Below, piece by piece: positions 1-64,000 of a DNA stretch of 64,000 bases; the stretch's first letter is position 1, and each line of letters opens with the position of its first letter. The stretch spans positions 186,001 through 250,000 of the forward strand of contig JAMPEB010000003.1 of assembly GCA_023665475.1 (NCBI GenBank), read 5' to 3'. Below the pieces are notes generated by a model. It saw nothing but the letters and a program-made list of their open reading frames with translations, had not been told where the DNA came from and did not search any database. Origin of the DNA: Lachnoclostridium sp. (GTDB lineage Bacteria > Bacillota > Clostridia > Lachnospirales > Lachnospiraceae). The position numbers were made by a program, and so were the translations under genes.

Positions 1-2
1 TC

Positions 3-629
3 CAGCTTGGAAAGCTTTGTGCGGACCATTCTCTGTTTCTTCATATCGGCATCACCTTGTATGAAACGATTTTAAGTTTTCTATTAGTATTTTTTATCAG
101 CCTGATATCCGCCACTGCCCTGTGGTATTCCGCCAAGCTTTCCGACATTTTGGAGCCATATCTTGTAATTTTAAACAGTCTGCCGAAGTCCGCTCTGGCT
201 CCTCTGTTCATCGTCTGGCTCGGCACAGGCACCACCACCATTATCGTGGCAGGCATCTCCGTTGCTTTGTTCGGCTCGATTATCAGTTTTTATACGGGAT
301 TTAAACAATGTGACCCTGAGAAAATCACTTTAATTTATACTTTAGGCGGAAACAGGCGAGATGCCTTTAAAAAAGTGGTGCTGCCCAACTCCATTCCCAT
401 TTTGATCAGCACCACAAAGGTAAATATCGGGCTTGCCCTGGTGGGTGTCATTATCGGTGAATTCCTCGCCGCAAGGCGCGGACTTGGATATCTGATCATC
501 TATGGCTCCCAAGTGTTTAAGCTGGATCTGGTCATCACCAGCATCCTGCTGTTGTGCATTATCGCCATGGGATTTTACAAGGGGATTCAGATGATAGAAC
601 ATCATATCAAAAAACAGATGAAGGTGTAA
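3..629 (+). CDS. ABC transporter permease, SsuC/TauC-like (5' end outside window)
   Basis: Membrane permease of an ABC importer of the nitrate/sulfonate/taurine/thiamine-precursor type (BPD_transp_1 fold). The frame is open from the first bases of the window, so the N-terminus lies upstream; a TTG at 57 is not needed as a start. Several hydrophobic segments are visible, and the cytoplasmic EAA-type loop that contacts the ATPase reads TLGGNRRDAFKKVVLPNSIP. The C-terminus ends in a basic tail after the last membrane helix. Neither the ATPase nor the binding protein is in the window, so the substrate cannot be named. The gene is followed by a strong hairpin shared with the convergent surface-protein gene. 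Confidence 0.85.
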   Translation, partial: QLGKLCADHSLFLHIGITLYETILSFLLVFFISLISATALWYSAKLSDILEPYLVILNSLPKSALAPLFIVWLGTGTTTIIVAGISVALFGSIISFYTGFKQCDPEKITLIYTLGGNRRDAFKKVVLPNSIPILISTTKVNIGLALVGVIIGEFLAARRGLGYLIIYGSQVFKLDLVITSILLLCIIAMGFYKGIQMIEHHIKKQMKV

Positions 630-645
630 AAATATAACCATAAAA

Positions 646-693
646 AACTGACCTCCAATCGTTAGATTTCTATCTAACTTTTGGAAGTCAGTT
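646..693. terminator. Bidirectional hairpin terminator
   Basis: Long inverted repeat: outer arms AACTGACCTCCAA and TTGGAAGTCAGTT (one mismatch), inner arms GTTAGAT and ATCTAAC around a short loop. It lies between the convergent ends of the ABC permease (629) and the surface protein (709), as expected of a terminator serving both strands. An A-run precedes it on the plus strand, which is a U-run for leftward transcripts. Confidence 0.8.
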
Positions 694-708
694 CACATCT
701 AAAATATA

Positions 709-1641
709 TTATTTCTGCTTGCTCTTCACACCGGTCAAAACCGCACATACAAGCGCGCCTGCAACACATACAGCCATCCACAGGTTTAACTTCGTCGTGT
801 TTTCTCCGGTCTTAGGCGATAATGCTACTGCACCCTTAGATGCAGAACTTTCAGACCCGGAACCATCCGAAGATGTGGAATCCGGTTCATCGTCATCATC
901 TTCCTCTTCCACCGCAGCCATGAAAGTTGACAGTTTGTCAATTGCAAATGTAACATCGCCCTCTGCGTCCACTATCAGATTATTGTGCAGAATAACCTCA
1001 TTTCCATGTAGCTGATAGACAATTGCCTTTTTCCCTACATGATCCATGCCCACAGGCAGACTCAGATGCACAGAACCGAATCCTTCCGTAAGTTCTTTGC
1101 TCTCTCCGCCGTCAACACTTAACAGTAGCCGGATTTCAAAGGTTCCGACACTTTCATAGCCTTCGCCTACTTTTTCTTTCAGCGCCGCCGTATTTTTTTC
1201 ACTTGCCGCTTCCTGCTGCAAAGTAATCTCCACATTGTGCTGTTGCAGATTTTCCACTGCCATGTTCAGATTCAGACCACCCACATCAACTTTAACATTA
1301 GTATTTGTCTTGTCTGTAATCTTGATATCCGATTTCTTTGTGTGTGTCTCGCCGCAACGGTCACACTTAGCAGTTTCGCTTCCGTCACTGTTGAGAATAT
1401 AGTCCAAAAAGCTGTGCCCAAGTGCTGTCCCTTCCGTAGTCTTTGTATCGGTAAACACCGTTTCGTCCGGCAGGGTAACCGTACCCGTATAAGTGATTAC
1501 GCCGGCATTCACACAGGTAGATGTGTCTTCCCTTGTTATAACGATATCATTCAGTTCCACCGTATGAGCCGGATCATTGCCGCAGACCGCGGTAGCTTTC
1601 ACCTCGGAATAATCCCCGCCCATGTCATCACTGCACTCCAC
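709..1641 (-). pseudogene. C-terminal part of frameshifted sortase-anchored surface protein
   Basis: This frame continues the protein encoded by the upstream leftward frame (1599-4898) after a one-base shift near 1614-1617. It resumes the same repeat style (VCGNDPAHT, then GHSF and CDRCGETH), followed by a roughly 150-residue non-repetitive domain. It ends with an acidic and Ser-rich spacer, a sortase-type signal SPKTGEN, a hydrophobic helix and the basic tail KSKQK. This is the typical C-terminal wall-sorting signal, so the fragment makes sense only as the end of the larger protein. The GTG at 1641 has no convincing ribosome-binding site of its own. Unless the shift is a sequencing error or is reversed in some cells, the secreted protein would lack its anchor. 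Confidence 0.8.
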
Positions 1642-4600
1642 TTATGACCCAGCGCCTTTACAGCCTGCGTTTCCTTCTCTCCGCAGACAGAACAGATACG
1701 GCTTTCGCTTCCCTCTACGGTACAAGTCGGCTCGGTATCCCTTACCCATTCGTTCCATGAATGACCAATGGCATCTATCTTCTCGCTCTCTGCATAATCA
1801 CAGTTTGCACAATGTCTGCTCCGGCTTCCTTCCTCTGTACAGGTAGGATTTACCACCGTCCATTCAGACATTTGATGGGGCAGCTTCGTTCCCTCAGCCG
1901 TCTTTGTGTCCATAGCATCACATCTGTCGCACTTAGCTGTCTTGGTACCGTCCTTTGTACAGTCTGCGCTTCCTTCGTCAAACTTATAATTGGTAAAACT
2001 ATGACCCAGCGCCGGAATCACAAGATCCTCAATCTCCAGACTGCCTGTTTCATCACTGTAATATTTACCGCATTTGCTGCACTCATAATATGCCTTTGTA
2101 CCATCCTGAGTACAGGTTGCCGCCTTTTCCTCATGGAGAGCGGACATATCATGGGTATGATCCAGCTTGGGAATTTCCGTCTCTTCGCCTTTCTCGTGGC
2201 ATACGCTGCATTCCCGATGCTTCAAACCGGTCTGTTCCTCCGTAGCCGGTCTGTCCAGAACATCTTCCCAGGAATGTCCCAACGCTGCTATCTCTTCACT
2301 TTCCGTATAATCACAGTTCTGGCATTTTCTGCTCTTTGTTCCGGGCGTTGTACAGTCAGGTTCTGCCGTTGTTGTCCAATCGGACATTTGGTGGGGCAGC
2401 TTCGTCCCCGCAACAGTTCTTGTGTCTGTAACATCGCATCTGTCACACTTGGCAGTCTCCGTGCCGTCCTTTGTGCAGCTTGCACTGCCTTCGTCAAACT
2501 TGTAACTGATAAAGCTATGACCCAGCGCCGGAATCACAAGATTCGTGATTTCAAGGCTGCCTGCCTCATCACTGTAATATTTATGGCACTTGCCACACTC
2601 ATAATATGCCTTTTTACCGGCCTTCGTACAATCAGCCGCCTCTTCCTCATGATGGGTCATTGCATGAGTATGATCCAGCTTGGGAATCTCAACTGCCTCG
2701 CTCTCATAACCGCAGACAGTACATTCCCCATGCTTACTGCCGACCTCATCTTCTGTAGCCGCCTTATCAACAATTTCTTTCATGCTGTGGGCAGCCTCAT
2801 CACTCCGGGCATTGTCCTGAGTACACTGATGCCAATGAGTGGTTTTGTCCTTATACCATGTAGCAGTATCAAAAACATGTTCATGGGCAGTTACCGTAAC
2901 CGTGCATGCGCCAGTATGGGTTCCGTCCGCCGCTGTGGCAGTGATGGTTGCCGTGCCCGCCTTTACTGCCGTTACAAGACCTTCCTCATTGACTGTCGCC
3001 ACCGTGGTATCACTACTTGAAAATGTTACACTCTGGTCAGCGCTGTCGGGCTTTACCGCCGTTTTAAGCTGTCCGGTTGCCCCTTCCAGCAAATTCAAGG
3101 TTGCCGGAGTAACCTCAATCCCGGTAATCGGGTCAGAGTTAATGACAAGATTAAAGGTTTTCTTGTTATCCGGATTATATCTCGGGCAAAAACTCAGGGT
3201 GACTTCTCCGGGCGCTAACATGGTGAAATAGCCCATTAAGCCCATTCCATCGCCATTCTCAGAAGTTATCGTACAAAGCACCTTGTCCTCATCAGAGACA
3301 TTAATCATCCATTCCTCATTGATTTCCACATCAGAAGGAGCATCAGTATTAGTGCCCATCGCCCAAAAATAAATAATATCCCCTGCATCGTACTTTTTGC
3401 CAGAAATACTTTGGTCGCTATATGTTTCAGCATTACTTTCTTTCCACCTAACAAAGTAAGAAGCATAAACACCGACCGTTTTCTCCGCTCCGCAGACACT
3501 GCACTTAAGAGTCGAAATGCCATTTTCCGTTTTCACTATTTCATACTGATGTCCTGCCACTACAGCAGTCTTTTCATTGGAAGAAAAATCGGAAGTATTA
3601 ATATCATAAAATGTCAAAGCCTCATTCCGCCAGGTATACCATGTAATATTACCGCCATTAACTACAGGCGCACAGTCGGAAAGTTCTCCCTTCATGCTGT
3701 ATATAGATGACACAGGCGCACCATTTCCGTCAACAGCCACATAATACACATTCTGTCCCTTAGTCCAGAGAACCACAAAACGGTCACTGGACAGCTTAAC
3801 CATATGCGGAGTAGATGTGGTTCCTTCACCCTCAGCAAACTCTGTAAGCCAAGTGGTAGTAATCTTATTCGTCGTTTTATCAACAGCAGCTACAAACACA
3901 TTATGGGTCTCTCCTATCACATCATTCTTGATACCGGAATTGCCGGCAACCAGATAGGAAGAGGAAGAGATTTCAAAGGCTCCCACCGATGCTCCCGTAT
4001 CATTTGCCCCCGTTTCACCCGGAAATGTCATCACATCGATTACATCGCAAGAACCAGTGGTAACACTAAACTTACCCCCAGCGACATCCGTGGGATATTT
4101 AATCAGCACTGCGGAACGGGGATGGGCGTCTCCATGATCCACCGCAATGAGATGCCCGTTCTCTATATGCAGGAATTGGTTAAAGGAATGGCTCACATAA
4201 CCCTTGTAGCTATTCGTGATAATCGCATGGGAATCTGTAATCTTAACATCCTGCATATCAAGCTGTATCGTCACATTCGCCTGATGATTTATGCCATCCT
4301 CTGATTTGTACATCTCATGGGAGGTGCGAACCAGCAGATAGCTGCCATATGCCTCCATACGCGCAGAACCCGCATTAAAGGGTTTTGTCGTATTACAATC
4401 CTTCAGTCCATCACAACCCAATCTGTTCCAATTCTTATCATACTTTGTGATGCGGTAAACTTCCACATCACTCTTTTCCTCAAGATTGCTCTGCCCGCTT
4501 AGGACATAATAAGCATCCTCTGCCGCATAAAATCCGCCAAAGATCGGCAGTTCCTTAGGAATCAGCTTGTTCTTAGAAACCTGAGCGTTATAATCCGCAT

Positions 4601-4898
4601 CATAATATTCCACCAGAAGTCCATCAATCTTATCTCCTGCCTGTACACGCATGACGCCGCCGTCAGCCATGGGCACCAGATAAGATTCTATCGGGTTGCT
4701 CCAATATGGAGAACTATTGCCATAATTCTGGGCATTTACATTGGAGCCTTCGTATATCTGCTGGCACTGTCCGTCCTCAGACAAAGACTCCGCTGTTTCA
4801 GCTTGGACTCCCCCCTGAAACTGTGGCACCATCCCAACTGCGAGGCATGCTGCCAATACCATAACCATAAGACGCCTTAAAAATTTTGTTTTTTTCAC
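1599..4898 (-). CDS. Large secreted cell-surface protein with Ig-like domain and Cys-rich repeats, frameshifted before its anchor
   Basis: Exported surface protein of 1099 residues in this frame. It has a signal peptide (MKKTKFLRRLMVMVLAACLA, ending near VQA), then about 430 residues rich in Ser/Thr/Gly that resemble a beta-propeller-like region. A bacterial Ig-like (Big_2) domain follows around residues 590-675 (core SDTTVATVNEEGLVTAVKAG). The rest is repeats with spaced CxxC pairs and recurrent GHSW/GHSF and DHTH motifs. The frame then runs out in WAGIIPR after a C-run on the plus strand; adding one base would join it to the 709-1641 frame and give about 1400 residues ending in a sortase signal. 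A good ribosome-binding site (AGGGAGGT) precedes the ATG. The ligand is unknown; adhesion or wall-display is an inference from architecture. Confidence 0.85.
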   Translation of the reverse strand: MKKTKFLRRLMVMVLAACLAVGMVPQFQGGVQAETAESLSEDGQCQQIYEGSNVNAQNYGNSSPYWSNPIESYLVPMADGGVMRVQAGDKIDGLLVEYYDADYNAQVSKNKLIPKELPIFGGFYAAEDAYYVLSGQSNLEEKSDVEVYRITKYDKNWNRLGCDGLKDCNTTKPFNAGSARMEAYGSYLLVRTSHEMYKSEDGINHQANVTIQLDMQDVKITDSHAIITNSYKGYVSHSFNQFLHIENGHLIAVDHGDAHPRSAVLIKYPTDVAGGKFSVTTGSCDVIDVMTFPGETGANDTGASVGAFEISSSSYLVAGNSGIKNDVIGETHNVFVAAVDKTTNKITTTWLTEFAEGEGTTSTPHMVKLSSDRFVVLWTKGQNVYYVAVDGNGAPVSSIYSMKGELSDCAPVVNGGNITWYTWRNEALTFYDINTSDFSSNEKTAVVAGHQYEIVKTENGISTLKCSVCGAEKTVGVYASYFVRWKESNAETYSDQSISGKKYDAGDIIYFWAMGTNTDAPSDVEINEEWMINVSDEDKVLCTITSENGDGMGLMGYFTMLAPGEVTLSFCPRYNPDNKKTFNLVINSDPITGIEVTPATLNLLEGATGQLKTAVKPDSADQSVTFSSSDTTVATVNEEGLVTAVKAGTATITATAADGTHTGACTVTVTAHEHVFDTATWYKDKTTHWHQCTQDNARSDEAAHSMKEIVDKAATEDEVGSKHGECTVCGYESEAVEIPKLDHTHAMTHHEEEAADCTKAGKKAYYECGKCHKYYSDEAGSLEITNLVIPALGHSFISYKFDEGSASCTKDGTETAKCDRCDVTDTRTVAGTKLPHQMSDWTTTAEPDCTTPGTKSRKCQNCDYTESEEIAALGHSWEDVLDRPATEEQTGLKHRECSVCHEKGEETEIPKLDHTHDMSALHEEKAATCTQDGTKAYYECSKCGKYYSDETGSLEIEDLVIPALGHSFTNYKFDEGSADCTKDGTKTAKCDRCDAMDTKTAEGTKLPHQMSEWTVVNPTCTEEGSRSRHCANCDYAESEKIDAIGHSWNEWVRDTEPTCTVEGSESRICSVCGEKETQAVKALGHKWSAVMTWAGIIPR
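1640..2680 (-). repeat. Two degenerate ~520-bp direct repeats inside the surface-protein gene
   Basis: Unit 1 covers about 2163-2680 and unit 2 about 1640-2162. Each starts at DHTH, passes YYECxKC, KYYSDE, LVIPALGHSF, KFDEGSA, CTKDGT, AKCDRCD and LPHQMS, and ends in GHSW plus a CSVC motif. The nucleotide copies share long stretches, for example around 1868 and 2386 (TGGGGCAGCTTCGT). Homology of this length makes unit gain or loss by recombination plausible. Confidence 0.8.
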
Positions 4899-4952
4899 AC
4901 TTATACCTCCCTGCCCTTTTCAACAGACATTAATTCACACTTCTTTTTCCGC

Positions 4953-5183
4953 TTGCAATATCTGCACGCATCTCATATTTTCCTTATTTTACCCCCCCGA
5001 AAAGGCTTGTCAAGGGAAATTATTTTAGAAAAATTTGTTCCGGCTGATTGGTCAGACATTGAAGAAGTAGAGCCTGATGATATTGACTTACAGATGCTTG
5101 CAGATATTGACGCAGACCCCGACTGCCACGAATTTACCGATGAAAACGATATTGACTGGGAATCAGATGATTTAAAGAATTAA
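4953..5183 (+). CDS. Short acidic hypothetical ORF, possibly a gene remnant
   Basis: The second half of this frame looks coding-like: an acidic segment, VPADWSDIEEVEPDDIDLQM, continues to a DENDIDWES-type end and is followed directly by a terminator hairpin. The first half (TTG at 4953 onward) looks like ordinary AT-rich intergenic sequence and has no clear ribosome-binding site. A TTG near 5007 preceded by AAAAGG is an alternative start. I do not recognise the family. It may be the surviving 3' end of a deleted gene, which would fit its terminator and its lack of a promoter-proximal part. Confidence 0.3.
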   Translation: MQYLHASHIFLILPPRKGLSREIILEKFVPADWSDIEEVEPDDIDLQMLADIDADPDCHEFTDENDIDWESDDLKN

Positions 5184-5191
5184 AATATTAA

Positions 5192-5218
5192 CCCCCATGA
5201 GGTCGTAACTCATGGGGG
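5192..5218. terminator. Hairpin terminator
   Basis: Perfect 10-bp stem CCCCCATGAG / CTCATGGGGG with a 7-base loop, followed by CTTCTCATT on the plus strand. It sits between the end of the small acidic ORF (5183) and the end of the convergent zinc-ribbon gene (5255), so it can end transcription from either side. Confidence 0.75.
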
Positions 5219-5254
5219 CTTCTCATTAAGCTGCATTTTTGCACATTGCTTTCT

Positions 5255-5752
5255 TTACTCTACTTTTGTACCGCATTCCGTGCAGAACAGACTGCCTGCA
5301 TCCAAAACATTTCCGCACTTTGCACATCTTCTCCCTGTTGCACCGGGAACTACGCCGCCGGAAACCGCTCCACTTGAAACAGCTCCTCCCGGAACCGCGC
5401 CGCCGGAAACCGCGGTGCCGATTCCCAGATTACTGTTTATCAGTCTGATTTCTTCATCATATTTAGCGCCCATTTCTACCTTTTTGGCTTCCTGCTCCGC
5501 AATGCTTTTCTCCAATTCCGTTACCCTTGCCCAAAACTGTGTCAGATCAGCCTGTGTCTTATCCTTGCACCATGTGTTATACGCCGCTGCTCCTGCCTGC
5601 AGAAACACATTGCTGCGCTCACCCTGCAGCCGTCCAATCTCATTATTAATTGCAGCGAAAGCGGCTTCCCTGCGCAGCTCCAGACTTTTGACCTCCTGCT
5701 TCAGTTGTTTCGCTTTTTCATCTATTCCAAAAGCCTTGTCAAGTAATCCCAT
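5255..5752 (-). CDS. Coiled-coil protein with C-terminal zinc ribbon
   Basis: Small cytosolic protein of unknown function. The N-terminal MGLLDKAFGIDEK is followed by a charged helical region likely to form a coiled coil (about residues 10-115). A Gly/Ala/Val/Ser-rich linker made of short imperfect repeats (GGAVPGGAVSSGAVSGG) comes next, then a zinc ribbon with CAKCGN and CTECGT, i.e. two CxxC knuckles. The start at 5752 is chosen because GGAGG lies 8 bases before it; an in-frame ATG at 5845 with weaker AAAGGAA would add 31 unconserved-looking residues. It is a single gene between two terminator regions and no partner is evident. Zinc-ribbon/coiled-coil proteins of this kind are common in Firmicutes, often annotated only as hypothetical. 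Confidence 0.75.
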   Translation of the reverse strand: MGLLDKAFGIDEKAKQLKQEVKSLELRREAAFAAINNEIGRLQGERSNVFLQAGAAAYNTWCKDKTQADLTQFWARVTELEKSIAEQEAKKVEMGAKYDEEIRLINSNLGIGTAVSGGAVPGGAVSSGAVSGGVVPGATGRRCAKCGNVLDAGSLFCTECGTKVE

Positions 5753-5946
5753 TGTTCCATCCTCCGTTTTCTCTGTCACTTGTGTACTGCCGCATTCGTC
5801 AAAGGCGTCTGTATCTGTTTTTATCGGTACTTCAACTTCTCCCATCCGAAAATTCCTTTTGGGAAAATCTCATTGGGATAAAGCAAAAAGCATTACATAG
5901 AATCAGAAAAACAGAACAATAACGAACATCAATAAGAAAAAAAGAA

Positions 5947-6019
5947 AGCTGAAAATGAGACTCGAACTCACGACCCCTTCATTACGAGTGAAGTGCTCTA
6001 CCGACTGAGCTATTTCAGC
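5947..6019 (-). tRNA. tRNA-Thr (anticodon CGT)
   Basis: A complete cloverleaf can be folded on the minus strand. The 7-bp acceptor stem is GCTGAAA/TTTCAGC, the D-arm AGCTCAGTCGGTAGAGC, the anticodon stem CTTCA/TGAAG with loop CTCGTAA (anticodon CGT, threonine), and the T-arm carries GTTCGAGTC. The 3' CCA is not encoded. It lies downstream of trmD in the same direction. Confidence 0.95.
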
Positions 6020-6132
6020 ATCATTGTCCGCCGAGGCATTCCTGCGGCACAACTAAAATTATTATATAGGCTTTTATGAAATTTTGCAACATGTATTTTG
6101 CAACTTTTTACCCAACTTTTTTGACGGTTCCC

Positions 6133-7524
6133 TTAGGATTGTCCGTCCTGCCGTTCTCTGCCCAGCCACCAGATGGTATCCTTTGAAAGATACAGCCCCA
6201 GATGCTCCTGAACCCGCACGGAATTTTCATTTCCCACTATAACATGCCCATAGGGGGTATGACCCATTTCAAGCTGGCGGTTGATGATATAGGATTCCAG
6301 CGCCTGCCCGATTCCCCTGCCCCTATAATCCGGCTCCACAAACAATATTCCGGTGCTGCCGTCATTGTGAATCCCCACAAACCCCACCAATTTATCTTCC
6401 ACATAAGCGCCATACAATGCCTTCGCTCCGATCCGGTTCACGATATAATCCTCATTATCATGATAATTGGCGGCAACATATGCCTTATCTTCCATGGAAA
6501 GCAGCCGGATATCCTTGTGTTTTACAGGCAGGGGCTCCCTTCTCGTGTAAAGCGCCTGCCAGCATTCTTCATATACCTGAAAGGAAAGCTCCCTACAAAG
6601 CATCTCGTTCAAAAACGCCTTGGAGCTGACTATGAGCCGGGTGTCCTCAGGCACATACGGAAACATTTTCTCCGCTTCCTGCCCGTTTTCCGCATCCATC
6701 ATGCAGAGACGGCATGCCCTGTTATACAGTAAAATATTGAAACCCTCCGCACGAATGATTTCTCCCGTCCCGCGCACAAGACTTTCCATCATATGGATAT
6801 AGCTTCTCTTATTTTGGGAAAGCTGCTTCCACAATTTTTGTTTTTCCTGATATTTTGCGTACAAATCCGGACGCCGTTTTTTGGTGCGCTCCTTAGACTG
6901 CTCCAGCCTCCATTGTGTGATTTTCCGGTGATTGCCTGACAGCAGAATTTCCGGCACCCTCTTCCCATGCCATTCTTCCGGTCTGGAATATTGCGGATAT
7001 TCCAAAAGTTCATTGTGAAAGGTTTCCGTCTCCGCCGAGGTATCATTGCCCAATACTCCCGGAACCAGTCTGGACACGGCATCCACCATCACCATGGCGG
7101 GCAATTCTCCGCCGGTAAGGACATAATCCCCTATGGATACATAATCTGTCACGATTTCTTCCAGCGCCCTCTCGTCCACTCCTTCATAATGACCGCAAAG
7201 AATAATCAACTCTTCCTCTTTTGCAAACTCCATGGCAAGCTTTTGCGTAAAGGGAACGCCCTGCGGAGTCACATAAACCGTTCTGCATTTCCTACCCCCT
7301 GCCACTGCCTGATAGGCGTCAAAAACAGGCTGCGCCTGTAATAACATTCCTGCGCCGCCGCCATAAGTGTAATCATCCACTTTCCCGTGCTTATCCAATG
7401 TATAATCCCGAATATTCACAGCATGGATACCGATTAAATTTTTTTCCGCCGCTTTTCCGATAACGCTGCTGTTTAATCCCTGCGCCACCATCTCGGGAAA
7501 TAATGTTAAAATATGAAAAATCAT
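6133..7524 (-). CDS. trmD: tRNA (guanine37-N1)-methyltransferase fused to a GNAT acetyltransferase domain
   Basis: Residues 1-240 are a full TrmD, the SAM-dependent enzyme that methylates N1 of G37 in tRNAs to prevent frameshifting. The trefoil-knot motifs are visible (YGGGAGM, GHYEGVDER, SIGDYVLTGGELPAM), as is the C-terminal KRRPDLY end. After a 30-residue linker come about 200 further residues with a GNAT core: FVGIHNDGSTGILFVEPDYR, then RGRGIG as the acetyl-CoA loop (about residue 400). TrmD alone is about 240-250 residues, so this is a true fusion. The substrate of the acetyltransferase is unknown. The start codon overlaps the rimM stop by 4 bases (ATGA), implying translational coupling in the SRP/ribosome cluster. 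Confidence 0.95.
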   Translation of the reverse strand: MIFHILTLFPEMVAQGLNSSVIGKAAEKNLIGIHAVNIRDYTLDKHGKVDDYTYGGGAGMLLQAQPVFDAYQAVAGGRKCRTVYVTPQGVPFTQKLAMEFAKEEELIILCGHYEGVDERALEEIVTDYVSIGDYVLTGGELPAMVMVDAVSRLVPGVLGNDTSAETETFHNELLEYPQYSRPEEWHGKRVPEILLSGNHRKITQWRLEQSKERTKKRRPDLYAKYQEKQKLWKQLSQNKRSYIHMMESLVRGTGEIIRAEGFNILLYNRACRLCMMDAENGQEAEKMFPYVPEDTRLIVSSKAFLNEMLCRELSFQVYEECWQALYTRREPLPVKHKDIRLLSMEDKAYVAANYHDNEDYIVNRIGAKALYGAYVEDKLVGFVGIHNDGSTGILFVEPDYRGRGIGQALESYIINRQLEMGHTPYGHVIVGNENSVRVQEHLGLYLSKDTIWWLGRERQDGQS

Positions 7525-8027
7525 AACAATCCGTCCAAAATATGAATTTTAATAAACCCTGCCTCCACATCCACCTGAAGCACACATTGCTTAATGGCAG
7601 GCAAGAGCAGATTTCTGCCGTCATGCAGGGCAATATCGTATACATCATTTGCCCCTGTTGTGATTACGCTTTGCAGGACGCCGATTTCCGCATCCTCTTC
7701 ATCCAAAACCTTAAGACCTTCCAAGTCAGCAATAAAATATTCGTCCCTCCCCAATTTCACGGCATTGCCTCTGGTTACATAAAGACTCTTTTGTCTGTAT
7801 TTTTCTACATCGTTAATATCATCAATTCCCTTGAATTTCAGAATTACAAATTGTTTAAAGAATTTGACTCCCTCAATTTCCAGTGTGATTTTTTCTTTTC
7901 CGGTATCCAGCAGCACCTCCTTAAGCCGCTTGAACCTCTTTGCATCATCCGTAGTGGGAAAAACCTTTACTTCTCCCCGCAGACCGTGGGTTGCCGTAAT
8001 CACTCCCACCTGTAAAATTTCTTCCAT
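7521..8027 (-). CDS. rimM: Ribosome maturation factor RimM
   Basis: 168-residue assembly factor that binds S19 and helps mature the 30S head domain. The N-terminal RimM barrel begins MEEILQVGVITATHGLRGEV, and the PRC-barrel-like C-terminal half contains DVYDIALHDGRNLLLPAI. The ATG at 8027 is preferred because GGAGA lies just before it; a longer upstream frame runs through a hairpin and has no family similarity. The gene overlaps trmD by 4 bases, the usual rimM-trmD pairing. A stem-loop at 8070-8098 separates it from khpA. Confidence 0.95.
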   Translation of the reverse strand: MEEILQVGVITATHGLRGEVKVFPTTDDAKRFKRLKEVLLDTGKEKITLEIEGVKFFKQFVILKFKGIDDINDVEKYRQKSLYVTRGNAVKLGRDEYFIADLEGLKVLDEEDAEIGVLQSVITTGANDVYDIALHDGRNLLLPAIKQCVLQVDVEAGFIKIHILDGLL

Positions 8028-8069
8028 AAGATTCTCCATAAAAATAAAAAAGATATATTTTTCAGTACA

Positions 8070-8098
8070 AAATCGGGCAGGTCCGACCCACCCGATTT
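8070..8098 (-). terminator. Stem-loop between khpA and rimM
   Basis: Inverted repeat AAATCGGG / CCCGATTT separated by 13 bases, with a smaller GGTCCGACC palindrome inside. It lies in the 85-base gap between khpA and rimM. There is no strong U-run directly after the stem on the minus strand, so it may be a weak attenuator or an RNA-processing hairpin rather than a full stop. Confidence 0.45.
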
Positions 8099-8112
8099 GT
8101 TTGAAACTACCG

Positions 8113-8340
8113 TTACACGATTTCCACTTCAACCCTTGTATTATCTTTGGACGAAGCCGCTTTCACCACGGAGCGGATTGCCTTGGCTATCCTTCCCTGC
8201 TTCCCGATGACTTTTCCCATATCGGATGCAGCTACATGAAGCTCAAGAACAATATTTCTGCCCTCTGTTTTCTCCGTTACAACTACTTCGTCAGGGTTAT
8301 CTACAAGAGCTTTCGCAATTACTTCAACCAATTCCTTCAT
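8113..8340 (-). CDS. khpA: KH-domain RNA-binding protein KhpA (YlqC)
   Basis: 75-residue single KH domain protein with the signature MGKVIGKQGRIAKAIR (the GxxG loop that grips RNA) and a short basic C-terminus. KhpA homologues pair with KhpB (Jag) and affect cell elongation and small-RNA function in Firmicutes. Position between rpsP and rimM is the conserved one. A GGAGGTGTAGATT ribosome-binding site precedes the ATG. Length matches the family. Confidence 0.93.
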   Translation of the reverse strand: MKELVEVIAKALVDNPDEVVVTEKTEGRNIVLELHVAASDMGKVIGKQGRIAKAIRSVVKAASSKDNTRVEVEIV

Positions 8341-8365
8341 AATCTACACCTCCAAAGAGTGGATT

Positions 8366-8611
8366 CTATTTCTCGATGCCTGCAAGCTTGAACAGTTTAC
8401 CTACTACCTCGGTAGGCTGCGCACCGTTAGCTAACCACTTCTTTGCCAGCTCTTCGTTAATCTTGAAGGTGCTGGGGTCCGTGCTGGGATCATATGTGCC
8501 GATTTCCTCAATAAACCTTCCGTCTCTGGGAGAACGGGAATCCGCTACAATAATTCTGTAAAAAGGCGCCTTCTTCTGTCCCATTCTTCTTAATCTGATT
8601 TTAACTGCCAT
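8366..8611 (-). CDS. rpsP: 30S ribosomal protein S16
   Basis: 81-residue S16 starting [20 protein letters not shown], a nearly invariant N-terminus, followed by the [16 protein letters not shown] motif. The start at 8611 is supported by GGAGG 8 bases upstream; an in-frame ATG 15 bases earlier would be placed inside that site. S16 binds 16S rRNA early in 30S assembly. It lies between ffh and khpA, the standard order in Clostridia. Confidence 0.97.
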
Positions 8612-8689
8612 TTCTTTTTCCTCCATTTACTAAAATAAATTGTTGTTTTCTATGATAAGAACCTTTGGTAAAAGTCCGTATCTGCATTA

Positions 8690-10066
8690 TCAAAAAGGAA
8701 ATCTCCCTTTCCCGCCCATGCCGGGAAACCCGCCAAGCATTCCCATGCCGCGGCCCTTTTTGCCACCGCCGAACTGCTTCATCATCTTCTGGCTCTGCTC
8801 AAACTGCTTAATGAAACGGTTCACCACAGCAATATCAACCCCCGCACCCTTTGCAATGCGGAATTTTCTTCTGGGATTCAAAAGCTTTGGATTCCTACGC
8901 TCTTCCACAGTCATGGAAAGCACAATCGCTTCCATGTGTTTTAACTGCTTTTCATCTATCATGGATTCCAGATCTCCCGCCTTTATTCCCATGCCGGGCA
9001 ACATACTGAGGATACCGGATAAACCTCCCATATTGCGCATCTGCTTCATGCTTTCCAGATAATCTTCAAAATCAAACTTTCCTTTCTTCATGCGGCCCGC
9101 CATCTCGCGGCCTTTTTCTTCATCTAAATCAAGGTTCTGCTCTGCCTTTTCAATCAGGGACAGCACATCTCCCATACCTAAAATGCGGCTCGCCATACGG
9201 TCCGGATAAAATTGCTCCATATCAGAGAGCTTTTCTCCCATGCCCACATAGAGAATGGGCTTTCCTGTGACGGCTTTGATGGAAAGCGCCGCGCCGCCTC
9301 TGGTATCGCCGTCCATCTTGGACAGAATCACGCCGTCTATGCCGACCTTTTCATCAAATTCCTTTGCCACATTGACCGCATCCTGACCGGTCATGGCGTC
9401 CACCACCAAAATGGTCTGGTGTACGGTAACTTCCCGCTTAATATCCTGAAGCTCCTTCATCATGTCCTCATCCACATGAAGACGGCCCGCCGTATCCAGA
9501 ATCACTACATTATGATTATTCTTCTGTGCATAGAGAATGGCTTCTTTTGCTATCTCCACGGGCTTGTGGTCACATCCTAAAGAAAATACATCCACTTCCT
9601 GCTTTTGGCCGTTTATCTGTAACTGCTCGATTGCCGCAGGTCTGTAAACATCGCAGGCAACCAGCAGGGATTTCTTTCCCTTTTTCTTGAATTTCCCGGC
9701 AAGCTTCGCCGTTGCAGTGGTTTTACCGGCGCCTTGGAGTCCTGCCATCATAATAACCGTAATGGCTTTACCGGGCTGCATGGCAATTTCCGTAGTCTCA
9801 CTGCCCATTAAAGCGGTCATCTCTTCGTTTACAATCTTGATAACCATTTGTCCGGGATTCAACCCGTTCATCACATCCTGCCCGATGGCACGCTCTTCCA
9901 CGGTCTTTACAAACTGCTTTACCACTTTAAAGTTTACATCCGCCTCCAACAGCGCCATCTTTACTTCCTTTAGCGCCGCCTTGACATCCTCTTCCGTAAG
10001 ACGCCCCTTGCCCCTTAAATTCTTAAATACATTTTGCAGTTTATCCGTTAAACTCTCAAATGCCAT
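8690..10066 (-). CDS. ffh: Signal recognition particle protein Ffh (SRP54)
   Basis: 458-residue GTPase that, with the 4.5S/scRNA, recognises signal peptides emerging from the ribosome and docks at FtsY. The N domain begins MAFESLTDKLQNVFKNLRG. The G domain carries GLQGAGKTTATAKLA, DTAGR and LSKMDGDTRGGAALS. The methionine-rich M domain holds the SRP-RNA binding segment (around RRKFRIAKGAGVDIAVVNRF) and ends in a Gly/Met tail GGFPGMGGKGRFPF. The ATG at 10066 follows AAGGAG. The ylxM stop lies 38 bases upstream, so the two are cotranscribed. Confidence 0.97.
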   Translation of the reverse strand: MAFESLTDKLQNVFKNLRGKGRLTEEDVKAALKEVKMALLEADVNFKVVKQFVKTVEERAIGQDVMNGLNPGQMVIKIVNEEMTALMGSETTEIAMQPGKAITVIMMAGLQGAGKTTATAKLAGKFKKKGKKSLLVACDVYRPAAIEQLQINGQKQEVDVFSLGCDHKPVEIAKEAILYAQKNNHNVVILDTAGRLHVDEDMMKELQDIKREVTVHQTILVVDAMTGQDAVNVAKEFDEKVGIDGVILSKMDGDTRGGAALSIKAVTGKPILYVGMGEKLSDMEQFYPDRMASRILGMGDVLSLIEKAEQNLDLDEEKGREMAGRMKKGKFDFEDYLESMKQMRNMGGLSGILSMLPGMGIKAGDLESMIDEKQLKHMEAIVLSMTVEERRNPKLLNPRRKFRIAKGAGVDIAVVNRFIKQFEQSQKMMKQFGGGKKGRGMGMLGGFPGMGGKGRFPF

Positions 10067-10104
10067 CTGCTGCTCCTTCTGCCAAAACCTTCCGGAATAA
10101 ATGG

Positions 10105-10545
10105 TTACCAATCTTTCATAAGTTCCAAAGAAAGCTCTCTGATGCGCCGGATGCGCATATCCAAATTTTGTTTTTTACCGCCTGTCTGATTTATTTCTGT
10201 TCCGTATTCCTGTTCTGCCGTTGTTGTTACTTTCCCCGCCTGATTTTGGCTTGACGGTTCATCCTTATTTTCCATATCCTTGGTTAGTTCCACAATTTCC
10301 CCTATCTTCTCTTTTGCATGGGAAAACCGCTCCACCAGATGAAGCTTCTTCTCATAATCCTGCAAAATCTTATCGCAGCGCTTAATTAAATCATGCACAC
10401 CCTGTCTGCTGATACCCTGCTCCTGCGCAATCTCGCCCAAAGACATATCATGAAAAACGGCGTCCTCATAAATAGTTTGCTGATGGGGCGTCAATAATTC
10501 CCCATAAAAATCATATAGCAGAGCCTGTTCAAAAATCTTGTCCAT
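10105..10545 (-). CDS. ylxM: YlxM-type DNA-binding protein (SRP-associated, UPF0122)
   Basis: Small protein with a sigma-70 region-4-like helix-turn-helix: [27 protein letters not shown] then [18 protein letters not shown]. The family (YlxM/p13) precedes ffh in Firmicutes and in streptococci has been linked to SRP function. The C-terminal 60 residues are charged and variable. The start at 10545 ([15 protein letters not shown]) matches the family; a TTG nine codons earlier with AAGGA upstream is an alternative. The usual upstream partner ftsY is not present here; instead an unrelated exporter lies on the other strand. Confidence 0.9.
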
Positions 10546-10693
10546 TTCTCTATCACATCTGCCTTTCCGCAAAGCAGGCGTTCCTTATAAAATGCCGACA
10601 TTGTAATCCGTTATGCAACGGCCACCTTGAGTATCATACAATAGTTTGCTTTGGGTGTCAAGGGTTTTTTCTTGACACGAAAACCACCTTCAC

Positions 10694-10721
10694 TTGACAA
10701 AATATATTTTTACTTTACAAT
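10694..10721 (+). promoter_or_regulatory. Sigma-A type promoter for the TauE/SafE gene
   Basis: TTGACA at 10694-10699 and TACAAT at 10716-10721, spaced by 16 bases, lie about 35 bases before the start codon at 10756 in AT-rich DNA. AAAAGGAG follows as ribosome-binding site. Confidence 0.65.
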
Positions 10722-10755
10722 TATTCTAAAACGGACAAAAGGAGTATGGAATAGC

Positions 10756-11523
10756 ATGTTTACATTTCTTATTTGTTTTATTGCAGGGATAGGCGCCGGA
10801 CTCGGCACAGGATTTGCAGGAATGAGCGCTGCCGCCGTAATCAGCCCCATGCTGATTACCTTTTTAGGACTTCCGGCATATGAAGCCGTGGGCATTGCTC
10901 TGGCAAGCGATGTTTTGGCGAGCGCTGTCAGCGCATACACCTATGGAAAGAACAAAAATCTCGATATCCGTAACGGCGCGGTTATGATGACCGCCGTTTT
11001 ATTGTTCACTTTAGTCGGAAGCTATGTGGCAAGCCTTGTTCCCAACACCACAATGGGCAGCTTTTCCGTATTTATGACATTACTCCTCGGAATCAAATTT
11101 ATTGTAAAACCTGTTATGACCACCAAGGAATCCATGAATACGGTCAGTGGCAGGACACGCATCATTCAATCCGTCGTCAGCGGAACCGTCGTTGGATTTA
11201 TCTGCGGTTTCATCGGCGCCGGCGGCGGAATGATGATGCTCTTACTTTTGACCGGCGTACTGGGATACGAGCTAAAAACAGCCGTCGGAACAAGCGTATT
11301 TATCATGGCATTTACAGCATTTACGGGAGCTGTCAGCCATTTTGCCATTGGCGGAATGCCCAATGTATATTGTCTGGTCTTTTGCGTGGCGTCCACACTG
11401 CTCTGGGCAAGAATCGCCGCAAAGTTTGCCAATAAAGCCAGCGCGGCTGTTTTGAACCGGGCAACAGGCGTAGTTCTCGTAATTTTGGGCATTGCCATCC
11501 TGTCGGTCAATTATGCATTTTGA
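10756..11523 (+). CDS. TauE/SafE family (sulfite exporter-like) membrane protein
   Basis: 255-residue integral membrane protein with eight or so hydrophobic helices arranged as two similar halves. Gly-rich loops mark both (GIGAGLGTGFAGMSAAAVISP near residue 10 and GFICGFIGAGGGMMMLLLLTG near 145), a hallmark of the TauE/SafE (COG0730) family. Members are thought to export sulfur-containing or other small anions; the substrate here cannot be deduced. The ATG at 10756 has GGAG 11 bases upstream and a good promoter before it. It is a single-gene unit, convergent with the DUF4261 gene only 13 bases away, and I see no clear terminator between them. Confidence 0.88.
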   Translation: MFTFLICFIAGIGAGLGTGFAGMSAAAVISPMLITFLGLPAYEAVGIALASDVLASAVSAYTYGKNKNLDIRNGAVMMTAVLLFTLVGSYVASLVPNTTMGSFSVFMTLLLGIKFIVKPVMTTKESMNTVSGRTRIIQSVVSGTVVGFICGFIGAGGGMMMLLLLTGVLGYELKTAVGTSVFIMAFTAFTGAVSHFAIGGMPNVYCLVFCVASTLLWARIAAKFANKASAAVLNRATGVVLVILGIAILSVNYAF

Positions 11524-11536
11524 TTCTGCCTGAAGG

Positions 11537-12463
11537 TTATGCTCCTCTGTTTCCCGCGGCAAATTCTCCCATATGTACATCCAGAACCGCCCTGTCCGGC
11601 TTTATCATAGCTCCTTCAAAATGGCATTTCCATTGGATATTCTGCACGATTCTTCCTTCCGCGATGCCGTCTATGGTGTCGCCGTCCTTCATGGGCGCGT
11701 TATTCTCCAGAAGATAGGACGCCATATTATAAGCGTGATCCACTACCCAATTAGGATCCATTCCGTGAAAATGGTATTGGATATCCTCAATATACAAGAG
11801 ACTCAGACCCAATGTATCTATAACGGAGTCCTCCGTTCCCTGTATATTGAAAAAGCGTACATTGACCGCATATTTAATAAAGCGATCAATTCCTTCCATT
11901 TCCTTTTTGCGGATTTCATCTGCCAGAATCAGTTTTCCGGAATTAAAAAAGTAAACTGCTTCACAGGAGGGATATAATTCCAACAATGCCTCCAGATAGT
12001 CCATAAGCATGTTTGCCCGTACCTTGGGAGCCAGACCGCCTCCCAGCATATCATGAGCCAGCACATGGTATCTGCATTCGGACAAAATGCGGTCCCTCTC
12101 TTCCCTGCAGTCCCACATCTGGCTGCGCTGCATCTCATCGATCTTATCCGTCGAAAATTCACTGCAATCGCTTATCATAAGCTGTACCGGCAGTTTTCCG
12201 TCTTTAAACTCCGCTATATAATTCATTGCCGCATAACCGCAGGACACACCTCCGCTTCCTATGGTTGCTTCCACAGTGCCCAAATGCTTTGTCAAAACCT
12301 CTGCCATCCGTTCCTGAGAAGGCATTGCACAAGTCTCCTTCATCAGCAGATGCATGATAAATACGCCGCCCGGTCTGACGGATGCATCCATCTCCGGAGC
12401 TTTGCCTTCTTCTTTAGACTGTGCTTCCTCTTTTTCATTATTTTTACGAAAGAATAATCCCAT
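11537..12463 (-). CDS. DUF4261 domain-containing protein
   Basis: 308-residue cytosolic protein. After a charged N-terminal tail (MGLFFRKNNEKEEAQSKEEG) comes one long domain ending in the diagnostic DUF4261 segment DGIAEGRIVQNIQWKCHFE. No signal peptide or membrane helix. Function of the family is not established. A strong AGGAGG lies 6 bases before the ATG, and the EF-hand-like gene stops 19 bases upstream, so the two form an operon probably driven by the sigma-D-type promoter at 13836-13862. Confidence 0.82.
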   Translation of the reverse strand: MGLFFRKNNEKEEAQSKEEGKAPEMDASVRPGGVFIMHLLMKETCAMPSQERMAEVLTKHLGTVEATIGSGGVSCGYAAMNYIAEFKDGKLPVQLMISDCSEFSTDKIDEMQRSQMWDCREERDRILSECRYHVLAHDMLGGGLAPKVRANMLMDYLEALLELYPSCEAVYFFNSGKLILADEIRKKEMEGIDRFIKYAVNVRFFNIQGTEDSVIDTLGLSLLYIEDIQYHFHGMDPNWVVDHAYNMASYLLENNAPMKDGDTIDGIAEGRIVQNIQWKCHFEGAMIKPDRAVLDVHMGEFAAGNRGA

Positions 12464-12482
12464 AGCCTGCCTCCTGTTGCCT

Positions 12483-13718
12483 TTAGATCACCAAATCCAC
12501 ATGCTGTATGGTTCCTACTTCCCCGCTTTCCTTGAGGAAAATGCCTGTGCTTCGGATAATACCCTGTGTTTCATTCGTGTCCAGAGTCTTTGCGGAAAAT
12601 TCCGTTGCGGCATGCCCTAAATAAATAGCTCCTACTCCTGCCTTACTGATATCTATCAATCTGTCATGCCCGTCCGCATCCTTTGTCCACACCTTTAAAT
12701 GCTTAAATACACTGTCATCTTCATCTATCCAGCCGTTCCCGTCCTCATCATAGGCAGCCAGATCCTTAAATCCGTCGCCGCTCTTGGTGCCGAAAAGTTC
12801 ACTTCCGTCATTGATGATGCCGTCACCGTTTTTATCCAATGCCAGAAAACCGCTGCCGGACTTTAAATTAGAAATTTCTTCTTTCTTGCCATCGCTGTCC
12901 AAATCAAAGAAAAAAGTCTGATCCGAAAACGACGCCGGATTGCCTTCCAGATTAATCACAAGGGGATCCACACAGAAAGTCTTTCTGTTATATTCCGTAA
13001 TTCCCACAGCCTGTGTGAATTCTCGAGACATCTCCAGATTCAGATTAAAGTTAATGCTTCTGCCGTCCGCAGTTTCTACTACTCCGGCAGTAGAAAAGGA
13101 TGTAACCTCTTTTTCCGTAAAAATCTTGGACATGGTCACACGCTCTTCCCAATGTCCAACACCTATCTGCGCCCTTGTGCCGCCGCTTGGCCGCACCACT
13201 TGACTGCTTCCCACCGCCGCAAAGGCAAAGGAACTGCTCTGCCGGGCACTCATCTGAAAGTCAAATATCTGCCGGTTTTTCTTGTTCCGGTCCTCATAAT
13301 TTGGTCTCCTATGATTCTGCATGGCACGCAGGGATTCCAAAAGCTGCTTTAACATTTTGATTTTAAAATCCTCTTCCGTGTCCACCTTATGCGGTTGAGA
13401 GTCCCGTCCGGTTAATTCACTAAGCCGTTCCGCTAAGTTCTTCCCTTTGCCGGCAGCATTTTTATCCTGTTTTTGCTGCCATGGCTGTTCCTCCTTTTGA
13501 GAAGCCTTTTGACCTTTCTCCTTTGCATCGGACGACAATTCTAATGTCGCCGCCTGTTTTGACCATCCCAAAAATGCACTTTCCTCTTTTTCCTGTGACG
13601 CCTGTGACGAAACACCGTTTACCCAATACCTGTCGCCTATAGCCGTCACATTCATGGCATATGTCCGGGATGCCTCTCTTTCTGCCGTCATTGCAACGGC
13701 GCTTTGCTTAATTTTCAT
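12483..13718 (-). CDS. EF-hand-like calcium-binding repeat protein of unknown function
   Basis: 411 residues. The first 150 are polar, low-complexity and coiled (many Lys, Gln, Glu). The C-terminal 180 hold a run of Asp-rich loops with DxDxDG spacing: FDLDSDGKKEE, LDKNGDGIINDGSELFG and YDEDGNGWIDEDD, separated by SGDGFKDLAA. Similar Asp-loop modules occur in calcium-binding secreted or cell-associated proteins. No signal peptide is visible, so the protein is cytosolic or uses another export route. The ATG at 13718 has AGGAGG 6 bases upstream. The preceding DNA holds a sequence matching the flagellar sigma-D promoter, which hints at coexpression with motility genes; I do not recognise it further. 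Confidence 0.72.
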   Translation of the reverse strand: MKIKQSAVAMTAEREASRTYAMNVTAIGDRYWVNGVSSQASQEKEESAFLGWSKQAATLELSSDAKEKGQKASQKEEQPWQQKQDKNAAGKGKNLAERLSELTGRDSQPHKVDTEEDFKIKMLKQLLESLRAMQNHRRPNYEDRNKKNRQIFDFQMSARQSSSFAFAAVGSSQVVRPSGGTRAQIGVGHWEERVTMSKIFTEKEVTSFSTAGVVETADGRSINFNLNLEMSREFTQAVGITEYNRKTFCVDPLVINLEGNPASFSDQTFFFDLDSDGKKEEISNLKSGSGFLALDKNGDGIINDGSELFGTKSGDGFKDLAAYDEDGNGWIDEDDSVFKHLKVWTKDADGHDRLIDISKAGVGAIYLGHAATEFSAKTLDTNETQGIIRSTGIFLKESGEVGTIQHVDLVI

Positions 13719-14118
13719 GCCGCACCTCCTTGTCTGCATGGCAGGATGCCACAAAGACACCTGCATCAGGGATCCTTCCCTACATCAGTTCCCCCGTCTG
13801 CCATCAGGTTATGGACCTAAACAGGGTTAACTGTTATATCGGCATAAAACTGTAAATAATTACCTTAATTTCAGAAATTTAATTTTATTTAACGAAAAAC
13901 CCGAAAAAAGATTCAAAAACAAAATCCCTCTGCCCTCCCTCATCCGTCAGCTAATGCGATGGTAGTAATTATAATCATAACAATGCACTTGTCATCATAC
14001 AGGGCATGCATGATAAGTCGAGGAATCGAACCCCTGAGAATACCCGCTTCCCGCCGGAGTTAGGCACATTCTCTGCCGTGGAGATGCATTCACTCTTCCG
14101 GATTACCGTCTGTAAAAA
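13719..14118. other. 400-base intergenic region with sigma-D promoter and structured segment
   Basis: No coding frame is supported here. It contains the sigma-D-like promoter at 13836-13862, an AT-rich block (13850-13920), and a GC-richer segment at about 14005-14105 that can fold on the minus strand (GAGAAT/ATTCTC stem, and a GGGG-TTCGATT-CCTC hairpin resembling a tRNA T-arm). The rest shows nothing I can assign. Confidence 0.5.
13836..13862 (-). promoter_or_regulatory. Flagellar sigma-D (sigma-28) type promoter
   Basis: On the minus strand TAAT (13862-13859) is followed after 15 bases by GCCGATAT (13843-13836), close to the sigma-D consensus TAAA-N15-GCCGATAA. It precedes the EF-hand-like gene with a leader of roughly 110 bases. 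No competing sigma-A promoter is obvious. Confidence 0.6.
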
Positions 14119-14571
14119 TCACATTAATTCTGTTGTCCAATTCAGTTCCTGAATCAATTCGTCGCATTGGCGCAGCTCCTTTGATAAAGCATCAACCTTT
14201 TTCTGGATTTCAGCCACCGGAACCGTACTCTTAATTTTGATTTCCGAATGAGTCATGCGGCTCACCTTATTGCTTGCATTATCCAAAAAATTCCGCATCA
14301 TCTGAATCTTACTCTTAAGACAGTCCCTGTGCGCCAATAACTCTGTGATGGTTTTTCCGTCATGTACCGTCCTGCTGTTGGTTATATTAATCCGTGAAAT
14401 CAATTCTTCCAGCCGGATTATCATTCCATCCAGCTCTTTCATGAGCTCTTCCGGCGCTTCGGACGGCTCTTCTCCCTCCTGCACCTTCGCATTATTGTTT
14501 AATCGAGTCCCGATTTCAGACAGTTTCCTCTGTAAATCTGCTCTTTCAGCCAATGCAGCTGCAAGTTTCAT
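14119..14571 (-). CDS. DIP1984 family protein
   Basis: 150-residue all-helical cytosolic protein. Typical family features: MKLAAALAERADLQRKLSEIGTRL at the N-terminus, NAKVQEGEEP, a central INITNSRT, and a LLAHRDCLKSKIQMMRNF helix. The family (first seen in Corynebacterium diphtheriae) has no established function, although some members carry the old name septicolysin. AGGAGGT precedes two in-frame ATGs; the second (14571), 7 bases away, is chosen because the first abuts the site. Single gene upstream of the structured intergenic region. Confidence 0.85.
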   Translation of the reverse strand: MKLAAALAERADLQRKLSEIGTRLNNNAKVQEGEEPSEAPEELMKELDGMIIRLEELISRINITNSRTVHDGKTITELLAHRDCLKSKIQMMRNFLDNASNKVSRMTHSEIKIKSTVPVAEIQKKVDALSKELRQCDELIQELNWTTELM

Positions 14572-14662
14572 TCTCATACCTCCTTAGAAAAATAAAATTG
14601 TGGCTCCGAATAAATCTTACACCTGCATCCGGAGCCCAAAATTATTTGTGATTTTTCAAAAT

Positions 14663-16186
14663 CTAAAAATCTTCGGTATCAATGCCGGAAGAAGGTCTCT
14701 CTGTGTTTGCCGTGCCGCCCGATACAGTGTTTGCCGAAGATGCTTTTGCTGCCGTATCCGTCGCAACCTTTCCTGCCAGAAAACCGGATAAAACAGCCTG
14801 CAAATCCACACCTGTGGATTCTTTCAAACCATCCGTTACCTGTACTACCGTTCCCATAACATCCTTCATTAATTTTGCGGAATTGCCGTCACCGTACATC
14901 GTGATGCGGTCTACATTATTCAGAGGGGTTGCCGCATTTTTAACCACTTCGGGAAGCGCCTTAAAGTACATTTCCAGCACAGCGGCCTCTCCCATCTTGG
15001 TCATAGCCTCTGCCTTTTTCTCAATACCTTCCGCCTCCGCAACAGCCTTTGCACGAATAGCTTCTGCTTCTGCCAGACCCTTGGTGCGGATACCTTCCGC
15101 CTCCTGTTCCATGGTATACTTCTTTGCTTCCGCCTGTGCTTTCATGGCATCCGCTTCTTTTTCCGACTCGAATTTCTTTGCCTCCGCTTCGCGCTGGCGT
15201 TCATACAACTGCGCGTCTGCCAACTGCTGCTTTGCAAACTTGTCGGCCTCGGCTTTCTTCTTCACCTGAGCGTCCAAAGCCTGTTCCATAACCTCTGCTT
15301 CACGCTGCTTTAAGAGAATTTCTTTCTCCTGCTTTGCAATATTTGCGTTTGCAGTGGTAATTTCAACCGTCTTTCGCTGTTCCTCTTCCTGAATCTTATA
15401 AGCGGCATCCGCTTCCGCCTGCTTAATGTCTGCTTCCCTTTTCAGTTCCGCTTTCTGGATTGCCAGCTCATTCTGCTTCTTTGCAATCTCGGAAGCGGCA
15501 TTTACTTCCGCCTCGTTTGCTTCACGCTTTGCGTTTGCCTGAGCCTTGGCGATTTCTTTTTCACTCTCCGCACGGGAAATAGCCGCATTTTTCTGAATTT
15601 TTACAATATTGTCCACACCCAGATTCTCGATAACGCCGTTGCCGTCCACGAAATTCTGCACATTGAAGCTGATAATGTCAAGTCCCATGGATGCCAGATC
15701 CGGTTCCGCATTCTCTTTTACCAGAGTTGCAAATTTCTGTCTGTCCGAAACCATCTCCTCCAAAGCCATCTTACCTACGATTTCACGGACATTGCCCTCC
15801 AGCACTTCTCTTGCAACCCTGCCCACATATTCGGCATTTTTATTCAGGAAATTCTGTGCCGCCAGTTTCAGGCGTTCTTCATTGTCGCTGATTTTCACAT
15901 TGACGGTCGCATCCACATTAATGTTTATGTAATCTGCGGTAGGCACTGCATTGGAAGTCTTTACATCAATAGGAATCAGTTGCAGATTCAGGGCATCCTT
16001 TCTCTCAAAAAAAGGTATCTTGATGCCCGCTTTACCAATCAGAACCTTAGGGTTTCTCCTCAGTCCCGAAATGATAATTGCCGTGTCCGGCGATGCCTTG
16101 ACATAACCTGCCAAAAAGAAAAGCACCAACAGTACGCAAATTCCAATCAAAATAACAGGCAGAACTGAACTCATAAGACCATCCAT
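14663..16186 (-). CDS. floA: Flotillin-like SPFH/band-7 membrane scaffold protein
   Basis: 507 residues. One N-terminal membrane helix (VLPVILIGICVLLVLFFLAGYV) is followed by an SPFH/band-7 domain (about 30-200, containing VDATVNVKIS). A very long coiled coil rich in Ala/Glu/Lys (about 200-400, repeating EAEA and KAEA) comes next, and a Ser/Thr-rich tail. Eukaryotic-type flotillins and the YqiK/YuaG group have this order; they organise fluid membrane microdomains. The NfeD partner often encoded next to such genes is absent here. A good AGGAG lies 9 bases before the ATG. The symbol is tentative, since the protein resembles the longer YuaG (FloT) type at least as much. Confidence 0.88.
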   Translation of the reverse strand: MDGLMSSVLPVILIGICVLLVLFFLAGYVKASPDTAIIISGLRRNPKVLIGKAGIKIPFFERKDALNLQLIPIDVKTSNAVPTADYININVDATVNVKISDNEERLKLAAQNFLNKNAEYVGRVAREVLEGNVREIVGKMALEEMVSDRQKFATLVKENAEPDLASMGLDIISFNVQNFVDGNGVIENLGVDNIVKIQKNAAISRAESEKEIAKAQANAKREANEAEVNAASEIAKKQNELAIQKAELKREADIKQAEADAAYKIQEEEQRKTVEITTANANIAKQEKEILLKQREAEVMEQALDAQVKKKAEADKFAKQQLADAQLYERQREAEAKKFESEKEADAMKAQAEAKKYTMEQEAEGIRTKGLAEAEAIRAKAVAEAEGIEKKAEAMTKMGEAAVLEMYFKALPEVVKNAATPLNNVDRITMYGDGNSAKLMKDVMGTVVQVTDGLKESTGVDLQAVLSGFLAGKVATDTAAKASSANTVSGGTANTERPSSGIDTEDF

Positions 16187-16379
16187 AATTTTAATCTCCT
16201 TTTTCTTTTTTCATATGTAAATTTATCTATATGATTACATTTATATGCTTTTTACCAGCTTATCTTGTTTACTTGTTATATTTGGCTCCGTTACAGCGTT
16301 GCGCGGCTTTTCTGTCGGACGGCGCATATCATTATTTGCCGTTTATCCGATGACCTGATTGCTTATGTATGAGCCTGCA

Positions 16380-17759
16380 TTACTTTTTCTTTGGATTCCC
16401 GGAAGCTGTCTGCCTCTTCAGCGCTTCCCTTTCCTGCAGTCTCTTCATCCGGCGCTGCTTATACTCCGGCACATATTCGTGGAAACCGGATTCATCAATC
16501 GTTCCCACATTCAGATAAGATTCCGTATCCTGAGGCAGATTTCGTTTCTTCAATGAGTTACTCATCAAATACTTGATTCCGGCATAGATAACCGCAAAAA
16601 CAGGCACGCCCACTATCATTCCGGGAATACCGAAGAACCCTCCGAACACCGTGATGGAAAAGATGACCCAGAACCCTGTCAGTCCCGTGGAATTGCCCAA
16701 TACCTTCGGTCCCAGAACATTGCCGTCAAACTGTTGCAGCAAAAGAATGAAAATAGCAAAATACACGCAGTTTATAAACTTCATGGGGTCCACCACAAAA
16801 ATCAGGATTATGCTGGGCACCGCTCCCAAAAAGGGACCAAAAAATGGGATAATATTGGTAACACCGATAATAACGCTGATCAGCGCCGCATAAGGAGTTC
16901 CCAGCAAGGTCGTGCCGATAAAGCAAAGCAGACCTATAATAATAGAATCCACTATCTTCCCGCCTATAAATCCGATAAAGGTCTTATGTGTGAATCGAAA
17001 ACTCTCAATGATAGCATTGGCTCTGGGCGTCTTAAAACACGCATATATCATCTTTTTCGCCTGACCGGCAAAGTTTTCCTTACTTGCCATCAGATAAACC
17101 GATATGATGAGACCGATAATAAAATTCCAGAGCACTTTCACCAATCCCAGCAGACTTAAGGAAACCGTCTTGATCAGTTCCCCGGTTCTCGGCGCCACAT
17201 ACTCCGTCAGCCATTTATCTAACTCGTCGGAATAATTATTTAATGTATTTAAAACATTTTCCTTCAAGACAGGATTATCATCCAGCAGCTTATTGATCCA
17301 AACCGTCGTATTCTCAACATAGCTGTCAAAATTATTGATAATATTCATAAGACTGGGAACAATCTGGGAAACCATCATGGCACACAACCCGTATACAATT
17401 ACCACAAACAGAATCATAGTGACAATAATGCCGAACCCCCTGACCATGGAATCCCTTTTGGGAGACTTTTTGATACCGCACATGTCGCATAGGGGCATCC
17501 ACACATTATGCTCCAGATAGTTCAATATCGGAGTCAGCAGATACGCCATAATAAACCCAAACATAACCGGCATTAAAATATGCGCAACTCCTTTGATTCC
17601 GTTTATAATATTGGAAAGATGAAACATCACATAATAAAAGCACAGACTTGCCGCCACCACTGCAAATGCAGTGAGCCCCCAGCAAAGGTATGGGCTGGCA
17701 AATCTGTCCTTCTTTTTGTTCTTTTCCCTTTCTGAGGAAACTCCACCGTTTGATTCCAT
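16380..17759 (-). CDS. AI-2E family transporter (UPF0118)
   Basis: 459-residue integral membrane protein with about eight helices. Features of the family: an N-terminal pair of helices, a large extracytoplasmic helical loop (about 110-230), and the conserved GGKIVDSIIIGLLCFIG and FGPFLGAVP segments. A DGNVLGPKVLGNSTGL motif follows near the end, and the C-terminal tail is basic. Members include sodium/proton antiporters and proposed autoinducer-2 exporters, so the substrate is open. GAGGA precedes the ATG. Its promoter overlaps the end of rubrerythrin, and the leader can form a branched stem-loop (17801-17858). Confidence 0.88.
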   Translation of the reverse strand: MESNGGVSSEREKNKKKDRFASPYLCWGLTAFAVVAASLCFYYVMFHLSNIINGIKGVAHILMPVMFGFIMAYLLTPILNYLEHNVWMPLCDMCGIKKSPKRDSMVRGFGIIVTMILFVVIVYGLCAMMVSQIVPSLMNIINNFDSYVENTTVWINKLLDDNPVLKENVLNTLNNYSDELDKWLTEYVAPRTGELIKTVSLSLLGLVKVLWNFIIGLIISVYLMASKENFAGQAKKMIYACFKTPRANAIIESFRFTHKTFIGFIGGKIVDSIIIGLLCFIGTTLLGTPYAALISVIIGVTNIIPFFGPFLGAVPSIILIFVVDPMKFINCVYFAIFILLLQQFDGNVLGPKVLGNSTGLTGFWVIFSITVFGGFFGIPGMIVGVPVFAVIYAGIKYLMSNSLKKRNLPQDTESYLNVGTIDESGFHEYVPEYKQRRMKRLQEREALKRQTASGNPKKK

Positions 17760-17800
17760 CTGTCAAATCCTCTTTTCTGTATTCCTTTGTAATTATTTTT

Positions 17801-17858
17801 GCAATACAGGTGACAGTACCGGATAACTATACTGCTGATATAGTTTATGCCTGTATGC
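17801..17858 (-). promoter_or_regulatory. Structured 5' leader of the AI-2E family gene
   Basis: Between promoter and gene the leader contains an outer stem (GCATACAGG against CCTGTATTGC, one bulge) enclosing a second hairpin with arms ACTATA/TATAGT. I do not recognise a known riboswitch class. Confidence 0.4.
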
Positions 17859-17860
17859 TC

Positions 17861-17890
17861 ATTATAGCACAATTTCCTTTGCACTTACAA
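17861..17890 (-). promoter_or_regulatory. Sigma-A type promoter for the AI-2E family gene
   Basis: On the minus strand TTGTAA (17890-17885) and TATAAT (17866-17861) are spaced 18 bases apart. The -35 box overlaps the stop codon of the upstream rubrerythrin gene. Confidence 0.6.
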
Positions 17891-18493
17891 GGGGGAATAT
17901 GGTGCCAGGGTAAAACGGATAAAATATCCCTGATCATGTTTGCATACCGGGCAAAGAGCCGGCGCTTTCGTCCCTTTATATACATAACCGCAGTTTAAAC
18001 ACATCCATTCTTCCTCCACATCGGATACAAAAAGCTTTCCTTCCTCCATAAATTGGGCAAACTTGCCAAAACGGTCCCCATGCAGCTTTTCAATCTCCGC
18101 AATCTGGGCAAAGGAAGCCGCAACCTGTAAAAATCCCTCTTCCTTTGCCTTCTCGCTAAAAGCCTTATAAACAGGGTCATGCTCCTCATATTCATTGTGC
18201 TGGGCCATGCGGAGAAGCCTCGACACATCCTCCGAAATATCCACAGGATAGCCGCCGTCTACCACAATCGTTTCCCCTGACAGTTCCTTCAAATGATTAT
18301 AAAAGATTTCGGCATGTTCCTGCTCCTGAGATGCCGTAAACGCGAATACGGCATGAATAACATGCAATCCGTTCTCCTTAGCCTGAGACGCCGCAAAAAC
18401 ATATCTGTTCCTTGCCTGACTCTCCCCCGCAAATGCCCGCATAAGATTCCCTTTCGTTTCACTGTCCTTAAATAAAATTGATGCGTCCGCCAA
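17885..18493 (-). CDS. rbr: Rubrerythrin
   Basis: 202-residue non-heme iron peroxidase that reduces hydrogen peroxide in anaerobes. The four-helix ferritin-like domain carries the di-iron ligands in AFAGESQARNRY, SQEQEHAEIF and EIEKLHGDRF. The C-terminal rubredoxin-like domain has CLNCGYVY and CPVCKHDQ (two Cys pairs for one iron). The start is a TTG at 18493 with AGGAGGG 8 bases upstream. Single gene; the intergenic region on its 5' side contains a multi-hairpin repeat. An oxidative-stress role fits a strict anaerobe. Confidence 0.95.
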   Translation of the reverse strand: MADASILFKDSETKGNLMRAFAGESQARNRYVFAASQAKENGLHVIHAVFAFTASQEQEHAEIFYNHLKELSGETIVVDGGYPVDISEDVSRLLRMAQHNEYEEHDPVYKAFSEKAKEEGFLQVAASFAQIAEIEKLHGDRFGKFAQFMEEGKLFVSDVEEEWMCLNCGYVYKGTKAPALCPVCKHDQGYFIRFTLAPYSPL

Positions 18494-18859
18494 AACAATT
18501 CCCTCCTATTCTTTCACAAATCCTCTTTATTTATAAATCTTTTATAGTATTTCCGAAAGATTGAAAAATATAACAGAAATAAAAATTATAGTTGTCTCAT
18601 TCCTAAAAAAAGAATAAAATAAAATTGTCAGGACATAAGTGTGAACGGAATGAAGATTTTCTAAGGTTGGAAAGTACCCAGCCTAAGAAAATCTAAATCA
18701 TTCCGAGAAGAATTTCTAAGCCCGCAAGAGGGTGTGTAAACACCCCTCTTCAGGACGCGGACTAAGAAATTCTAGATCTTCACACCGAAGAACGCAAAAA
18801 CCGCGTTCTTCACAGATTATTTGCACTGTCAACCAAAAGGCGGCGGAACGGAGATTACC
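18494..18859. other. Intergenic region between rubrerythrin and recombinase
   Basis: About 365 bases without a gene. The first 140 bases are AT-rich and must hold the leftward rubrerythrin promoter (a TATAAAA-like block near 18545). The rest is filled by the multi-hairpin repeat at 18639-18814. Confidence 0.6.
18639..18814 (+). repeat. Multi-hairpin intergenic repeat element, family A, copy 1
   Basis: Starts GTGTGAACGGAATGAAG and closes with CTTCACAC, so the outer ends pair. Inside are several nested hairpins: CGGAATGA/TCATTCCG enclosing AGATTTTCTAAGG/CCTAAGAAAATCT; then AGAATTTCTAAG/CTAAGAAATTCT enclosing an AAGAGG/CCTCTT hairpin; and beyond the closing arm GAAGAACGC/GCGTTCTTC. The first 68 bases are almost identical to a second copy read on the minus strand at 48392-48573, while the middle differs. 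It carries no plausible protein. Confidence 0.85.
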
Positions 18860-19930
18860 ATGGCGGTTATTAAATCAGAAAATTACCATGACGAACAAAA
18901 TAAGCAGAATATAATAAAACTGCGGGCGGTTTTGGATACTCTTCCCCCGTTTTGCAGAAACTATTTCCGTGGGATTGAAGAATACACTTCTTCCCGAACC
19001 AGACTTGCCTATGCCTATGACATCAGGCTGTTTTTTGAGTTTTTGCACGAAAAGAACAGTTCCCTTGCCAAAACGGATATCCGGGATTATCCTCTCTCTG
19101 TTCTCGACCGGGTTACCCGCGTAGACATTGAAGAGTACATGGAATATATCTCCCTTTACCAAAAAGACGGCAAGGATATCTCAAACGACGAAAGGGGAAA
19201 AGCCCGAAAATTGTCCGCCCTCAGAAGCTTCTACAATTATTTCTTTGAAAATGAACTGATTGAGAAAAATACCGCTGCTTTAATTCCCCTGCCCAAACGC
19301 CATGAAAAAGAAATCATCCGTCTGGAGCCAAACGAAGTGGCTATTTTGCTGGACCAAGTGGAAGCGGGAAGCAAATTGACAAAAAAAGAATTGGAATATC
19401 ATAAAAAGACAAAAATTCGGGATATTGCGCTTTTAACGCTCTTATTAGGAACCGGCATTCGCGTGTCCGAATGTGTAGGTTTGGATATACCGGATATCAA
19501 TTTTGATGTGGGCGGCATTAAAATCCGCAGGAAAGGCGGCTATGAAGCCGTGATTTATTTCGGTGAGGAAGTGGAAACTGCCCTCTTGGATTATCTGGAA
19601 GAACGAGACCATATCATTCCTGCCGAGGGGCATGAAAAGGCGCTCTTCCTCTCCCTGCAAAACCGTAGAATGGCGGTTCGCTCCGTGGAAAATCTTGTCA
19701 AGAAATATGCCTCCAGAGTGACTACCCTGAAAAAAATTACACCCCATAAACTTCGCAGCACTTACGGCACCACATTGTATCAGGAGACCGGGGATATTTA
19801 TCTGGTGGCGGATGTTTTGGGACATAAAGATGTAAATACCACCCGTAAACATTACGCCGCTCTGGAAGACGAACGCCGCCGCAGGGCCGCGGGTGTCGTC
19901 AAGCTGCGAGAAAAACACGGCAATGACTAA
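18860..19930 (+). CDS. Tyrosine recombinase (XerC/XerD-like integrase)
   Basis: 356-residue site-specific recombinase. The N-terminal SAM-like core-binding domain (about 1-140) includes TRLAYAYDIRLFFEFLHEK and SALRSFYNYFFENELIEKN. The catalytic domain has Arg in GTGIRVSE, HKLRSTYG (His-x-x-Arg), LGHKD (His), and the nucleophile Tyr in TRKHYAAL, so all key residues are present. The start at 18860 has GGAG 6 bases upstream; the longer frame from 18821 has no site. It could act at dif or at another target; no attachment site is seen. It lies directly after a family-A repeat and is convergent with the SOS-linked LysM gene, 7 bases apart. Confidence 0.9.
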   Translation: MAVIKSENYHDEQNKQNIIKLRAVLDTLPPFCRNYFRGIEEYTSSRTRLAYAYDIRLFFEFLHEKNSSLAKTDIRDYPLSVLDRVTRVDIEEYMEYISLYQKDGKDISNDERGKARKLSALRSFYNYFFENELIEKNTAALIPLPKRHEKEIIRLEPNEVAILLDQVEAGSKLTKKELEYHKKTKIRDIALLTLLLGTGIRVSECVGLDIPDINFDVGGIKIRRKGGYEAVIYFGEEVETALLDYLEERDHIIPAEGHEKALFLSLQNRRMAVRSVENLVKKYASRVTTLKKITPHKLRSTYGTTLYQETGDIYLVADVLGHKDVNTTRKHYAALEDERRRRAAGVVKLREKHGND

Positions 19931-19937
19931 AAGCCCG

Positions 19938-20330
19938 TTATCTGATGAATTCGGATGAGTAATAAGGAACCGTGATATGCTGTCCCGCATATAGCAGAGC
20001 GTCCTCCCCTATATGATTAATGCTGCACACCTCGGAAATATAAGCGTTCTTATCTTTATATCTGTCGGAATCCATATATTTGCCGGCAATGTCCCATAAA
20101 GTATCTCCGCTCTGCACCGCTATATCAGTATAGTATTTAAACGACATATCCCCGCCGCTGCCTGCGCTTGTCTTAATAGAACGGTAGGAAACGGCGCATA
20201 CTGTAATGAGACAGACCGATATCATGAGCATCATCACTTTCCGCCGGATTTCCTGCTGTCTGCGCAGTTTCCTCTTATAATAGCGCAACTCCCTATCTGT
20301 CATATCCGCAATATTTTTTCTTGTTCTCAT
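19938..20330 (-). CDS. yneA: YneA-like LysM protein, probable SOS cell-division inhibitor
   Basis: 130 residues: a basic cytoplasmic start, one membrane helix (KVMMLMISVCLITVCAVSY), then an extracytoplasmic LysM domain (YTDIAVQSGDTLWDIAGKYM ... AGQHITVPY) that binds peptidoglycan. In Bacillus subtilis the protein YneA has the same plan, is divergent from lexA and blocks division during the SOS response. Gene position here is identical: divergent from lexA with a LexA-box-rich spacer. The promoter on this side is consensus and contains a LexA box in its spacer. The assignment is by context and architecture; sequence conservation in this family is low. Confidence 0.8.
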   Translation of the reverse strand: MRTRKNIADMTDRELRYYKRKLRRQQEIRRKVMMLMISVCLITVCAVSYRSIKTSAGSGGDMSFKYYTDIAVQSGDTLWDIAGKYMDSDRYKDKNAYISEVCSINHIGEDALLYAGQHITVPYYSSEFIR

Positions 20331-20380
20331 AATCTCTCCTCCTGACTAAAATATTTATATTCCTGTATAGCCGCCGCAAG

Positions 20381-20482
20381 GAATGTATGTTCGCAAACAT
20401 TTGTTCTTGATATTTTCATTATAGCGAACATATATTCTGTTGTCAAGAGAAAAATCGAACATATTTTTGGAATATATGTTTG
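20381..20482. promoter_or_regulatory. Shared SOS operator region with several LexA-type boxes
   Basis: Sites with the Gram-positive LexA core GAAC-N4-GTTC, each with few deviations: GAATGTATGTTC (20381-20392), AAACATTTGTTC (20395-20406), GAACATATATTC (20426-20437), GAACATATTTTT (20457-20468) and GAATATATGTTT (20470-20481). They cover the promoters of both yneA and lexA. Confidence 0.8.
20418..20446 (-). promoter_or_regulatory. Consensus promoter of the yneA-like gene, overlapped by a LexA box
   Basis: On the minus strand TTGACA (20446-20441), 17 bases, TATAAT (20423-20418): a perfect sigma-A promoter. The spacer is almost entirely the LexA box GAATATATGTTC. Such a strong promoter needs tight repression, fitting a damage-induced division block. 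Confidence 0.85.
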
Positions 20483-20508
20483 CTTTTTTGAATCATATAT
20501 GTTATACT
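20480..20508 (+). promoter_or_regulatory. Promoter of lexA
   Basis: TTGCTT (20480-20485), 17 bases, TATACT (20503-20508) on the plus strand. The -35 box overlaps the LexA-like site GAATATATGTTT, consistent with autorepression. The leader to the ATG at 20671 is about 155 bases and carries two hairpins. Confidence 0.65.
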
Positions 20509-20542
20509 GAATGTGTTATAAAACATAAACTATTTACTTGAA

Positions 20543-20621
20543 GTCAATACCCCGCTGCAAACAACGGGATATTGACCCTCGCGGCATTCGCCAACCGCCC
20601 ATGCAAGCATGGCCGTTTGGC
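20543..20621 (+). promoter_or_regulatory. Double hairpin in the lexA 5' leader
   Basis: First hairpin GTCAATACCCCG/CGGGATATTGAC with one bulge (20543-20576). Second hairpin GCCAACCG.CCATGC/GCATGG.CGTTTGGC (20590-20621). There is no U-run after either, so they are not simple terminators. No similarity to a known riboswitch was recognised. Confidence 0.55.
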
Positions 20622-20670
20622 TCATTGTTTGTGAGAATAAATACCGCAAAGCGGACAAGGAGGTATCATT

Positions 20671-21288
20671 ATGGGATATGGCAAGATTTCTGCCAAACAA
20701 CAGGAAATATTAGATTACATTAAAGAAGAGATATTGAAGAAAGGCTATCCGCCTACCGTTCGTGAGATTTGTGAGACCGTAAAGTTAAAATCCACTTCCT
20801 CCGTACATTCTCATCTGGAGACTCTGGAGAAAAACGGATACATCCGCCGCGATCCCACCAAACCCCGCGCCATTGAAATTTGCGACGACAGCTTTCAGAT
20901 GGTACGGACAGAGATGATCAGCCTGCCTGTTATCGGGAATGTTGCCGCCGGACAGCCGATTCTTGCCGAGGAAAACATACAGGAATATTTTCCCGTCCCT
21001 GCGGATTTAGTTCCCAAAGGTGAGTCTTTTATTTTAAATGTGCGCGGCGATTCCATGATAAACGCCGGAATCTTTAACGGCGACCGCGTGTTTGTCAATT
21101 CCGCTTCCACCGCCCAAAACGGTCAGATCGTGGTTGCATTAATTGACGATTCCGCCACCGTAAAAACCTATTACAAGGAAAACGGACATATCCGCCTGCA
21201 GCCGGAAAACGATACTATGGAGCCCATTATCGTAAACGACTGCCAGATTTTGGGAACCGTTTTCGGAGTGTTCCGCTTTTATCGCTGA
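20671..21288 (+). CDS. lexA: LexA repressor
   Basis: 205-residue SOS repressor. The N-terminal winged helix (1-65) contains [16 protein letters not shown] and [19 protein letters not shown]. The autocleavage site is Ala93-Gly94 in NVAAGQP, with catalytic Ser128 (RGDSMINAG) and Lys165 (SATVKTYY). Length and motifs are normal, so it should be cleaved on RecA activation. AAGGAGG lies 7 bases before the ATG. It is divergent from the yneA-like gene and likely represses both through the boxes between them. Confidence 0.97.
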
Positions 21289-21397
21289 CAATTTTTCTCA
21301 TAGAATAAATTTTTTCATAATGGGCAATCTATGTATGTAACTATCAACAGATGTTACATCTGCAAAAAAGAGCGAGATGCGCGGAAATGAGGGTAAT

Positions 21398-21610
21398 ATG
21401 GATAATAAAGCTTTAAATTGTATTGCTCTTACTATTGCTATTATCGGAGCGCTTAACTGGGGGTTAATCGGTATCTTCCGCTTTGACTTGGTTGCCTTTA
21501 TCTTCGGCAACATGTCATGGCTGTCCAGACTTGTCTATATTATTGTAGGTGTAGTCGGTCTTTACCTTTTAACTTTCTATATGCGGCTGTCCGACAGCTC
21601 AAACAGCTAA
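21398..21610 (+). CDS. DUF378 small membrane protein
   Basis: 70 residues with two membrane helices. The family signature is at the start (LNCIALTIAIIGALNWGLIG), then FDLVAFIFG and a second helix (LVYIIVGVVGLYLLTFY). Function unknown. The start at 21398 has GAGGGT just before it; a longer in-frame start at 21377 adds residues outside the family. It is followed by a strong terminator. Confidence 0.85.
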   Translation: MDNKALNCIALTIAIIGALNWGLIGIFRFDLVAFIFGNMSWLSRLVYIIVGVVGLYLLTFYMRLSDSSNS

Positions 21611-21646
21611 ACTGCAAACTCCGCTTTATAGCAGTAAAGAGCCAGA

Positions 21647-21689
21647 AATGCCTTCGGTTTTATTCATTAATGAAAACCGAAGGCATTTT
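21647..21689. terminator. Bidirectional terminator
   Basis: Perfect stem AATGCCTTCGGTTTT / AAAACCGAAGGCATT with an ATTCATTAATG loop and T-run on the plus side (and an A-rich base for the reverse). It separates the DUF378 gene from convergent rsfS. Confidence 0.85.
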
Positions 21690-21700
21690 ACTCTTCCAAT

Positions 21701-22066
21701 CTATACTTCTCTTTTTAGTAAATCCGCGTCTATCTGTCTGCCATCCCTCCAGATACGCTCCAAATCGTAAAGCAGCCTGTTTTCCTTATCAAAAATATGA
21801 ACAATGACATCTACAAAATCAATCAAAATCCAATTTGCCGTATCATACCCTTCAATCTGCTTCTCCGGATATCCTGCCCGCCCAAGCTTTTCCTGCACAT
21901 TATCGCAGATTGCCTGAATCTGGTTCTTATTATTTCCTCCGGCGATAATAAAATAGTCTGCAATGACAGATACTTCACTGATATCAATTACCCTGATATC
22001 TTCTGCTTTCTTATCCTCCAATGCCGCTATAACAAGCCGTGCCATCTCCTGCGATTTATTTTCCAT
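21701..22066 (-). CDS. rsfS: Ribosomal silencing factor RsfS
   Basis: 121-residue protein that binds L14 and blocks subunit joining when nutrients are short. Family core: ALEDKKAEDIRVIDISEVS, then ADYFIIAGGNNKNQIQAICDNV and the ANWILIDFVDVIVHIFDKENR strand. Complete in length. GGAGG lies 7 bases before the ATG. It is the last gene of the obgE-yhbY-nadD-yqeK-rsfS series and ends at a strong terminator. Confidence 0.95.
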   Translation of the reverse strand: MENKSQEMARLVIAALEDKKAEDIRVIDISEVSVIADYFIIAGGNNKNQIQAICDNVQEKLGRAGYPEKQIEGYDTANWILIDFVDVIVHIFDKENRLLYDLERIWRDGRQIDADLLKREV

Positions 22067-22107
22067 CGTAGTTCCTCCGATTTCTTTTTGTTTCTACTTA
22101 TCAGGCG

Positions 22108-22683
22108 CTATTTTTGCAAAGCCTTGTAATATTCATAGGTCTTCTGGGTCATGGGATCGATTTCTCCGCTGCCTCCATGCAAATAATCAAGAGTGTCCTC
22201 CAAAATTTTAAGCAGCGCCAGATCCAAGTCCTCAAAAGCTAATTTTCTGATTTCTGCCAGATTAGGCGCCTGCTTTCTGCCGGGCTCAATATAATCGGCA
22301 ATAAAAATAATTTTCTCCAAAGGACTCATGCCCGGTCTGCCCGTGGTATGATTTAGTATGGCATTGATAACATCAGGATTTCTTACTCCGTATTCCTGCA
22401 TGGCAAGGTAACTCCCCACCTTCGGATGCAGCAGAAAAGGATTGCGTCTCTCCACCTCGTTCATGCTGATATTGTGCTTTTCACAGATGGACAGTCTCTT
22501 TTTATCCGACATGCATTTTGCACAGTCATGTAACAATCCCGCCAACCGGGCATCTCCTATGGAAACATTATATTTCATGGCAAGCGCAGCCGCAGTGTAT
22601 TCCACTCCCAGCGTATGCTCATACCTTTTGGCGTCCAATGTTTTTTCCATGGATTTTCTGATTTTCTTTAAATCACTTTTCAT
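22108..22683 (-). CDS. yqeK: HD-domain Ap4A hydrolase YqeK
   Basis: 191-residue HD-family hydrolase that cleaves diadenosine tetraphosphate symmetrically to ADP. The metal motifs are RYEHTLGVEYTAAALA, LLHDCAK (the HD pair) and the second His cluster in NAILNHTTGR; PLEKIIFIADYIEPGR near the end is the family signature. The ATG at 22683 is preferred; an upstream TTG (22707) would sit deeper in nadD. Even so it overlaps the nadD end by 11 bases, implying coupled translation. Confidence 0.93.
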   Translation of the reverse strand: MKSDLKKIRKSMEKTLDAKRYEHTLGVEYTAAALAMKYNVSIGDARLAGLLHDCAKCMSDKKRLSICEKHNISMNEVERRNPFLLHPKVGSYLAMQEYGVRNPDVINAILNHTTGRPGMSPLEKIIFIADYIEPGRKQAPNLAEIRKLAFEDLDLALLKILEDTLDYLHGGSGEIDPMTQKTYEYYKALQK

Positions 22684-23284
22684 TCCGGTAAAATCCTTTT
22701 TCCTCAATGTAGTAAAGTACCTTGTCCGGCACCAGATAACGGATGCTCTTTCCGTTTCGCACTCTCTCCCTTAAATCCGTGGATGAAATTTCAAGATTTA
22801 AGAAAGGCAGCAGTTTGATTTCCGCTCCGTATTTATGCCGCAGTTTTTCTATTTGGGACCCCATATCGGCAATGTCTGCGCCGTTTCGCACAGCCGCTAT
22901 GATTTTGGCATTGGAAAAAATGCGTTCGGGATGCTTCCATGTCTCTATGGCAAAGAGACAGTCCGCCCCAAAAAGGAAGAAAAACTCTTCCCCGGGATAC
23001 TCCTTTTTTAGTTCCTCCAAAGTCTCATAGCTGTATGAATATCCGTCTCTTTTTATCTCTATATCAAGACATCGCATTCTTGGGTTTCCCAGAGCGGCAA
23101 GTCTTGTCATTTCATAACGCTCCGCGGAAGAAAGGACTTCTCTGTCCTTCTTCATATACGAACATCCTGTAGGAACAAACCAGACCTCATCCAACCCTTC
23201 CTCGTCCATGGCAAACTGTGCCAGCGCAAGATGCCCTATATGAATGGGATCGAAAGTTCCGCCCATGATACCGATTTTCCTCAT
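22673..23284 (-). CDS. nadD: Nicotinate-nucleotide adenylyltransferase
   Basis: 203-residue enzyme joining nicotinate mononucleotide and ATP in NAD synthesis. The nucleotidyl-transferase signature GGTFDPIHIGHLALA is complete (His pair in IHIGH), and the C-terminal ISSTDLRERVRNGKSIRYLVP contains the ISSTxxR motif. Standard length. It lies between yhbY and yqeK as in most Firmicutes; overlap with yqeK is 11 bases. Confidence 0.96.
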   Translation of the reverse strand: MRKIGIMGGTFDPIHIGHLALAQFAMDEEGLDEVWFVPTGCSYMKKDREVLSSAERYEMTRLAALGNPRMRCLDIEIKRDGYSYSYETLEELKKEYPGEEFFFLFGADCLFAIETWKHPERIFSNAKIIAAVRNGADIADMGSQIEKLRHKYGAEIKLLPFLNLEISSTDLRERVRNGKSIRYLVPDKVLYYIEEKGFYRNEK

Positions 23285-23300
23285 ACCTAATACCCCTTAC

Positions 23301-23600
23301 CTACTTTTTGGGTAATTCAATTCTGGGCTTGTCTTTGTCAGGACGGTACAGTACAATTTTTCTGCCCATGACATGTACCACCTCGGAACGGGTTCTGCCC
23401 GCTATGGTATCCGCAATCACCACCGGCTCCTCCAGACAATTCTTAAGGACTGCAATTTTAATCAATTCGTTATTGTGAAAGCACTCCTCAATGGCGTTTG
23501 TAACCTCCGGCGTCAGACTTGCCTTTCCTATCTGGAAAACCGGAGTTAGATTACTCGCGAGGCTTTTCAAATATGCTCTCTGTTTGCTGTTTAATTCCAT
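23301..23600 (-). CDS. yhbY: YhbY/YqeI family RNA-binding protein
   Basis: 99-residue CRS1-YhbY (CRM) domain protein that associates with the pre-50S ribosome. Signature: LNSKQRAYLKSLASNLTPVF at the start, QIGKASLTPEV, and a GRKIVLYRP strand near the end. GAGGAAATT precedes the ATG. It sits between obgE and nadD, so it belongs to the ribosome-assembly group of this operon. Confidence 0.93.
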   Translation of the reverse strand: MELNSKQRAYLKSLASNLTPVFQIGKASLTPEVTNAIEECFHNNELIKIAVLKNCLEEPVVIADTIAGRTRSEVVHVMGRKIVLYRPDKDKPRIELPKK

Positions 23601-23650
23601 AATTTCCTCATTTCCGTGCTGCTATTCACTGTTGTCTGTCTCAACACTGA

Positions 23651-24946
23651 TTACTTGTAATAATCAAAGGAAAGCCCATACATACGCACCGCATCCCCCT
23701 CTTTTATGCCGAGATTTTCCAATTCCTGCAAAATCCCTTGCTCTTTCAGGAAATTTTGGAAAAAGCGAAAGCCTTTTTCACTGTCAAGATTGGTGTAACC
23801 CAGCATTTTTTCAATCCGGGGACCTTCCACCACATATTCATCTTTTTCCCCATCATAGGTGACTGTATAAGGTTCATCCATATTCCGAAGCTCTTCGTCC
23901 GGAAAATATTCCTGCGCAAAAACCGTGGGCTCTTCCCCCAATTTCTCCAACATCTCCCCCACATAATACAAAAGCTCTTTAACACCTTCTCCCGTAACCG
24001 CGGAAATCGGAAAGACCCTGATTCCCTTTGGTTCAAATTCCTTCCTGATGGCATCCAGGGAAGACAATTCCCCGGAGTCCGTAAACATGACATCTATTTT
24101 GTTGGCGGCAATGACCTGAGGTCTCTTTGCTATTTCGGGATTATATGCCTCCAGTTCCTTATTGATGGCATAGATATCCTCAACAGGATTCCTCCCCTCG
24201 GTGCCGGGGGCATCCACAATATGAATCATCACTTTTGTACGCTCTATATGGCGCAAAAACTCATGTCCCAGCCCCACTCCTTCGGAAGCGCCCTCAATCA
24301 GACCGGGAATATCCGCAATGACAAATCCCTTTGAGCCGTCTAAATCCACTACTCCCAGATTAGGGTTCAGCGTTGTAAAATGATAATTGGCAATCTTTGG
24401 TCTGGCATTGGTAACTCTGGACAAAAAAGTAGATTTTCCTACATTGGGAAATCCTACCAGCCCAACATCGGCAATGACCTTTAACTCCAAAAGGAGTTCC
24501 AGCTCCTTTGCCGGCTGACCGGGCTGGGCGTATTTGGGAGCCTGCATGGTGCTGGTGGCGTAATGCTGATTACCGCTTCCTCCCCTTCCGCCTTCAAGGA
24601 GCACAATACGCCGGTTTTCTCCGGACATATCCGTGATAACCTTGCCGCTCCCGGCTTCCTTTATGACGGTTCCCTGAGGAACTTTTATCACGATATCATT
24701 TCCATCCCTGCCCCTGCAGTTCTTTTTACTGCCCGGTTCTCCGTCCTGCGCCTGATACTTGCGGATATGTCTGAAATCTATCAATGTGTTCAATCCCTCG
24801 TCTACCACAAAGATAACATCTCCTCCGCGCCCTCCGTCTCCGCCGTCGGGGCCGCCGTTCGGAACATATTTTTCACGGCGGAAGGACACATGTCCGTCTC
24901 CTCCTTTGCCGCTTCTTACATATATCTTAGCTCTGTCTGCAAACAT
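23651..24946 (-). CDS. obgE: GTPase Obg (CgtA)
   Basis: 431-residue essential GTPase in 50S assembly and stress control. The Gly-rich Obg domain (1-158) includes GGRGGSGNQHYATS. The G domain has GFPNVGKSTFLS (P-loop), DIPGLIEGA and AANKID. A C-terminal OCT domain (about 350-431) follows. GGAG is placed 6 bases before the ATG. A strong hairpin lies between rpmA and this gene, so it may be expressed at a lower level than the ribosomal protein genes. Confidence 0.97.
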   Translation of the reverse strand: MFADRAKIYVRSGKGGDGHVSFRREKYVPNGGPDGGDGGRGGDVIFVVDEGLNTLIDFRHIRKYQAQDGEPGSKKNCRGRDGNDIVIKVPQGTVIKEAGSGKVITDMSGENRRIVLLEGGRGGSGNQHYATSTMQAPKYAQPGQPAKELELLLELKVIADVGLVGFPNVGKSTFLSRVTNARPKIANYHFTTLNPNLGVVDLDGSKGFVIADIPGLIEGASEGVGLGHEFLRHIERTKVMIHIVDAPGTEGRNPVEDIYAINKELEAYNPEIAKRPQVIAANKIDVMFTDSGELSSLDAIRKEFEPKGIRVFPISAVTGEGVKELLYYVGEMLEKLGEEPTVFAQEYFPDEELRNMDEPYTVTYDGEKDEYVVEGPRIEKMLGYTNLDSEKGFRFFQNFLKEQGILQELENLGIKEGDAVRMYGLSFDYYK

Positions 24947-24960
24947 CCGATACTCCTTTT

Positions 24961-25020
24961 AAAGTAAAAAAGGAGCTGCCGCATTATGAGTTAGTGCCTG
25001 AAATTCCATAATGTGACAGC
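24961..25020 (-). terminator. Terminator or attenuator between rpmA and obgE
   Basis: On the minus strand the stem GCTGTCACATTATG / CATAATGCGGCAGC (two G-U pairs) is followed by TCCTTTTTTACTTT, a proper U-run. The obgE ATG is only about 15 bases past the U-run, so readthrough or a promoter inside rpmA is needed for obgE. Confidence 0.8.
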
Positions 25021-25035
25021 CCTTAAGTAATTCAA

Positions 25036-25320
25036 TTACTGCTCCACAGGATACACGGAAGCCTGCTTTTTATCTCTTCCTTTTCTTTCAAAACGAAGAA
25101 CTCCATCCGTCAACGCATATAAGGTATCATCACCGCCGATACCGACATTGACGCCGGGATGAATCTTGGTTCCCCGCTGTCTGTAAAGAATATTTCCTGC
25201 TTTTACGAACTGTCCGTCCGCTCTCTTTGCACCTAATCTTTTGGATTCGGAATCCCTGCCGTTCTTGGTAGAGCCCACACCCTTTTTATGAGCAAAAAAT
25301 TGAAGGTTCAAATTTAACAT
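25036..25320 (-). CDS. rpmA: 50S ribosomal protein L27 (with cleavable N-terminus)
   Basis: 94 residues. The N-terminus [18 protein letters not shown] carries the Firmicutes extension that must be cut after FF to expose the AHKKG end, which reaches the peptidyl-transferase centre. The rest matches L27 ([29 protein letters not shown]). The protease that performs this cut, Prp, is encoded directly upstream with 3 bases between the genes. GGAGG is 8 bases before the ATG. Confidence 0.97.
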
Positions 25321-25323
25321 GGT

Positions 25324-25689
25324 TTACACCTCCTCAAATCTTATTTGTAAATACTGCCTGCCGTATTTTTTGCTGAGATTCTCAAGGGAATATACCAGTG
25401 AATCCATCAAAAATACCGACTTTTCCTGCAGCGGCTCGCAAAAATCACATCTGATAAAGCCATCCTCTTCATTGGAAACCACTTTCAATTTCTCTCCCGC
25501 CAACTCTTCCAGAGAATTAACGGTGCTGATAACTAACGCTGAGATAGCGGCGCAAAGAATATCGCCTTCCAAAATATCAGTGGAATCTTTTTTCCCAAAC
25601 AGCTTCTTTTTTGGGTACTGCGCATGTCCCATACAGAGAAAGCCCCTGTAGGTGTTACTGTCATCCTTCTTAATTACAATCGTTGTCAT
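25324..25689 (-). CDS. prp: Ribosomal-processing cysteine protease Prp
   Basis: 121-residue Cys protease (YsxB family) that removes the N-terminal extension of L27. The catalytic His is in GHAQYP (about residue 22) and the catalytic Cys in DILCAAISAL (about residue 47). Situated between rplU and rpmA, exactly where the family occurs, five bases after the rplU stop. The leading codons have a weak ribosome-binding site, suggesting coupling to rplU translation. Confidence 0.95.
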   Translation of the reverse strand: MTTIVIKKDDSNTYRGFLCMGHAQYPKKKLFGKKDSTDILEGDILCAAISALVISTVNSLEELAGEKLKVVSNEEDGFIRCDFCEPLQEKSVFLMDSLVYSLENLSKKYGRQYLQIRFEEV

Positions 25690-25694
25690 AATGA

Positions 25695-26000
25695 TTATGC
25701 ATTAATCTTGTCGATTTTCACCTGAGTGTATGCTTGTCTATGACCTCTCTTTTTATGGTAGCCGGTTTTTCTCTTGTATTTGTATACAATGACCTTCTTA
25801 CCTCTGCCCTGCTCCATAACGGTTGCGGAAACCGTTGCATTCGCAACATCTGCACCGACTTTGAGGGTACTGTCACTTACTGCAATTACACTGTCAAAAG
25901 TAACGGTATTTCCTGCTTCTGCATCAAGCTTTTCCACCTTGATGACATCGCCCTCGGAAACCTTATACTGTTTTCCGCCTGTTGCAATAATAGCGTACAT
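25695..26000 (-). CDS. rplU: 50S ribosomal protein L21
   Basis: 101 residues starting [20 protein letters not shown], the standard L21 N-terminus, and ending with the [17 protein letters not shown] signature that contacts 23S rRNA. The start at 26000 has AGGAGG 9 bases upstream; an earlier in-frame codon is inside the leader. First gene of the rplU-prp-rpmA unit; a promoter and a structured leader lie before it. Confidence 0.97.
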
Positions 26001-26110
26001 ATCGAGACACCTCCTATTCACAAATCCCACAAAAGAAATCTCTCCCGCCGGATTCTTTACTCGCTAACTTTGGTGGCTTTACGCACTTTTACCTAGTTAT
26101 GCGGCATACC
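26001..26110 (-). promoter_or_regulatory. Probable L21 leader (autoregulatory 5' UTR)
   Basis: About 110 bases of untranslated leader separate the promoter from rplU. Firmicute rplU transcripts commonly carry a structured L21 leader here. The sequence has GC-rich patches (for example CCGGCGGGAGAG) able to pair, but I assign it by position, not by a confirmed consensus match. Confidence 0.45.
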
Positions 26111-26115
26111 ATGTC

Positions 26116-26145
26116 ATAATAGCATGATATGGCATAAACTGTCAA
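26116..26145 (-). promoter_or_regulatory. Sigma-A type promoter of rplU
   Basis: Minus strand TTGACA (26145-26140) and TATTAT (26121-26116), spacing 18. The -35 box overlaps the stop codon of the upstream cytidylate-kinase-like gene. Confidence 0.7.
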
Positions 26146-26771
26146 GTGCTTTTTATTTTTTCAAAATCCTCGACATACTGTGCAATCAGCTTTACGGTGC
26201 CTTCCACTCCCAAAACACTGCTGTTGACACACAAATCATAGCTATCGGCGCGCCCCCACTTCTTGGAAGAATAGTAATTATAATAGCTCTGACGCTGCTT
26301 ATCCTTCTTAATCATCATATCCTTCGCCTTGGATTCCGTCAGGTCATATTTTTCCATGATACGCTTGATTTTGTGTTCTTCCTCCCCATAGATAAACAGG
26401 TGGATACAATTTTTATAGTCCGCAAGGGCATAATCCGCACAGCGCCCCACAATCACGCAGGGTTCTTCCTCCGCAATTTTCTTGATGGTATCAAACTGTG
26501 CCAGAAAAACTTTATGGCTGATAGGCATATCCACAAAAGCCGATGTATTATATCCAAAAGAGTAGGTGTCCATCACCAGATTATAAAGAAAGGAATTGGT
26601 AGGCACCTCATCATGATTCTGAAGCATTTCCTCGCAAAATCCGCTCTCCTTTGCCGCACGGGTCAAAAGCTCCTTGTCATAATACTTGATTCCGAAATAG
26701 GCGGCAACCTTCTCCCCTATTTCATGTCCTCCCGAGCCGAACTGACGACCGATTGTAATCACTGTATTCAT
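26142..26771 (-). CDS. Cytidylate kinase-like family protein
   Basis: 209-residue P-loop protein of the Cytidylate_kin_2 family. P-loop-like start ITIGRQFGSGGHEIGEKVA (GSGGHEIG in place of a classic GxxGxGK[ST]), then YYDKELL and CVIVGRCADYAL typical of the family. The true cmk is a different gene, so the substrate of this group is uncertain. GAGGG lies before the ATG. Between the pseudouridine synthase and rplU, same strand. Confidence 0.85.
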   Translation of the reverse strand: MNTVITIGRQFGSGGHEIGEKVAAYFGIKYYDKELLTRAAKESGFCEEMLQNHDEVPTNSFLYNLVMDTYSFGYNTSAFVDMPISHKVFLAQFDTIKKIAEEEPCVIVGRCADYALADYKNCIHLFIYGEEEHKIKRIMEKYDLTESKAKDMMIKKDKQRQSYYNYYSSKKWGRADSYDLCVNSSVLGVEGTVKLIAQYVEDFEKIKST

Positions 26772-26855
26772 ATGCGCACCCTCACTTTCCTAGCGTTACC
26801 GTAAACAATTCTTACTATTTTATTATATTTTATTTTGCCGGTTTGTGCAACCATT

Positions 26856-27761
26856 TCACAGCTTTTCCAGCAGTCTGCGGAAATATTCCGGCAAAGGCGC
26901 ATCCGTCTCTATATAGTCTCCCGTAGAGGGATGGCGAAATCCCAGAATCTTTGCGTGAAGTGTCTGTCCCTCCAGTTTAAAAGGGCACTTTTGTCCGGAA
27001 TAAACCTCATCTCCCACCAAGGGATGCCCGATGCTTGCCATATGAACCCGGATCTGGTGCGTTCTTCCGGTTTCCAGCTCGCACTCTACATAAGTGTATT
27101 TTTCAAAACGCTGCAAGACCCTGTAATGTGTCACCGCTCTTTTGCCATCCTCTCTGACCGCTATTTTTTTACGATCCTTCGGATGCCTTCCCAAAGGCTT
27201 GTCAATGGTGCCTTCCTCTTCTTTCAAAACCCCGTAACAAACGGCATGATAGCGGCGTACAACACTGTGGTTTTTTAGTTGCTCCGCAATGGACGCATGC
27301 GCCTTATCGTTCTTGCAGGCAATGACGGAACCCGTGGTGTCTTTGTCAATGCGATGGACAATGCCGGGACGCATAACGCCGTTAATGCCCGAAAGCTCCG
27401 CTTTGCAATGAAAAAGAAGGGCATTGACCAAAGTACCGTTATAATGCCCTGCCGCAGGATGCACCACCATGCCCTTTGGTTTATTCACCACAATCACATC
27501 TTTGTCTTCATACAAAATATCAAGAGGAATCTCCTCCGGCTCGATATCCGGCTCCACGGCTTTTGGCAGGAGAAAAAACACCTCGTCTTCCGATTTCACC
27601 CGGTAACTGCCCTTGACTGCCCCGCCATTCACCAAAACTTTCTCTTCCTTTATCAGCTTTTGAATGAAAGAACGGGAAAGGGAGTCTATCAGCAGACTTA
27701 TGCATTTGTCAATTCTCTCGTCCTCCAGCTCCTCAGTTATCTGAAAACGAAACTCATCCAT
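26856..27761 (-). CDS. rluD: RluA/RluD-family 23S rRNA pseudouridine synthase
   Basis: 301 residues. An N-terminal S4 RNA-binding domain (DERIDKCISLLIDSLSRSFIQKLIKEEKVLVNG) is followed by the catalytic domain with GIVHRIDKDTTGSVI, where the Asp in HRIDKDT is the nucleophile, and ETGRTHQIRVHMASIGHPLVGD. The start at 27761 has GGAG 6 bases upstream; another ATG four codons earlier is possible. Exact target uridines cannot be told from sequence, so rluD is the closest name only. It follows lspA, a common pairing. Confidence 0.92.
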   Translation of the reverse strand: MDEFRFQITEELEDERIDKCISLLIDSLSRSFIQKLIKEEKVLVNGGAVKGSYRVKSEDEVFFLLPKAVEPDIEPEEIPLDILYEDKDVIVVNKPKGMVVHPAAGHYNGTLVNALLFHCKAELSGINGVMRPGIVHRIDKDTTGSVIACKNDKAHASIAEQLKNHSVVRRYHAVCYGVLKEEEGTIDKPLGRHPKDRKKIAVREDGKRAVTHYRVLQRFEKYTYVECELETGRTHQIRVHMASIGHPLVGDEVYSGQKCPFKLEGQTLHAKILGFRHPSTGDYIETDAPLPEYFRRLLEKL

Positions 27762-27789
27762 AAAACTCTCCATTCCGCCTTCACTTCTT

Positions 27790-28326
27790 TTAGTTAATTT
27801 CCCGGTAGCGGTTTTGCTTAAAATTCAAAAATTCCAAGTCCTGTTCCGTGAACACAAATAAAAACAGGAGAAAGAGCAGTACCGTAGCCACCACAATATA
27901 ACAGTCCGCAACATTAAAAATCGGATAATGAATCAGCACAAAAGAAATAAAATCCACCACATAATCCAGACGAATGCGGTCCGCCATATTGCCAAGCCCG
28001 CCTGCCACGATAACAGACAGCAAAATATGAACGATATTATACTTTTTCTTTTCGGGCAGTTTTAACAGGAAAAATAAAATAACCAGCATAAAAATCACAC
28101 CCACGAACAAAATAAAAAATTTCTGGTTCTGGAGCATTCCGAAAGCAGAACCCCTGTTTTCAAGATATTGCAGCTCCAGCACCCCGTCTATCAGCACATA
28201 AGCGGGGCGGTCTTTTAACTGTTTTACTGCCAGATCCTTTGTGTATTGGTCCGCAAAAAACAAAATAATAATGATAATGGCATCAATAACCAGCATAATG
28301 CCTCTCTTGGTTTTATTTTTACTCAT
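27790..28326 (-). CDS. lspA: Lipoprotein signal peptidase II
   Basis: 178-residue membrane aspartyl protease that removes signal peptides from prolipoproteins. Four hydrophobic helices; the motifs ADQYTKDLA and ENRGSAFG come first, and the catalytic Asp residues lie in GGLGNMADRI (first) and IFNVADCYI (second). The start at 28326 (MSKNKTKRG) overlaps the aroB stop by 8 bases and has GAGGA before it; longer upstream frames run into aroB. C-terminal tail is longer than usual but plain. Confidence 0.95.
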   Translation of the reverse strand: MSKNKTKRGIMLVIDAIIIIILFFADQYTKDLAVKQLKDRPAYVLIDGVLELQYLENRGSAFGMLQNQKFFILFVGVIFMLVILFFLLKLPEKKKYNIVHILLSVIVAGGLGNMADRIRLDYVVDFISFVLIHYPIFNVADCYIVVATVLLFLLFLFVFTEQDLEFLNFKQNRYREIN

Positions 28327-29428
28327 GGGCGTCCTCTTCGCTAAAATAAATTTCCCTAATGGCTGCCAATATTTCCTCATCAGAGACGGTTTTGTCTATC
28401 ACAGCCTTCCCTATTTTTTTCAGCAGCACAAATTTAATTTTGTCCGCCTCCATCTTTTTATCCGATTTGGTCAGCTTCAAAATCTCCTCCGGACATATAC
28501 CCTCCACGGTGATAGGCAGATTGAAGGGAACAAACATATCACGGATTTCATAGTATTCTTCCATAGAAAGCATCTCCCGCTTCCATGAAATATAGGCTGC
28601 CGCCACAGTTCCGAGGGCTACGCACTCCCCGTGGAACAATTCAAAGTTTTTCGCTTTCTCAATGGCATGTCCGATAGTATGCCCCAGATTTAACAAAGCC
28701 CTCTCACCCTGCTCCGTAGGGTCTTTTTCCACTACAGCCTTTTTGATAGCGCAGCTTCGCATCACCATCTCTTCGAGGGTGCCAAAATCCCGTTCTTGGA
28801 TTTCGTACATTTTTTCTATCATCCACTCGTAAAAAGCCGCATCCTTTATGATTCCGTGCTTCATCACTTCCGCAAAACCCGAGAAAAACTGACGCTGGTC
28901 CAAAGTCTTTAATACTGCCACATTCATGTAAACCAGACGGGGCATCTTAAATGCACCCACCATGTTTTTGTAGGAATCAAAATCCACTCCCGTCTTGCCC
29001 CCTACCGAGCTGTCCACCTGAGCCAAAAGAGTGGTCGGAACCTGAATAAAATCAATGCCCCGCAAATAAGTAGCCGCAGTAAATCCCGTCAAATCCCCTA
29101 CTACGCCGCCCCCTAGGGCAAGCAGCATATCCTTGCGGTCAAATCCTTCCTGAATCAGAAATTCATAGACTTTTTTCACATTGTCCAGATTTTTATTTTC
29201 CTCTCCCGCAGGTATGACAAATTTTACCGCCTTTAAGCATTTTCCCGAGATACAGCCAAGCACCTCTTCGCCGTACAGTTTATCCACATTGGAATCCGTC
29301 ACAATACAAAGTCTCTTGTCCCCACCGCCAAGCTCGCTCAGTTCTTCCCAAAGTCCTTTATAAGAGCGGTCAAACACAATGTCATAGCAAGGCTTTTTTT
29401 GATATGATACAGACAGTCTCTGCGCCAT
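28319..29428 (-). CDS. aroB: 3-dehydroquinate synthase
   Basis: 369-residue NAD- and metal-dependent enzyme of the shikimate pathway that converts DAHP to 3-dehydroquinate. Signatures: LALGGGVVGDLTGFTAATYLRG (NAD site), QVPTTLLAQVDSSVGGKTGVD, and metal ligands including LLNLGHTIGHAIE. The start at 29428 has GGAGG 8 bases upstream; the frame extends 12 codons further without support. No other aro gene is nearby. It overlaps lspA by 8 bases. Confidence 0.97.
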   Translation of the reverse strand: MAQRLSVSYQKKPCYDIVFDRSYKGLWEELSELGGGDKRLCIVTDSNVDKLYGEEVLGCISGKCLKAVKFVIPAGEENKNLDNVKKVYEFLIQEGFDRKDMLLALGGGVVGDLTGFTAATYLRGIDFIQVPTTLLAQVDSSVGGKTGVDFDSYKNMVGAFKMPRLVYMNVAVLKTLDQRQFFSGFAEVMKHGIIKDAAFYEWMIEKMYEIQERDFGTLEEMVMRSCAIKKAVVEKDPTEQGERALLNLGHTIGHAIEKAKNFELFHGECVALGTVAAAYISWKREMLSMEEYYEIRDMFVPFNLPITVEGICPEEILKLTKSDKKMEADKIKFVLLKKIGKAVIDKTVSDEEILAAIREIYFSEEDAHE

Positions 29429-29511
29429 AAAAACATCCTCCATCTCAAAATATCTTTCATCCATAAAGAAAACTTCCCACTTGATAACAAACAGGAAGCC
29501 TTCACCGTAAA

Positions 29512-30033
29512 CTATTTGTGCAGTGGCAGTTCAAATGTCCCACTTCCGAAGATGTCCTGAAAATCACCGGAGATATCCACACTTGCGGGAGTAATAATAA
29601 AAATGCTGTGAGAAATCTTCTGCAGATTACCTGCTATGGCAAAACAGGAACCGGATGTAAAATCGATAATGCGCTGTGCAATATCCACATCCAGACCTTC
29701 CAGATTTAACACCACAGTTCTGTTGGACAAAAGCGTCTCTGTTATCTCCCTCGCGTCTTCAAAAGAAGACGGCTTTATCACACATACTTCCATACCGTTA
29801 CCCTGCACTCTCTTAACGGAAGATTGGCGAATCGGCGTTATCTTAGGCTGGTTTGCCTTCTTTGCCGGCTTCTCCTCATCATCCAGCTCTTCTCTCATGT
29901 TCCTTCCCTTTGGCAGAGGCTTCCTTGGCAGAGGTTCTTCTTCCTCTTCATCGTCCAGATAATCGTCATCCAGATAGTCGTCCTCCTCGTCGTTTAACTT
30001 CATATAATTCAAGAACTTGTCCATAACACCCAT
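29512..30033 (-). CDS. sepF: Cell division protein SepF
   Basis: 173 residues. A short amphipathic N-terminal helix (MGVMDKFLNYMKL) anchors to the membrane, a very acidic linker (DDEEDDYLDDDYLDDEEEE) follows, then the SepF fold (about 85-170: VCVIKPSSFEDAREI, NRTVVLNLEGLD, RIIDFTSGSCFAI). SepF tethers FtsZ to the membrane and shapes the septum. GGAG precedes the ATG. It lies just downstream of a YggS gene, as in many Firmicutes division clusters. Confidence 0.95.
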   Translation of the reverse strand: MGVMDKFLNYMKLNDEEDDYLDDDYLDDEEEEEPLPRKPLPKGRNMREELDDEEKPAKKANQPKITPIRQSSVKRVQGNGMEVCVIKPSSFEDAREITETLLSNRTVVLNLEGLDVDIAQRIIDFTSGSCFAIAGNLQKISHSIFIITPASVDISGDFQDIFGSGTFELPLHK

Positions 30034-30050
30034 ATTTAATCTCCTTTTTA

Positions 30051-30758
30051 CTATGGATTCTGTGTAGCAACCACCGGACCGCGCTCTCCGAAAATCCCCG
30101 TGCCGACTCTCACATAAACGGCGCCTTCCTCCACTGCGGTCTTATAGTCACCTGTCATTCCCATTGACAAAATATCCATACAAACATTATCAAGGTTTTT
30201 TTGCAATATGTCAACAGATAATTGCTTTAATTTACGAAAATAAATTCTATTTGCTTCAGGATTTTCCACAAAAGGCGCGATTGTCATCAATCCTTTGATA
30301 TGCACTCCGGGCAGTTTTGCAATTTTTTCCGCCAGCACGGGAGCTTCCTCTTCCGCCATGCCGAATTTACTCTCTTCCCGCGCAATATTGACTTCCAGCA
30401 GAATATCAGCCGTTGTCTGCTTTTTCACCGCTTCCTTGCTGATTTCTTCCGCAAGGGAAAGGGAATCCACACTGTGAATCAAATATACCTTTCCCACAAT
30501 ATATTTTACCTTGTTGCGCTGTAGATGCCCTATCATATGCCACCGGATATCCTTAGGCAGCTCCTCCATCTTATCCACAAGCTCCTGTACTTTATTTTCG
30601 CCAAAATCCCGAATGCCTGCATCGTAGGCCTCTTTCAGCATGGAAACAGGCTTAGTCTTACTGACGGCTATCAGTGTGGCGGCTCCCTCCTGTCTTCCCG
30701 ACAGTTCGCAGGCGTCCGCGATTTCTTTTTTCACCCGATTGATATTGTCCCGAATCAT
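30051..30758 (-). CDS. YggS-family PLP homeostasis protein
   Basis: 235 residues, alanine-racemase N-terminal (TIM barrel) fold. PLP-lysine in LIAVSKTKPV, FGENKVQEL and WHMIGHLQRNKVKYI are the family signatures, and SMGMTGDYKTAVEEGAVYVRVGTGIFG the phosphate end. Members bind PLP but have no known catalysis; they keep PLP and amino-acid pools balanced. The start at 30758 is chosen by GAGG 5 bases before it; the open frame continues back into the upstream gene. Followed by sepF. Confidence 0.93.
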   Translation of the reverse strand: MIRDNINRVKKEIADACELSGRQEGAATLIAVSKTKPVSMLKEAYDAGIRDFGENKVQELVDKMEELPKDIRWHMIGHLQRNKVKYIVGKVYLIHSVDSLSLAEEISKEAVKKQTTADILLEVNIAREESKFGMAEEEAPVLAEKIAKLPGVHIKGLMTIAPFVENPEANRIYFRKLKQLSVDILQKNLDNVCMDILSMGMTGDYKTAVEEGAVYVRVGTGIFGERGPVVATQNP

Positions 30759-30780
30759 TCCAACCTCATTTCTGCGCAAT

Positions 30781-32196
30781 TTATTCATTGATAAATTGGT
30801 CGTCCCGCACATTATCCGCATCCAGCGCGATATAGTCATAAACGCTTAAACCGTATTGGGTATTTGCCTTAACAATGGCATATTCCTCATTCTGATAGAG
30901 GATACTGATTTCCTTGAAATCCGCATACCCCCTGTTCATATTGTACACGCCCTTTAATATTGCCCTCTCGCTCACTACAAAGGTATCCTGACTGTCCATT
31001 TTGTGCAGGATGGTTCCCGCATCCAATATGGAGTTATCCAGATAATATTTTTTCTCTTTATCATCATAACTGTAAAAATCCATCGGCACAAACTCTACGG
31101 AAACCGTACCGTCCTTTAAATAAGCCTGTCTGTATACGCCGTTCTTTCCGTTCTTTTCCTCTGTGGAAACAAATTCCTCCGGCACCAGAAAAAATTCTTT
31201 GTCCACAATGGAAGAATTGGGAATCTTAAGTCCTGTCACATCATTTAAGATAAGCTCTACTTCAAGAAATCTCTCCGACACAAAACTGACCATGGAATTT
31301 GTGAAAGACAACTGTAGGTAAGTATTGCCGTCGCTGTTGCTCAACATGCTCACCTTTCCCCATGATTCATACTGATTTTTAAGGAACCTTACTTTTATGT
31401 ACTCCATTTCCACAAGTTCCGCGCCCCGCTTGGAATCCATGGGAAGCACAATGGACCAATTTTCATTGGAAGAAATCTTATAGGCCGGATCCCCCGCTGC
31501 AATCAGCTCATTGCTTGTCAACAATTTCTTCTCATATTTCTTAGTGTCAAATACATCCTCGGTCACGGCATCCGCCTCCAGCCCCTCATAACCGTCCAGC
31601 CAATAGGACACGATGCCCGTTTGCGGGGCATTGCAGAATTTCACGATATTCGTTACCGTACCCGCGCCGTTCATATCGTTGATGCTTTCCAGCATATTGT
31701 TGCTGGCAAGCTTTAACACCGTATTTTTCAGGGAATATTTGAAATCATAAACGCTTTCATAATGGTGTTCGTCAAAGCCATGCATGAAATTCACGATTTC
31801 ACTGCGAAATTCCGCTAATTCCTTATCGCTTAAGGTATTCTCCCCCTGACTTAAATCTTCCAGATACTCGTTAAGGCGTCCGGTTTCGTCTATGGCATAC
31901 ACCAGATTGCCGACTCCCACACGCTCGCCTTCCCTGGCATAATAATTAATGTATCCTGCATTTTCCGCATTTACCACAGTCTCATCCCGGATAATCACCG
32001 CCCGATACCTGTTGTTGGTGGCAAGGGAGCCCTCCCTCACCTCATAACGGGTGATATGACCGGATTTATAATACAGAACCACACAGATAATAACATAGCA
32101 AAACATGGCAGCAAAAATAATCATCCCGATATTGAGATTAATCGGTCTCCGATATTTTTTTATCTTTGTATTTTTCTGCTTTCTGCTGCCTGCCAC
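30781..32196 (-). CDS. HlyD-like membrane protein of the sepF cluster
   Basis: 471 residues. A basic cytoplasmic start, one membrane helix (GMIIFAAMFCYVIICVVLYY), then a long extracytoplasmic part. It begins with a lipoyl/barrel-sandwich-type hybrid motif (ENAGYINYYAREGERVGVGNLVYAID) seen in HlyD-type adaptors, then a helical insertion and beta-rich domains. No transporter partner is adjacent. Proteins of this type lie next to yggS-sepF in several Clostridia and may act in the cell envelope or at division. Start is GTG at 32196 with AGGGAG before it. Function is otherwise unassigned. Confidence 0.72.
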   Translation of the reverse strand: MAGSRKQKNTKIKKYRRPINLNIGMIIFAAMFCYVIICVVLYYKSGHITRYEVREGSLATNNRYRAVIIRDETVVNAENAGYINYYAREGERVGVGNLVYAIDETGRLNEYLEDLSQGENTLSDKELAEFRSEIVNFMHGFDEHHYESVYDFKYSLKNTVLKLASNNMLESINDMNGAGTVTNIVKFCNAPQTGIVSYWLDGYEGLEADAVTEDVFDTKKYEKKLLTSNELIAAGDPAYKISSNENWSIVLPMDSKRGAELVEMEYIKVRFLKNQYESWGKVSMLSNSDGNTYLQLSFTNSMVSFVSERFLEVELILNDVTGLKIPNSSIVDKEFFLVPEEFVSTEEKNGKNGVYRQAYLKDGTVSVEFVPMDFYSYDDKEKKYYLDNSILDAGTILHKMDSQDTFVVSERAILKGVYNMNRGYADFKEISILYQNEEYAIVKANTQYGLSVYDYIALDADNVRDDQFINE

Positions 32197-32240
32197 TATG
32201 ATATCTCCCTGTTATCGGTATTGAATGTCCCATGATGTTT

Positions 32241-32271
32241 AAGGAAAAGCCCCGGTTACTCCCGAGGCTTC
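32241..32271 (-). terminator. Intrinsic terminator
   Basis: Minus-strand stem AAGCCTCGG / CCGGGGCTT (one G-U pair) with a GAGTAA loop, followed by TTCCTT. It ends the P-loop gene at 32305-32724 before the HlyD-like gene. Confidence 0.75.
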
Positions 32272-32304
32272 ATCGTTTTTGTAATCATATAGCGCTTCTT
32301 CCTT

Positions 32305-32724
32305 CTACAAAGCTGTCAAAATTTTATCCTTTAATGCGTCCGATAATTCCGATTCATCCATGGACACACTCAGAACAAAATCCACATGAAAGGCTTCGCT
32401 GATTTTGTCAAGCTTGGTCACTACATCCGTAATATCCTGATTCTCCAACTTTGATATCTTTAAAAAACTGTCAAAATACATCTGCTGCAAGTCATGATCC
32501 TGCGAAATAATACCACATACAAATCCGAGAAACTCGCTGCTGCTCTCAATCAAATACTGTGAAACATCAATCAGGCGCACTTTGTTGTTCAACTCATACA
32601 TATGTTTCGTACTCTTGTCCAAATATACGATGCTGCCCAAAATATTCTTCACTTCGCTGTTTACTTTGTCCAGCAGTTGTTTTGTCTTGCCTTTTCCCTT
32701 ATTGCCTACTATTAATTGAACCAT
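32305..32724 (-). CDS. Small P-loop ATPase-like protein of unknown function
   Basis: 139 residues. Starts MVQLIVGNKGKGKTKQLLDK: a Walker A motif GNKGKGKT very near the N-terminus. A Walker-B-like strand DFVLSVSMDE is weak. Such short proteins in Clostridia are sometimes annotated as PilT-like, but no pilus gene is near and the match to PilT is not seen. AGGAGG lies 6 bases before the ATG at 32724. It is a single gene closed by a terminator. Function unknown. Confidence 0.65.
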   Translation of the reverse strand: MVQLIVGNKGKGKTKQLLDKVNSEVKNILGSIVYLDKSTKHMYELNNKVRLIDVSQYLIESSSEFLGFVCGIISQDHDLQQMYFDSFLKISKLENQDITDVVTKLDKISEAFHVDFVLSVSMDESELSDALKDKILTAL

Positions 32725-32803
32725 GCTCAACCTCCTGTTGTATCTTGAAGAATATAATTTTGTTCAATACTATTATAAAATATCTCCCGCTAAAAAACAA
32801 CCT

Positions 32804-33805
32804 CTAATTCGTTATCTCTTTCAATAAATCCGACATCTCCTGATACAGCGCATCCGAGGATTGGGCTTTTAGGATAACAGATATATAGGGAGCGCCGTTT
32901 ACATCTTTGGAAAGCAGCATCAGACAGTTGCCCGCCGCATTGGTGGTACCGGTTTTGCCCCCGATAACGGTGACATTTTCCGGAGCGTTTGCATTTGCAT
33001 TTCCGTTCAAAAACCCGTTAGAGTTCTTGACCTTAAGTTCCTTTGCTCTTCCGCTCTTATCATAATAGGTCGTCTGATAATTGGACATATGAATAATTTC
33101 ATTGATGGATTCATATTTAATCGCTTCGTTAAAAATAAGGTACAGGTCATAAGCAGTGGTATAATGCTCTTCGTCCGTCAGTCCGTGAGGATTTGCAAAA
33201 TGGGTATTGGTCGCTCCAAGGCTTGCCGCCTCACGGTTCATCATATTCACAAACTCTTCCACGCTGCCGCCCACATTTTCCGCAATCAATAACGCCACAT
33301 CATTTGCCGAATACATTAAGAGGATGTGCAACGCCTGATCCATGGTCATGGTATCGCCGCTCTTTACGCCACAGACCTGTGTGCCCGACTCCTTGATGAT
33401 AACGGCATCCGTTGCCGTCAAAACCTGTTCGGAAGAGCCGTATTTAATTGCCACCAATGCCGTCATAATCTTTGTGAGGCTCGCCGGATTCATCTGGGCA
33501 TGGGCATTCTTGGCATACAATACATCCCTGTTATTTAAGTCAAACAGAACCGCCGATTCCGCCAAAGACATATCCAATTCCGTGCCTCCTGCCACATCCT
33601 CCGACACAATGCATAAGTCCTCGGCAAAGGGTGTAACTTTGTTCCCACCGTCAAAGGCAAGTACATTAAAGCTGCTGACCTCCGAATCCATCTGATATGC
33701 CATGGCATACTTATCGCTCCCGCAGCCTGTCAGACAGATTCCCACTGCCGCCAGCACCGCAGTTGCCGTTATCTTCTCCAAAATTATCTTATTTGTACAT
33801 CTCAC
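32804..33805 (-). CDS. D-alanyl-D-alanine carboxypeptidase (peptidase S11), lipoprotein-like
   Basis: 333 residues. Signal sequence with a lipobox-like LTGCGS (Cys about 28), then the S11 fold with the SxxK nucleophile motif ASLTKIM, SAN as the SxN motif, and GKTGTT (KTG). The enzyme trims the last D-Ala from peptidoglycan stem peptides; the DacF/DacB class is the likely group. The C-terminal extension of DacA-type enzymes is absent. The start is a GTG at 33805 preceded by GGAG; it overlaps the end of mgsA by 17 bases. Last gene of the shape/division supercluster. Confidence 0.88.
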
Positions 33806-34184
33806 GCCACTCCAAATCTCCTCTGTCTAAAGATTTAATCAACAGCTCCGCGCTGGCAAGATTGGTAGCCAGCGGAATATTATGCATATCGCACAACCGT
33901 ACTACATTATTTACATCCGGTTCATGAGACTGTGAAGTCAACGGGTCTCTTAAAAAAATCACCAAATCAATCTGATTCTGTTCAATCTGTGCGCCGATCT
34001 GCTGTTCTCCTCCAAGATGTCCTGCCAGAAATTTGTGAATATTCAGATTGGTCACTTCTTCAATCAGTCTTCCCGTAGTGCCGGTTGCATACAAATCATG
34101 TTTACTCAGTATCCCCCGATACGCGATACAGAAATTCTGCATCAATTTCTTCTTTGCATCATGTGCAATCAGCGCAACATTCAT
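33789..34184 (-). CDS. mgsA: Methylglyoxal synthase
   Basis: 131-residue enzyme converting dihydroxyacetone phosphate to methylglyoxal, a bypass of lower glycolysis. Family motifs: [24 protein letters not shown] (phosphate site), [14 protein letters not shown]-like [12 protein letters not shown], and [15 protein letters not shown] with the catalytic Asp. Length is normal. GAGGGT is 7 bases before the ATG. It lies between rodA and the carboxypeptidase gene, a known arrangement in Clostridia. Confidence 0.96.
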
Positions 34185-34205
34185 ATAAATACCCTCATAC
34201 CCTCT

Positions 34206-35324
34206 CTATAATGATTGGTTATTGCTCTTCTTAGGCTGCAGCCTTACATTCAATACTACCCCCATCCCTATATACAGGCTCATTAAAGAAGTCAAACCAT
34301 AACTTACAAACGGCAGCGGAAGTCCGGTGTTCGGCAGAATGAAAGTAGCCACTCCGATATTGACAAACCCCTGCACTGCCACTAATCCACCCATTCCTGC
34401 GGCAATAACGGTTCCTCCTACATCCTTTGCCTTCCTTGCCACGGAAATGCATTCCAGCGCAATGCCCATAAGCAGTAAGATTACTGCCGCGCTTCCCTTA
34501 AAACCAAATTCCTCCCCAATTACCGCAAAGATAAAATCCGTCTCCTCCTCGGACAGAAAATTGCCGTTTTTCACGGAGGTAATCTCATTATTCCTATACC
34601 CTTTTCCGTCCAACTGCCCGGAGCCGATAGCCATAACGGAATTATTCTGCTGTGTCCGGTCGTCCGAATACCGTTCCGGATCCACAAAAGACAAAATACG
34701 GTTTTTCTGATATTGCTGCAGGATGGTGCTGTCCGGCTGTAACGCCAGAGAAAGCACGATAGCTGCTGCGGGAACCACCAATGCCGCCGCTGCCAGCACC
34801 CATTTGAAGCTGATGCCTCCGGCAAACATGATAATACAGAAAATCACAATCAACATCAGGCTGGTGGAGAGATCCGGCTGTTTATACACCATTACCCACG
34901 GAATGCCTGCCAATATCACACAGCTTGCAATGACCCTGAGAGAATTAAATTTCTCCTTATATTTCATAATATACTGTGCAAAGAATAAAATCAATAAAAT
35001 TTTAGCCAATTCAGAGGGTTGAAAACGCAGACTTCCTATTTCCAGCCAGCGCTGCGCCACACCGCGCCCCTCTCCCACCAAAAGAACCAATCCCAGCAAT
35101 GCCAGCATTCCGGCATAAATCAGCCAATTCAGTTTCAGTATTGTGTTGTAATTGAAAAACGATAGTCCCGTCATAAGGGCAAAACCTGCAATCACACCAA
35201 AAAGCTGTCTCATCTGCAATGATTCTTCGGCGCTCCCAATGGTAAACACCCCAATAGCGGAGAGCGCCAGAATCATTAATACTAATTTAAAATCATAATC
35301 CCGCAGCCTGTAATTTTTAAACAT
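34206..35324 (-). CDS. rodA: Rod-shape SEDS glycosyltransferase RodA
   Basis: 372 residues, about ten membrane helices. SEDS signatures: GSLRFQPSELAKILLILFFA, VMVYKQPDLSTSLMLIVI, EEETDFIFAVIGEEFGFKG and GLPLPFVSYGLTS near the end. RodA polymerises lipid II for sidewall growth together with the class B PBP encoded upstream at 37309-40215. The start at 35324 has GGAG 6 bases before; the frame extends 9 codons further. Follows minE. Confidence 0.95.
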   Translation of the reverse strand: MFKNYRLRDYDFKLVLMILALSAIGVFTIGSAEESLQMRQLFGVIAGFALMTGLSFFNYNTILKLNWLIYAGMLALLGLVLLVGEGRGVAQRWLEIGSLRFQPSELAKILLILFFAQYIMKYKEKFNSLRVIASCVILAGIPWVMVYKQPDLSTSLMLIVIFCIIMFAGGISFKWVLAAAALVVPAAAIVLSLALQPDSTILQQYQKNRILSFVDPERYSDDRTQQNNSVMAIGSGQLDGKGYRNNEITSVKNGNFLSEEETDFIFAVIGEEFGFKGSAAVILLLMGIALECISVARKAKDVGGTVIAAGMGGLVAVQGFVNIGVATFILPNTGLPLPFVSYGLTSLMSLYIGMGVVLNVRLQPKKSNNQSL

Positions 35325-35366
35325 TTTAATCTCCATAATCCCGCATTGCAAAATCCCAAGTCCTGC

Positions 35367-35633
35367 TTATTTCTTGCGTAAATCCAAAATGGGAATATTG
35401 GCGTACAAAGTCGGCGTCCTTCCGTCTCTGGCGCCCTTGCTCCCTTTCGCGTTAATCTGTATATCCATATTTTCCGCATCTATCTTCATGTACTTGGATA
35501 TTACCTTGGCAATATCCACCTTAATCAGTTCCATCATCTCCGGCGAACAGTTAACCCGGTCAGAAATCAACAAAATCTTGAGTCTGTCCTTGGCAACCTG
35601 GCAGGAGCTCTTCCTTCTGAAAAAGTACCTCAT
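35367..35633 (-). CDS. minE: Cell division topological specificity factor MinE
   Basis: 88 residues. The N-terminal anti-MinCD segment MRYFFRRKSSCQVAKDRLKIL matches MinE, and the C-terminal topological part contains MMELIKVDIAKVISKYMKID. MinE stimulates MinD ATPase and drives pole-to-pole oscillation in organisms that use it; Firmicutes with both MinE and a rod shape are common in Clostridia. Directly follows minD with 15 bases between. Confidence 0.95.
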   Translation of the reverse strand: MRYFFRRKSSCQVAKDRLKILLISDRVNCSPEMMELIKVDIAKVISKYMKIDAENMDIQINAKGSKGARDGRTPTLYANIPILDLRKK

Positions 35634-35648
35634 ATGCTCCGCCCCCTT

Positions 35649-36470
35649 CTATGCTTTATGAAAAATGCCGGTTACTTTTGTCCAGAAGGAAATTCCCCGT
35701 TCAAAATTAAGAAACGCTACTTCTTTTCCTTCCACTCTCTCCACCACATTGGCATAAGCCTGACCGGCCGGAGTATCGTTGCCCACTAAAGGCTCTCCCT
35801 GATTGGTGGCAATCACCACATTTTCATCGTCGGGAATAATCCCGATCAAAGGAACTGCCAGAATATCCACCACATCGTTGGCAGACATCATATCTCCCCG
35901 TCTCACCATATCCATGCGCAGCCTGTTAATGATCAGATCAATTTTGGAAAATCCTTTTGCCTCCAAAAGCCCTACGATCCTGTCCGCATCCCTGATAGCG
36001 GAAACCTCCGGGGTTGTGACCACAAGCGCCCTGTCTGCGCCTGCAATAGCATTCTGAAAGCCCTGCTCAATGCCTGCGGGACAATCCAAAATAATGTAAT
36101 CAAACTGTTCCCTCAAGTGGTCGATAACCTTCACCATCTGTCCGGGGGATACCGCTGATTTATCTCTTGTCTGAGCCGATGGCATCAGATAAAGCCCCGG
36201 ATGGCGCTTGTCCCGTATCAGCGCCTGTTTTACCCGGCAGTTTCCCTCTACCACATCCACCAGATTATAGACAATACGATTTTCCAGCCCCATGACTACA
36301 TCCAGATTACGCAGTCCGATATCCGTGTCGATAAGGCATACCTTCTTACCCAGCTTTGCCAGACCTGTTCCTACATTTGCAGATGTGGTGGTCTTACCCA
36401 CACCGCCTTTTCCTGAAGTGACGACAATGACTTCGGAGCTTTTCGTCTCCGCGGAAATGTTGTTTTCCAT
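35649..36470 (-). CDS. minD: Septum site-determining ATPase MinD
   Basis: 273-residue ParA-type membrane ATPase. Deviant Walker A KGGVGKTTTSANVG preceded by a 12-residue N-terminal extension (MENNISAETKSS), then DTDIGLRNLDVVMG and DYIILDCPAGIEQGF. The amphipathic C-terminal membrane helix is the final basic/hydrophobic segment (ISFWTKVTGIFHK). GAGGATTAG lies before the ATG at 36470; the track extends upstream but has no site. It recruits MinC to block division near poles. Confidence 0.97.
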   Translation of the reverse strand: MENNISAETKSSEVIVVTSGKGGVGKTTTSANVGTGLAKLGKKVCLIDTDIGLRNLDVVMGLENRIVYNLVDVVEGNCRVKQALIRDKRHPGLYLMPSAQTRDKSAVSPGQMVKVIDHLREQFDYIILDCPAGIEQGFQNAIAGADRALVVTTPEVSAIRDADRIVGLLEAKGFSKIDLIINRLRMDMVRRGDMMSANDVVDILAVPLIGIIPDDENVVIATNQGEPLVGNDTPAGQAYANVVERVEGKEVAFLNFERGISFWTKVTGIFHKA

Positions 36471-36615
36471 GCTAATCCTCCATTCTTGCCACAACCCGGA
36501 AATTTGGGCGCAAGCATAAATTTCTGATTGAAAAGCATTTGATTTTTCAATCCGCGCCCACACCTTTCCGTATCTTCCATTTATTGATGTCGTCCCCTGA
36601 GCTTTCTCTCCCTTC

Positions 36616-37287
36616 CTAGAAAGAAGCCAGTAATTCTTTGGTAAGCGGTTCCATAACAATCTTCTCGTTTTTCACATATGCAATTTTCGGTTGTACTTTA
36701 GGGCGGATGCCCCACTTGGATTGTTTATCCTTAGATTTGTATTTGAAATCGCCGATATGTAATCTTTCCGGCTCCATTTCAAGCGCTACCACATAAGCCT
36801 GTCCCTGAGCGTTTTCTCCGGCATAGGCTTCTCCGTATAAACCTCCCAAAACAATAATATTTTTAGCGGATATCACCGTACATCCGGGATTCACATCACC
36901 CATGATGATAATACTGTTTTCCGTTTCAAGCACATCGTTATTCTTAAGCGTACCCTTATAAAACTGCCCTTCATCCCCGCCGGAAAGTTTCTTTTCCACC
37001 TGATGCAGGGCCTTGATAAATGTGCGGTTTGTCTCTGCATTTCTCCCGACAATACAGATAATATTGAGATTACTGTTTTTCTTAATGGTGTCGATAATCT
37101 GCAGTTCCTCCACATCCGTGGCTTCCCGCCCCTCAATGGAAAGCGCAACTCCCGCCTTTCCGAAGAAGTTCTTCCCCTGCGTAAACTTTAAGGCAATCTC
37201 TGACAAAATCTCCTCAAAGGGTACCTCACTGTTCAAACGCAATGTGATTCCGTTTTGATAACTTGTAATCTTAACTGCCTCTGCCAT
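36616..37287 (-). CDS. minC: Septum site-determining protein MinC
   Basis: 223 residues. An N-terminal domain that inhibits FtsZ assembly (about 1-100) and the C-terminal beta-helix that binds MinD (containing NSIIIMGDVNPGCTVISAKNIIVLGGLYGEAYAG). The Gly-rich MGDVNPGC turn is the family signature. The region between it and minD (36471-36615) is about 145 bases with no gene seen. Confidence 0.95.
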   Translation of the reverse strand: MAEAVKITSYQNGITLRLNSEVPFEEILSEIALKFTQGKNFFGKAGVALSIEGREATDVEELQIIDTIKKNSNLNIICIVGRNAETNRTFIKALHQVEKKLSGGDEGQFYKGTLKNNDVLETENSIIIMGDVNPGCTVISAKNIIVLGGLYGEAYAGENAQGQAYVVALEMEPERLHIGDFKYKSKDKQSKWGIRPKVQPKIAYVKNEKIVMEPLTKELLASF

Positions 37288-37308
37288 AATCCGTAATCTG
37301 CTCCTTTT

Positions 37309-40215
37309 CTACAATTCGTTGGAAATACCCGCATCGGGTGTGTCCGCCGTACCGGTAATAATTTCTTCTTCCTCTGCCAGCCCGTAATGATACATAATAA
37401 TATCCCTCGTCATCTGTGCCGCATAATCGGATGAATATCCGAAAGGAATGCGGGAGGCTATTGCGATTTCCGGATCTTCATAAGGCGCATAACACACAAA
37501 CAGCGCATGGCTGGGTCTGGATTTGGTCTGCTCCGCGGTACCTGTCTTACCCGCTACATTCACTGCCAGCCCGTCAAAATAAGTTTTGTTTTCTACCACC
37601 TGCCGCATACCTGTATGGAACGCTTTCCAATATTCCTGCGGAATATCAACGGTATTTCTTACCTCTGCATCATATTCCCTTATTACATTTCCATCCGCAT
37701 CCGCAACATGGTCCAATAATGTCAGATTATAACAAGTGCCGCTGTTGGCAATCGTGGTGACATATCTGGCAAGAGCAACCGTAGTATAACTGTTGCTGCC
37801 CTGTCCGATAGCGGAAGGCACCGGATTTTCATTGGACACGCTGGGCATCGCTTCCGTGATCTCCACTCCCGATTTTTCCGTGAGCCCATACCAATCCGCA
37901 TATTGATACAAAGTATTAAGACCCGCTGTCTCATCATAACTTCCCGATCTGGTGGACAGCCTGTAGCCCACCTCGTAGAAGAAATAGTTGCATGAATCAC
38001 GGATTGCCGTGCTCATTATTTCATTGCCATGTCCGGAACGCAGCCAGCATCTGGGAGAAGGATTGGTAATCGCCGTGAAAGTACCCGTGCAGTCCACCCT
38101 TTCGTTTAAAGTGATGATACCTTCCATAAGTCCCGCCGTGGCAGTTACAATTTTAAAGGTGGAACCCGGAGCTGCCTTGGACTGCGTTGCATAATTGTAC
38201 AGTGGGTTGGACTTGTCGGAATTCAGCTTCTCGAAATATTCCGCGTCCACGGAGTTTGCCATTTTGTTATTGTCATACCCCGGATAGGACACCATTGCCA
38301 GCACATCCCCCGTTTTCACATCAACTATAACCACCGAGGCATTGCAGGGGTCAAGGGCAAGCTGCGCCGGAGTAATATCCAGATTATCGATGCGGTTTTT
38401 CATAAATGTGTAAGCGTTCATCCGTCCGTTTCGCAAGGCTTCTTCCTCGCTTTCTTCCACATCCACCACATTCTGTTCACACAAAAGCATACAAATCTGT
38501 CTTCCGTTTATTACATCATTCAACAACATATATTTATAAAAACGCTTCTGGAATTCTACATTTTTATCAATTAACTGAATCATGATTTCCGTCAGTTGAT
38601 TATAGATTTCCTCCGAATCGGAATATTTGTTCTTCGTATCTAACTTACTCACATCAATCCAATTCTGGGCAATACAATATCTCAAATACTCATTCAGGCT
38701 TATAACTTCATCTACCGCCCATGCTTTCTGTGTCGCGTCCTCGTTGTCAATGGCAGACGACATGAGAATACCCTGCCCTTTCAAAAGCGCCACAAGATTA
38801 CTCTGATAAATCTGATACTCTTCGGACAGCTTATTATAAGGAGTTTTTTTCTCCTTCAACTCAACCATTAAGGTATCATACACCTGCTGCTTGTAGGCAA
38901 GATGCTTTTCATAAACCGCTTTCTCCGTCTCCTGTGCATCCTCCGCCGCAAAATGTTTCATATCCACAATATTGTTATTGATGACCGCAAAATAAAGATC
39001 ATAAATCGGTATTTTGATATCAGAACTGCTGGCATTAGGTCCCGCCTTATATTCCTTGGTATTGATTATCTTGTCCGACACCAGTCCCGCAAGCCTTTGC
39101 TCCACAATATTATAAGCCGCCATGGTCAGATTTTTATCAATGGTCAGATACACATCCTGTCCCGACTGCGCTTCCGTCCTCTCCAAAACCGTCATTACCT
39201 TACCGGTTACATCCACGCTTACCTTCTCATTTCCTTTTGCGCCCTGCAGCGTGGTCTCCATATATGCCTCAATGCCGCTTTTTCCTACGACATCATTGAT
39301 ATTATAAGAATCCGGTTTGCCGCCCTCTGCCGCTTTCTTTTCATTTAGCTGGGTCAGTTCATCCGAAGAAATCTTTCCGGTATATCCCAAAATATGGGCA
39401 AAATATTTGCTATCCACATAACGGCGCACCGTATCTTCCACAATGGTCACTCCCGGAAGTTCATCCATATTTTCCATAATGACAGCCACCGTTTTTTCAT
39501 TCACATCCGTCGCCACCGTAGTTCCTATGTACTTGCGGTAAGAAGTCAGGTTCATATTATAACGGATGGTAACCATTTTCAGCCACTCTTCTTTGGTATA
39601 ACCTTTTCCGGGTATGAAATCGCTCTTATCATCACCCTCTATCTCATAGTCGCCGATGGCGAAACGAATGCCCTTTCCGGAAACTCTGCTTAAATATTCC
39701 ATGATTTCCGCAGCAGTGGACGCTCTCTGCTCCTCCGTAAGCTTGTCTACCGTAGCCAGCCCGTAAACATCCGCCAGAAACCTGAGGCGGCTGGTTCCGT
39801 CCACCGTATAGACAAAGTCTCCGTTCTCGTTCAAAACAATCTTAAAATCCGTTACTATTTTGTCGCCGTTTTGTTCAATCATGCCAATCAGCTTATAGAT
39901 TGTCTCATTCTGTTCTTTATTTTTCTGTTTTGCGGACTCAGACTCATTTACATCTTCTATTTTTACGGAATACGCCAATTCATTATAGGCGAGCACATTT
40001 CCGTTTCTGTCGAAAATATTGCCCCTGGTACTGGTGATATCCCTTGTCTTTTCTGTCAGCAAAATGAAATCATCCATATATTTCTCGCCATACACAATCT
40101 GCAGCTTAAAACAGCGGTATAAGAGGATTCCACACAGCCCGAAGCAGATTAATGTCATCACCGTAAGTCTGCTGGTTATCACACTGATAATATGATCTTT
40201 CAGTTCGTCAAACAA
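37309..40215 (-). CDS. mrdA: Class B penicillin-binding protein PBP2 (elongation transpeptidase)
   Basis: About 968 residues, larger than the usual 600-720. One membrane helix (LTVMTLICFGLCGILLYRC) then the PBP dimer domain (STRGNIFDRNGNVLAYN, ERTEAQSGQDVYLTIDKNL). A long, mostly helical insertion of about 200 residues follows (around 425-620), and the transpeptidase with GSTFKI (catalytic Ser about 685), SCNYF and GKTGTAEQ. It cross-links sidewall peptidoglycan with RodA. A TTG at 40215, inside the mreD end, is proposed because AAGGAG lies upstream; an ATG at 40257 is the alternative. The overlap implies coupling to mreD. Confidence 0.92.
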   Translation of the reverse strand: MFDELKDHIISVITSRLTVMTLICFGLCGILLYRCFKLQIVYGEKYMDDFILLTEKTRDITSTRGNIFDRNGNVLAYNELAYSVKIEDVNESESAKQKNKEQNETIYKLIGMIEQNGDKIVTDFKIVLNENGDFVYTVDGTSRLRFLADVYGLATVDKLTEEQRASTAAEIMEYLSRVSGKGIRFAIGDYEIEGDDKSDFIPGKGYTKEEWLKMVTIRYNMNLTSYRKYIGTTVATDVNEKTVAVIMENMDELPGVTIVEDTVRRYVDSKYFAHILGYTGKISSDELTQLNEKKAAEGGKPDSYNINDVVGKSGIEAYMETTLQGAKGNEKVSVDVTGKVMTVLERTEAQSGQDVYLTIDKNLTMAAYNIVEQRLAGLVSDKIINTKEYKAGPNASSSDIKIPIYDLYFAVINNNIVDMKHFAAEDAQETEKAVYEKHLAYKQQVYDTLMVELKEKKTPYNKLSEEYQIYQSNLVALLKGQGILMSSAIDNEDATQKAWAVDEVISLNEYLRYCIAQNWIDVSKLDTKNKYSDSEEIYNQLTEIMIQLIDKNVEFQKRFYKYMLLNDVINGRQICMLLCEQNVVDVEESEEEALRNGRMNAYTFMKNRIDNLDITPAQLALDPCNASVVIVDVKTGDVLAMVSYPGYDNNKMANSVDAEYFEKLNSDKSNPLYNYATQSKAAPGSTFKIVTATAGLMEGIITLNERVDCTGTFTAITNPSPRCWLRSGHGNEIMSTAIRDSCNYFFYEVGYRLSTRSGSYDETAGLNTLYQYADWYGLTEKSGVEITEAMPSVSNENPVPSAIGQGSNSYTTVALARYVTTIANSGTCYNLTLLDHVADADGNVIREYDAEVRNTVDIPQEYWKAFHTGMRQVVENKTYFDGLAVNVAGKTGTAEQTKSRPSHALFVCYAPYEDPEIAIASRIPFGYSSDYAAQMTRDIIMYHYGLAEEEEIITGTADTPDAGISNEL

Positions 40216-40726
40216 ATTTCTGCTCACTCCTTCGCTCTCTGATTTCCAGCTTCTCATTCACCTTCAATATAAGGGGATAGAGAAACAGCGTGATTACAAT
40301 GGTATACAGCGCTTCCGGCAGGATAACGCTGGTAAAATAGTAGGAAAATTGGAATTTCCCTTGAAACATAAACATAAAGATATAACAAATTACCCCATAG
40401 GACAAATCGCTGGTGATAATTAATGCCAGCGGCAGCTTGATATCCTGAGGGTAGAAAATATGACAGAATTTACCGTTAATATAGCCGATATACATTAAAA
40501 CAAGGGCATAAAATCCCAGAAGCCCCCCAAAAAGCACATCATTTAACAGCCCACAGACAAAACCGATGATAAGCCCTTCTTTTTCTCCCCTCATGAAGCC
40601 GAAAGAAGATGTCAGTATTATCATCAGGTTGGGGATGATGCCCGTATAGGCAATATTGCCGAATACACTGCACTGCAGCACAAAACACACCAAAATAAAT
40701 ATGGCTGTCACGATTTTTCTACACAT
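40208..40726 (-). CDS. mreD: Rod-shape protein MreD
   Basis: 172 residues with five or six membrane helices (VTAIFILVCFVLQCSVFG; GLLNDVLFGGLLGFYALV; GVICYIFMFMF; PLILKVN). MreD links MreC to RodA/PBP2 in the elongation complex. The ATG overlaps the mreC stop by one base (TAATG-type), and its own stop overlaps PBP2, so the mreB-mreC-mreD-PBP2 block is translationally coupled. Confidence 0.93.
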   Translation of the reverse strand: MCRKIVTAIFILVCFVLQCSVFGNIAYTGIIPNLMIILTSSFGFMRGEKEGLIIGFVCGLLNDVLFGGLLGFYALVLMYIGYINGKFCHIFYPQDIKLPLALIITSDLSYGVICYIFMFMFQGKFQFSYYFTSVILPEALYTIVITLFLYPLILKVNEKLEIRERRSEQKFV

Positions 40727-41601
40727 TACTCGTTATCCTCTATCTGCTGCTTTAAATCCGTAATGACCAGCACTTCGCTCAAATGTTCAAAATCCACCGC
40801 CGGAGTCAGATATCCGGATTTGGTCAGATTATTGCCATCCCGGTTAATGGTATGTAAATACCCGATTAAAATATTAGGCACATACTTATCACTGATATCC
40901 GAAGTGACAATTTTATCTCCTTCAACCGTCTGATCCTTGCTGTCCACCAGCTTACTGAAGGATATGACGCCCTCCGTCATAAGCTTTAAATCCCCGGAAA
41001 CAATCAGCTTATCCTCAGTGGCAATGGTCATGGCGCTGACATTACTGTTGTCGGAAATAATGGAGGTAACTCTTGCCCAATTAGGTCCGACCGCGGTAAT
41101 AATACCCACAAGACCGCCTCCCGCTATCACATTCATATTCACTGCCAGACCATCCTGTTCTCCCTTGTCAATCGTAAAGGTAGAATACCAGTTACCGGAG
41201 CCCTTGCTGATGATTCTGGCTCCCACCTTCTGATACTCCCCATACTGCTCGCTAAGCTCCACAAGCTCCCGCAGCTTGTTTAATTCATATTTGTCCTGCT
41301 GAAGTCTTGTATTTTCTTCCGTAAGCTCTGCAATCTGCTGCTTCAAACTGGCATTTTCATCCAAAAGAGAACGAATCTGCACCAGCTCTTCCGAACGGCT
41401 GGACAGCCAGCTTCCTATTCTGGCGATTCCCTGTTCAAAAGGCACTATCACATAGCCCACTACCGTATTCAAGGGCTTATTAAACGCATCCGTCCCGAAT
41501 GTTATCAGCATTAAGAGCGTGCATATAAATGTTAAAATAAAAAGGAGATATTTACTCGGCAGAGTAAACTTCTCCCCTTTTCGTTTTATGATTGGGCTCA
41601 T
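40726..41601 (-). CDS. mreC: Rod-shape protein MreC
   Basis: 291 residues. A short basic start, one membrane helix (YLLFILTFICTLLMLITFG), a coiled-coil dimerisation segment (EENTRLQQDKYELNKLRELVEL, about 85-115) and the paired beta-barrel domain (QKVGARIISKGSGNWYSTFTID onward). It scaffolds the elongation complex outside the membrane. ATG overlaps the mreB stop by four bases. Confidence 0.95.
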   Translation of the reverse strand: MSPIIKRKGEKFTLPSKYLLFILTFICTLLMLITFGTDAFNKPLNTVVGYVIVPFEQGIARIGSWLSSRSEELVQIRSLLDENASLKQQIAELTEENTRLQQDKYELNKLRELVELSEQYGEYQKVGARIISKGSGNWYSTFTIDKGEQDGLAVNMNVIAGGGLVGIITAVGPNWARVTSIISDNSNVSAMTIATEDKLIVSGDLKLMTEGVISFSKLVDSKDQTVEGDKIVTSDISDKYVPNILIGYLHTINRDGNNLTKSGYLTPAVDFEHLSEVLVITDLKQQIEDNE

Positions 41602-42608
41602 TTACTCATCCCTTCGATTGAATAAGTCAGCGACTTATAGTTGTCGTCTTTGATAATTTTTGAAAGTCCCGCCGCAACGCTTGTGAGGGGATTTTCCGCA
41701 ACATTTACGGTAAGCCCCGTTCCCGCGGCCAGCCGCTCCGACAAGTGATTTACCTGAGAAGCTCCTCCCGTCAGATAAATGCCGTGACGGTAGATATCCG
41801 CCGCCAGTTCCGGAGGCGTACGCTCCAGAATGACCTTTACATTGTCAATAATGGTATTGAAATGTTCCTCAAGAGCTTCGTCTACCAGCTTTGTAGGAAT
41901 CTCCCTCTCCACCGGAAGCCCTGTCACAATATCCCTTCCGTAAACAACGGCGCCTTTTCCTTCCCCTGCTAACTCCTTTAAGGAAATCTTCACCGCCTCC
42001 GCTGTCTTACCGCCGATAATCAGACTGTATTCCTTGCGGATAGCAGATTTGATTGCCTCGTCAAACCGAAGCCCTCCCGCCTTGATTAACCGGCTTAATA
42101 CAATGCCTCCCAATGATAAAATAGAAATCTCCGTGGTCTCATATCCCACATTCACCACCAGAACGCCTTGGGAATTTTTCACATCAATATCAAGACCTAA
42201 ACCGTCCGCCACGGCTTTTTCCACTACCATAATCTTTTTTGCCTTGACATTGGCATCCTTCAGTAAATCATAAAATGCTCTCTTCTCTACATCCGTTACA
42301 TCAGTGGGCACCGCAATCAGAAAGTCTGCAGGCTTGATATTGCCCTTCTGCATATCCGTAATAAAATATTTTATCAGGGTCTCCATATTGCGGATATCCG
42401 CAATCACGCCGTTGGAAAGCGGATAGGAAATGTGGATGTTGCCGGGAGCCTTTTCATACATCTCGTATGCGGAATCCCCATAAGCAAAAAGCGTGTTCTT
42501 ATTCTCAATGGCAATCATATTTTTTTCCGCCATGATATTATCATCGTTTCTGCTGTAGATTTTGATATTGTTGGTGCCTAAATCGATACCGAATGCATTG
42601 TTAGCCAA
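41598..42608 (-). CDS. mreB: Actin-like cell-shape protein MreB
   Basis: 336 residues. Actin fold: phosphate-1 loop GIDLGTNNIKIYS, IADIRNMETLIKYF, PTDVTDVEKRAF and the adenosine motif GIYLTGGASQVNHLSERLA. The filament guides sidewall synthesis. Start is TTG at 42608 with AAGGGG 8 bases upstream, overlapping the radC end by 8 bases. It is the MreB-type member of the operon rather than an Mbl paralogue, based on position. Confidence 0.95.
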   Translation of the reverse strand: MANNAFGIDLGTNNIKIYSRNDDNIMAEKNMIAIENKNTLFAYGDSAYEMYEKAPGNIHISYPLSNGVIADIRNMETLIKYFITDMQKGNIKPADFLIAVPTDVTDVEKRAFYDLLKDANVKAKKIMVVEKAVADGLGLDIDVKNSQGVLVVNVGYETTEISILSLGGIVLSRLIKAGGLRFDEAIKSAIRKEYSLIIGGKTAEAVKISLKELAGEGKGAVVYGRDIVTGLPVEREIPTKLVDEALEEHFNTIIDNVKVILERTPPELAADIYRHGIYLTGGASQVNHLSERLAAGTGLTVNVAENPLTSVAAGLSKIIKDDNYKSLTYSIEGMSK

Positions 42609-43293
42609 AACAACTGCCCCTTTCTTCTTTAAAACTAGTATACCTGTTATCCCCGATAATAATATGATCCAACAGGGGAATATCCATTTTTTCTCCCAGC
42701 TCCTTAAGGTTTCTCGTCAACTCCCTGTCCGCACGGGAAGGAGCCGGATCTCCGCTGGGATGATTATGCACAAGAATAATGTTTACCGCGCGGCATTTCA
42801 GCGCTTCCATAAAGATTTCCCTGGGAGAAATCAAGGACATCTTCACGCTTCCGTCGGAAAGCTTCTTTTCCGCAATCATCTGCCCTTTTCCGTCCAGACA
42901 GACCAAAATTACACATTCCGTCTCCCTGTGCCTGAGCTTTTCCATAAAGTATTCCGCCACCGTGGAAGAACAGGTAAACCGTAATCCTTCTTTTGCCGTG
43001 GTCCGGCTGATGCGCATGGATAACTCCGTGAGGCTTTTTAATTTCACCGCCTTCACCATGCCGATTCCCTTAATCTGCATCAGTTCTTCCAAAGTCACAT
43101 CATAAAGTCCCAAAAGTCCCTCTCTGGGATGCTTTGCCAGAGAAAGCACCTGCCCCGCAAGCTCTAAGGCACTCTTATCCTTGGTGCCCGTCCGCAAAAT
43201 AATGGCAAGCAACTCTCTGTCTGTCAGATTCTCCGCGCCGAAACGAAGGAATCTCTCATAGGGCATATCGAAGCCCTGCTTAGTATTTCCCAT
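42601..43293 (-). CDS. radC: RadC family (JAB/MPN domain) protein
   Basis: 230 residues. N-terminal helix-hairpin-helix region (ENLTDRELLAIILRTGTKDKSALELA and MQIKGIGMVKAVKLKSLTEL), then the JAMM metal site: HNHPSGDPAPSRADRELT, with an upstream Glu. Historically named a DNA-repair protein, though repair function has been questioned. GGAGG precedes the ATG. It sits directly before mreB, the order seen in many bacteria. Confidence 0.95.
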   Translation of the reverse strand: MGNTKQGFDMPYERFLRFGAENLTDRELLAIILRTGTKDKSALELAGQVLSLAKHPREGLLGLYDVTLEELMQIKGIGMVKAVKLKSLTELSMRISRTTAKEGLRFTCSSTVAEYFMEKLRHRETECVILVCLDGKGQMIAEKKLSDGSVKMSLISPREIFMEALKCRAVNIILVHNHPSGDPAPSRADRELTRNLKELGEKMDIPLLDHIIIGDNRYTSFKEERGSCFG

Positions 43294-43334
43294 ACGCCTC
43301 CTTTACCTTCTCCGACGCATGAGTGAAAGAAGCT

Positions 43335-43574
43335 TTAACGAATGAAACGATACACTACAAAAGAAATAATCACTCCTATGACACTGGCTATGGTAATATT
43401 AAATTTCAATCCGAATGTCAGAATGATAAAGCCCAGATTCAGCTCCACAGGGTTGTTCAATCCGAAGACCTGTCCATAATTTAAAAAAGTACCGTCAAAA
43501 TATGTGCCGATAAAACCGCCAATCACAAATCCTATCAGCACTAGGAGCACCAGAACCCAATTCACTCTTTTCAA
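43335..43574 (-). CDS. DUF4321 small membrane protein
   Basis: 79 residues, two or three membrane helices (VLVLLVLIGFVIGGFIGTYFDG at the start and TIASVIGVIISFVVYRFI at the end). The Gly-rich first helix and FLNYGQVFGLNNP signature fit DUF4321, which in Clostridia sits with radC-mreB. Start is TTG at 43574 with GAGGA upstream. Function unknown; association with the mre operon suggests an envelope role. Confidence 0.8.
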   Translation of the reverse strand: MKRVNWVLVLLVLIGFVIGGFIGTYFDGTFLNYGQVFGLNNPVELNLGFIILTFGLKFNITIASVIGVIISFVVYRFIR

Positions 43575-43726
43575 GGTTATTCCTCACCTTTCTTTTGCAA
43601 AACTGCCGTCCGAATCGGCCTGCCTAAACCGGCATGCCCGCAGCCGATTCTTTCATACGCCCTTTTATACTACCACAAAATCTGCCTGCTGTATACAAAT
43701 TTCAAAGATTTTATTTTGTGTTTTTT

Positions 43727-45037
43727 CTACATTTTTCCAGAAACAATAGCTTCTTTCGCCACAATCCCCGCATCAAGAAGAGCCTGCAAAGACTTTAAAA
43801 TACCGAACTTCGCGTGCTGCCATGTAAGTCCCCCCTGAAAATAAACCGCATAGGGGGGCTTGATGGGACCGTCTGCGGAAAGCTCAATGGAAGAACCCGA
43901 CACAAAGGCGCCTGCTGCCATAATCACCTTCGCATCATACCCCGGCATATCCCACGGTTCGGGACTGACATGACTGTCCACGGGGGCTGCCGCCTGAATC
44001 CCCCGACAAAATGCGATGACGCCCTCCGGCTTTCCGAAAGTGACCGCCTGAATAATGTCATGCCTGCTTTCCGAGCCGTCCGGCACTACCGCAAATCCCA
44101 GCTTTTCATATATATTTGCCGCAAAGATTGCCCCCTTTAAGGCTCCTGCCGTCACCGTGGGCGCTAAGAAAAATCCCTGATAAAAAGAGGGCAGAAGACT
44201 TAAGGAAGCCCCTACTTCCTTGCCAAGCCCCGGAGAGGTAAGACGGTATGCCGCATTTTCCACACACTCCTTTTTCCCTGCGATGTAACCGCCCACAGGC
44301 GCAAGACCGCCGCCGGGATTTTTGATAAGGGAGCCCACTACCATATCCGCCCCCACATCGGAAGGCTCTTTCGTTTCTACAAATTCTCCGTAACAATTAT
44401 CCACCATGCAGATTACATCGGGCTTAATGTCTTTGATAAAAGCAATCAGCTCTCCTATGCGTTCCACGGACAAAGTCGGTCTTGTCTGATAACCCTTTGA
44501 CCTCTGTATGGTCACAAGACGGGTTTTATCACTGACTGCCTTTTTGATATTCTCATAGTCAAAGCTTCCGTCTGCTAATAAATCAACCTGTTTATAGGTT
44601 ACGCCGTATTCCGCAAGGGAACCCTTGGAGGGGCGGATTCCGATAACCTCTTCCAATGTGTCATAGGGCTTTCCCACAGGGGAAAGCAGCTCGTCGCCGG
44701 GGCGTAAATTACTCATCAGCGCTAATGCCAGCGCATGGGTTCCGCAGGTAATCTGGGGGCGCACCAAGGCATCCTCTGTGTGGAATACCCCCGCATAAAC
44801 CGCCTCCAAGGTATCCCTTCCCAAATCGTTATACCCATATCCTGTAGTCCCCAAAAGACACGCTTCGCTGACCTTTGCATCCTGCATTGCCTTTAACACT
44901 TTTAGCTGATTGTACTCTGCCGTTTTGTCAATTTTTTCAAAACGCTGTTTTAGTTTTTCTAAAATATCATCCCCATATCCGTACACCTCGTGGGATATCC
45001 CCATTAAGTGATATAGCTCTTTTGTCTGATTTTCCAT
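43727..45037 (-). CDS. PLP-dependent methionine gamma-lyase family protein (aluminium-resistance-like)
   Basis: 436 residues, Cys/Met-metabolism PLP fold. N-terminal part contains GTTGYGYNDLGRDTLEAVYA. The central PLP domain has NCYGEFVETKEPSDVGAD and the lysine region GSLIKNPGGGLAPVGGYIAG. The family is commonly annotated as aluminium resistance protein or methionine gamma-lyase; the substrate is not certain. GGAG 6 bases before the ATG at 45037. A hairpin repeat (45088-45154) separates it from miaA. Confidence 0.9.
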   Translation of the reverse strand: MENQTKELYHLMGISHEVYGYGDDILEKLKQRFEKIDKTAEYNQLKVLKAMQDAKVSEACLLGTTGYGYNDLGRDTLEAVYAGVFHTEDALVRPQITCGTHALALALMSNLRPGDELLSPVGKPYDTLEEVIGIRPSKGSLAEYGVTYKQVDLLADGSFDYENIKKAVSDKTRLVTIQRSKGYQTRPTLSVERIGELIAFIKDIKPDVICMVDNCYGEFVETKEPSDVGADMVVGSLIKNPGGGLAPVGGYIAGKKECVENAAYRLTSPGLGKEVGASLSLLPSFYQGFFLAPTVTAGALKGAIFAANIYEKLGFAVVPDGSESRHDIIQAVTFGKPEGVIAFCRGIQAAAPVDSHVSPEPWDMPGYDAKVIMAAGAFVSGSSIELSADGPIKPPYAVYFQGGLTWQHAKFGILKSLQALLDAGIVAKEAIVSGKM

Positions 45038-45087
45038 ATGATTCTCCGTTTCTGTGCATGGATTGTAAAATTTCACCTTTCGTAAAC

Positions 45088-45154
45088 CGAGTTGTGCACA
45101 TTGTGTATGTTTTGCACGAACGACACTCTGCCAAAAACCAGAGTTTCGCAATCA
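45088..45154. repeat. Short intergenic repeat, family C, copy 1
   Basis: Contains CGAGTTGTGCA, then TATGTTTTGCACGAACGACACTCTGC and GAGTTTCGCAATCA, nearly identical to the ends of a longer copy at 48254-48389 on the same strand. TTGTGCA and TGCACGA arms can pair. It fills the gap between miaA and the PLP lyase gene and carries no credible protein. Confidence 0.8.
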
Positions 45155-45159
45155 TCTGC

Positions 45160-46125
45160 TTAAATCCCTGCAGCCCGCAGCTTTCCCATCATAAATTCCA
45201 GCATCCTGCCTTCATCATATCCAAATTTATCCTTTTCCATCCAGATAACATCCCTCTCCCTGCGAAACCATGTAAGCTGCCTTTTGGCAAAATGCCTTGT
45301 GTCCCGCTTTATCAGATACACGGCTTCCTCAAGGGTAATGTCTTCATCCAGATAATCCAGAATTTCTTTGTATCCCAATCCCTGCATGGAGGACATTCCC
45401 CTCTTAACGCCCATTTCCTTTAGCTTACGAACCTCATCCACAAGCCCGAGGCGCATCATTTCATCCACCCTTTTGTCAATACGCTCATACAGCCGCTCCC
45501 TCGTATCATTCAGCACAAAATAGCAGGAGTTGTATGCGCTCTCCTTTTGCCTCTCCCTCTCGTTATGCTCGGAAATCCGCTGCCCCGTCAGATGATAATA
45601 CTCTAATGCCCGGATTGTCCTCTTAATGTTATTGACATGAATCGTCTCGGCGGAAGCCTCATCCGCCTGTTCTAACATCTCATGTAAAAATGCGGCGCCC
45701 TTTTCTTTTGCCAGATTCTCAAGCTGCATACGATAGGTAACATCCCCCTCGGAAATTTCCTGTGAATCCTCCGCAAAATCTACCTGTTTGAGCAGCGCCT
45801 GAATATAAAATCCCGTACCGCCCGTCAGGATAGGAATATGCCCTCTCCCATAAATACCCGGCAGACATTCCCCGCATTTTTTCTGAAAGGTCACCACATT
45901 AAAATCCTCCCACGGTTCCAGCACATCAATGAGATGGTGGGGGATTCCCTGCATTTCCTGTGGGGTAATTTTGGCGGAGCCGATGTCCATATGTTTATAC
46001 ACCTGCATGGAATCAGCCGATAAAATTTCCCCGTCCACGGCTTTCGCCAGCGCAATCGACAGCTTTGTTTTCCCCACAGCGGTAGGTCCCGTTAAAACAA
46101 TCATGGGCTTTTTTGCTGTTTCCAT
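45160..46125 (-). CDS. miaA: tRNA dimethylallyltransferase
   Basis: 321 residues. Transfers an isopentenyl group to N6 of A37 in tRNAs that read codons starting with U. P-loop LTGPTAVGKTKLSIALAK, DSMQVYKHMDIGSAKI (substrate site), GGTGFYIQALL, and the C-terminal RDTRHFAKRQLTWFRRE. Start at 46125 is chosen for its AAAGG and the family N-terminus; earlier ATGs at 46130-46140 are possible. Its product is further modified by MiaB (gene at 58.6 kb). Confidence 0.95.
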   Translation of the reverse strand: METAKKPMIVLTGPTAVGKTKLSIALAKAVDGEILSADSMQVYKHMDIGSAKITPQEMQGIPHHLIDVLEPWEDFNVVTFQKKCGECLPGIYGRGHIPILTGGTGFYIQALLKQVDFAEDSQEISEGDVTYRMQLENLAKEKGAAFLHEMLEQADEASAETIHVNNIKRTIRALEYYHLTGQRISEHNERERQKESAYNSCYFVLNDTRERLYERIDKRVDEMMRLGLVDEVRKLKEMGVKRGMSSMQGLGYKEILDYLDEDITLEEAVYLIKRDTRHFAKRQLTWFRRERDVIWMEKDKFGYDEGRMLEFMMGKLRAAGI

Positions 46126-46180
46126 AATCATCATGCCTTTCCATAACCTACAAATTCTTGCTGCAACCTCCATTCCTCCT

Positions 46181-48199
46181 TTAAACAATACGCTTAAATT
46201 TCTTTTCCAGTTCCGTCTCCGTCATGGAAATAATGGTGGGTCTTCCATGGGGACAATTATAAGGATTCTCCAAGGTAAGCAGTTCATCAATCAGGGTTTC
46301 CGCCTCCGCCCTGCTTAAGGAATTATTGCCTTTCACCGCAGCCTTGCAGGACATGGACGCGATTTTTTCCTCGATTACGCGGAAACTCCCTTTTCCAATT
46401 CCTTCGGAAAGCTCGTCCAGCACATTCAAAAAAAGTTCCCTTTCGCTACATCCATATAAATCCACAGGAACGCTTCTAAGGGCATATTCATTGCCGCCAA
46501 AGCTTTCAATCTCGAATCCCAAAGATTCAAAAATCTCCAGATACTGCTTAAGCACCGCCTCCTCCTGCCCTGTAAGACTCACGATAATGGGGGGCATTAA
46601 AGATTGGGATGCCACATTTTTTTCATGGAACTGCTTTATCAAGCGTTCATATTTTACCTTCTCATGAGCTGCATGCTGGTCGATGATAAAAAGCTTGTCC
46701 TCAAACTGCACCAGCCAATAGGTGTCAAAAACCTGTCCGATAATCTGATACCTGGAGCGGTTCTCCACGGTGAGCAGTTTCTCCTCAAAGAGATTCATCT
46801 GTGTAGCGGAAACAACATCCAAATTTTTATCTTCCTTCATAAGTGCGGCCGGTTTCGCGGATACCATTGGTTTCGCAGATACCATTGGTTTCGCAGATAC
46901 CATTGGTTCCTTCGGTTCCACAAAGAAGTCATCTTCCCTATTTCCCGCGTTTTTTGCAGGGTTTTCTGTCAAATTATCGGTATTTTCTATTTTTTTCTCT
47001 TCAAAAACACGGTTCCAGACAGGTTTTTGCAGGAAATCCTGCATTTGGGGAGCATCTGCCTGATATGTCATCTCTTCCATTACCTTGGCAGTATTTCTTC
47101 TCACTTGCTCAAAAGGCTCCGGCACTTTCTCCTTTTCGGCTGCCTTGCGCTCCCTGTCCGCCGCTTCCTTTTTCTCTTTTTCATCCGTCAGAATATCCCC
47201 CGGAATCATCTCTTGATTTTTCAAGGTATTTCGCACCATTTCCGACAGACTGCCGCAAAAGCCGATGCCATCCGAAAAACGCACATCCATCTTGGTGGGA
47301 TGTACATTGACATCCACATCCCCCCTGTCCATGGAAATATGAAGGACGCACAGGGGGAACTTATGCTGCATCAGGTATTCCTTATAGCCTTCCTCCAAGG
47401 CCTTTGCCACAATGTTGCTTTTGATAAAACGCCCGTTTACATAATATAGCTCAAAATTACGGTTAGAACGCACGATGGCAGGCTTTCCCAGATAGCCCTC
47501 CACGCGCACGCCGTTTTTTTCTTCCTGAATCGGCACCAATGCCGCTGCCACCTCCCTGCCGTATATGCGGTAAATGACCTCCCGCAAATCCCCATTTCCG
47601 GAGGTATGGAATCTTGTCTGATTCCCTAATAAAAACTTAAAAGAAATATCCGGTCTTGACAATGCCAGATGCTCCATTAAATCTACAATATATCCCCCTT
47701 CCGTAGCGGGCTGCTTTAAAAATTTGCGCCTGACAGGGGTATTAAAAAACAAATTCCGCATGATAAAAGTGGTGCCATCCGGCGCGCCGATTTCCTCAAA
47801 GCTTTTTTCTACGCCGCCCTCATATACAATACGGGTTCCAATCAAGCTTTCCTTTGTTTTGGTGATAACCTCCGTCTTGGACACTGCCGCAATGCTTGAC
47901 AATGCCTCTCCCCGAAACCCAAGGCTTGCGACCTTCAGCAAATCCTGCGCCTGCTCAATCTTACTTGTGGCATGGCGCAAAAATGCAGTCCTTAACTGCT
48001 CTTTTTCCATGCCGGAGCCGTTATCCGTCACACGGACAAACTCTATTCCACCATCCCTTACTTCCACGGTAATGGCGTCCGCACCCGCATCAATGGCATT
48101 TTCCACCAATTCCTTTACCACGCTGGCAGGCCTTTCCACCACTTCACCCGCGGCAATTTTATCTATGGTTTCCGAGTCAAGTACATGTATCTGCGCCAT
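46181..48199 (-). CDS. mutL: DNA mismatch repair protein MutL
   Basis: 672 residues. GHKL ATPase (about 1-330): ELVENAIDAGADAITVEV, VTDNGSGM, SLGFRGEALSSIAAV. A linker of low conservation follows (about 340-470), with three in-frame 18-bp repeats giving PMVSAK. The C-terminal domain dimerises and holds the endonuclease-type motif DQHAAHEKVKYERL and a CPHGRPT end, so it should be a nicking MutL. GAGAGGAG precedes the ATG. It is separated from mutS by 368 bases of repeats. Confidence 0.96.
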   Translation of the reverse strand: MAQIHVLDSETIDKIAAGEVVERPASVVKELVENAIDAGADAITVEVRDGGIEFVRVTDNGSGMEKEQLRTAFLRHATSKIEQAQDLLKVASLGFRGEALSSIAAVSKTEVITKTKESLIGTRIVYEGGVEKSFEEIGAPDGTTFIMRNLFFNTPVRRKFLKQPATEGGYIVDLMEHLALSRPDISFKFLLGNQTRFHTSGNGDLREVIYRIYGREVAAALVPIQEEKNGVRVEGYLGKPAIVRSNRNFELYYVNGRFIKSNIVAKALEEGYKEYLMQHKFPLCVLHISMDRGDVDVNVHPTKMDVRFSDGIGFCGSLSEMVRNTLKNQEMIPGDILTDEKEKKEAADRERKAAEKEKVPEPFEQVRRNTAKVMEEMTYQADAPQMQDFLQKPVWNRVFEEKKIENTDNLTENPAKNAGNREDDFFVEPKEPMVSAKPMVSAKPMVSAKPAALMKEDKNLDVVSATQMNLFEEKLLTVENRSRYQIIGQVFDTYWLVQFEDKLFIIDQHAAHEKVKYERLIKQFHEKNVASQSLMPPIIVSLTGQEEAVLKQYLEIFESLGFEIESFGGNEYALRSVPVDLYGCSERELFLNVLDELSEGIGKGSFRVIEEKIASMSCKAAVKGNNSLSRAEAETLIDELLTLENPYNCPHGRPTIISMTETELEKKFKRIV
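46851..46904 (-). repeat. Three tandem 18-bp repeats in the mutL linker
   Basis: Unit GGTTTCGCAGATACCATT on the plus strand occurs three times without interruption (46851-46868, 46869-46886, 46887-46904), with one base difference in the first. It encodes MVSAKP three times in the disordered linker. Change in copy number would not shift the frame. Confidence 0.9.
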
Positions 48200-48567
48200 G
48201 AATCTCCTCTCTCCTCTATCATATATTTAGGCGTTTGCGAAACTCCTATTTTCCTAAAACGAGTTGTGCAGATTGCATGTTCCGCAAGCAGACCAGAGCG
48301 AGAGTGTGTCTGCGGCGGAATATGCAACATACGCATTTTGTATGTTTTGCACGAACGACACTCTGCGAAAACCCCGAGTTTCGCAATCACCGAGAAGAAC
48401 GCTGTTCTTGCGTTCTTCCGTGTGAAGCTTGAAATCACTTAGTGAGGTACTTTCGAGCTTAGTGAATTCGTACAAATTCGGAAGAATCCGCTTGCGGATT
48501 CTTCCCGGAATGATTTAGATTTTCTTAGGTTGGGGTACTTTCCAACCTTAGAAAATCTTCATTCCGT
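48200..48567. other. 368-base intergenic region of two abutting repeats
   Basis: No gene. From left to right: a short mutL leader side, the family-C repeat (48235-48386), then family-A copy 2 (48392-48573). The mutL promoter is not obvious within. Confidence 0.8.
48235..48386. repeat. Intergenic repeat, family C, copy 2 with terminal inverted repeats
   Basis: Bounded by perfect 11-bp inverted repeats TTGCGAAACTC (48235-48245) and GAGTTTCGCAA (48376-48386). Compared with copy 1 (45088-45154), it carries an extra central hairpin segment (GCATGTTCCGC and GCGGAATATGC arms). The flanks read CGAGTTGTGCA and TATGTTTTGCACGAACGACAC. Confidence 0.85.
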
Positions 48568-48573
48568 TCACAC
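48392..48573 (-). repeat. Multi-hairpin intergenic repeat element, family A, copy 2
   Basis: On the minus strand it starts GTGTGAACGGAATGAAGATT, the mutS stop codon TGA being part of it. The first 68 bases match copy 1 at 18639 with about three differences. The middle is different (GAAGAATCCG/CGGATTCTTC and other stems), and the end again shows CTTCACAC and GAAGAACGC/GCGTTCTTC. Confidence 0.85.
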
Positions 48574-51225
48574 CGTCCAACGGTTCTTTAATTTATTCTG
48601 CAAGCGGTACAGTGTATTTAACGCATCTAACGGCGTCATGGTGGAAACCTCCACCTCCATAAGCTCTTTCAGCACATCCTCGTCTGTAACGGTCTCAAAA
48701 AGAGAGATCTGCGCGATATCCACCTCGTCGTATTTGGGCTGCTTTTTCCCCTTGCCGTCTTCCTTATAATCCGCGGCAATGCTCTGTACCTTCTCCGTGA
48801 TGTCATTATCGCTTAACTGTTCCACGATTTCTTTTGCACGGTCGATTACCATATCCGGCACCCCGGCAAGCTTTGCCACCTGAATGCCATAACTTTTATC
48901 CGCGCCGCCCTTTATAATTTTGCGCAAAAACACAATGTCATCCCCGCGCTCTTTCACGGCAATGCAGTAATTGTTTACATTGCTCATCTTGCCTTCCAGC
49001 TCGGTGAGTTCATGGTAATGGGTGGCAAACAAAGTCTTTGCGCCTAAGAGCTTACGGTTACTGATGTGTTCAATCACTGCCCACGCAATGCTCAGTCCGT
49101 CAAAGGTGGAGGTGCCTCTGCCTATTTCATCCAGAATAAGCAGGCTGTCCGCTGTGGCATTTCTAAGGATATTTGCCACCTCATTCATCTCCACCATAAA
49201 AGTGGACTGTCCGCTTGCCAAATCATCGGAAGCCCCCACACGGGTAAAAATCCGGTCCACAATGCCGATATCCGCACTCTTTGCAGGCACAAAACAGCCC
49301 ATCTGCGCCATCAGCACAATCAGCGCCGACTGCCGCATATAAGTGGATTTGCCCGCCATGTTCGGTCCGGTAATAATGCTGATGCAGTGATGATTATTGT
49401 CCAGATAAGTATCGTTTGCGATAAACATATCGTTGGTAATCATCTGCTCCACCACAGGATGCCTGCCGTCCTTAATATTGATGATGCCCTTCTCGTTTAA
49501 CTTCGGCCTCACATAGTGATTGCGCTCAGACACCAGAGAAAGGGATGCATACACATCCAGCCTTGCAATGGCCTTTGCCGTGCGCTGGATTCTCTCAAGC
49601 TCCATGGCAATGGCATCCCTGATTTTACAGAACAAATCATATTCCAGCCCCTGCAGCTTATCCTCCGCATTTAAAATGGTATCCTCCAGCTCCTTTAATT
49701 TTGGCGTGGTATAGCGCTCCGCATTGGCAAGGGTCTGCTTGCGCACATAGTCCTGCGGCACCATATTTTTATAGGAATTGGTCACTTCAAAATAATAGCC
49801 GAATACCTTATTGTATTTAATCTTAAGATTTTTAATGCCCGTCCGTTCTCTGTCTTCCTCTTCCAATTTGGCAAGCCATTCCTTGCCGTCTCGCTTTGCG
49901 CTTCTGAGCATATCAACGGTTTCGTCAAACCCGTCCTTAATAATGCCGCCCTCTCTGATGGTAACAGGGGGTTCCTCATAAATAGCGCTGTCAATCAGGG
50001 CATGAATATCTTCAAGGCCCTCTATTTCCTCATGAATCTTTGTCAATTCTTCCTTTTCAAATTCTTTCAAAACCGTCTTGATATGGGGCAGCATTTCCAA
50101 GGAATTGCGGAAGGCAATCATATCTCTGGGATTTGCTGTCTTATAAGTCACCTTGCCAAGAAGCCGCTCCAAATCATAAATCGGGGCAAGATATTCCCGC
50201 AGTTCATCCCTTGCCACACTGTTTTTACATAATTCTTCAATGGCATCCAGCCGTTTTATCATCTCGTCCTTTTCGATTAAGGGCTGCTCCACAAAACTGC
50301 GAAGCATTCTTCCGCCCATAGCCGTCTTGGTCTTATCAAGAACCCATAAAAGAGAGCCCCTCTTCTGCTTTTCCCTCAAAGTTTCCGTAAGCTCTAAATT
50401 CCTTCTGGTGGAGCTGTCAAGAAGCATATATTTGCTGGTAAGATAAGGCACAATATGGGTGAAATGCGCAAGCTCCGTCTTCTGGGTATCATGTAAATAT
50501 TGTAACATCGCTCCTGCCGCAATCATCCCTAGAGGGAACTCTTCGATGCCAAGTCCCATCAGTGTGTTTACCTTAAAATGCTCAAGCAGCGTCTTCTTAC
50601 AGCCGTCATCATCAAAAAGATGGGGTTCCAGCGCATTGATGGAAATGCGCAGCCGCCCCCTTAAATCCTCGATATCCGCCCCGCTCATTAAAAACGCTTC
50701 ATTACAGATAATCTCGGACGGCGCATACTTCATCATTTCATCATTTAATTTGCGGATGTTTTCCACTTCCGTGAGGTAAAAATCCCCCGTAGTGACATCC
50801 GCCGCAGAAAGCCCAATCTTGGTGGGCGTATAGGCAATGCACATCAAAAAATTATTTTTGGAGGCATCCAGCGCCTGCATATTTAAGTTGGTGCCGGGGG
50901 TCACAATGCGGACCACATCTCTCTTTACAAGCCCCTTTGCCAGCTTCGGATCCTCCATCTGCTCGCAGATTGCCACCTTGTAACCTCTGCTCACTAATTT
51001 TGTAAGATACCCCTCCGCCGCATGGTACGGGATGCCGCACATAGGTGCCCTCTCGTCCAGACCGCAAGCCTTCCCCGTCAGCGTAATTTCAAGTTCTCTG
51101 GATGCAGTTAAGGCATCCTCGAAGAACATCTCATAAAAATCCCCCAGGCGGTAAAAAAGAATACAATCACTATATTGTTTTTTTGTTTCCATGTATTGCT
51201 GCATCATGGGAGTTAATTCCGCCAC
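48568..51225 (-). CDS. mutS: DNA mismatch recognition protein MutS
   Basis: 885 residues. N-terminal mismatch-binding domain with FYRLGDFYEMFFEDA (the Phe-x-Glu region), connector and lever domains, and the ATPase with GPNMAGKSTYMRQ, DEIGRGTSTFDGLSIA and ATHYHELTELEGKM. The start is a GTG at 51225 after CAGGAG; an earlier frame start at 51267 would lie in the upstream terminator. The stop codon overlaps the first bases of a repeat element. mutL follows downstream. Confidence 0.96.
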   Translation of the reverse strand: MAELTPMMQQYMETKKQYSDCILFYRLGDFYEMFFEDALTASRELEITLTGKACGLDERAPMCGIPYHAAEGYLTKLVSRGYKVAICEQMEDPKLAKGLVKRDVVRIVTPGTNLNMQALDASKNNFLMCIAYTPTKIGLSAADVTTGDFYLTEVENIRKLNDEMMKYAPSEIICNEAFLMSGADIEDLRGRLRISINALEPHLFDDDGCKKTLLEHFKVNTLMGLGIEEFPLGMIAAGAMLQYLHDTQKTELAHFTHIVPYLTSKYMLLDSSTRRNLELTETLREKQKRGSLLWVLDKTKTAMGGRMLRSFVEQPLIEKDEMIKRLDAIEELCKNSVARDELREYLAPIYDLERLLGKVTYKTANPRDMIAFRNSLEMLPHIKTVLKEFEKEELTKIHEEIEGLEDIHALIDSAIYEEPPVTIREGGIIKDGFDETVDMLRSAKRDGKEWLAKLEEEDRERTGIKNLKIKYNKVFGYYFEVTNSYKNMVPQDYVRKQTLANAERYTTPKLKELEDTILNAEDKLQGLEYDLFCKIRDAIAMELERIQRTAKAIARLDVYASLSLVSERNHYVRPKLNEKGIINIKDGRHPVVEQMITNDMFIANDTYLDNNHHCISIITGPNMAGKSTYMRQSALIVLMAQMGCFVPAKSADIGIVDRIFTRVGASDDLASGQSTFMVEMNEVANILRNATADSLLILDEIGRGTSTFDGLSIAWAVIEHISNRKLLGAKTLFATHYHELTELEGKMSNVNNYCIAVKERGDDIVFLRKIIKGGADKSYGIQVAKLAGVPDMVIDRAKEIVEQLSDNDITEKVQSIAADYKEDGKGKKQPKYDEVDIAQISLFETVTDEDVLKELMEVEVSTMTPLDALNTLYRLQNKLKNRWTV

Positions 51226-51253
51226 TTTTGTACACTCCTGTTCTATAATACTG

Positions 51254-51289
51254 AAAATCGGATGCACAATCTGTTGCGCACCCGATTTT
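51254..51289 (-). terminator. Hairpin terminator of the VanZ gene
   Basis: Stem AAAATCGGGTGCGCAAC / GTTG... pairing AAAATCGG(A)TGCACAA with TTGCGCA(C)CCGATTTT in the plus orientation, small loop. It is between the VanZ stop and the mutS start. The U-run is partial (TTTTCAGTATT). Confidence 0.65.
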
Positions 51290-51336
51290 ATATTAGCACA
51301 AAATATGGTAGTTGTAAATTATTAGTTTTGGAAAAA

Positions 51337-51903
51337 TCAGGGTTTTTCATCCCCGGCAGCCATCGATACGATTGCATTAGCAACAAAATTTAGCGGCTTA
51401 TATAATACCACCAAAAAGATACCACCTAAAATATTGAGCATTAAGTCGTCCACATCAAATACATGGTTTCTCACCTTAGTTATCAAATTGATTCCCAACT
51501 GAACCACTTCAATGGACAAGCTTGCTACAGCAATAGAAATTACACATTTTACTCTGGAAAGCTCCTGCGCTCTTATCCCTTGTAGTAACAGCGGTAATGG
51601 CATCAAAAGTATAATATTTCCTACTATCTGAATATAATTCTTTTGTTTTGCCATAGAAATTATGCTGGCAAAAGGCTTCCATTGCACTGCTATATAAGAA
51701 GCAGACTCCATCCATGGAAAATGCTCAAAAGTAAAAGGAAATACCGTTACCTTCATAACCAAGAGCAAATAAAGTACAAACAGGCAGCGCCACAATAATA
51801 GTTTCCTTTTTTTCTGCTTTCTCATTATGTAACAGGCAATAAGAATACCCACAATCACAGCATATACAACAAGTAAAACTTGTATGTGAACATCATATAT
51901 CAT
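51337..51903 (-). CDS. VanZ-family membrane protein
   Basis: 188 residues with five or so membrane helices (VLLVVYAVIVGILIACYIMRK; LLLWRCLFVLYLLLVMKVTVFPF; YIQIVGNIILLMPLPLLLQG; a C-terminal helix). The VanZ signature region is NIILLMPLPLLL and, later, FDVDDLMLNILGGIFLVVLY. Single VanZ proteins affect glycopeptide sensitivity in some bacteria; here function is unknown. Start at 51903 with GAGGG upstream. No van cluster is present. Confidence 0.85.
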   Translation of the reverse strand: MIYDVHIQVLLVVYAVIVGILIACYIMRKQKKRKLLLWRCLFVLYLLLVMKVTVFPFTFEHFPWMESASYIAVQWKPFASIISMAKQKNYIQIVGNIILLMPLPLLLQGIRAQELSRVKCVISIAVASLSIEVVQLGINLITKVRNHVFDVDDLMLNILGGIFLVVLYKPLNFVANAIVSMAAGDEKP

Positions 51904-51943
51904 TTTTATGCCCTCATATACCAACGACTTTTAATTTTGCATG

Positions 51944-52339
51944 CTACCATACCCATTCAATCGTAATATCGCCTGTCATTTGGAATCCTGTAAGCTGCCG
52001 TATATATATTCTGTATGTTCCTGCCCCATCTCCTACTAATGTACAACTTCCCGATGTCCTTGCATCAAGTTCATCATCATCCTTTGTACTCCATCCAAGT
52101 AATTTCTTTTTTTCGAGCATCACATATATGGTACCCTCATATACAGAATAACAGTTTGAAGTAGACACTGTAAATGTTGGTGTTGCAGTAGCATCCCAAG
52201 TACGCGCAGAGTACAGTCCTCCTGTCATGTCATAAGTACTTTCATATGACCCCGACTCCGCATATACTAACATTGTAGGCGTAATTACTAACAATAAATT
52301 TAACAGAATCATATTAAACAGTTTTTTTACTTTTTTCAT
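51944..52339 (-). CDS. Small secreted protein of unknown function
   Basis: 131 residues: a signal peptide (KLFNMILLNLLLVITPTMLVYAE), then about 105 residues with many Thr, Ser, Tyr and Gly and probable beta structure (TYDMTGGLYSARTWDATATP, SGSCTLVGDGAGTYRIYI). There is no membrane anchor and no recognisable domain. A GGAGGAATAAAAAT site precedes the ATG. Lies 40 bases upstream of the VanZ gene on the same strand, so they may be coexpressed. Confidence 0.65.
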   Translation of the reverse strand: MKKVKKLFNMILLNLLLVITPTMLVYAESGSYESTYDMTGGLYSARTWDATATPTFTVSTSNCYSVYEGTIYVMLEKKKLLGWSTKDDDELDARTSGSCTLVGDGAGTYRIYIRQLTGFQMTGDITIEWVW

Positions 52340-52872
52340 TATTTTTATTCCTCCATCTTTATCTTTTTTACCCCTTCACCTACAGAAAATAGCTATCTGT
52401 AATTGTTGTGATGCTTTATTTAATTGTCTCATCATAGAATGCTATCAGTTCCTAAGAGTAGAAGCACTCGTCTTATATGCTACTTAAATTTATGTTTATA
52501 TAAGCCTTTAAATCCACTTAATATAGTATCAGATAATACTTCATATTCACCCCCTTATCACCTTTTCACTACCAAATAATTATGCAAGCCAAAGCTTCGT
52601 AATCCCTGAAACACATTTTTCCACAAGACTATGCGCATATCTTGTATTAATAATACATCACTGTAGCGTATTGTGCAAGAGGAATTTTGAAAATTTTTCA
52701 GAATTTTTATCCCATTGCATCTCTTTTTCTTCTCTACACAACCAGAGCAAGCATCTCCTCCGCCTCTTTTCTGTGATGACTTTTCGTCATAAAACGCACA
52801 GAAAAACTGGCTTCTACCCTTCCCAGTTCTCTGCGGAGCAGTTTCTTTTTGTATTTATAAAAAGCTTTTTTC
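52340..52872. other. 533-base AT-rich intergenic region
   Basis: No coding frame with family features or good start signal. AT-rich with short inverted repeats: TACAGA/TCTGTA near 52381-52402, and a branched hairpin at 52767-52805 (TTTTCTGTG/CACAGAAAA around ATGAC/GTCAT) that may end the long permease-lipoprotein gene. Promoter elements for the small secreted gene are expected but I cannot name one. Confidence 0.5.
52767..52805 (-). terminator. Branched hairpin downstream of the permease-lipoprotein gene
   Basis: Outer stem TTTTCTGTG / CACAGAAAA with an inner ATGAC-TTTTC-GTCAT stem. It lies about 70 bases past the stop of the giant gene in the leftward direction. No long U-run follows, so termination is not certain. 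Confidence 0.5.
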
Positions 52873-55800
52873 TCACCCCTGTTCCCTCACATACAAAGAA
52901 ACCCGGTTCTGTATTACCTCTGCCGCTTCCTTTGCGGTCTTCTGTCCGTTAAAGAAGAACGCTGCCTCCTCCTGCAATATCTCATAAATACCCGGCGTCC
53001 GCAAATCTGCCGGCTCCGCATTTTCTATCAGGGTGCGAAGCTGCCCTATCTCCTCCTCCGTTGCCGAATAAATCTCTAAGGTCATGCTTTCATATGGTAT
53101 CGCCGCCATGGGGTCTTCTATGCGCACACCGTTTTCATCCATGTGATACCACTCCACGGACGCCGCTTCAAATGCCTTTTCCAAGGAAGCTTTATACACC
53201 GGAAAACCATCCATAATATTTTCCTCACTTGTATATAAAAGCTTTAAAAATTCCCATGCCGCGTCTTTGTTTTCACATTTCTCAGAGATGCCGAAAGCAT
53301 TTCCGAAAACCATTATTTTGGTTCCGCTTCCGCTTTCCGAGGGGAACCCGATATAGGTGATATCCTCATCAAAAAGAGCATGATTCTGTAAATAGGACAT
53401 GGTACTGTTCATGACCGTGGGATACAATAATAATTCTTCCGAACGCAGTTTTTCTATTCTTTCTTCCATGCCCAAGGAATGGGCATTGCTCGAAAAACGA
53501 TCTGCAAAAGCAAGCAGCGCAAGAAATTCCTCACTGTCAAAGGAGCAGTTTCCCGCCTCCCAATCAATGTAACGCTCCGCATACTGCAATATGATCCGAT
53601 TAAACATTTCTTCTTTGGAAATTCCTGCCGTCACGACCTTTTCATCCGCAAGGCTGTCCACAAAATCCTGATATTCCGAAAGCGTCCAGCCCTTTCTCTG
53701 CCCCAGAACAGAAGACTTCCCAACCATGGAACTTAACCAGAAATGGGTGGGAATGGCATACAAGGCTTCCCCATCCTCATAGGCAGCAACGGCATTTGCC
53801 AGAAAATCTTCCCCGGAAAATTCCGTGCTTTTTGCCAAGAAGGGGGATAAATCCGCGACAATGCCCTGACGGATATAACTTGCTGCATCCACCCCTGCCA
53901 AATCAATCAAATCCGGCGTCTTTCCCGCCGCAATATCCGTCTGAAGACGGTTTTGGCCATCCTCCTGCTCCGTGCTCCCGTAAACCAGAATCTCTATCCG
54001 GTAATCCGAAGACTGTCTGTTAAAGGAATTGACCACTGACCTTATATGGGAATCATCGGAAAACAGGGCAAGGGTCAGCACCTTTTTATCCGCAACAGGC
54101 TCCTCATCCGACAGGCGCACTTTGCGGGCGCATACCCACTGCGCACAGGCCTTTTGGTTTTCATCCTTTGTATTTACCAACACATAGAAAATGCTTTTGT
54201 CCGCCTGCACCATTCCCACAAGCTCCTCCTCGGAAAAGGCAAGTTCCGACAGGGAGAACATTTTTATACTCTCTCCGCTTTCCGAACTATATTCATAAAA
54301 ATCCCCGTCTGCATTGTAATACAGTTTATCCCCGTCCATACCCACCGTAAGAACGGTTTGGTAAGTATTGGGCGGAAGCTTCTTTACCAGGGATTTGCTC
54401 TTACCGTCCGAAGGATCTATCTCGAATAATTCCGTGCTTCCAATTCTATTGCCTCCATCCGTGCCGCTGTCTCCGCCGGCATCTTCCATACTCCGAGCCG
54501 CCGCAAACAACTTTCCGTCCTCCGACAAAGCCATTTCTTGTACAGCCCCCGCTATCTCTGTGCGGAACAGCCTTTTTCCTTGAGGCGAAATTCCTTCCAC
54601 TATAGAACTGATTTTTGCGCTGTACACAGGGGAAAAACTGAAATATAAATTGCCCTCTGCATCCATTGTTACACAGCTTGGATAAGCTGTCCCGCTATTT
54701 ACCATTTCCTCTGCTATCATCCCGGAAATATCATTCCCTGCAAGCAGCTTTCCTTTTTCATCATATTGATTCACGGCAAAAGAAGAAATAATTCCCCGCT
54801 CATCTGTCTCATAAACACCTGCCCAGAAAGTGTTTCCCTCCCCCTTGGCAACCGTTGACACCATGGCATCCCCCGGAATCTCCGGCGCAATTTTCTCTGC
54901 CTCACCGGTATCCGTATCATAACAGGTAATCCCATTGTCTAAAATATCAGAACTCACCGAAATAAGCCCCGCATACAACCGATTCTCTTCATGGAAAAAA
55001 CCAAAGGCGTGACCCTCCATATTTTCCACGGCACAGTGCTCAAAACGGTAGGTATATCTGGCATCCGTCTTATCCGATTTCGTATCGGAATTTTTGCCGC
55101 ATCCCGTGAGCACAAGGCAGATGCAGAGTAAGGATACCGTGACAAGGGAATATCCTGCACTTTTTTTCTTCACTTTCGGGTACAGGCATGCAAGCGCCGT
55201 CAAAACCAGAATAAATAATACAGCCGGAATGGGATTCAATTTACAGATTTGGAACATCGCACTATCCGCCATATCACCCGACCCGAGGGCGTTAAATACC
55301 AGATAGCATCCTGCCGTTCCCGCAAAAAAGCCTGTCAGCGCCGAGCCTGTCACCACCAGAAGATTTTCCCATTTTAACATGGCGGCAAGCTGCCTTCTCG
55401 TCATTCCGATAATCCGCAGCACCACAAATTCCTCCTTCCGTTCGATGAGTCCCATCATCACATGATTAAAGAAACTGATTCCTGCCATGACAGCCGTCAC
55501 CGCCGCCAGACCGCCGCCAAAAAGATAAATCAGGTTTAACATTTCGGAAGCTTCTTTTTTAATTACCTCATAAGATAAATAATACATATCACTGCCTGCC
55601 CGGCTTACAATCTGTTCCACAACGGGTTCTGTGCCGGATACATCCGGGGTATTGACCGCAACTGCGCACAGACGGTACATTCCATCTGCTTTCGGAATAT
55701 TGGCGGAAGGTAAAAAAGTCACTAAGGTTGCATCCAAAAAGGCACACATAAGCGGTACTTCATCCACCACAGCCATAACTTCATATTCCTTTGTCACGGC

Positions 55801-57693
55801 TCCCTGTATATCCGTATAGGCATTATCCTGCTTCACATACTTTACTCCGTCCGGAAAGCTGTCCAATTTAAGGCGTTCCCCGGCATGATAAACGGTTCCG
55901 TTATCCGGAAAGGTTAAATTGGAAACCATGACCACATAATCACCGGACTCAAATTTCTCCCTGTCCAAAGTCCCCTCCAACGCCTTACATTCCTCAAGCG
56001 CCTCAAAATCCACATAATAACGCATTTCCGTCCAGAAAGGCTTGTGGTTTGCTTTTTCCCTTTCCGCAATCTGCCGTTCATAATAAGCCTTTCCCAGCGC
56101 ATTATCTCCCTCCGGCATTTCCCCGTTTTGAAGCAGAGCCTCCACACGCCTTGTAATCTCCTGCTCCTCATTTATGCTGATGCCGTAAGTATAATAATAA
56201 GTCTGTATTGACGCATCGCCGCACTGCTCTTTTAAGCTGTCCGCGACCCTCTCATCCATTTCCCAGATATCGCCGCTCATGCCTAAAGGGGAATGTCCTG
56301 TACGCTCCTCTGAAAGTCCCAGCAGGGAATCACAGTATTCCCTTGTGCCAATCAGAAAGTCCGCCGGCTGCTTCCTGTACAACATATAGCTTGCGGTGGC
56401 AGTTTCCACCAGATTCACCAGACAGGTAAATAAAAGCACCATAACACATACGGACGCCGCCGCCAGAAAAGTACGCCTTCCGTTCCTGCCGATATTGCGC
56501 TTTGCCATCCGAAGAACGGACATTTTTACAGGCTTCCTTTCTTTTTTTACTTTGACCGCACCGGAAAAAACATCTGCATGAACCGGCCCTACCTTTTCCA
56601 AAATCTTTATGGGTTTTCTGATACCCATAAGGACTGCCGCCAGCGCCGCCAAGGCCGCATATAAAATGTGTTCCGGGCGAAATACACAGATGCCGTCCAC
56701 TCCTTTAAAATAATTCTGTAACGCCAAAGGCACCAATACCCCGCAGATTCCCAGCCCGAAAACCGTTCCGAAGAGCAACGCCGTAACATACTGCCGCAGC
56801 GCCTGCAATCCCAAAATCAGACTGCACTGCCCCTTCGTAACGCCCAAAAGCTTCATCTGCCCGAACAGTTTTACATCACGCACCACCGAAATATAATAAA
56901 GGGTATAAATCGTCAGATATACCGCCAGAAATGACGCAAAAAGCAAAAGAAATGTCATATAAGAATTGCTGCTCCCGTTTTTGTCCATCCCGTAAACCGG
57001 ATTTGACATAGTATCACAGTCTGCATCCGGAACTGCTTTTTCCCATGCGGACAAGAGCAGATTGTCAGAAGCTTCCGTATAGGGAAAACGGCAGTATACC
57101 GTCATAACACCCATTCCCACATTTCGCAGAAAGTCTTCCGAAACATATAGATTAGACACTCCCAAAGCTTGGTTTCCCTGGCAGATTCCCGTCACCAGAA
57201 ATTCATTGGTAAGAGTATTTTCATTTATCTTTACATCGAGCTCGATAATATCACCTACTTCGAGCTCCCTGTGGGATGCATAGATTTCATCCACCACAAT
57301 CTCATCCTTTTTTACAGCCCACTTTCCCTGCAGTAACCCGTTAAAGCACCACTCGCAGACCAAAGGCTGCGCATAAGATATCTGCGTCCTGATTCCTGCG
57401 TCTTCCGACACATATCCGATATGCGCTTTATAAGAAATATCTGTAAATGCCGACTGCGCCCGCAGCTTTTCATATTGTTCCTCCGTCACACCAAAATACT
57501 GCCCTTCCGCCACCGTTCCGAAATTCTTAAAATTCTGCTGCCTTAACATAAGCGCCATGGAATCCATCGTGGTAAAAACGCTCATTAAAAATATAATCGT
57601 CATGGAAACCGCCGCTATAATCGCAGCATTCCGTTTTTTATTGGTGTGATAAATGCGCCATGCAATTTTACATACACTCTGAAATGATTTCAT
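52873..57693 (-). CDS. FtsX/MacB-type ABC permease fused to a solute-binding lipoprotein
   Basis: 1606 residues in one frame. Residues 1-840 are a full FtsX-type permease: first helix (AAIIAAVSMTIIFLMSVF), a large outside domain, three helices (about 240-360), then a second half of the same plan (helices near 400-430, 720-830). Residues 841 onward read VKKKSAGYSLVTVSLLCICL then VLTGC, a classic lipoprotein signal with lipobox Cys865. That is followed by a propeller-like region and from about 1180 a family-1 solute-binding fold (TLALFSDDSHIRSVVNSFNR ... GKTPDLIDLAGVDAASYI). The genes are normally separate. Start at 57693 is chosen by GGAG 5 bases upstream. Confidence 0.82.
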   Translation of the reverse strand: MKSFQSVCKIAWRIYHTNKKRNAAIIAAVSMTIIFLMSVFTTMDSMALMLRQQNFKNFGTVAEGQYFGVTEEQYEKLRAQSAFTDISYKAHIGYVSEDAGIRTQISYAQPLVCEWCFNGLLQGKWAVKKDEIVVDEIYASHRELEVGDIIELDVKINENTLTNEFLVTGICQGNQALGVSNLYVSEDFLRNVGMGVMTVYCRFPYTEASDNLLLSAWEKAVPDADCDTMSNPVYGMDKNGSSNSYMTFLLLFASFLAVYLTIYTLYYISVVRDVKLFGQMKLLGVTKGQCSLILGLQALRQYVTALLFGTVFGLGICGVLVPLALQNYFKGVDGICVFRPEHILYAALAALAAVLMGIRKPIKILEKVGPVHADVFSGAVKVKKERKPVKMSVLRMAKRNIGRNGRRTFLAAASVCVMVLLFTCLVNLVETATASYMLYRKQPADFLIGTREYCDSLLGLSEERTGHSPLGMSGDIWEMDERVADSLKEQCGDASIQTYYYTYGISINEEQEITRRVEALLQNGEMPEGDNALGKAYYERQIAEREKANHKPFWTEMRYYVDFEALEECKALEGTLDREKFESGDYVVMVSNLTFPDNGTVYHAGERLKLDSFPDGVKYVKQDNAYTDIQGAVTKEYEVMAVVDEVPLMCAFLDATLVTFLPSANIPKADGMYRLCAVAVNTPDVSGTEPVVEQIVSRAGSDMYYLSYEVIKKEASEMLNLIYLFGGGLAAVTAVMAGISFFNHVMMGLIERKEEFVVLRIIGMTRRQLAAMLKWENLLVVTGSALTGFFAGTAGCYLVFNALGSGDMADSAMFQICKLNPIPAVLFILVLTALACLYPKVKKKSAGYSLVTVSLLCICLVLTGCGKNSDTKSDKTDARYTYRFEHCAVENMEGHAFGFFHEENRLYAGLISVSSDILDNGITCYDTDTGEAEKIAPEIPGDAMVSTVAKGEGNTFWAGVYETDERGIISSFAVNQYDEKGKLLAGNDISGMIAEEMVNSGTAYPSCVTMDAEGNLYFSFSPVYSAKISSIVEGISPQGKRLFRTEIAGAVQEMALSEDGKLFAAARSMEDAGGDSGTDGGNRIGSTELFEIDPSDGKSKSLVKKLPPNTYQTVLTVGMDGDKLYYNADGDFYEYSSESGESIKMFSLSELAFSEEELVGMVQADKSIFYVLVNTKDENQKACAQWVCARKVRLSDEEPVADKKVLTLALFSDDSHIRSVVNSFNRQSSDYRIEILVYGSTEQEDGQNRLQTDIAAGKTPDLIDLAGVDAASYIRQGIVADLSPFLAKSTEFSGEDFLANAVAAYEDGEALYAIPTHFWLSSMVGKSSVLGQRKGWTLSEYQDFVDSLADEKVVTAGISKEEMFNRIILQYAERYIDWEAGNCSFDSEEFLALLAFADRFSSNAHSLGMEERIEKLRSEELLLYPTVMNSTMSYLQNHALFDEDITYIGFPSESGSGTKIMVFGNAFGISEKCENKDAAWEFLKLLYTSEENIMDGFPVYKASLEKAFEAASVEWYHMDENGVRIEDPMAAIPYESMTLEIYSATEEEIGQLRTLIENAEPADLRTPGIYEILQEEAAFFFNGQKTAKEAAEVIQNRVSLYVREQG

Positions 57694-57768
57694 CCTTTCT
57701 CCCATTCCGCCGCGCAAGCGGCATTTTAATCAGTGGGAACTTTGGGACGCACGGCGTCACAAATTCCG

Positions 57769-57832
57769 AGATTGAAAATTTCTAATTTTCAATCTTATAC
57801 CCCCTGCATATCGCAGGCTTCCGCCTGCGATA
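57769..57832. repeat. Two hairpins between the ABC ATPase and permease genes
   Basis: AGATTGAAAATT/AATTTTCAATCT with a 3-base loop (57769-57795), and TATCGCAGGC/GCCTGCGATA with a TTCC loop (57809-57832). They lie in the 173-base gap in a leftward operon. No U-run follows either, so they probably act on mRNA stability or are remnants of a hairpin repeat. Confidence 0.7.
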
Positions 57833-57866
57833 CTGCTACCAATGAAGAGTTTGAAAGTTTACCCGC

Positions 57867-58535
57867 TCATGCCGCCAAACTCCCATCCTTCATCACTAAA
57901 ATGCGGTTACATCTTTTAGCAAGCGATTCATTATGAGTAATCATCACTATAGTTTGTCCAAATTCTTTCACTGACTTTTCAAATAAATCCATCACATCAT
58001 TTCCCGTATCCGAATCCAGACTACCTGTGGGCTCGTCCGCCAGAATCACGGCAGGCTTCGGGGCAAGCGCCCTCGCAATGGCAGTCCGCTGGTTCTGTCC
58101 GCCGGATAACTGCGACGGCAGCCTGTTTTCCAATCCCGCAAGTCCCAAAAATGCAATTACTTTTTTCACATATTCTTCGTCCGCATCCTTTCCGCCGATT
58201 TGAATGGGCAAAACGATATTTTCATAAACACTCATCATGGGCAGCAGATTAAAATTTTGAAATACAAACCCAATCCGCTCCCTCCTGAATACAGTAAGCT
58301 CGTCATCCGACATTCCTTTTAACGCTTTCCCGTCAATAAACACTTCGCCGCTTGTGGGAATATCAAGCCCGCCCAAAATATTTAAAAATGTGGTTTTCCC
58401 GCTTCCCGAAGCCCCCACAACAGATACAAATTCACCCTTTTCAATTTCCACATTGACATTTTTCAAAGCCCTGACGATTGTTTCCCCACTCCCATAATCC
58501 CTGCACACCTGATGCATTTTTGCAATAACTCCCAT
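57867..58535 (-). CDS. ABC transporter ATP-binding protein (LolD/MacB type)
   Basis: 222 residues. Walker A GASGSGKTTF, Q-loop VFQNFNLLP, signature LSGGQNQRTAIARAL (Asn where Gln is usual in QQR), Walker B VILADEPTGSLDSDTG, and H-loop MITHN. This subclass powers FtsX-type permeases and mechanotransmission rather than import. AGGAGG precedes the start at 58535. It is upstream of the permease-lipoprotein gene and surely its ATPase. Confidence 0.93.
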   Translation of the reverse strand: MGVIAKMHQVCRDYGSGETIVRALKNVNVEIEKGEFVSVVGASGSGKTTFLNILGGLDIPTSGEVFIDGKALKGMSDDELTVFRRERIGFVFQNFNLLPMMSVYENIVLPIQIGGKDADEEYVKKVIAFLGLAGLENRLPSQLSGGQNQRTAIARALAPKPAVILADEPTGSLDSDTGNDVMDLFEKSVKEFGQTIVMITHNESLAKRCNRILVMKDGSLAA

Positions 58536-58563
58536 ACCCATACCTCCTTATTTTTGCCCTCTG

Positions 58564-60024
58564 TCAGGCAATTCCTACATCAATCATCCTTCCCATATAA
58601 TAAAATCCATGGCATTCATCCAAGGATACCTTCACGATTTTTCCGATTAAGGATGCGTCCCCCGGAAAATGGACAAGGGTATTATTGGAAAGCCTTCCGG
58701 TCATTAACTTAGGATCATGGTCGCTCACTTCCTCCACCAAAGCTTCCATTATCTGTCCCTGATAACCTAAAACCTTTTCTCTGGCGGTATCCTGCACCGT
58801 CTTTAGCACCCTGTCAAAATTTACCTTTACTTCCTCCTCCGGCACTTGATTCTCCATTGCCGCGGCAGGGGTTCCCGTCCTCTTGGAATAGATAAAGGTA
58901 AAAGCGTTGTCAAAACGCACTCTGCGGATAACATCAATGGTTTCTTCCACATCCTCTTTTGTTTCCCCCGGAAATCCCACAATAATATCCGTTGTAATGG
59001 CAATATCCGGAATTTCCTGCCGGATGCGGTTTGCAAGGTCTATGTACTGTTCCTTGGTATAGCGGCGGTTCATTGCCGTGAGGATTTTAGTGGAGCCGGA
59101 CTGTAAGGGCAGATGTAAATGCCTGCATATCTTCCCAGAACACTTCATCACCTGAATCAGTTCTTCCGATAAATCCTTGGGATGGGAAGTCATGAAGCGA
59201 ATGCGCTTTATGCCCTCAATCTTTTCTATCTCTTCCAGAAGTTCGGCAAAAGTAACGGGGCTGTCCAGATTCTTTCCATAAGAATTCACATTTTGTCCCA
59301 AAAGCATGATTTCCACCACGCCGTCCGCCGCCAGTTTTTCCACCTCTCTGATAATATCTTTGGGGTTCCTGCTGCGCTCGCGCCCTCTGACATAGGGAAC
59401 GATACAATAGCTGCAGAAATTATTACAGCCAAACATAATATTGATGCCTGATTTAAAAGGATATTTGCGTTCCACGGGAAGGTTCTCCACGATAGTGTCC
59501 GTTCCTTCCCAGATATCAGCCACCCTGTCATTTGTGTCAAGCACAGTACATAAAAGCTCCGGAAATTTATAAATATTATGGGTTCCGAACATCAAATCCA
59601 CGAATGCGTAACTGGTCTTTATTTTTTCAATTACGGAAGGCTCCTGCATCATGCAGCCGCAGAGGGCAATTTTCATTTCGGGATTCTTTTTCTTATAACC
59701 GTTTAAAACCCCTAATCTGCCATAGACCTTCTGATTAGCATTGTCCCTGACCGTACAGGTATTGTAAATCACAAAGTCCGCATTTTCATCTTCTGTCATC
59801 TCATATCCCGACAATTTTAAAATGCCTGCCAGCTTCTCGGAATCTCTCGCATTCATCTGACACCCGAAATTGACTACACAGGCCGTAGGAGTGCGCCCGT
59901 TTTTCTGCTTGAAGGCTTCCACCCATTTCCTGCACTTTGCTATAAAATAATACTGCCTGTCCGGCTCCTCCATGGGGGATTCCTTCTTTAAATCTATCCG
60001 GCTTAAATCCATTTCGTTATACAT
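58564..60024 (-). CDS. miaB: tRNA-2-methylthio-N6-dimethylallyladenosine synthase
   Basis: 486 residues, radical-SAM methylthiotransferase acting on the product of MiaA. N-terminal UPF0004 domain with three Cys for an auxiliary cluster (NFGCQMNARDSE, YNTCTVRD, LCGCMMQ), radical-SAM CxxxCxxC in FGCNNFCSYCIVPYVRG, and a C-terminal TRAM domain (about 410-480). The N-terminal 40 residues are an extension. Likely the last function-matched partner of miaA at 45 kb. Downstream lies the ABC ATPase gene (28 bases). Confidence 0.96.
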   Translation of the reverse strand: MYNEMDLSRIDLKKESPMEEPDRQYYFIAKCRKWVEAFKQKNGRTPTACVVNFGCQMNARDSEKLAGILKLSGYEMTEDENADFVIYNTCTVRDNANQKVYGRLGVLNGYKKKNPEMKIALCGCMMQEPSVIEKIKTSYAFVDLMFGTHNIYKFPELLCTVLDTNDRVADIWEGTDTIVENLPVERKYPFKSGINIMFGCNNFCSYCIVPYVRGRERSRNPKDIIREVEKLAADGVVEIMLLGQNVNSYGKNLDSPVTFAELLEEIEKIEGIKRIRFMTSHPKDLSEELIQVMKCSGKICRHLHLPLQSGSTKILTAMNRRYTKEQYIDLANRIRQEIPDIAITTDIIVGFPGETKEDVEETIDVIRRVRFDNAFTFIYSKRTGTPAAAMENQVPEEEVKVNFDRVLKTVQDTAREKVLGYQGQIMEALVEEVSDHDPKLMTGRLSNNTLVHFPGDASLIGKIVKVSLDECHGFYYMGRMIDVGIA

Positions 60025-60084
60025 TTTCCCAGACTCTTTATCCTTTCTATCCGACTTTTTTGTCTAATCCCTGTTTTAACAATA

Positions 60085-60118
60085 CCCCCCCGAATGTACC
60101 AAATACCTTCAGGAGGGC
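60085..60118 (-). terminator. Probable terminator of the Sel1-repeat gene
   Basis: On the minus strand CCCTCCTGAA can pair with TTCGGGGGGG around a 13-base loop, with some G-U pairs; TATTGTT follows. It lies 20 bases past the stop at 60140, before miaB. Confidence 0.5.
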
Positions 60119-60139
60119 ATCATTTACCGGCTTTTGCCT

Positions 60140-61381
60140 TTATTCATCAATCCGCTTCCAGCCAAATAATGTTTTCTTAAATTTCTTTTTCTGTTCAATG
60201 ACCGTGGGGTTGTTGGGAAATTTGTTCCAATACTCCATAGCTGTTTTTATATTCACCGGAACTCCAAGACCATAGGCATAGATTTCACCTAAACCCACTG
60301 CCGATAATTCCTCACCTTTATAATGCTCGAATTCCTCTTTTGCCCGTTCATAATCAACGGCAATCCCCAAGCCTTTAAGATAGCAGGTCCCAAGCATATC
60401 GGAGCCCCAATAGTTGTCATCCTTATGGGCATCGTAAAGATGCTTAAACGCCTTTTTATAATCCACTTCCACGCCGTCGCCGCCATAAAAATAGATTTGG
60501 CCGAGACGGTTATTGCTTCCTGTAACCTCCGTACCCGCTTCGAGGGCTGCTTCAAAATAATCCCTTGCCAACTTAAGGTTTCTGGGCAGTCCGCCCTCAT
60601 AAGTGTATAATCTCCCCAGATAAAAATTACCCGATGGCTCATTGTGTTCCACGGCACGCTTGAAATATTCCGCCGCTTTTTCCGGCTGGGTCTTCTCATA
60701 ATCCTTCCCCACCTGCACCATATAATAGGCGCTCCCCTTATCGGCTGCAATCTTCCTTAATTCTTTCGCCTTATCCTCATTCTTCGGAATTCCGTAATCC
60801 CCGGAAGTTATAATGTCGATATAGTTGCCGACTCCCATGGTCATACCCTTTGCCAGCAGTTCGTCATACATTCGGATTGCGGTTTCCATCCATTCTTTAA
60901 TCTGCTTTTCCAGACTGTTTTTGGGCATGCTGTCCACATTAATTTCCGCCAGCTTTATCACATCTCCGTAATAATACGCGTTTGCCACCAGATATTTTGT
61001 AAAAAGGTCTCCCGCGTCCGCCATCCGGCACACCTCGTCCCAGATTTCCTTTGAGGAATGATAGGGTTCCTGTATAAAACTTCCGCATCTTGGCTCATAG
61101 CCTGCCACACGCCTTGCGGCAAACATCCCGAGAGCACTTCCCTTTTCAATACTCAGATTCAGATATTCTTCCACTTTGCTGTCATCGTCGTCGGGAAATC
61201 CGAATCCCGGGTCCACAAAAGAAGGTCCCATATAACAACGCGCCAACAGATAATACGCATCCGGATTTCCTTCTTCTACGGCCTGCTCCAATAGGGAAAC
61301 CGCCTCCTGTCCCCTGTCGAATGCCATATCAATCCATAAAATCTGCACTGCTTTCTGTACTTTACTGTCCAATTCTCTCAT
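60140..61381 (-). CDS. Sel1-like/TPR repeat protein
   Basis: 413 residues, built of about ten Sel1-like repeats of 30-40 residues: AVEEGNPDAYYLLARCYMGP, YFKRAVEHNEPSGNFYLGRLY, and LYDAHKDDNYWGSDMLGTCYLKGLG are clear examples. Such alpha-alpha superhelices are scaffolds for protein contacts; there is no signal peptide or catalytic domain. The start at 61381 has GGAG 6 bases upstream; longer frames (61399, 61435) have no site. Function unknown; context gives no partner. Confidence 0.82.
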   Translation of the reverse strand: MRELDSKVQKAVQILWIDMAFDRGQEAVSLLEQAVEEGNPDAYYLLARCYMGPSFVDPGFGFPDDDDSKVEEYLNLSIEKGSALGMFAARRVAGYEPRCGSFIQEPYHSSKEIWDEVCRMADAGDLFTKYLVANAYYYGDVIKLAEINVDSMPKNSLEKQIKEWMETAIRMYDELLAKGMTMGVGNYIDIITSGDYGIPKNEDKAKELRKIAADKGSAYYMVQVGKDYEKTQPEKAAEYFKRAVEHNEPSGNFYLGRLYTYEGGLPRNLKLARDYFEAALEAGTEVTGSNNRLGQIYFYGGDGVEVDYKKAFKHLYDAHKDDNYWGSDMLGTCYLKGLGIAVDYERAKEEFEHYKGEELSAVGLGEIYAYGLGVPVNIKTAMEYWNKFPNNPTVIEQKKKFKKTLFGWKRIDE

Positions 61382-61459
61382 CTCATTCTCCATTTCTGCA
61401 TATGTTCCGCTTCCCGCTTTGCCAAAACCGTGCATAACGAATTTATATCAATTTCATTA

Positions 61460-62824
61460 TTAAATTACCTTAAATTTCGCGATTTCTTTTTTCAAGTCAT
61501 TGGAAACTTCATCATTTACAGCCGTATAATCCTGAACCTCTTTCATATTGGAAGTTAAATCCTGCATGATTTCCGAAAGTTTTGACATCCTTTCATTCTC
61601 TTCTCCCACTGCCTTTGAAATCCTGCCGATTCCGGAATTTACATTCTCGGAACCTTCCGACAATTCAACAGATTTATTGCGGAATTCACTCATCATGCTC
61701 TCCAGTGTATCCGCATCATTCAGGTACTTTTTGGACGCCTCCACAAACCTGTCATAATCATCCATAACGCTGGTATTCACAAAGTCAAGAAGTTTGCCTG
61801 CGGACGCTGACATCTCTTCCACACAGGAAATCACATCATTACTGATCTGCTGTATACTGTTTGCTGTATTCCTGCTGTTGTCCGCAAGACTTCTGATTTC
61901 ATCGGCAACCACCGCAAATCCCTTTCCCGCTTCTCCCGCTCTTGCCGCCTCAATGGACGCATTCAGCGCAAGCAGATTGGTCTGGCTGGCAATAGAAAGA
62001 ATTTCATCCGTAAGATTCTGGATAAAGTTTACACTCTTACTGCTCTCCATTGAACTGCGCAGAACTTCTTCCAAAGAAGAGGTAATCTGTGCCGATTCAT
62101 TCTTGCTGTTCATGGCAAGCTCTTTTATGCTGTTGGCGCGCTCTTTCATTTCAGCGGCGTAAACATTGCCTGACACCGTGGAATCGGATATGGTCTGGCT
62201 GCTTGCGTTCAAAGAACTCATGTCCTTTGCAATACGGTCCAAAAGATTCAATATTGCCTGCATCTCCTGAGAAAGCGCTTCTGCTTCCTTGGATACCAGA
62301 TTCATGTTATCTGAGGAATCGGACACCTTGGATACGATTTTCCCCGAAGAATCATCCAGCGAAATGGAATGCCCCTGAATACTCTGCATAACAGTCTGAA
62401 GTTTATTTAAAAACAAATTGATGCCATAGACAAGCCTGCCGATTTCATCCTGCTTTTTACTGATAATACGCTGGTTTAAATCTCCCTCATTGCGCTGTAA
62501 ATGTCCAATCAGGGTGTTGAGCTGTCTTTCCGTATCTTTCAATGGTTTTACAAATCCTATGTAGGTAATCGCTATGGTAAGCACCACTAAGAAAAGCTGT
62601 AATGAAGAAACCAATCCGTTTCTTCCAAGCTGCGCTGTGATCTTCTCTGAAGTATCTACCGCCACATCCGCCACATCCGCAGCTACATCATCCAGAGAAG
62701 CGATTCCTTCAAATGCGCTCCTTGCAGATTGTAAACAGGAAGTTGTAGTAACATTGACTACCACTGTCAGAATAAAAATAAAAACCAAGGGCAGCATAAT
62801 CTTAAACACAACACTTTTCTTCAT
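61460..62824 (-). CDS. Methyl-accepting chemotaxis protein
   Basis: 454 residues. Two membrane helices ([21 protein letters not shown] and [18 protein letters not shown]) enclose a short 40-residue outside loop rather than a full ligand domain. A HAMP domain (about 85-145) and a long coiled-coil signalling domain follow, with the conserved tip [20 protein letters not shown] then [17 protein letters not shown]. With such a small outer part it may sense signals through the membrane or through another protein. No CheA/CheW is in the window. A TAAA-N14-TATGATAT sequence upstream weakly resembles a sigma-D promoter. Start at 62824, AAAGGAG upstream. Confidence 0.93.
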
Positions 62825-62917
62825 TTCACACCACACTCCTTTATTCATCGATATCATATTTATTATAGTCTCTTTATCCTCTAAAAGCAAGGGAATACAG
62901 CCCGATTCTGTCAATCT

Positions 62918-63997
62918 TTAATCTACAATCTGCCATTCTATTTTTAAGATAAAAAACTGCCCTATCTGCCGGATTACTTCATAGTCGGCTCCGATAAACC
63001 CCAAATCGTCTTCATGCACCAGCCAGACGGCAGACGAGCGTGATGCCGCCCAATCAAACTGCTGCACATTAATATAAGAATATCGCTCATGGTAAGGCAA
63101 AAGCTCTCTGCCATTGCTTATAACACTTTCTCCCTGATAATATTTTGCATCAATATGACAGGCATATTGTGTCAATATTTCTGCCATGGATAAATTATAC
63201 TGCCAGCCCATATTCCCCGATATATATATTTTGCCGCTCCCCTCCTTGTCAGCCGTCTCCACCGCTTCCAAAAATTCTTTGTTATAATACCGTGCGGCTT
63301 TTTGAGGATAAACCATAAAATATGTCCCTAAAAACAATAACGCGCATAAAATATATAATCCCCCCACTGCCGCCAAAACTTTTCTGTTTTTATCCGCAAT
63401 CCTGCAGATTCCGTAAGCGCAAAGAAAAAGAAGCGGATAGAAAATAATATTGATGCGGTTGACATTCACCTCAAAGGTAATGATTCCGACCCAGATTCCG
63501 GTGAGAAGAAATCCAAGGAGCGCCAACTTTTCCGCTTTTTTTCTGACAGCAGTCTCCCGAAACCAAGACCTGACCAGAACAAATCCTCCCATTACCATGA
63601 GCGGGATGCTGATATGGTACATGGGACCGAAAGCGGGAATGGCATTAAACCAATAATCCGGCAATTGAAGAAAACAGCATTTCACCATATGCCAGATATT
63701 TTTCCCAAGCTGGGAGAATGAAAAATTTAAAAACAGGATATCATTTCCCCTTACGCTCTCGGGAAATCTGCTCATAGTGATAAGGCCTGTCTCAATACTG
63801 TCCCAATGAAACAGATTAATCGCCATCACCAGAATTTCCGGCAGCGCAACAAAACCGAAAATGCAGATACACAGCAATATTTCCTTAAAGGAAAAAAGCT
63901 TTTTCCTCCACCCCCAAAGCGCAAATACTATCAAAAACGGCGTCACGGAGTATACGGCAATTCCGTAACAATAAAAGGTCAGTCCGAAAAATACCAT
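62918..63997 (-). CDS. Polytopic membrane protein, glycosyltransferase-39-like (5' end outside window)
   Basis: At least 359 residues; the frame stays open to the right edge, so the N-terminus is beyond the window. Eight or so membrane helices (for example AVYSVTPFLIVFALWGW, ILLCICIFGFVALPEILV, HISIPLMVMGGFVLV, KVLAAVGGLYILCALLFLGTYF) are followed by a 130-residue extracytoplasmic domain (YYNKEFLEAVETADKEGSGK). This plan fits dolichyl-phosphate-mannose-type (GT39/GT83) transferases that move sugars from lipid carriers; the catalytic Asp region would be in the missing N-terminus. Confidence 0.6.
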   Translation of the reverse strand: MVFFGLTFYCYGIAVYSVTPFLIVFALWGWRKKLFSFKEILLCICIFGFVALPEILVMAINLFHWDSIETGLITMSRFPESVRGNDILFLNFSFSQLGKNIWHMVKCCFLQLPDYWFNAIPAFGPMYHISIPLMVMGGFVLVRSWFRETAVRKKAEKLALLGFLLTGIWVGIITFEVNVNRINIIFYPLLFLCAYGICRIADKNRKVLAAVGGLYILCALLFLGTYFMVYPQKAARYYNKEFLEAVETADKEGSGKIYISGNMGWQYNLSMAEILTQYACHIDAKYYQGESVISNGRELLPYHERYSYINVQQFDWAASRSSAVWLVHEDDLGFIGADYEVIRQIGQFFILKIEWQIVD

Positions 63998-64000
63998 GGA

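Follow-up and report, generated by a model that had tools for sequence, protein, structure and literature searches.

An FtsX/MacB-type permease and a solute-binding lipoprotein are encoded in one unbroken reading frame in the window, the 64,000-nucleotide stretch of a Lachnoclostridium genome that was analysed here. Together with the ABC ATPase encoded beside it, the fused gene probably constitutes a stand-alone two-gene Type VII ABC system, in which the permease is translated with its extracytoplasmic lipoprotein partner as a C-terminal part.

Domain architecture of the fused frame

ORF analysis places the start of the 1606-codon frame at an ATG at position 57693, with an alternative TTG start 24 bases 5' of it, and the full product has a predicted mass of 178 kDa. 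Pfam recognises FtsX (PF02687) in two stretches, at 64.5 bits (cut-off 25.5), and, C-terminally, SBP_bac_1 at 45.2 bits (cut-off 26) as well as SBP_bac_8. The single ORF, its Pfam domains and the recurrence of the frame in a sister species confirm the observation, made in a sequence-only reading of this DNA, that a permease and a solute-binding lipoprotein share one frame; its claims that an intact lipoprotein signal begins inside the frame at V841 and that an ATPase gene lies next to it hold as well (Table 1).

Table 1. Features of the fused locus and of related clusters (window positions unless a contig is named)
Feature	Location	Strand	Description
Fused ORF, 1606 aa	52873..57693	-	Type VII (FtsX/MacB-like) permease, internal lipoprotein signal, propeller-like domain, family-1 solute-binding domain
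Permease part, residues 1-843	55165..57693	-	Two MacB-type units, 8 predicted membrane helices, two large extracellular domains
V841 GTG	55171..55173	-	Aligns with the start region of stand-alone lipoproteins; no Shine-Dalgarno
Internal lipoprotein signal, V841-Cys865	55099..55173	-	VKKK, hydrophobic core, LTGC lipobox (from sequence)
A7 run (T on + strand)	55161..55167	-	Identical in the sister species
Beta-propeller-like domain, residues ~880-1193	54115..55056	-	All-beta AlphaFold model; profile matches
Family-1 solute-binding domain, residues ~1203-1606	52876..54087	-	SBP_bac_1; fold match CbpC 7x0o
ABC ATPase of the system, 224 aa	57867..58541	-	LolD/MacB/FtsE type by profile match
Spacer, 150 bases, ATPase to fused gene	57717..57866	.	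Dispersed repeat sequence; absent from the sister species
RiPP-like cluster (G485)	L099 3070-13476		Two radical SAM, S8 domain, solute-binding lipoprotein
RiPP-like cluster (G406)	L063 5324-13842		Two radical SAM, S8 domain, solute-binding lipoprotein
RiPP-like cluster (G440)	L119 5620-12719		Two radical SAM, S8 domain, solute-binding lipoprotein

Both components of a Type VII system, an FtsX permease domain and a cognate ABC ATPase, are present at the locus. The AlphaFold model of the permease part (mean pLDDT 73, from 18 sequences), which lends moderate confidence to the helix count, has long helices at residues 19-58, 232-272, 287-328, 340-367, 405-431, 708-751, 766-804 and 822-844, and these stand beside large extracellular domains in the manner of the MacB fold. 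The best full-length fold match found by Foldseek was E. coli YbbP (TM 0.53), with LolE and MacB also matched, and the best PDB match by sequence profile was B. subtilis YtrF (9o9x). The intergenic spacer between the ATPase gene and the fused gene is a dispersed, partly palindromic repeat (palindromic arms; 42 matches in the genome), and the two genes overlap by 4 bases at this place in the sister species.

Bacterial lipoproteins carry an N-terminal signal peptide followed by a lipobox with its cysteine; in the fused protein the LTGC lipobox with Cys865 follows a signal that is internal (residues 841-865). The lipobox cysteine is invariant across the aligned lipoproteins (24 of 24), and genes for both Lgt and LspA were found in the genome. 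The sole match to LspA (signal peptidase II) in this genome lies within the window, at 27790-28380. The AlphaFold model of the lipoprotein half has a pLDDT of 83; besides the solute-binding domain that had been recognised earlier, the half contains a beta-propeller-like domain that had been missed, with profile matches to PQQ/NHL-type propeller chains such as 7eq5, 1rwi and Pizza6. The solute-binding domain is nearest in fold to CbpC (TM 0.72, by target length). The run of seven A's described as lying at the joint does exist but sits just 3' of the GTG, within the lipoprotein part.

Conservation and origin of the fusion

The same fused ORF, 1622 aa long, is found in an independently assembled MAG of a sister Lachnoclostridium species (G487 and L038 being one record, counted once). 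Over 1605 aligned codons the two genes are 91.8% identical in DNA and 91.0% identical in protein, with 225.6 synonymous versus 171.4 non-synonymous differences (dS 0.25, dN 0.047), and all indels between them are multiples of three. The permease part (dN 0.035, dS 0.228) and the solute-binding part (dN 0.022, dS 0.198) each bear the signature of purifying selection, and the propeller part evolves faster (dN 0.117, dS 0.423).

Because the same frame is present in the sister species, the fusion is no assembly error. An assembly or sequencing error, or an indel that arose recently at the strain level, might be suspected from the A7 homopolymer near the joint, but with 8% nucleotide divergence over the gene between two independent assemblies it is refuted unless both carry one shared error, and is thus highly improbable. 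The joint, the GTG and the A7 run are identical in both genomes, and one A more or fewer in the run does not restore two genes, but creates a stop only at residue 875 or 913 and destroys the lipoprotein signal as a continuation of the frame. Of the two origins first proposed, a true fusion or a recent indel, the indel in this run was therefore rejected, and the fusion is favoured by the frame in two species and by the lack of a ribosome-binding site at V841.

A different one-base change points to how the fusion may have arisen. With one A fewer in CCGAAAGTG, just 5' of the GTG, the permease would end ...LYPK-stop, with the TGA overlapping the GTG, and Tyr-Pro at the permease end is common to the permeases of two relatives, G406 and G370. 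This overlap and the shared Tyr-Pro suggest that, before the two species diverged, insertion of a single base turned an ancestral stop-start overlap into the fusion. Extra constraint at the joint was considered and rejected: the longest run free of synonymous change lies across the joint (836-873), but its length of 38 codons is not significant, since mutS has a run of 40. As the fusion is known in two species only, conservation of the joint and lipobox could reflect the short divergence, and because these two carriers are close relatives, lipobox conservation is weak evidence for processing.

Separate homologues in relatives

Alignment with homologues, proposed earlier as a check on whether the halves occur as separate neighbours, was carried out in a survey of 138 genomes of the genus. 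In two more distant relatives, G406 and G485, both halves are encoded by separate genes within one locus; as far as gene order goes, the permease-lipoprotein pairing thus exists without fusion. In G406 the ATPase, the permease (32% identity) and a solute-binding lipoprotein without the propeller (39%) are three genes in a row, and the lipoprotein has a Shine-Dalgarno and a TTG start of its own, 27 bases beyond the stop of the permease; in G485 the permease (52%) and a propeller lipoprotein (50%) are separate genes of one cluster, on either side of an MsbA-like exporter. Frames that seemed to be long in G485 (2158), G344 (1651) and G406 (1326) were considered as further fusions and rejected, the ORFs being separate genes.

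The pairing had been called unusual, which is right with regard to known families, but these relatives hold the two halves as neighbouring separate genes. The partnership is not exclusive, because related lipoproteins also lie beside other ABC systems or beside no ABC system, and the architecture of the partner varies, as the propeller-less lipoprotein of G406 shows. Among the remoter FtsX-permease relatives in the family, those that were checked have an ATPase and no adjoining lipoprotein of this kind. Other arrangements include, in G508 (L100, 7157-14863), an ABC ATPase and a 316-aa protein without Pfam match that are followed by three propeller/solute-binding lipoproteins of the family, and a family lipoprotein directly after a related ATPase (62% identity) at a contig edge in G490 (L102, 4297-7020), with no permease between. 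Elsewhere (L041, 8611-10011), an ABC ATPase has an N-terminal extension of ~200 aa to which no Pfam model matches.

Genomic context

In the clusters of G406 and G485, the module with the separate halves is accompanied by a pair of radical SAM enzymes, a small ORF containing Cys and an S8 protease. Models for PapB and the mycofactocin maturase are among the nearest NCBIfam matches of the radical SAM enzymes, and no match reaches the cut-off; the small ORF, a candidate precursor of 63-64 aa, is similar in the two clusters, with ELDTT, ACMHV and YDRQYMP in common; and the protease is QhpE-like in G406 and fused to the ATPase in G485, where an S8 (subtilisin-like) domain and an ABC ATPase occupy one ORF (L099, 5622-7034). 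The cluster of G440 has an S8 domain, two radical SAM enzymes, an exporter and a related lipoprotein, and no FtsX permease. The MsbA-like exporter is found in G485 and G440, and the candidate precursor together with the FtsX module in G406 and G485. By their gene content, all three look like RiPP clusters.

A radical SAM maturase with a precursor nearby, as in a RiPP cluster, is present around the separate homologues but not in the window genome, where no cognate peptide cluster was found and the sole radical SAM match is distant (25% identity) and on another contig. A search for radical SAM enzymes in 397 genomes of the family gave no match at E<=1e-60. The window module sits alone between miaB and mutS, and was probably inserted there, since miaB and mutS lie close to each other in two relatives from the genus and in genomes from other families. 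Inspection of sequence recognised no kinase beside the module among the flanking ORFs (48568-60024).

Comparison with known systems

Type VII systems typically act with an extracytoplasmic partner that defines their function (PMC12646458). Like E. coli YbbAP-TesA, with its periplasmic esterase, the window system has two MacB-type units, two extracellular domains, a separate ATPase and an extracytoplasmic partner; unlike YbbAP-TesA, its partner is a solute-binding lipoprotein and is fused. Whereas YbbP has 10 membrane helices, the window permease has 8 in the model, at moderate confidence, and the fused protein scores 13.1 bits with the YbbP equivalog model against a cut-off of 999. The BceAB-type antimicrobial peptide transporters likewise have a Type VII permease and an ATPase, and share a plausible peptide-related role, but BceB has 10 helices, one extracellular domain and a histidine kinase partner, as opposed to the two extracellular domains and eight modelled helices seen here. 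B. subtilis YtrEF also combines an FtsX-family permease with an ATPase, although YtrF, unlike the window permease, is a single-unit protein of 436 aa to which no binding domain is fused.

Type I importers such as GlnPQ are a known case of permeases with fused binding domains (PMC8025302). GlnPQ resembles the window fusion in the covalent link between solute-binding domain and membrane subunit, but differs in its Type I importer fold; the window fusion has an intact lipoprotein signal at the join. The C-terminal domain has the fold of the family-1 sugar-binding proteins CbpC and Lmo0181; unlike the systems of such proteins, the locus has no MalF/MalG-type permease and has the extra propeller-like domain. 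A literature search, of a breadth that leaves absence unproven, turned up no permease-lipoprotein fusion reported for a Type VII system and none that contains an internal lipobox.

Translation, processing and mechanism

A single translation product is likely, because the V841 GTG is without the ribosome-binding site that is present in the stand-alone homologues. The Shine-Dalgarno duplex energy at this codon is +0.8 kcal/mol; random coding positions have a median of -3.1 kcal/mol, and the homologues of G485, G406 and G508 lie between -8.0 and -12.3 kcal/mol. The suggestion in the sequence-only reading that the GTG would serve as a lipoprotein start agrees with its position, which lines up with the start region of stand-alone lipoproteins, but is not supported by the Shine-Dalgarno energy. 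Initiation at this codon would give two products and make the in-frame overlap incidental, and the sequence GTGA would suit an ancestral stop-start overlap, but it is quite unlikely: besides the missing Shine-Dalgarno, there is now no stop codon at the joint to permit re-initiation, and promoter- and terminator-like sites in the joint region are no commoner than in shuffled sequence.

Since the eight predicted helices put both ends of the permease in the cytosol, the old signal peptide would form a ninth helix, carrying the C-terminal domains outside, beside the extracellular domains of the permease. Lgt and LspA could then lipidate Cys865 and cleave before it, which would leave parts of about 96 and 82 kDa. 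Such release by signal peptidase II at the internal lipobox, freeing permease and lipoprotein 1:1 from one precursor, is plausible because the lipobox is intact and canonical and both enzymes are present, and its chances seem nearly even. The main rival to cleavage is a stable tether, the two being versions of the same best explanation: with no cut at Cys865, permease and lipoprotein would stay joined, and the covalently attached solute-binding part would have a raised local concentration, as in GlnPQ. One frame with no internal start signal fits a tether, as do the Type I precedents, but the retained lipobox and the presence of Lgt and LspA make processing plausible, so that permanent attachment seems possible though rather doubtful. 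It is unlikely that the C-terminal half belongs to a carbohydrate importer as its sugar-binding protein and was joined to the permease only by accident. The family-1 fold, closest to CbpC, and a paralogue in the same genome beside two multi-helix proteins, MalF/MalG-like by inspection, are in keeping with such an origin, but in two relatives the separately encoded halves are again together, beside the ATPase. Of the components of a CUT1 sugar importer, the locus has the family-1 solute-binding protein, and its permease is FtsX-type rather than MalF/MalG.

The favoured two-gene system would, if it works as other Type VII systems do, use ATP binding to shift its extracellular domains and thereby act upon a ligand held by the lipoprotein. 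This ligand may be a small modified peptide, for removal, sensing or immunity, judging only from the clusters of the separate homologues; the fold itself is that of sugar binders.

Implications

What defines a Type VII ABC system is largely its extracytoplasmic partner, and the locus suggests a solute-binding lipoprotein, here joined to the permease, as one such partner; the fusion provides good evidence of their working together. Furthermore, the locus points to the RiPP-like clusters of relatives, of which the module seems to be the transport or immunity unit. The fusion also provides a natural case for testing if an internal signal is open to the lipoprotein pathway; should it be, an internal lipobox would serve as a processing site in a multi-spanning protein.
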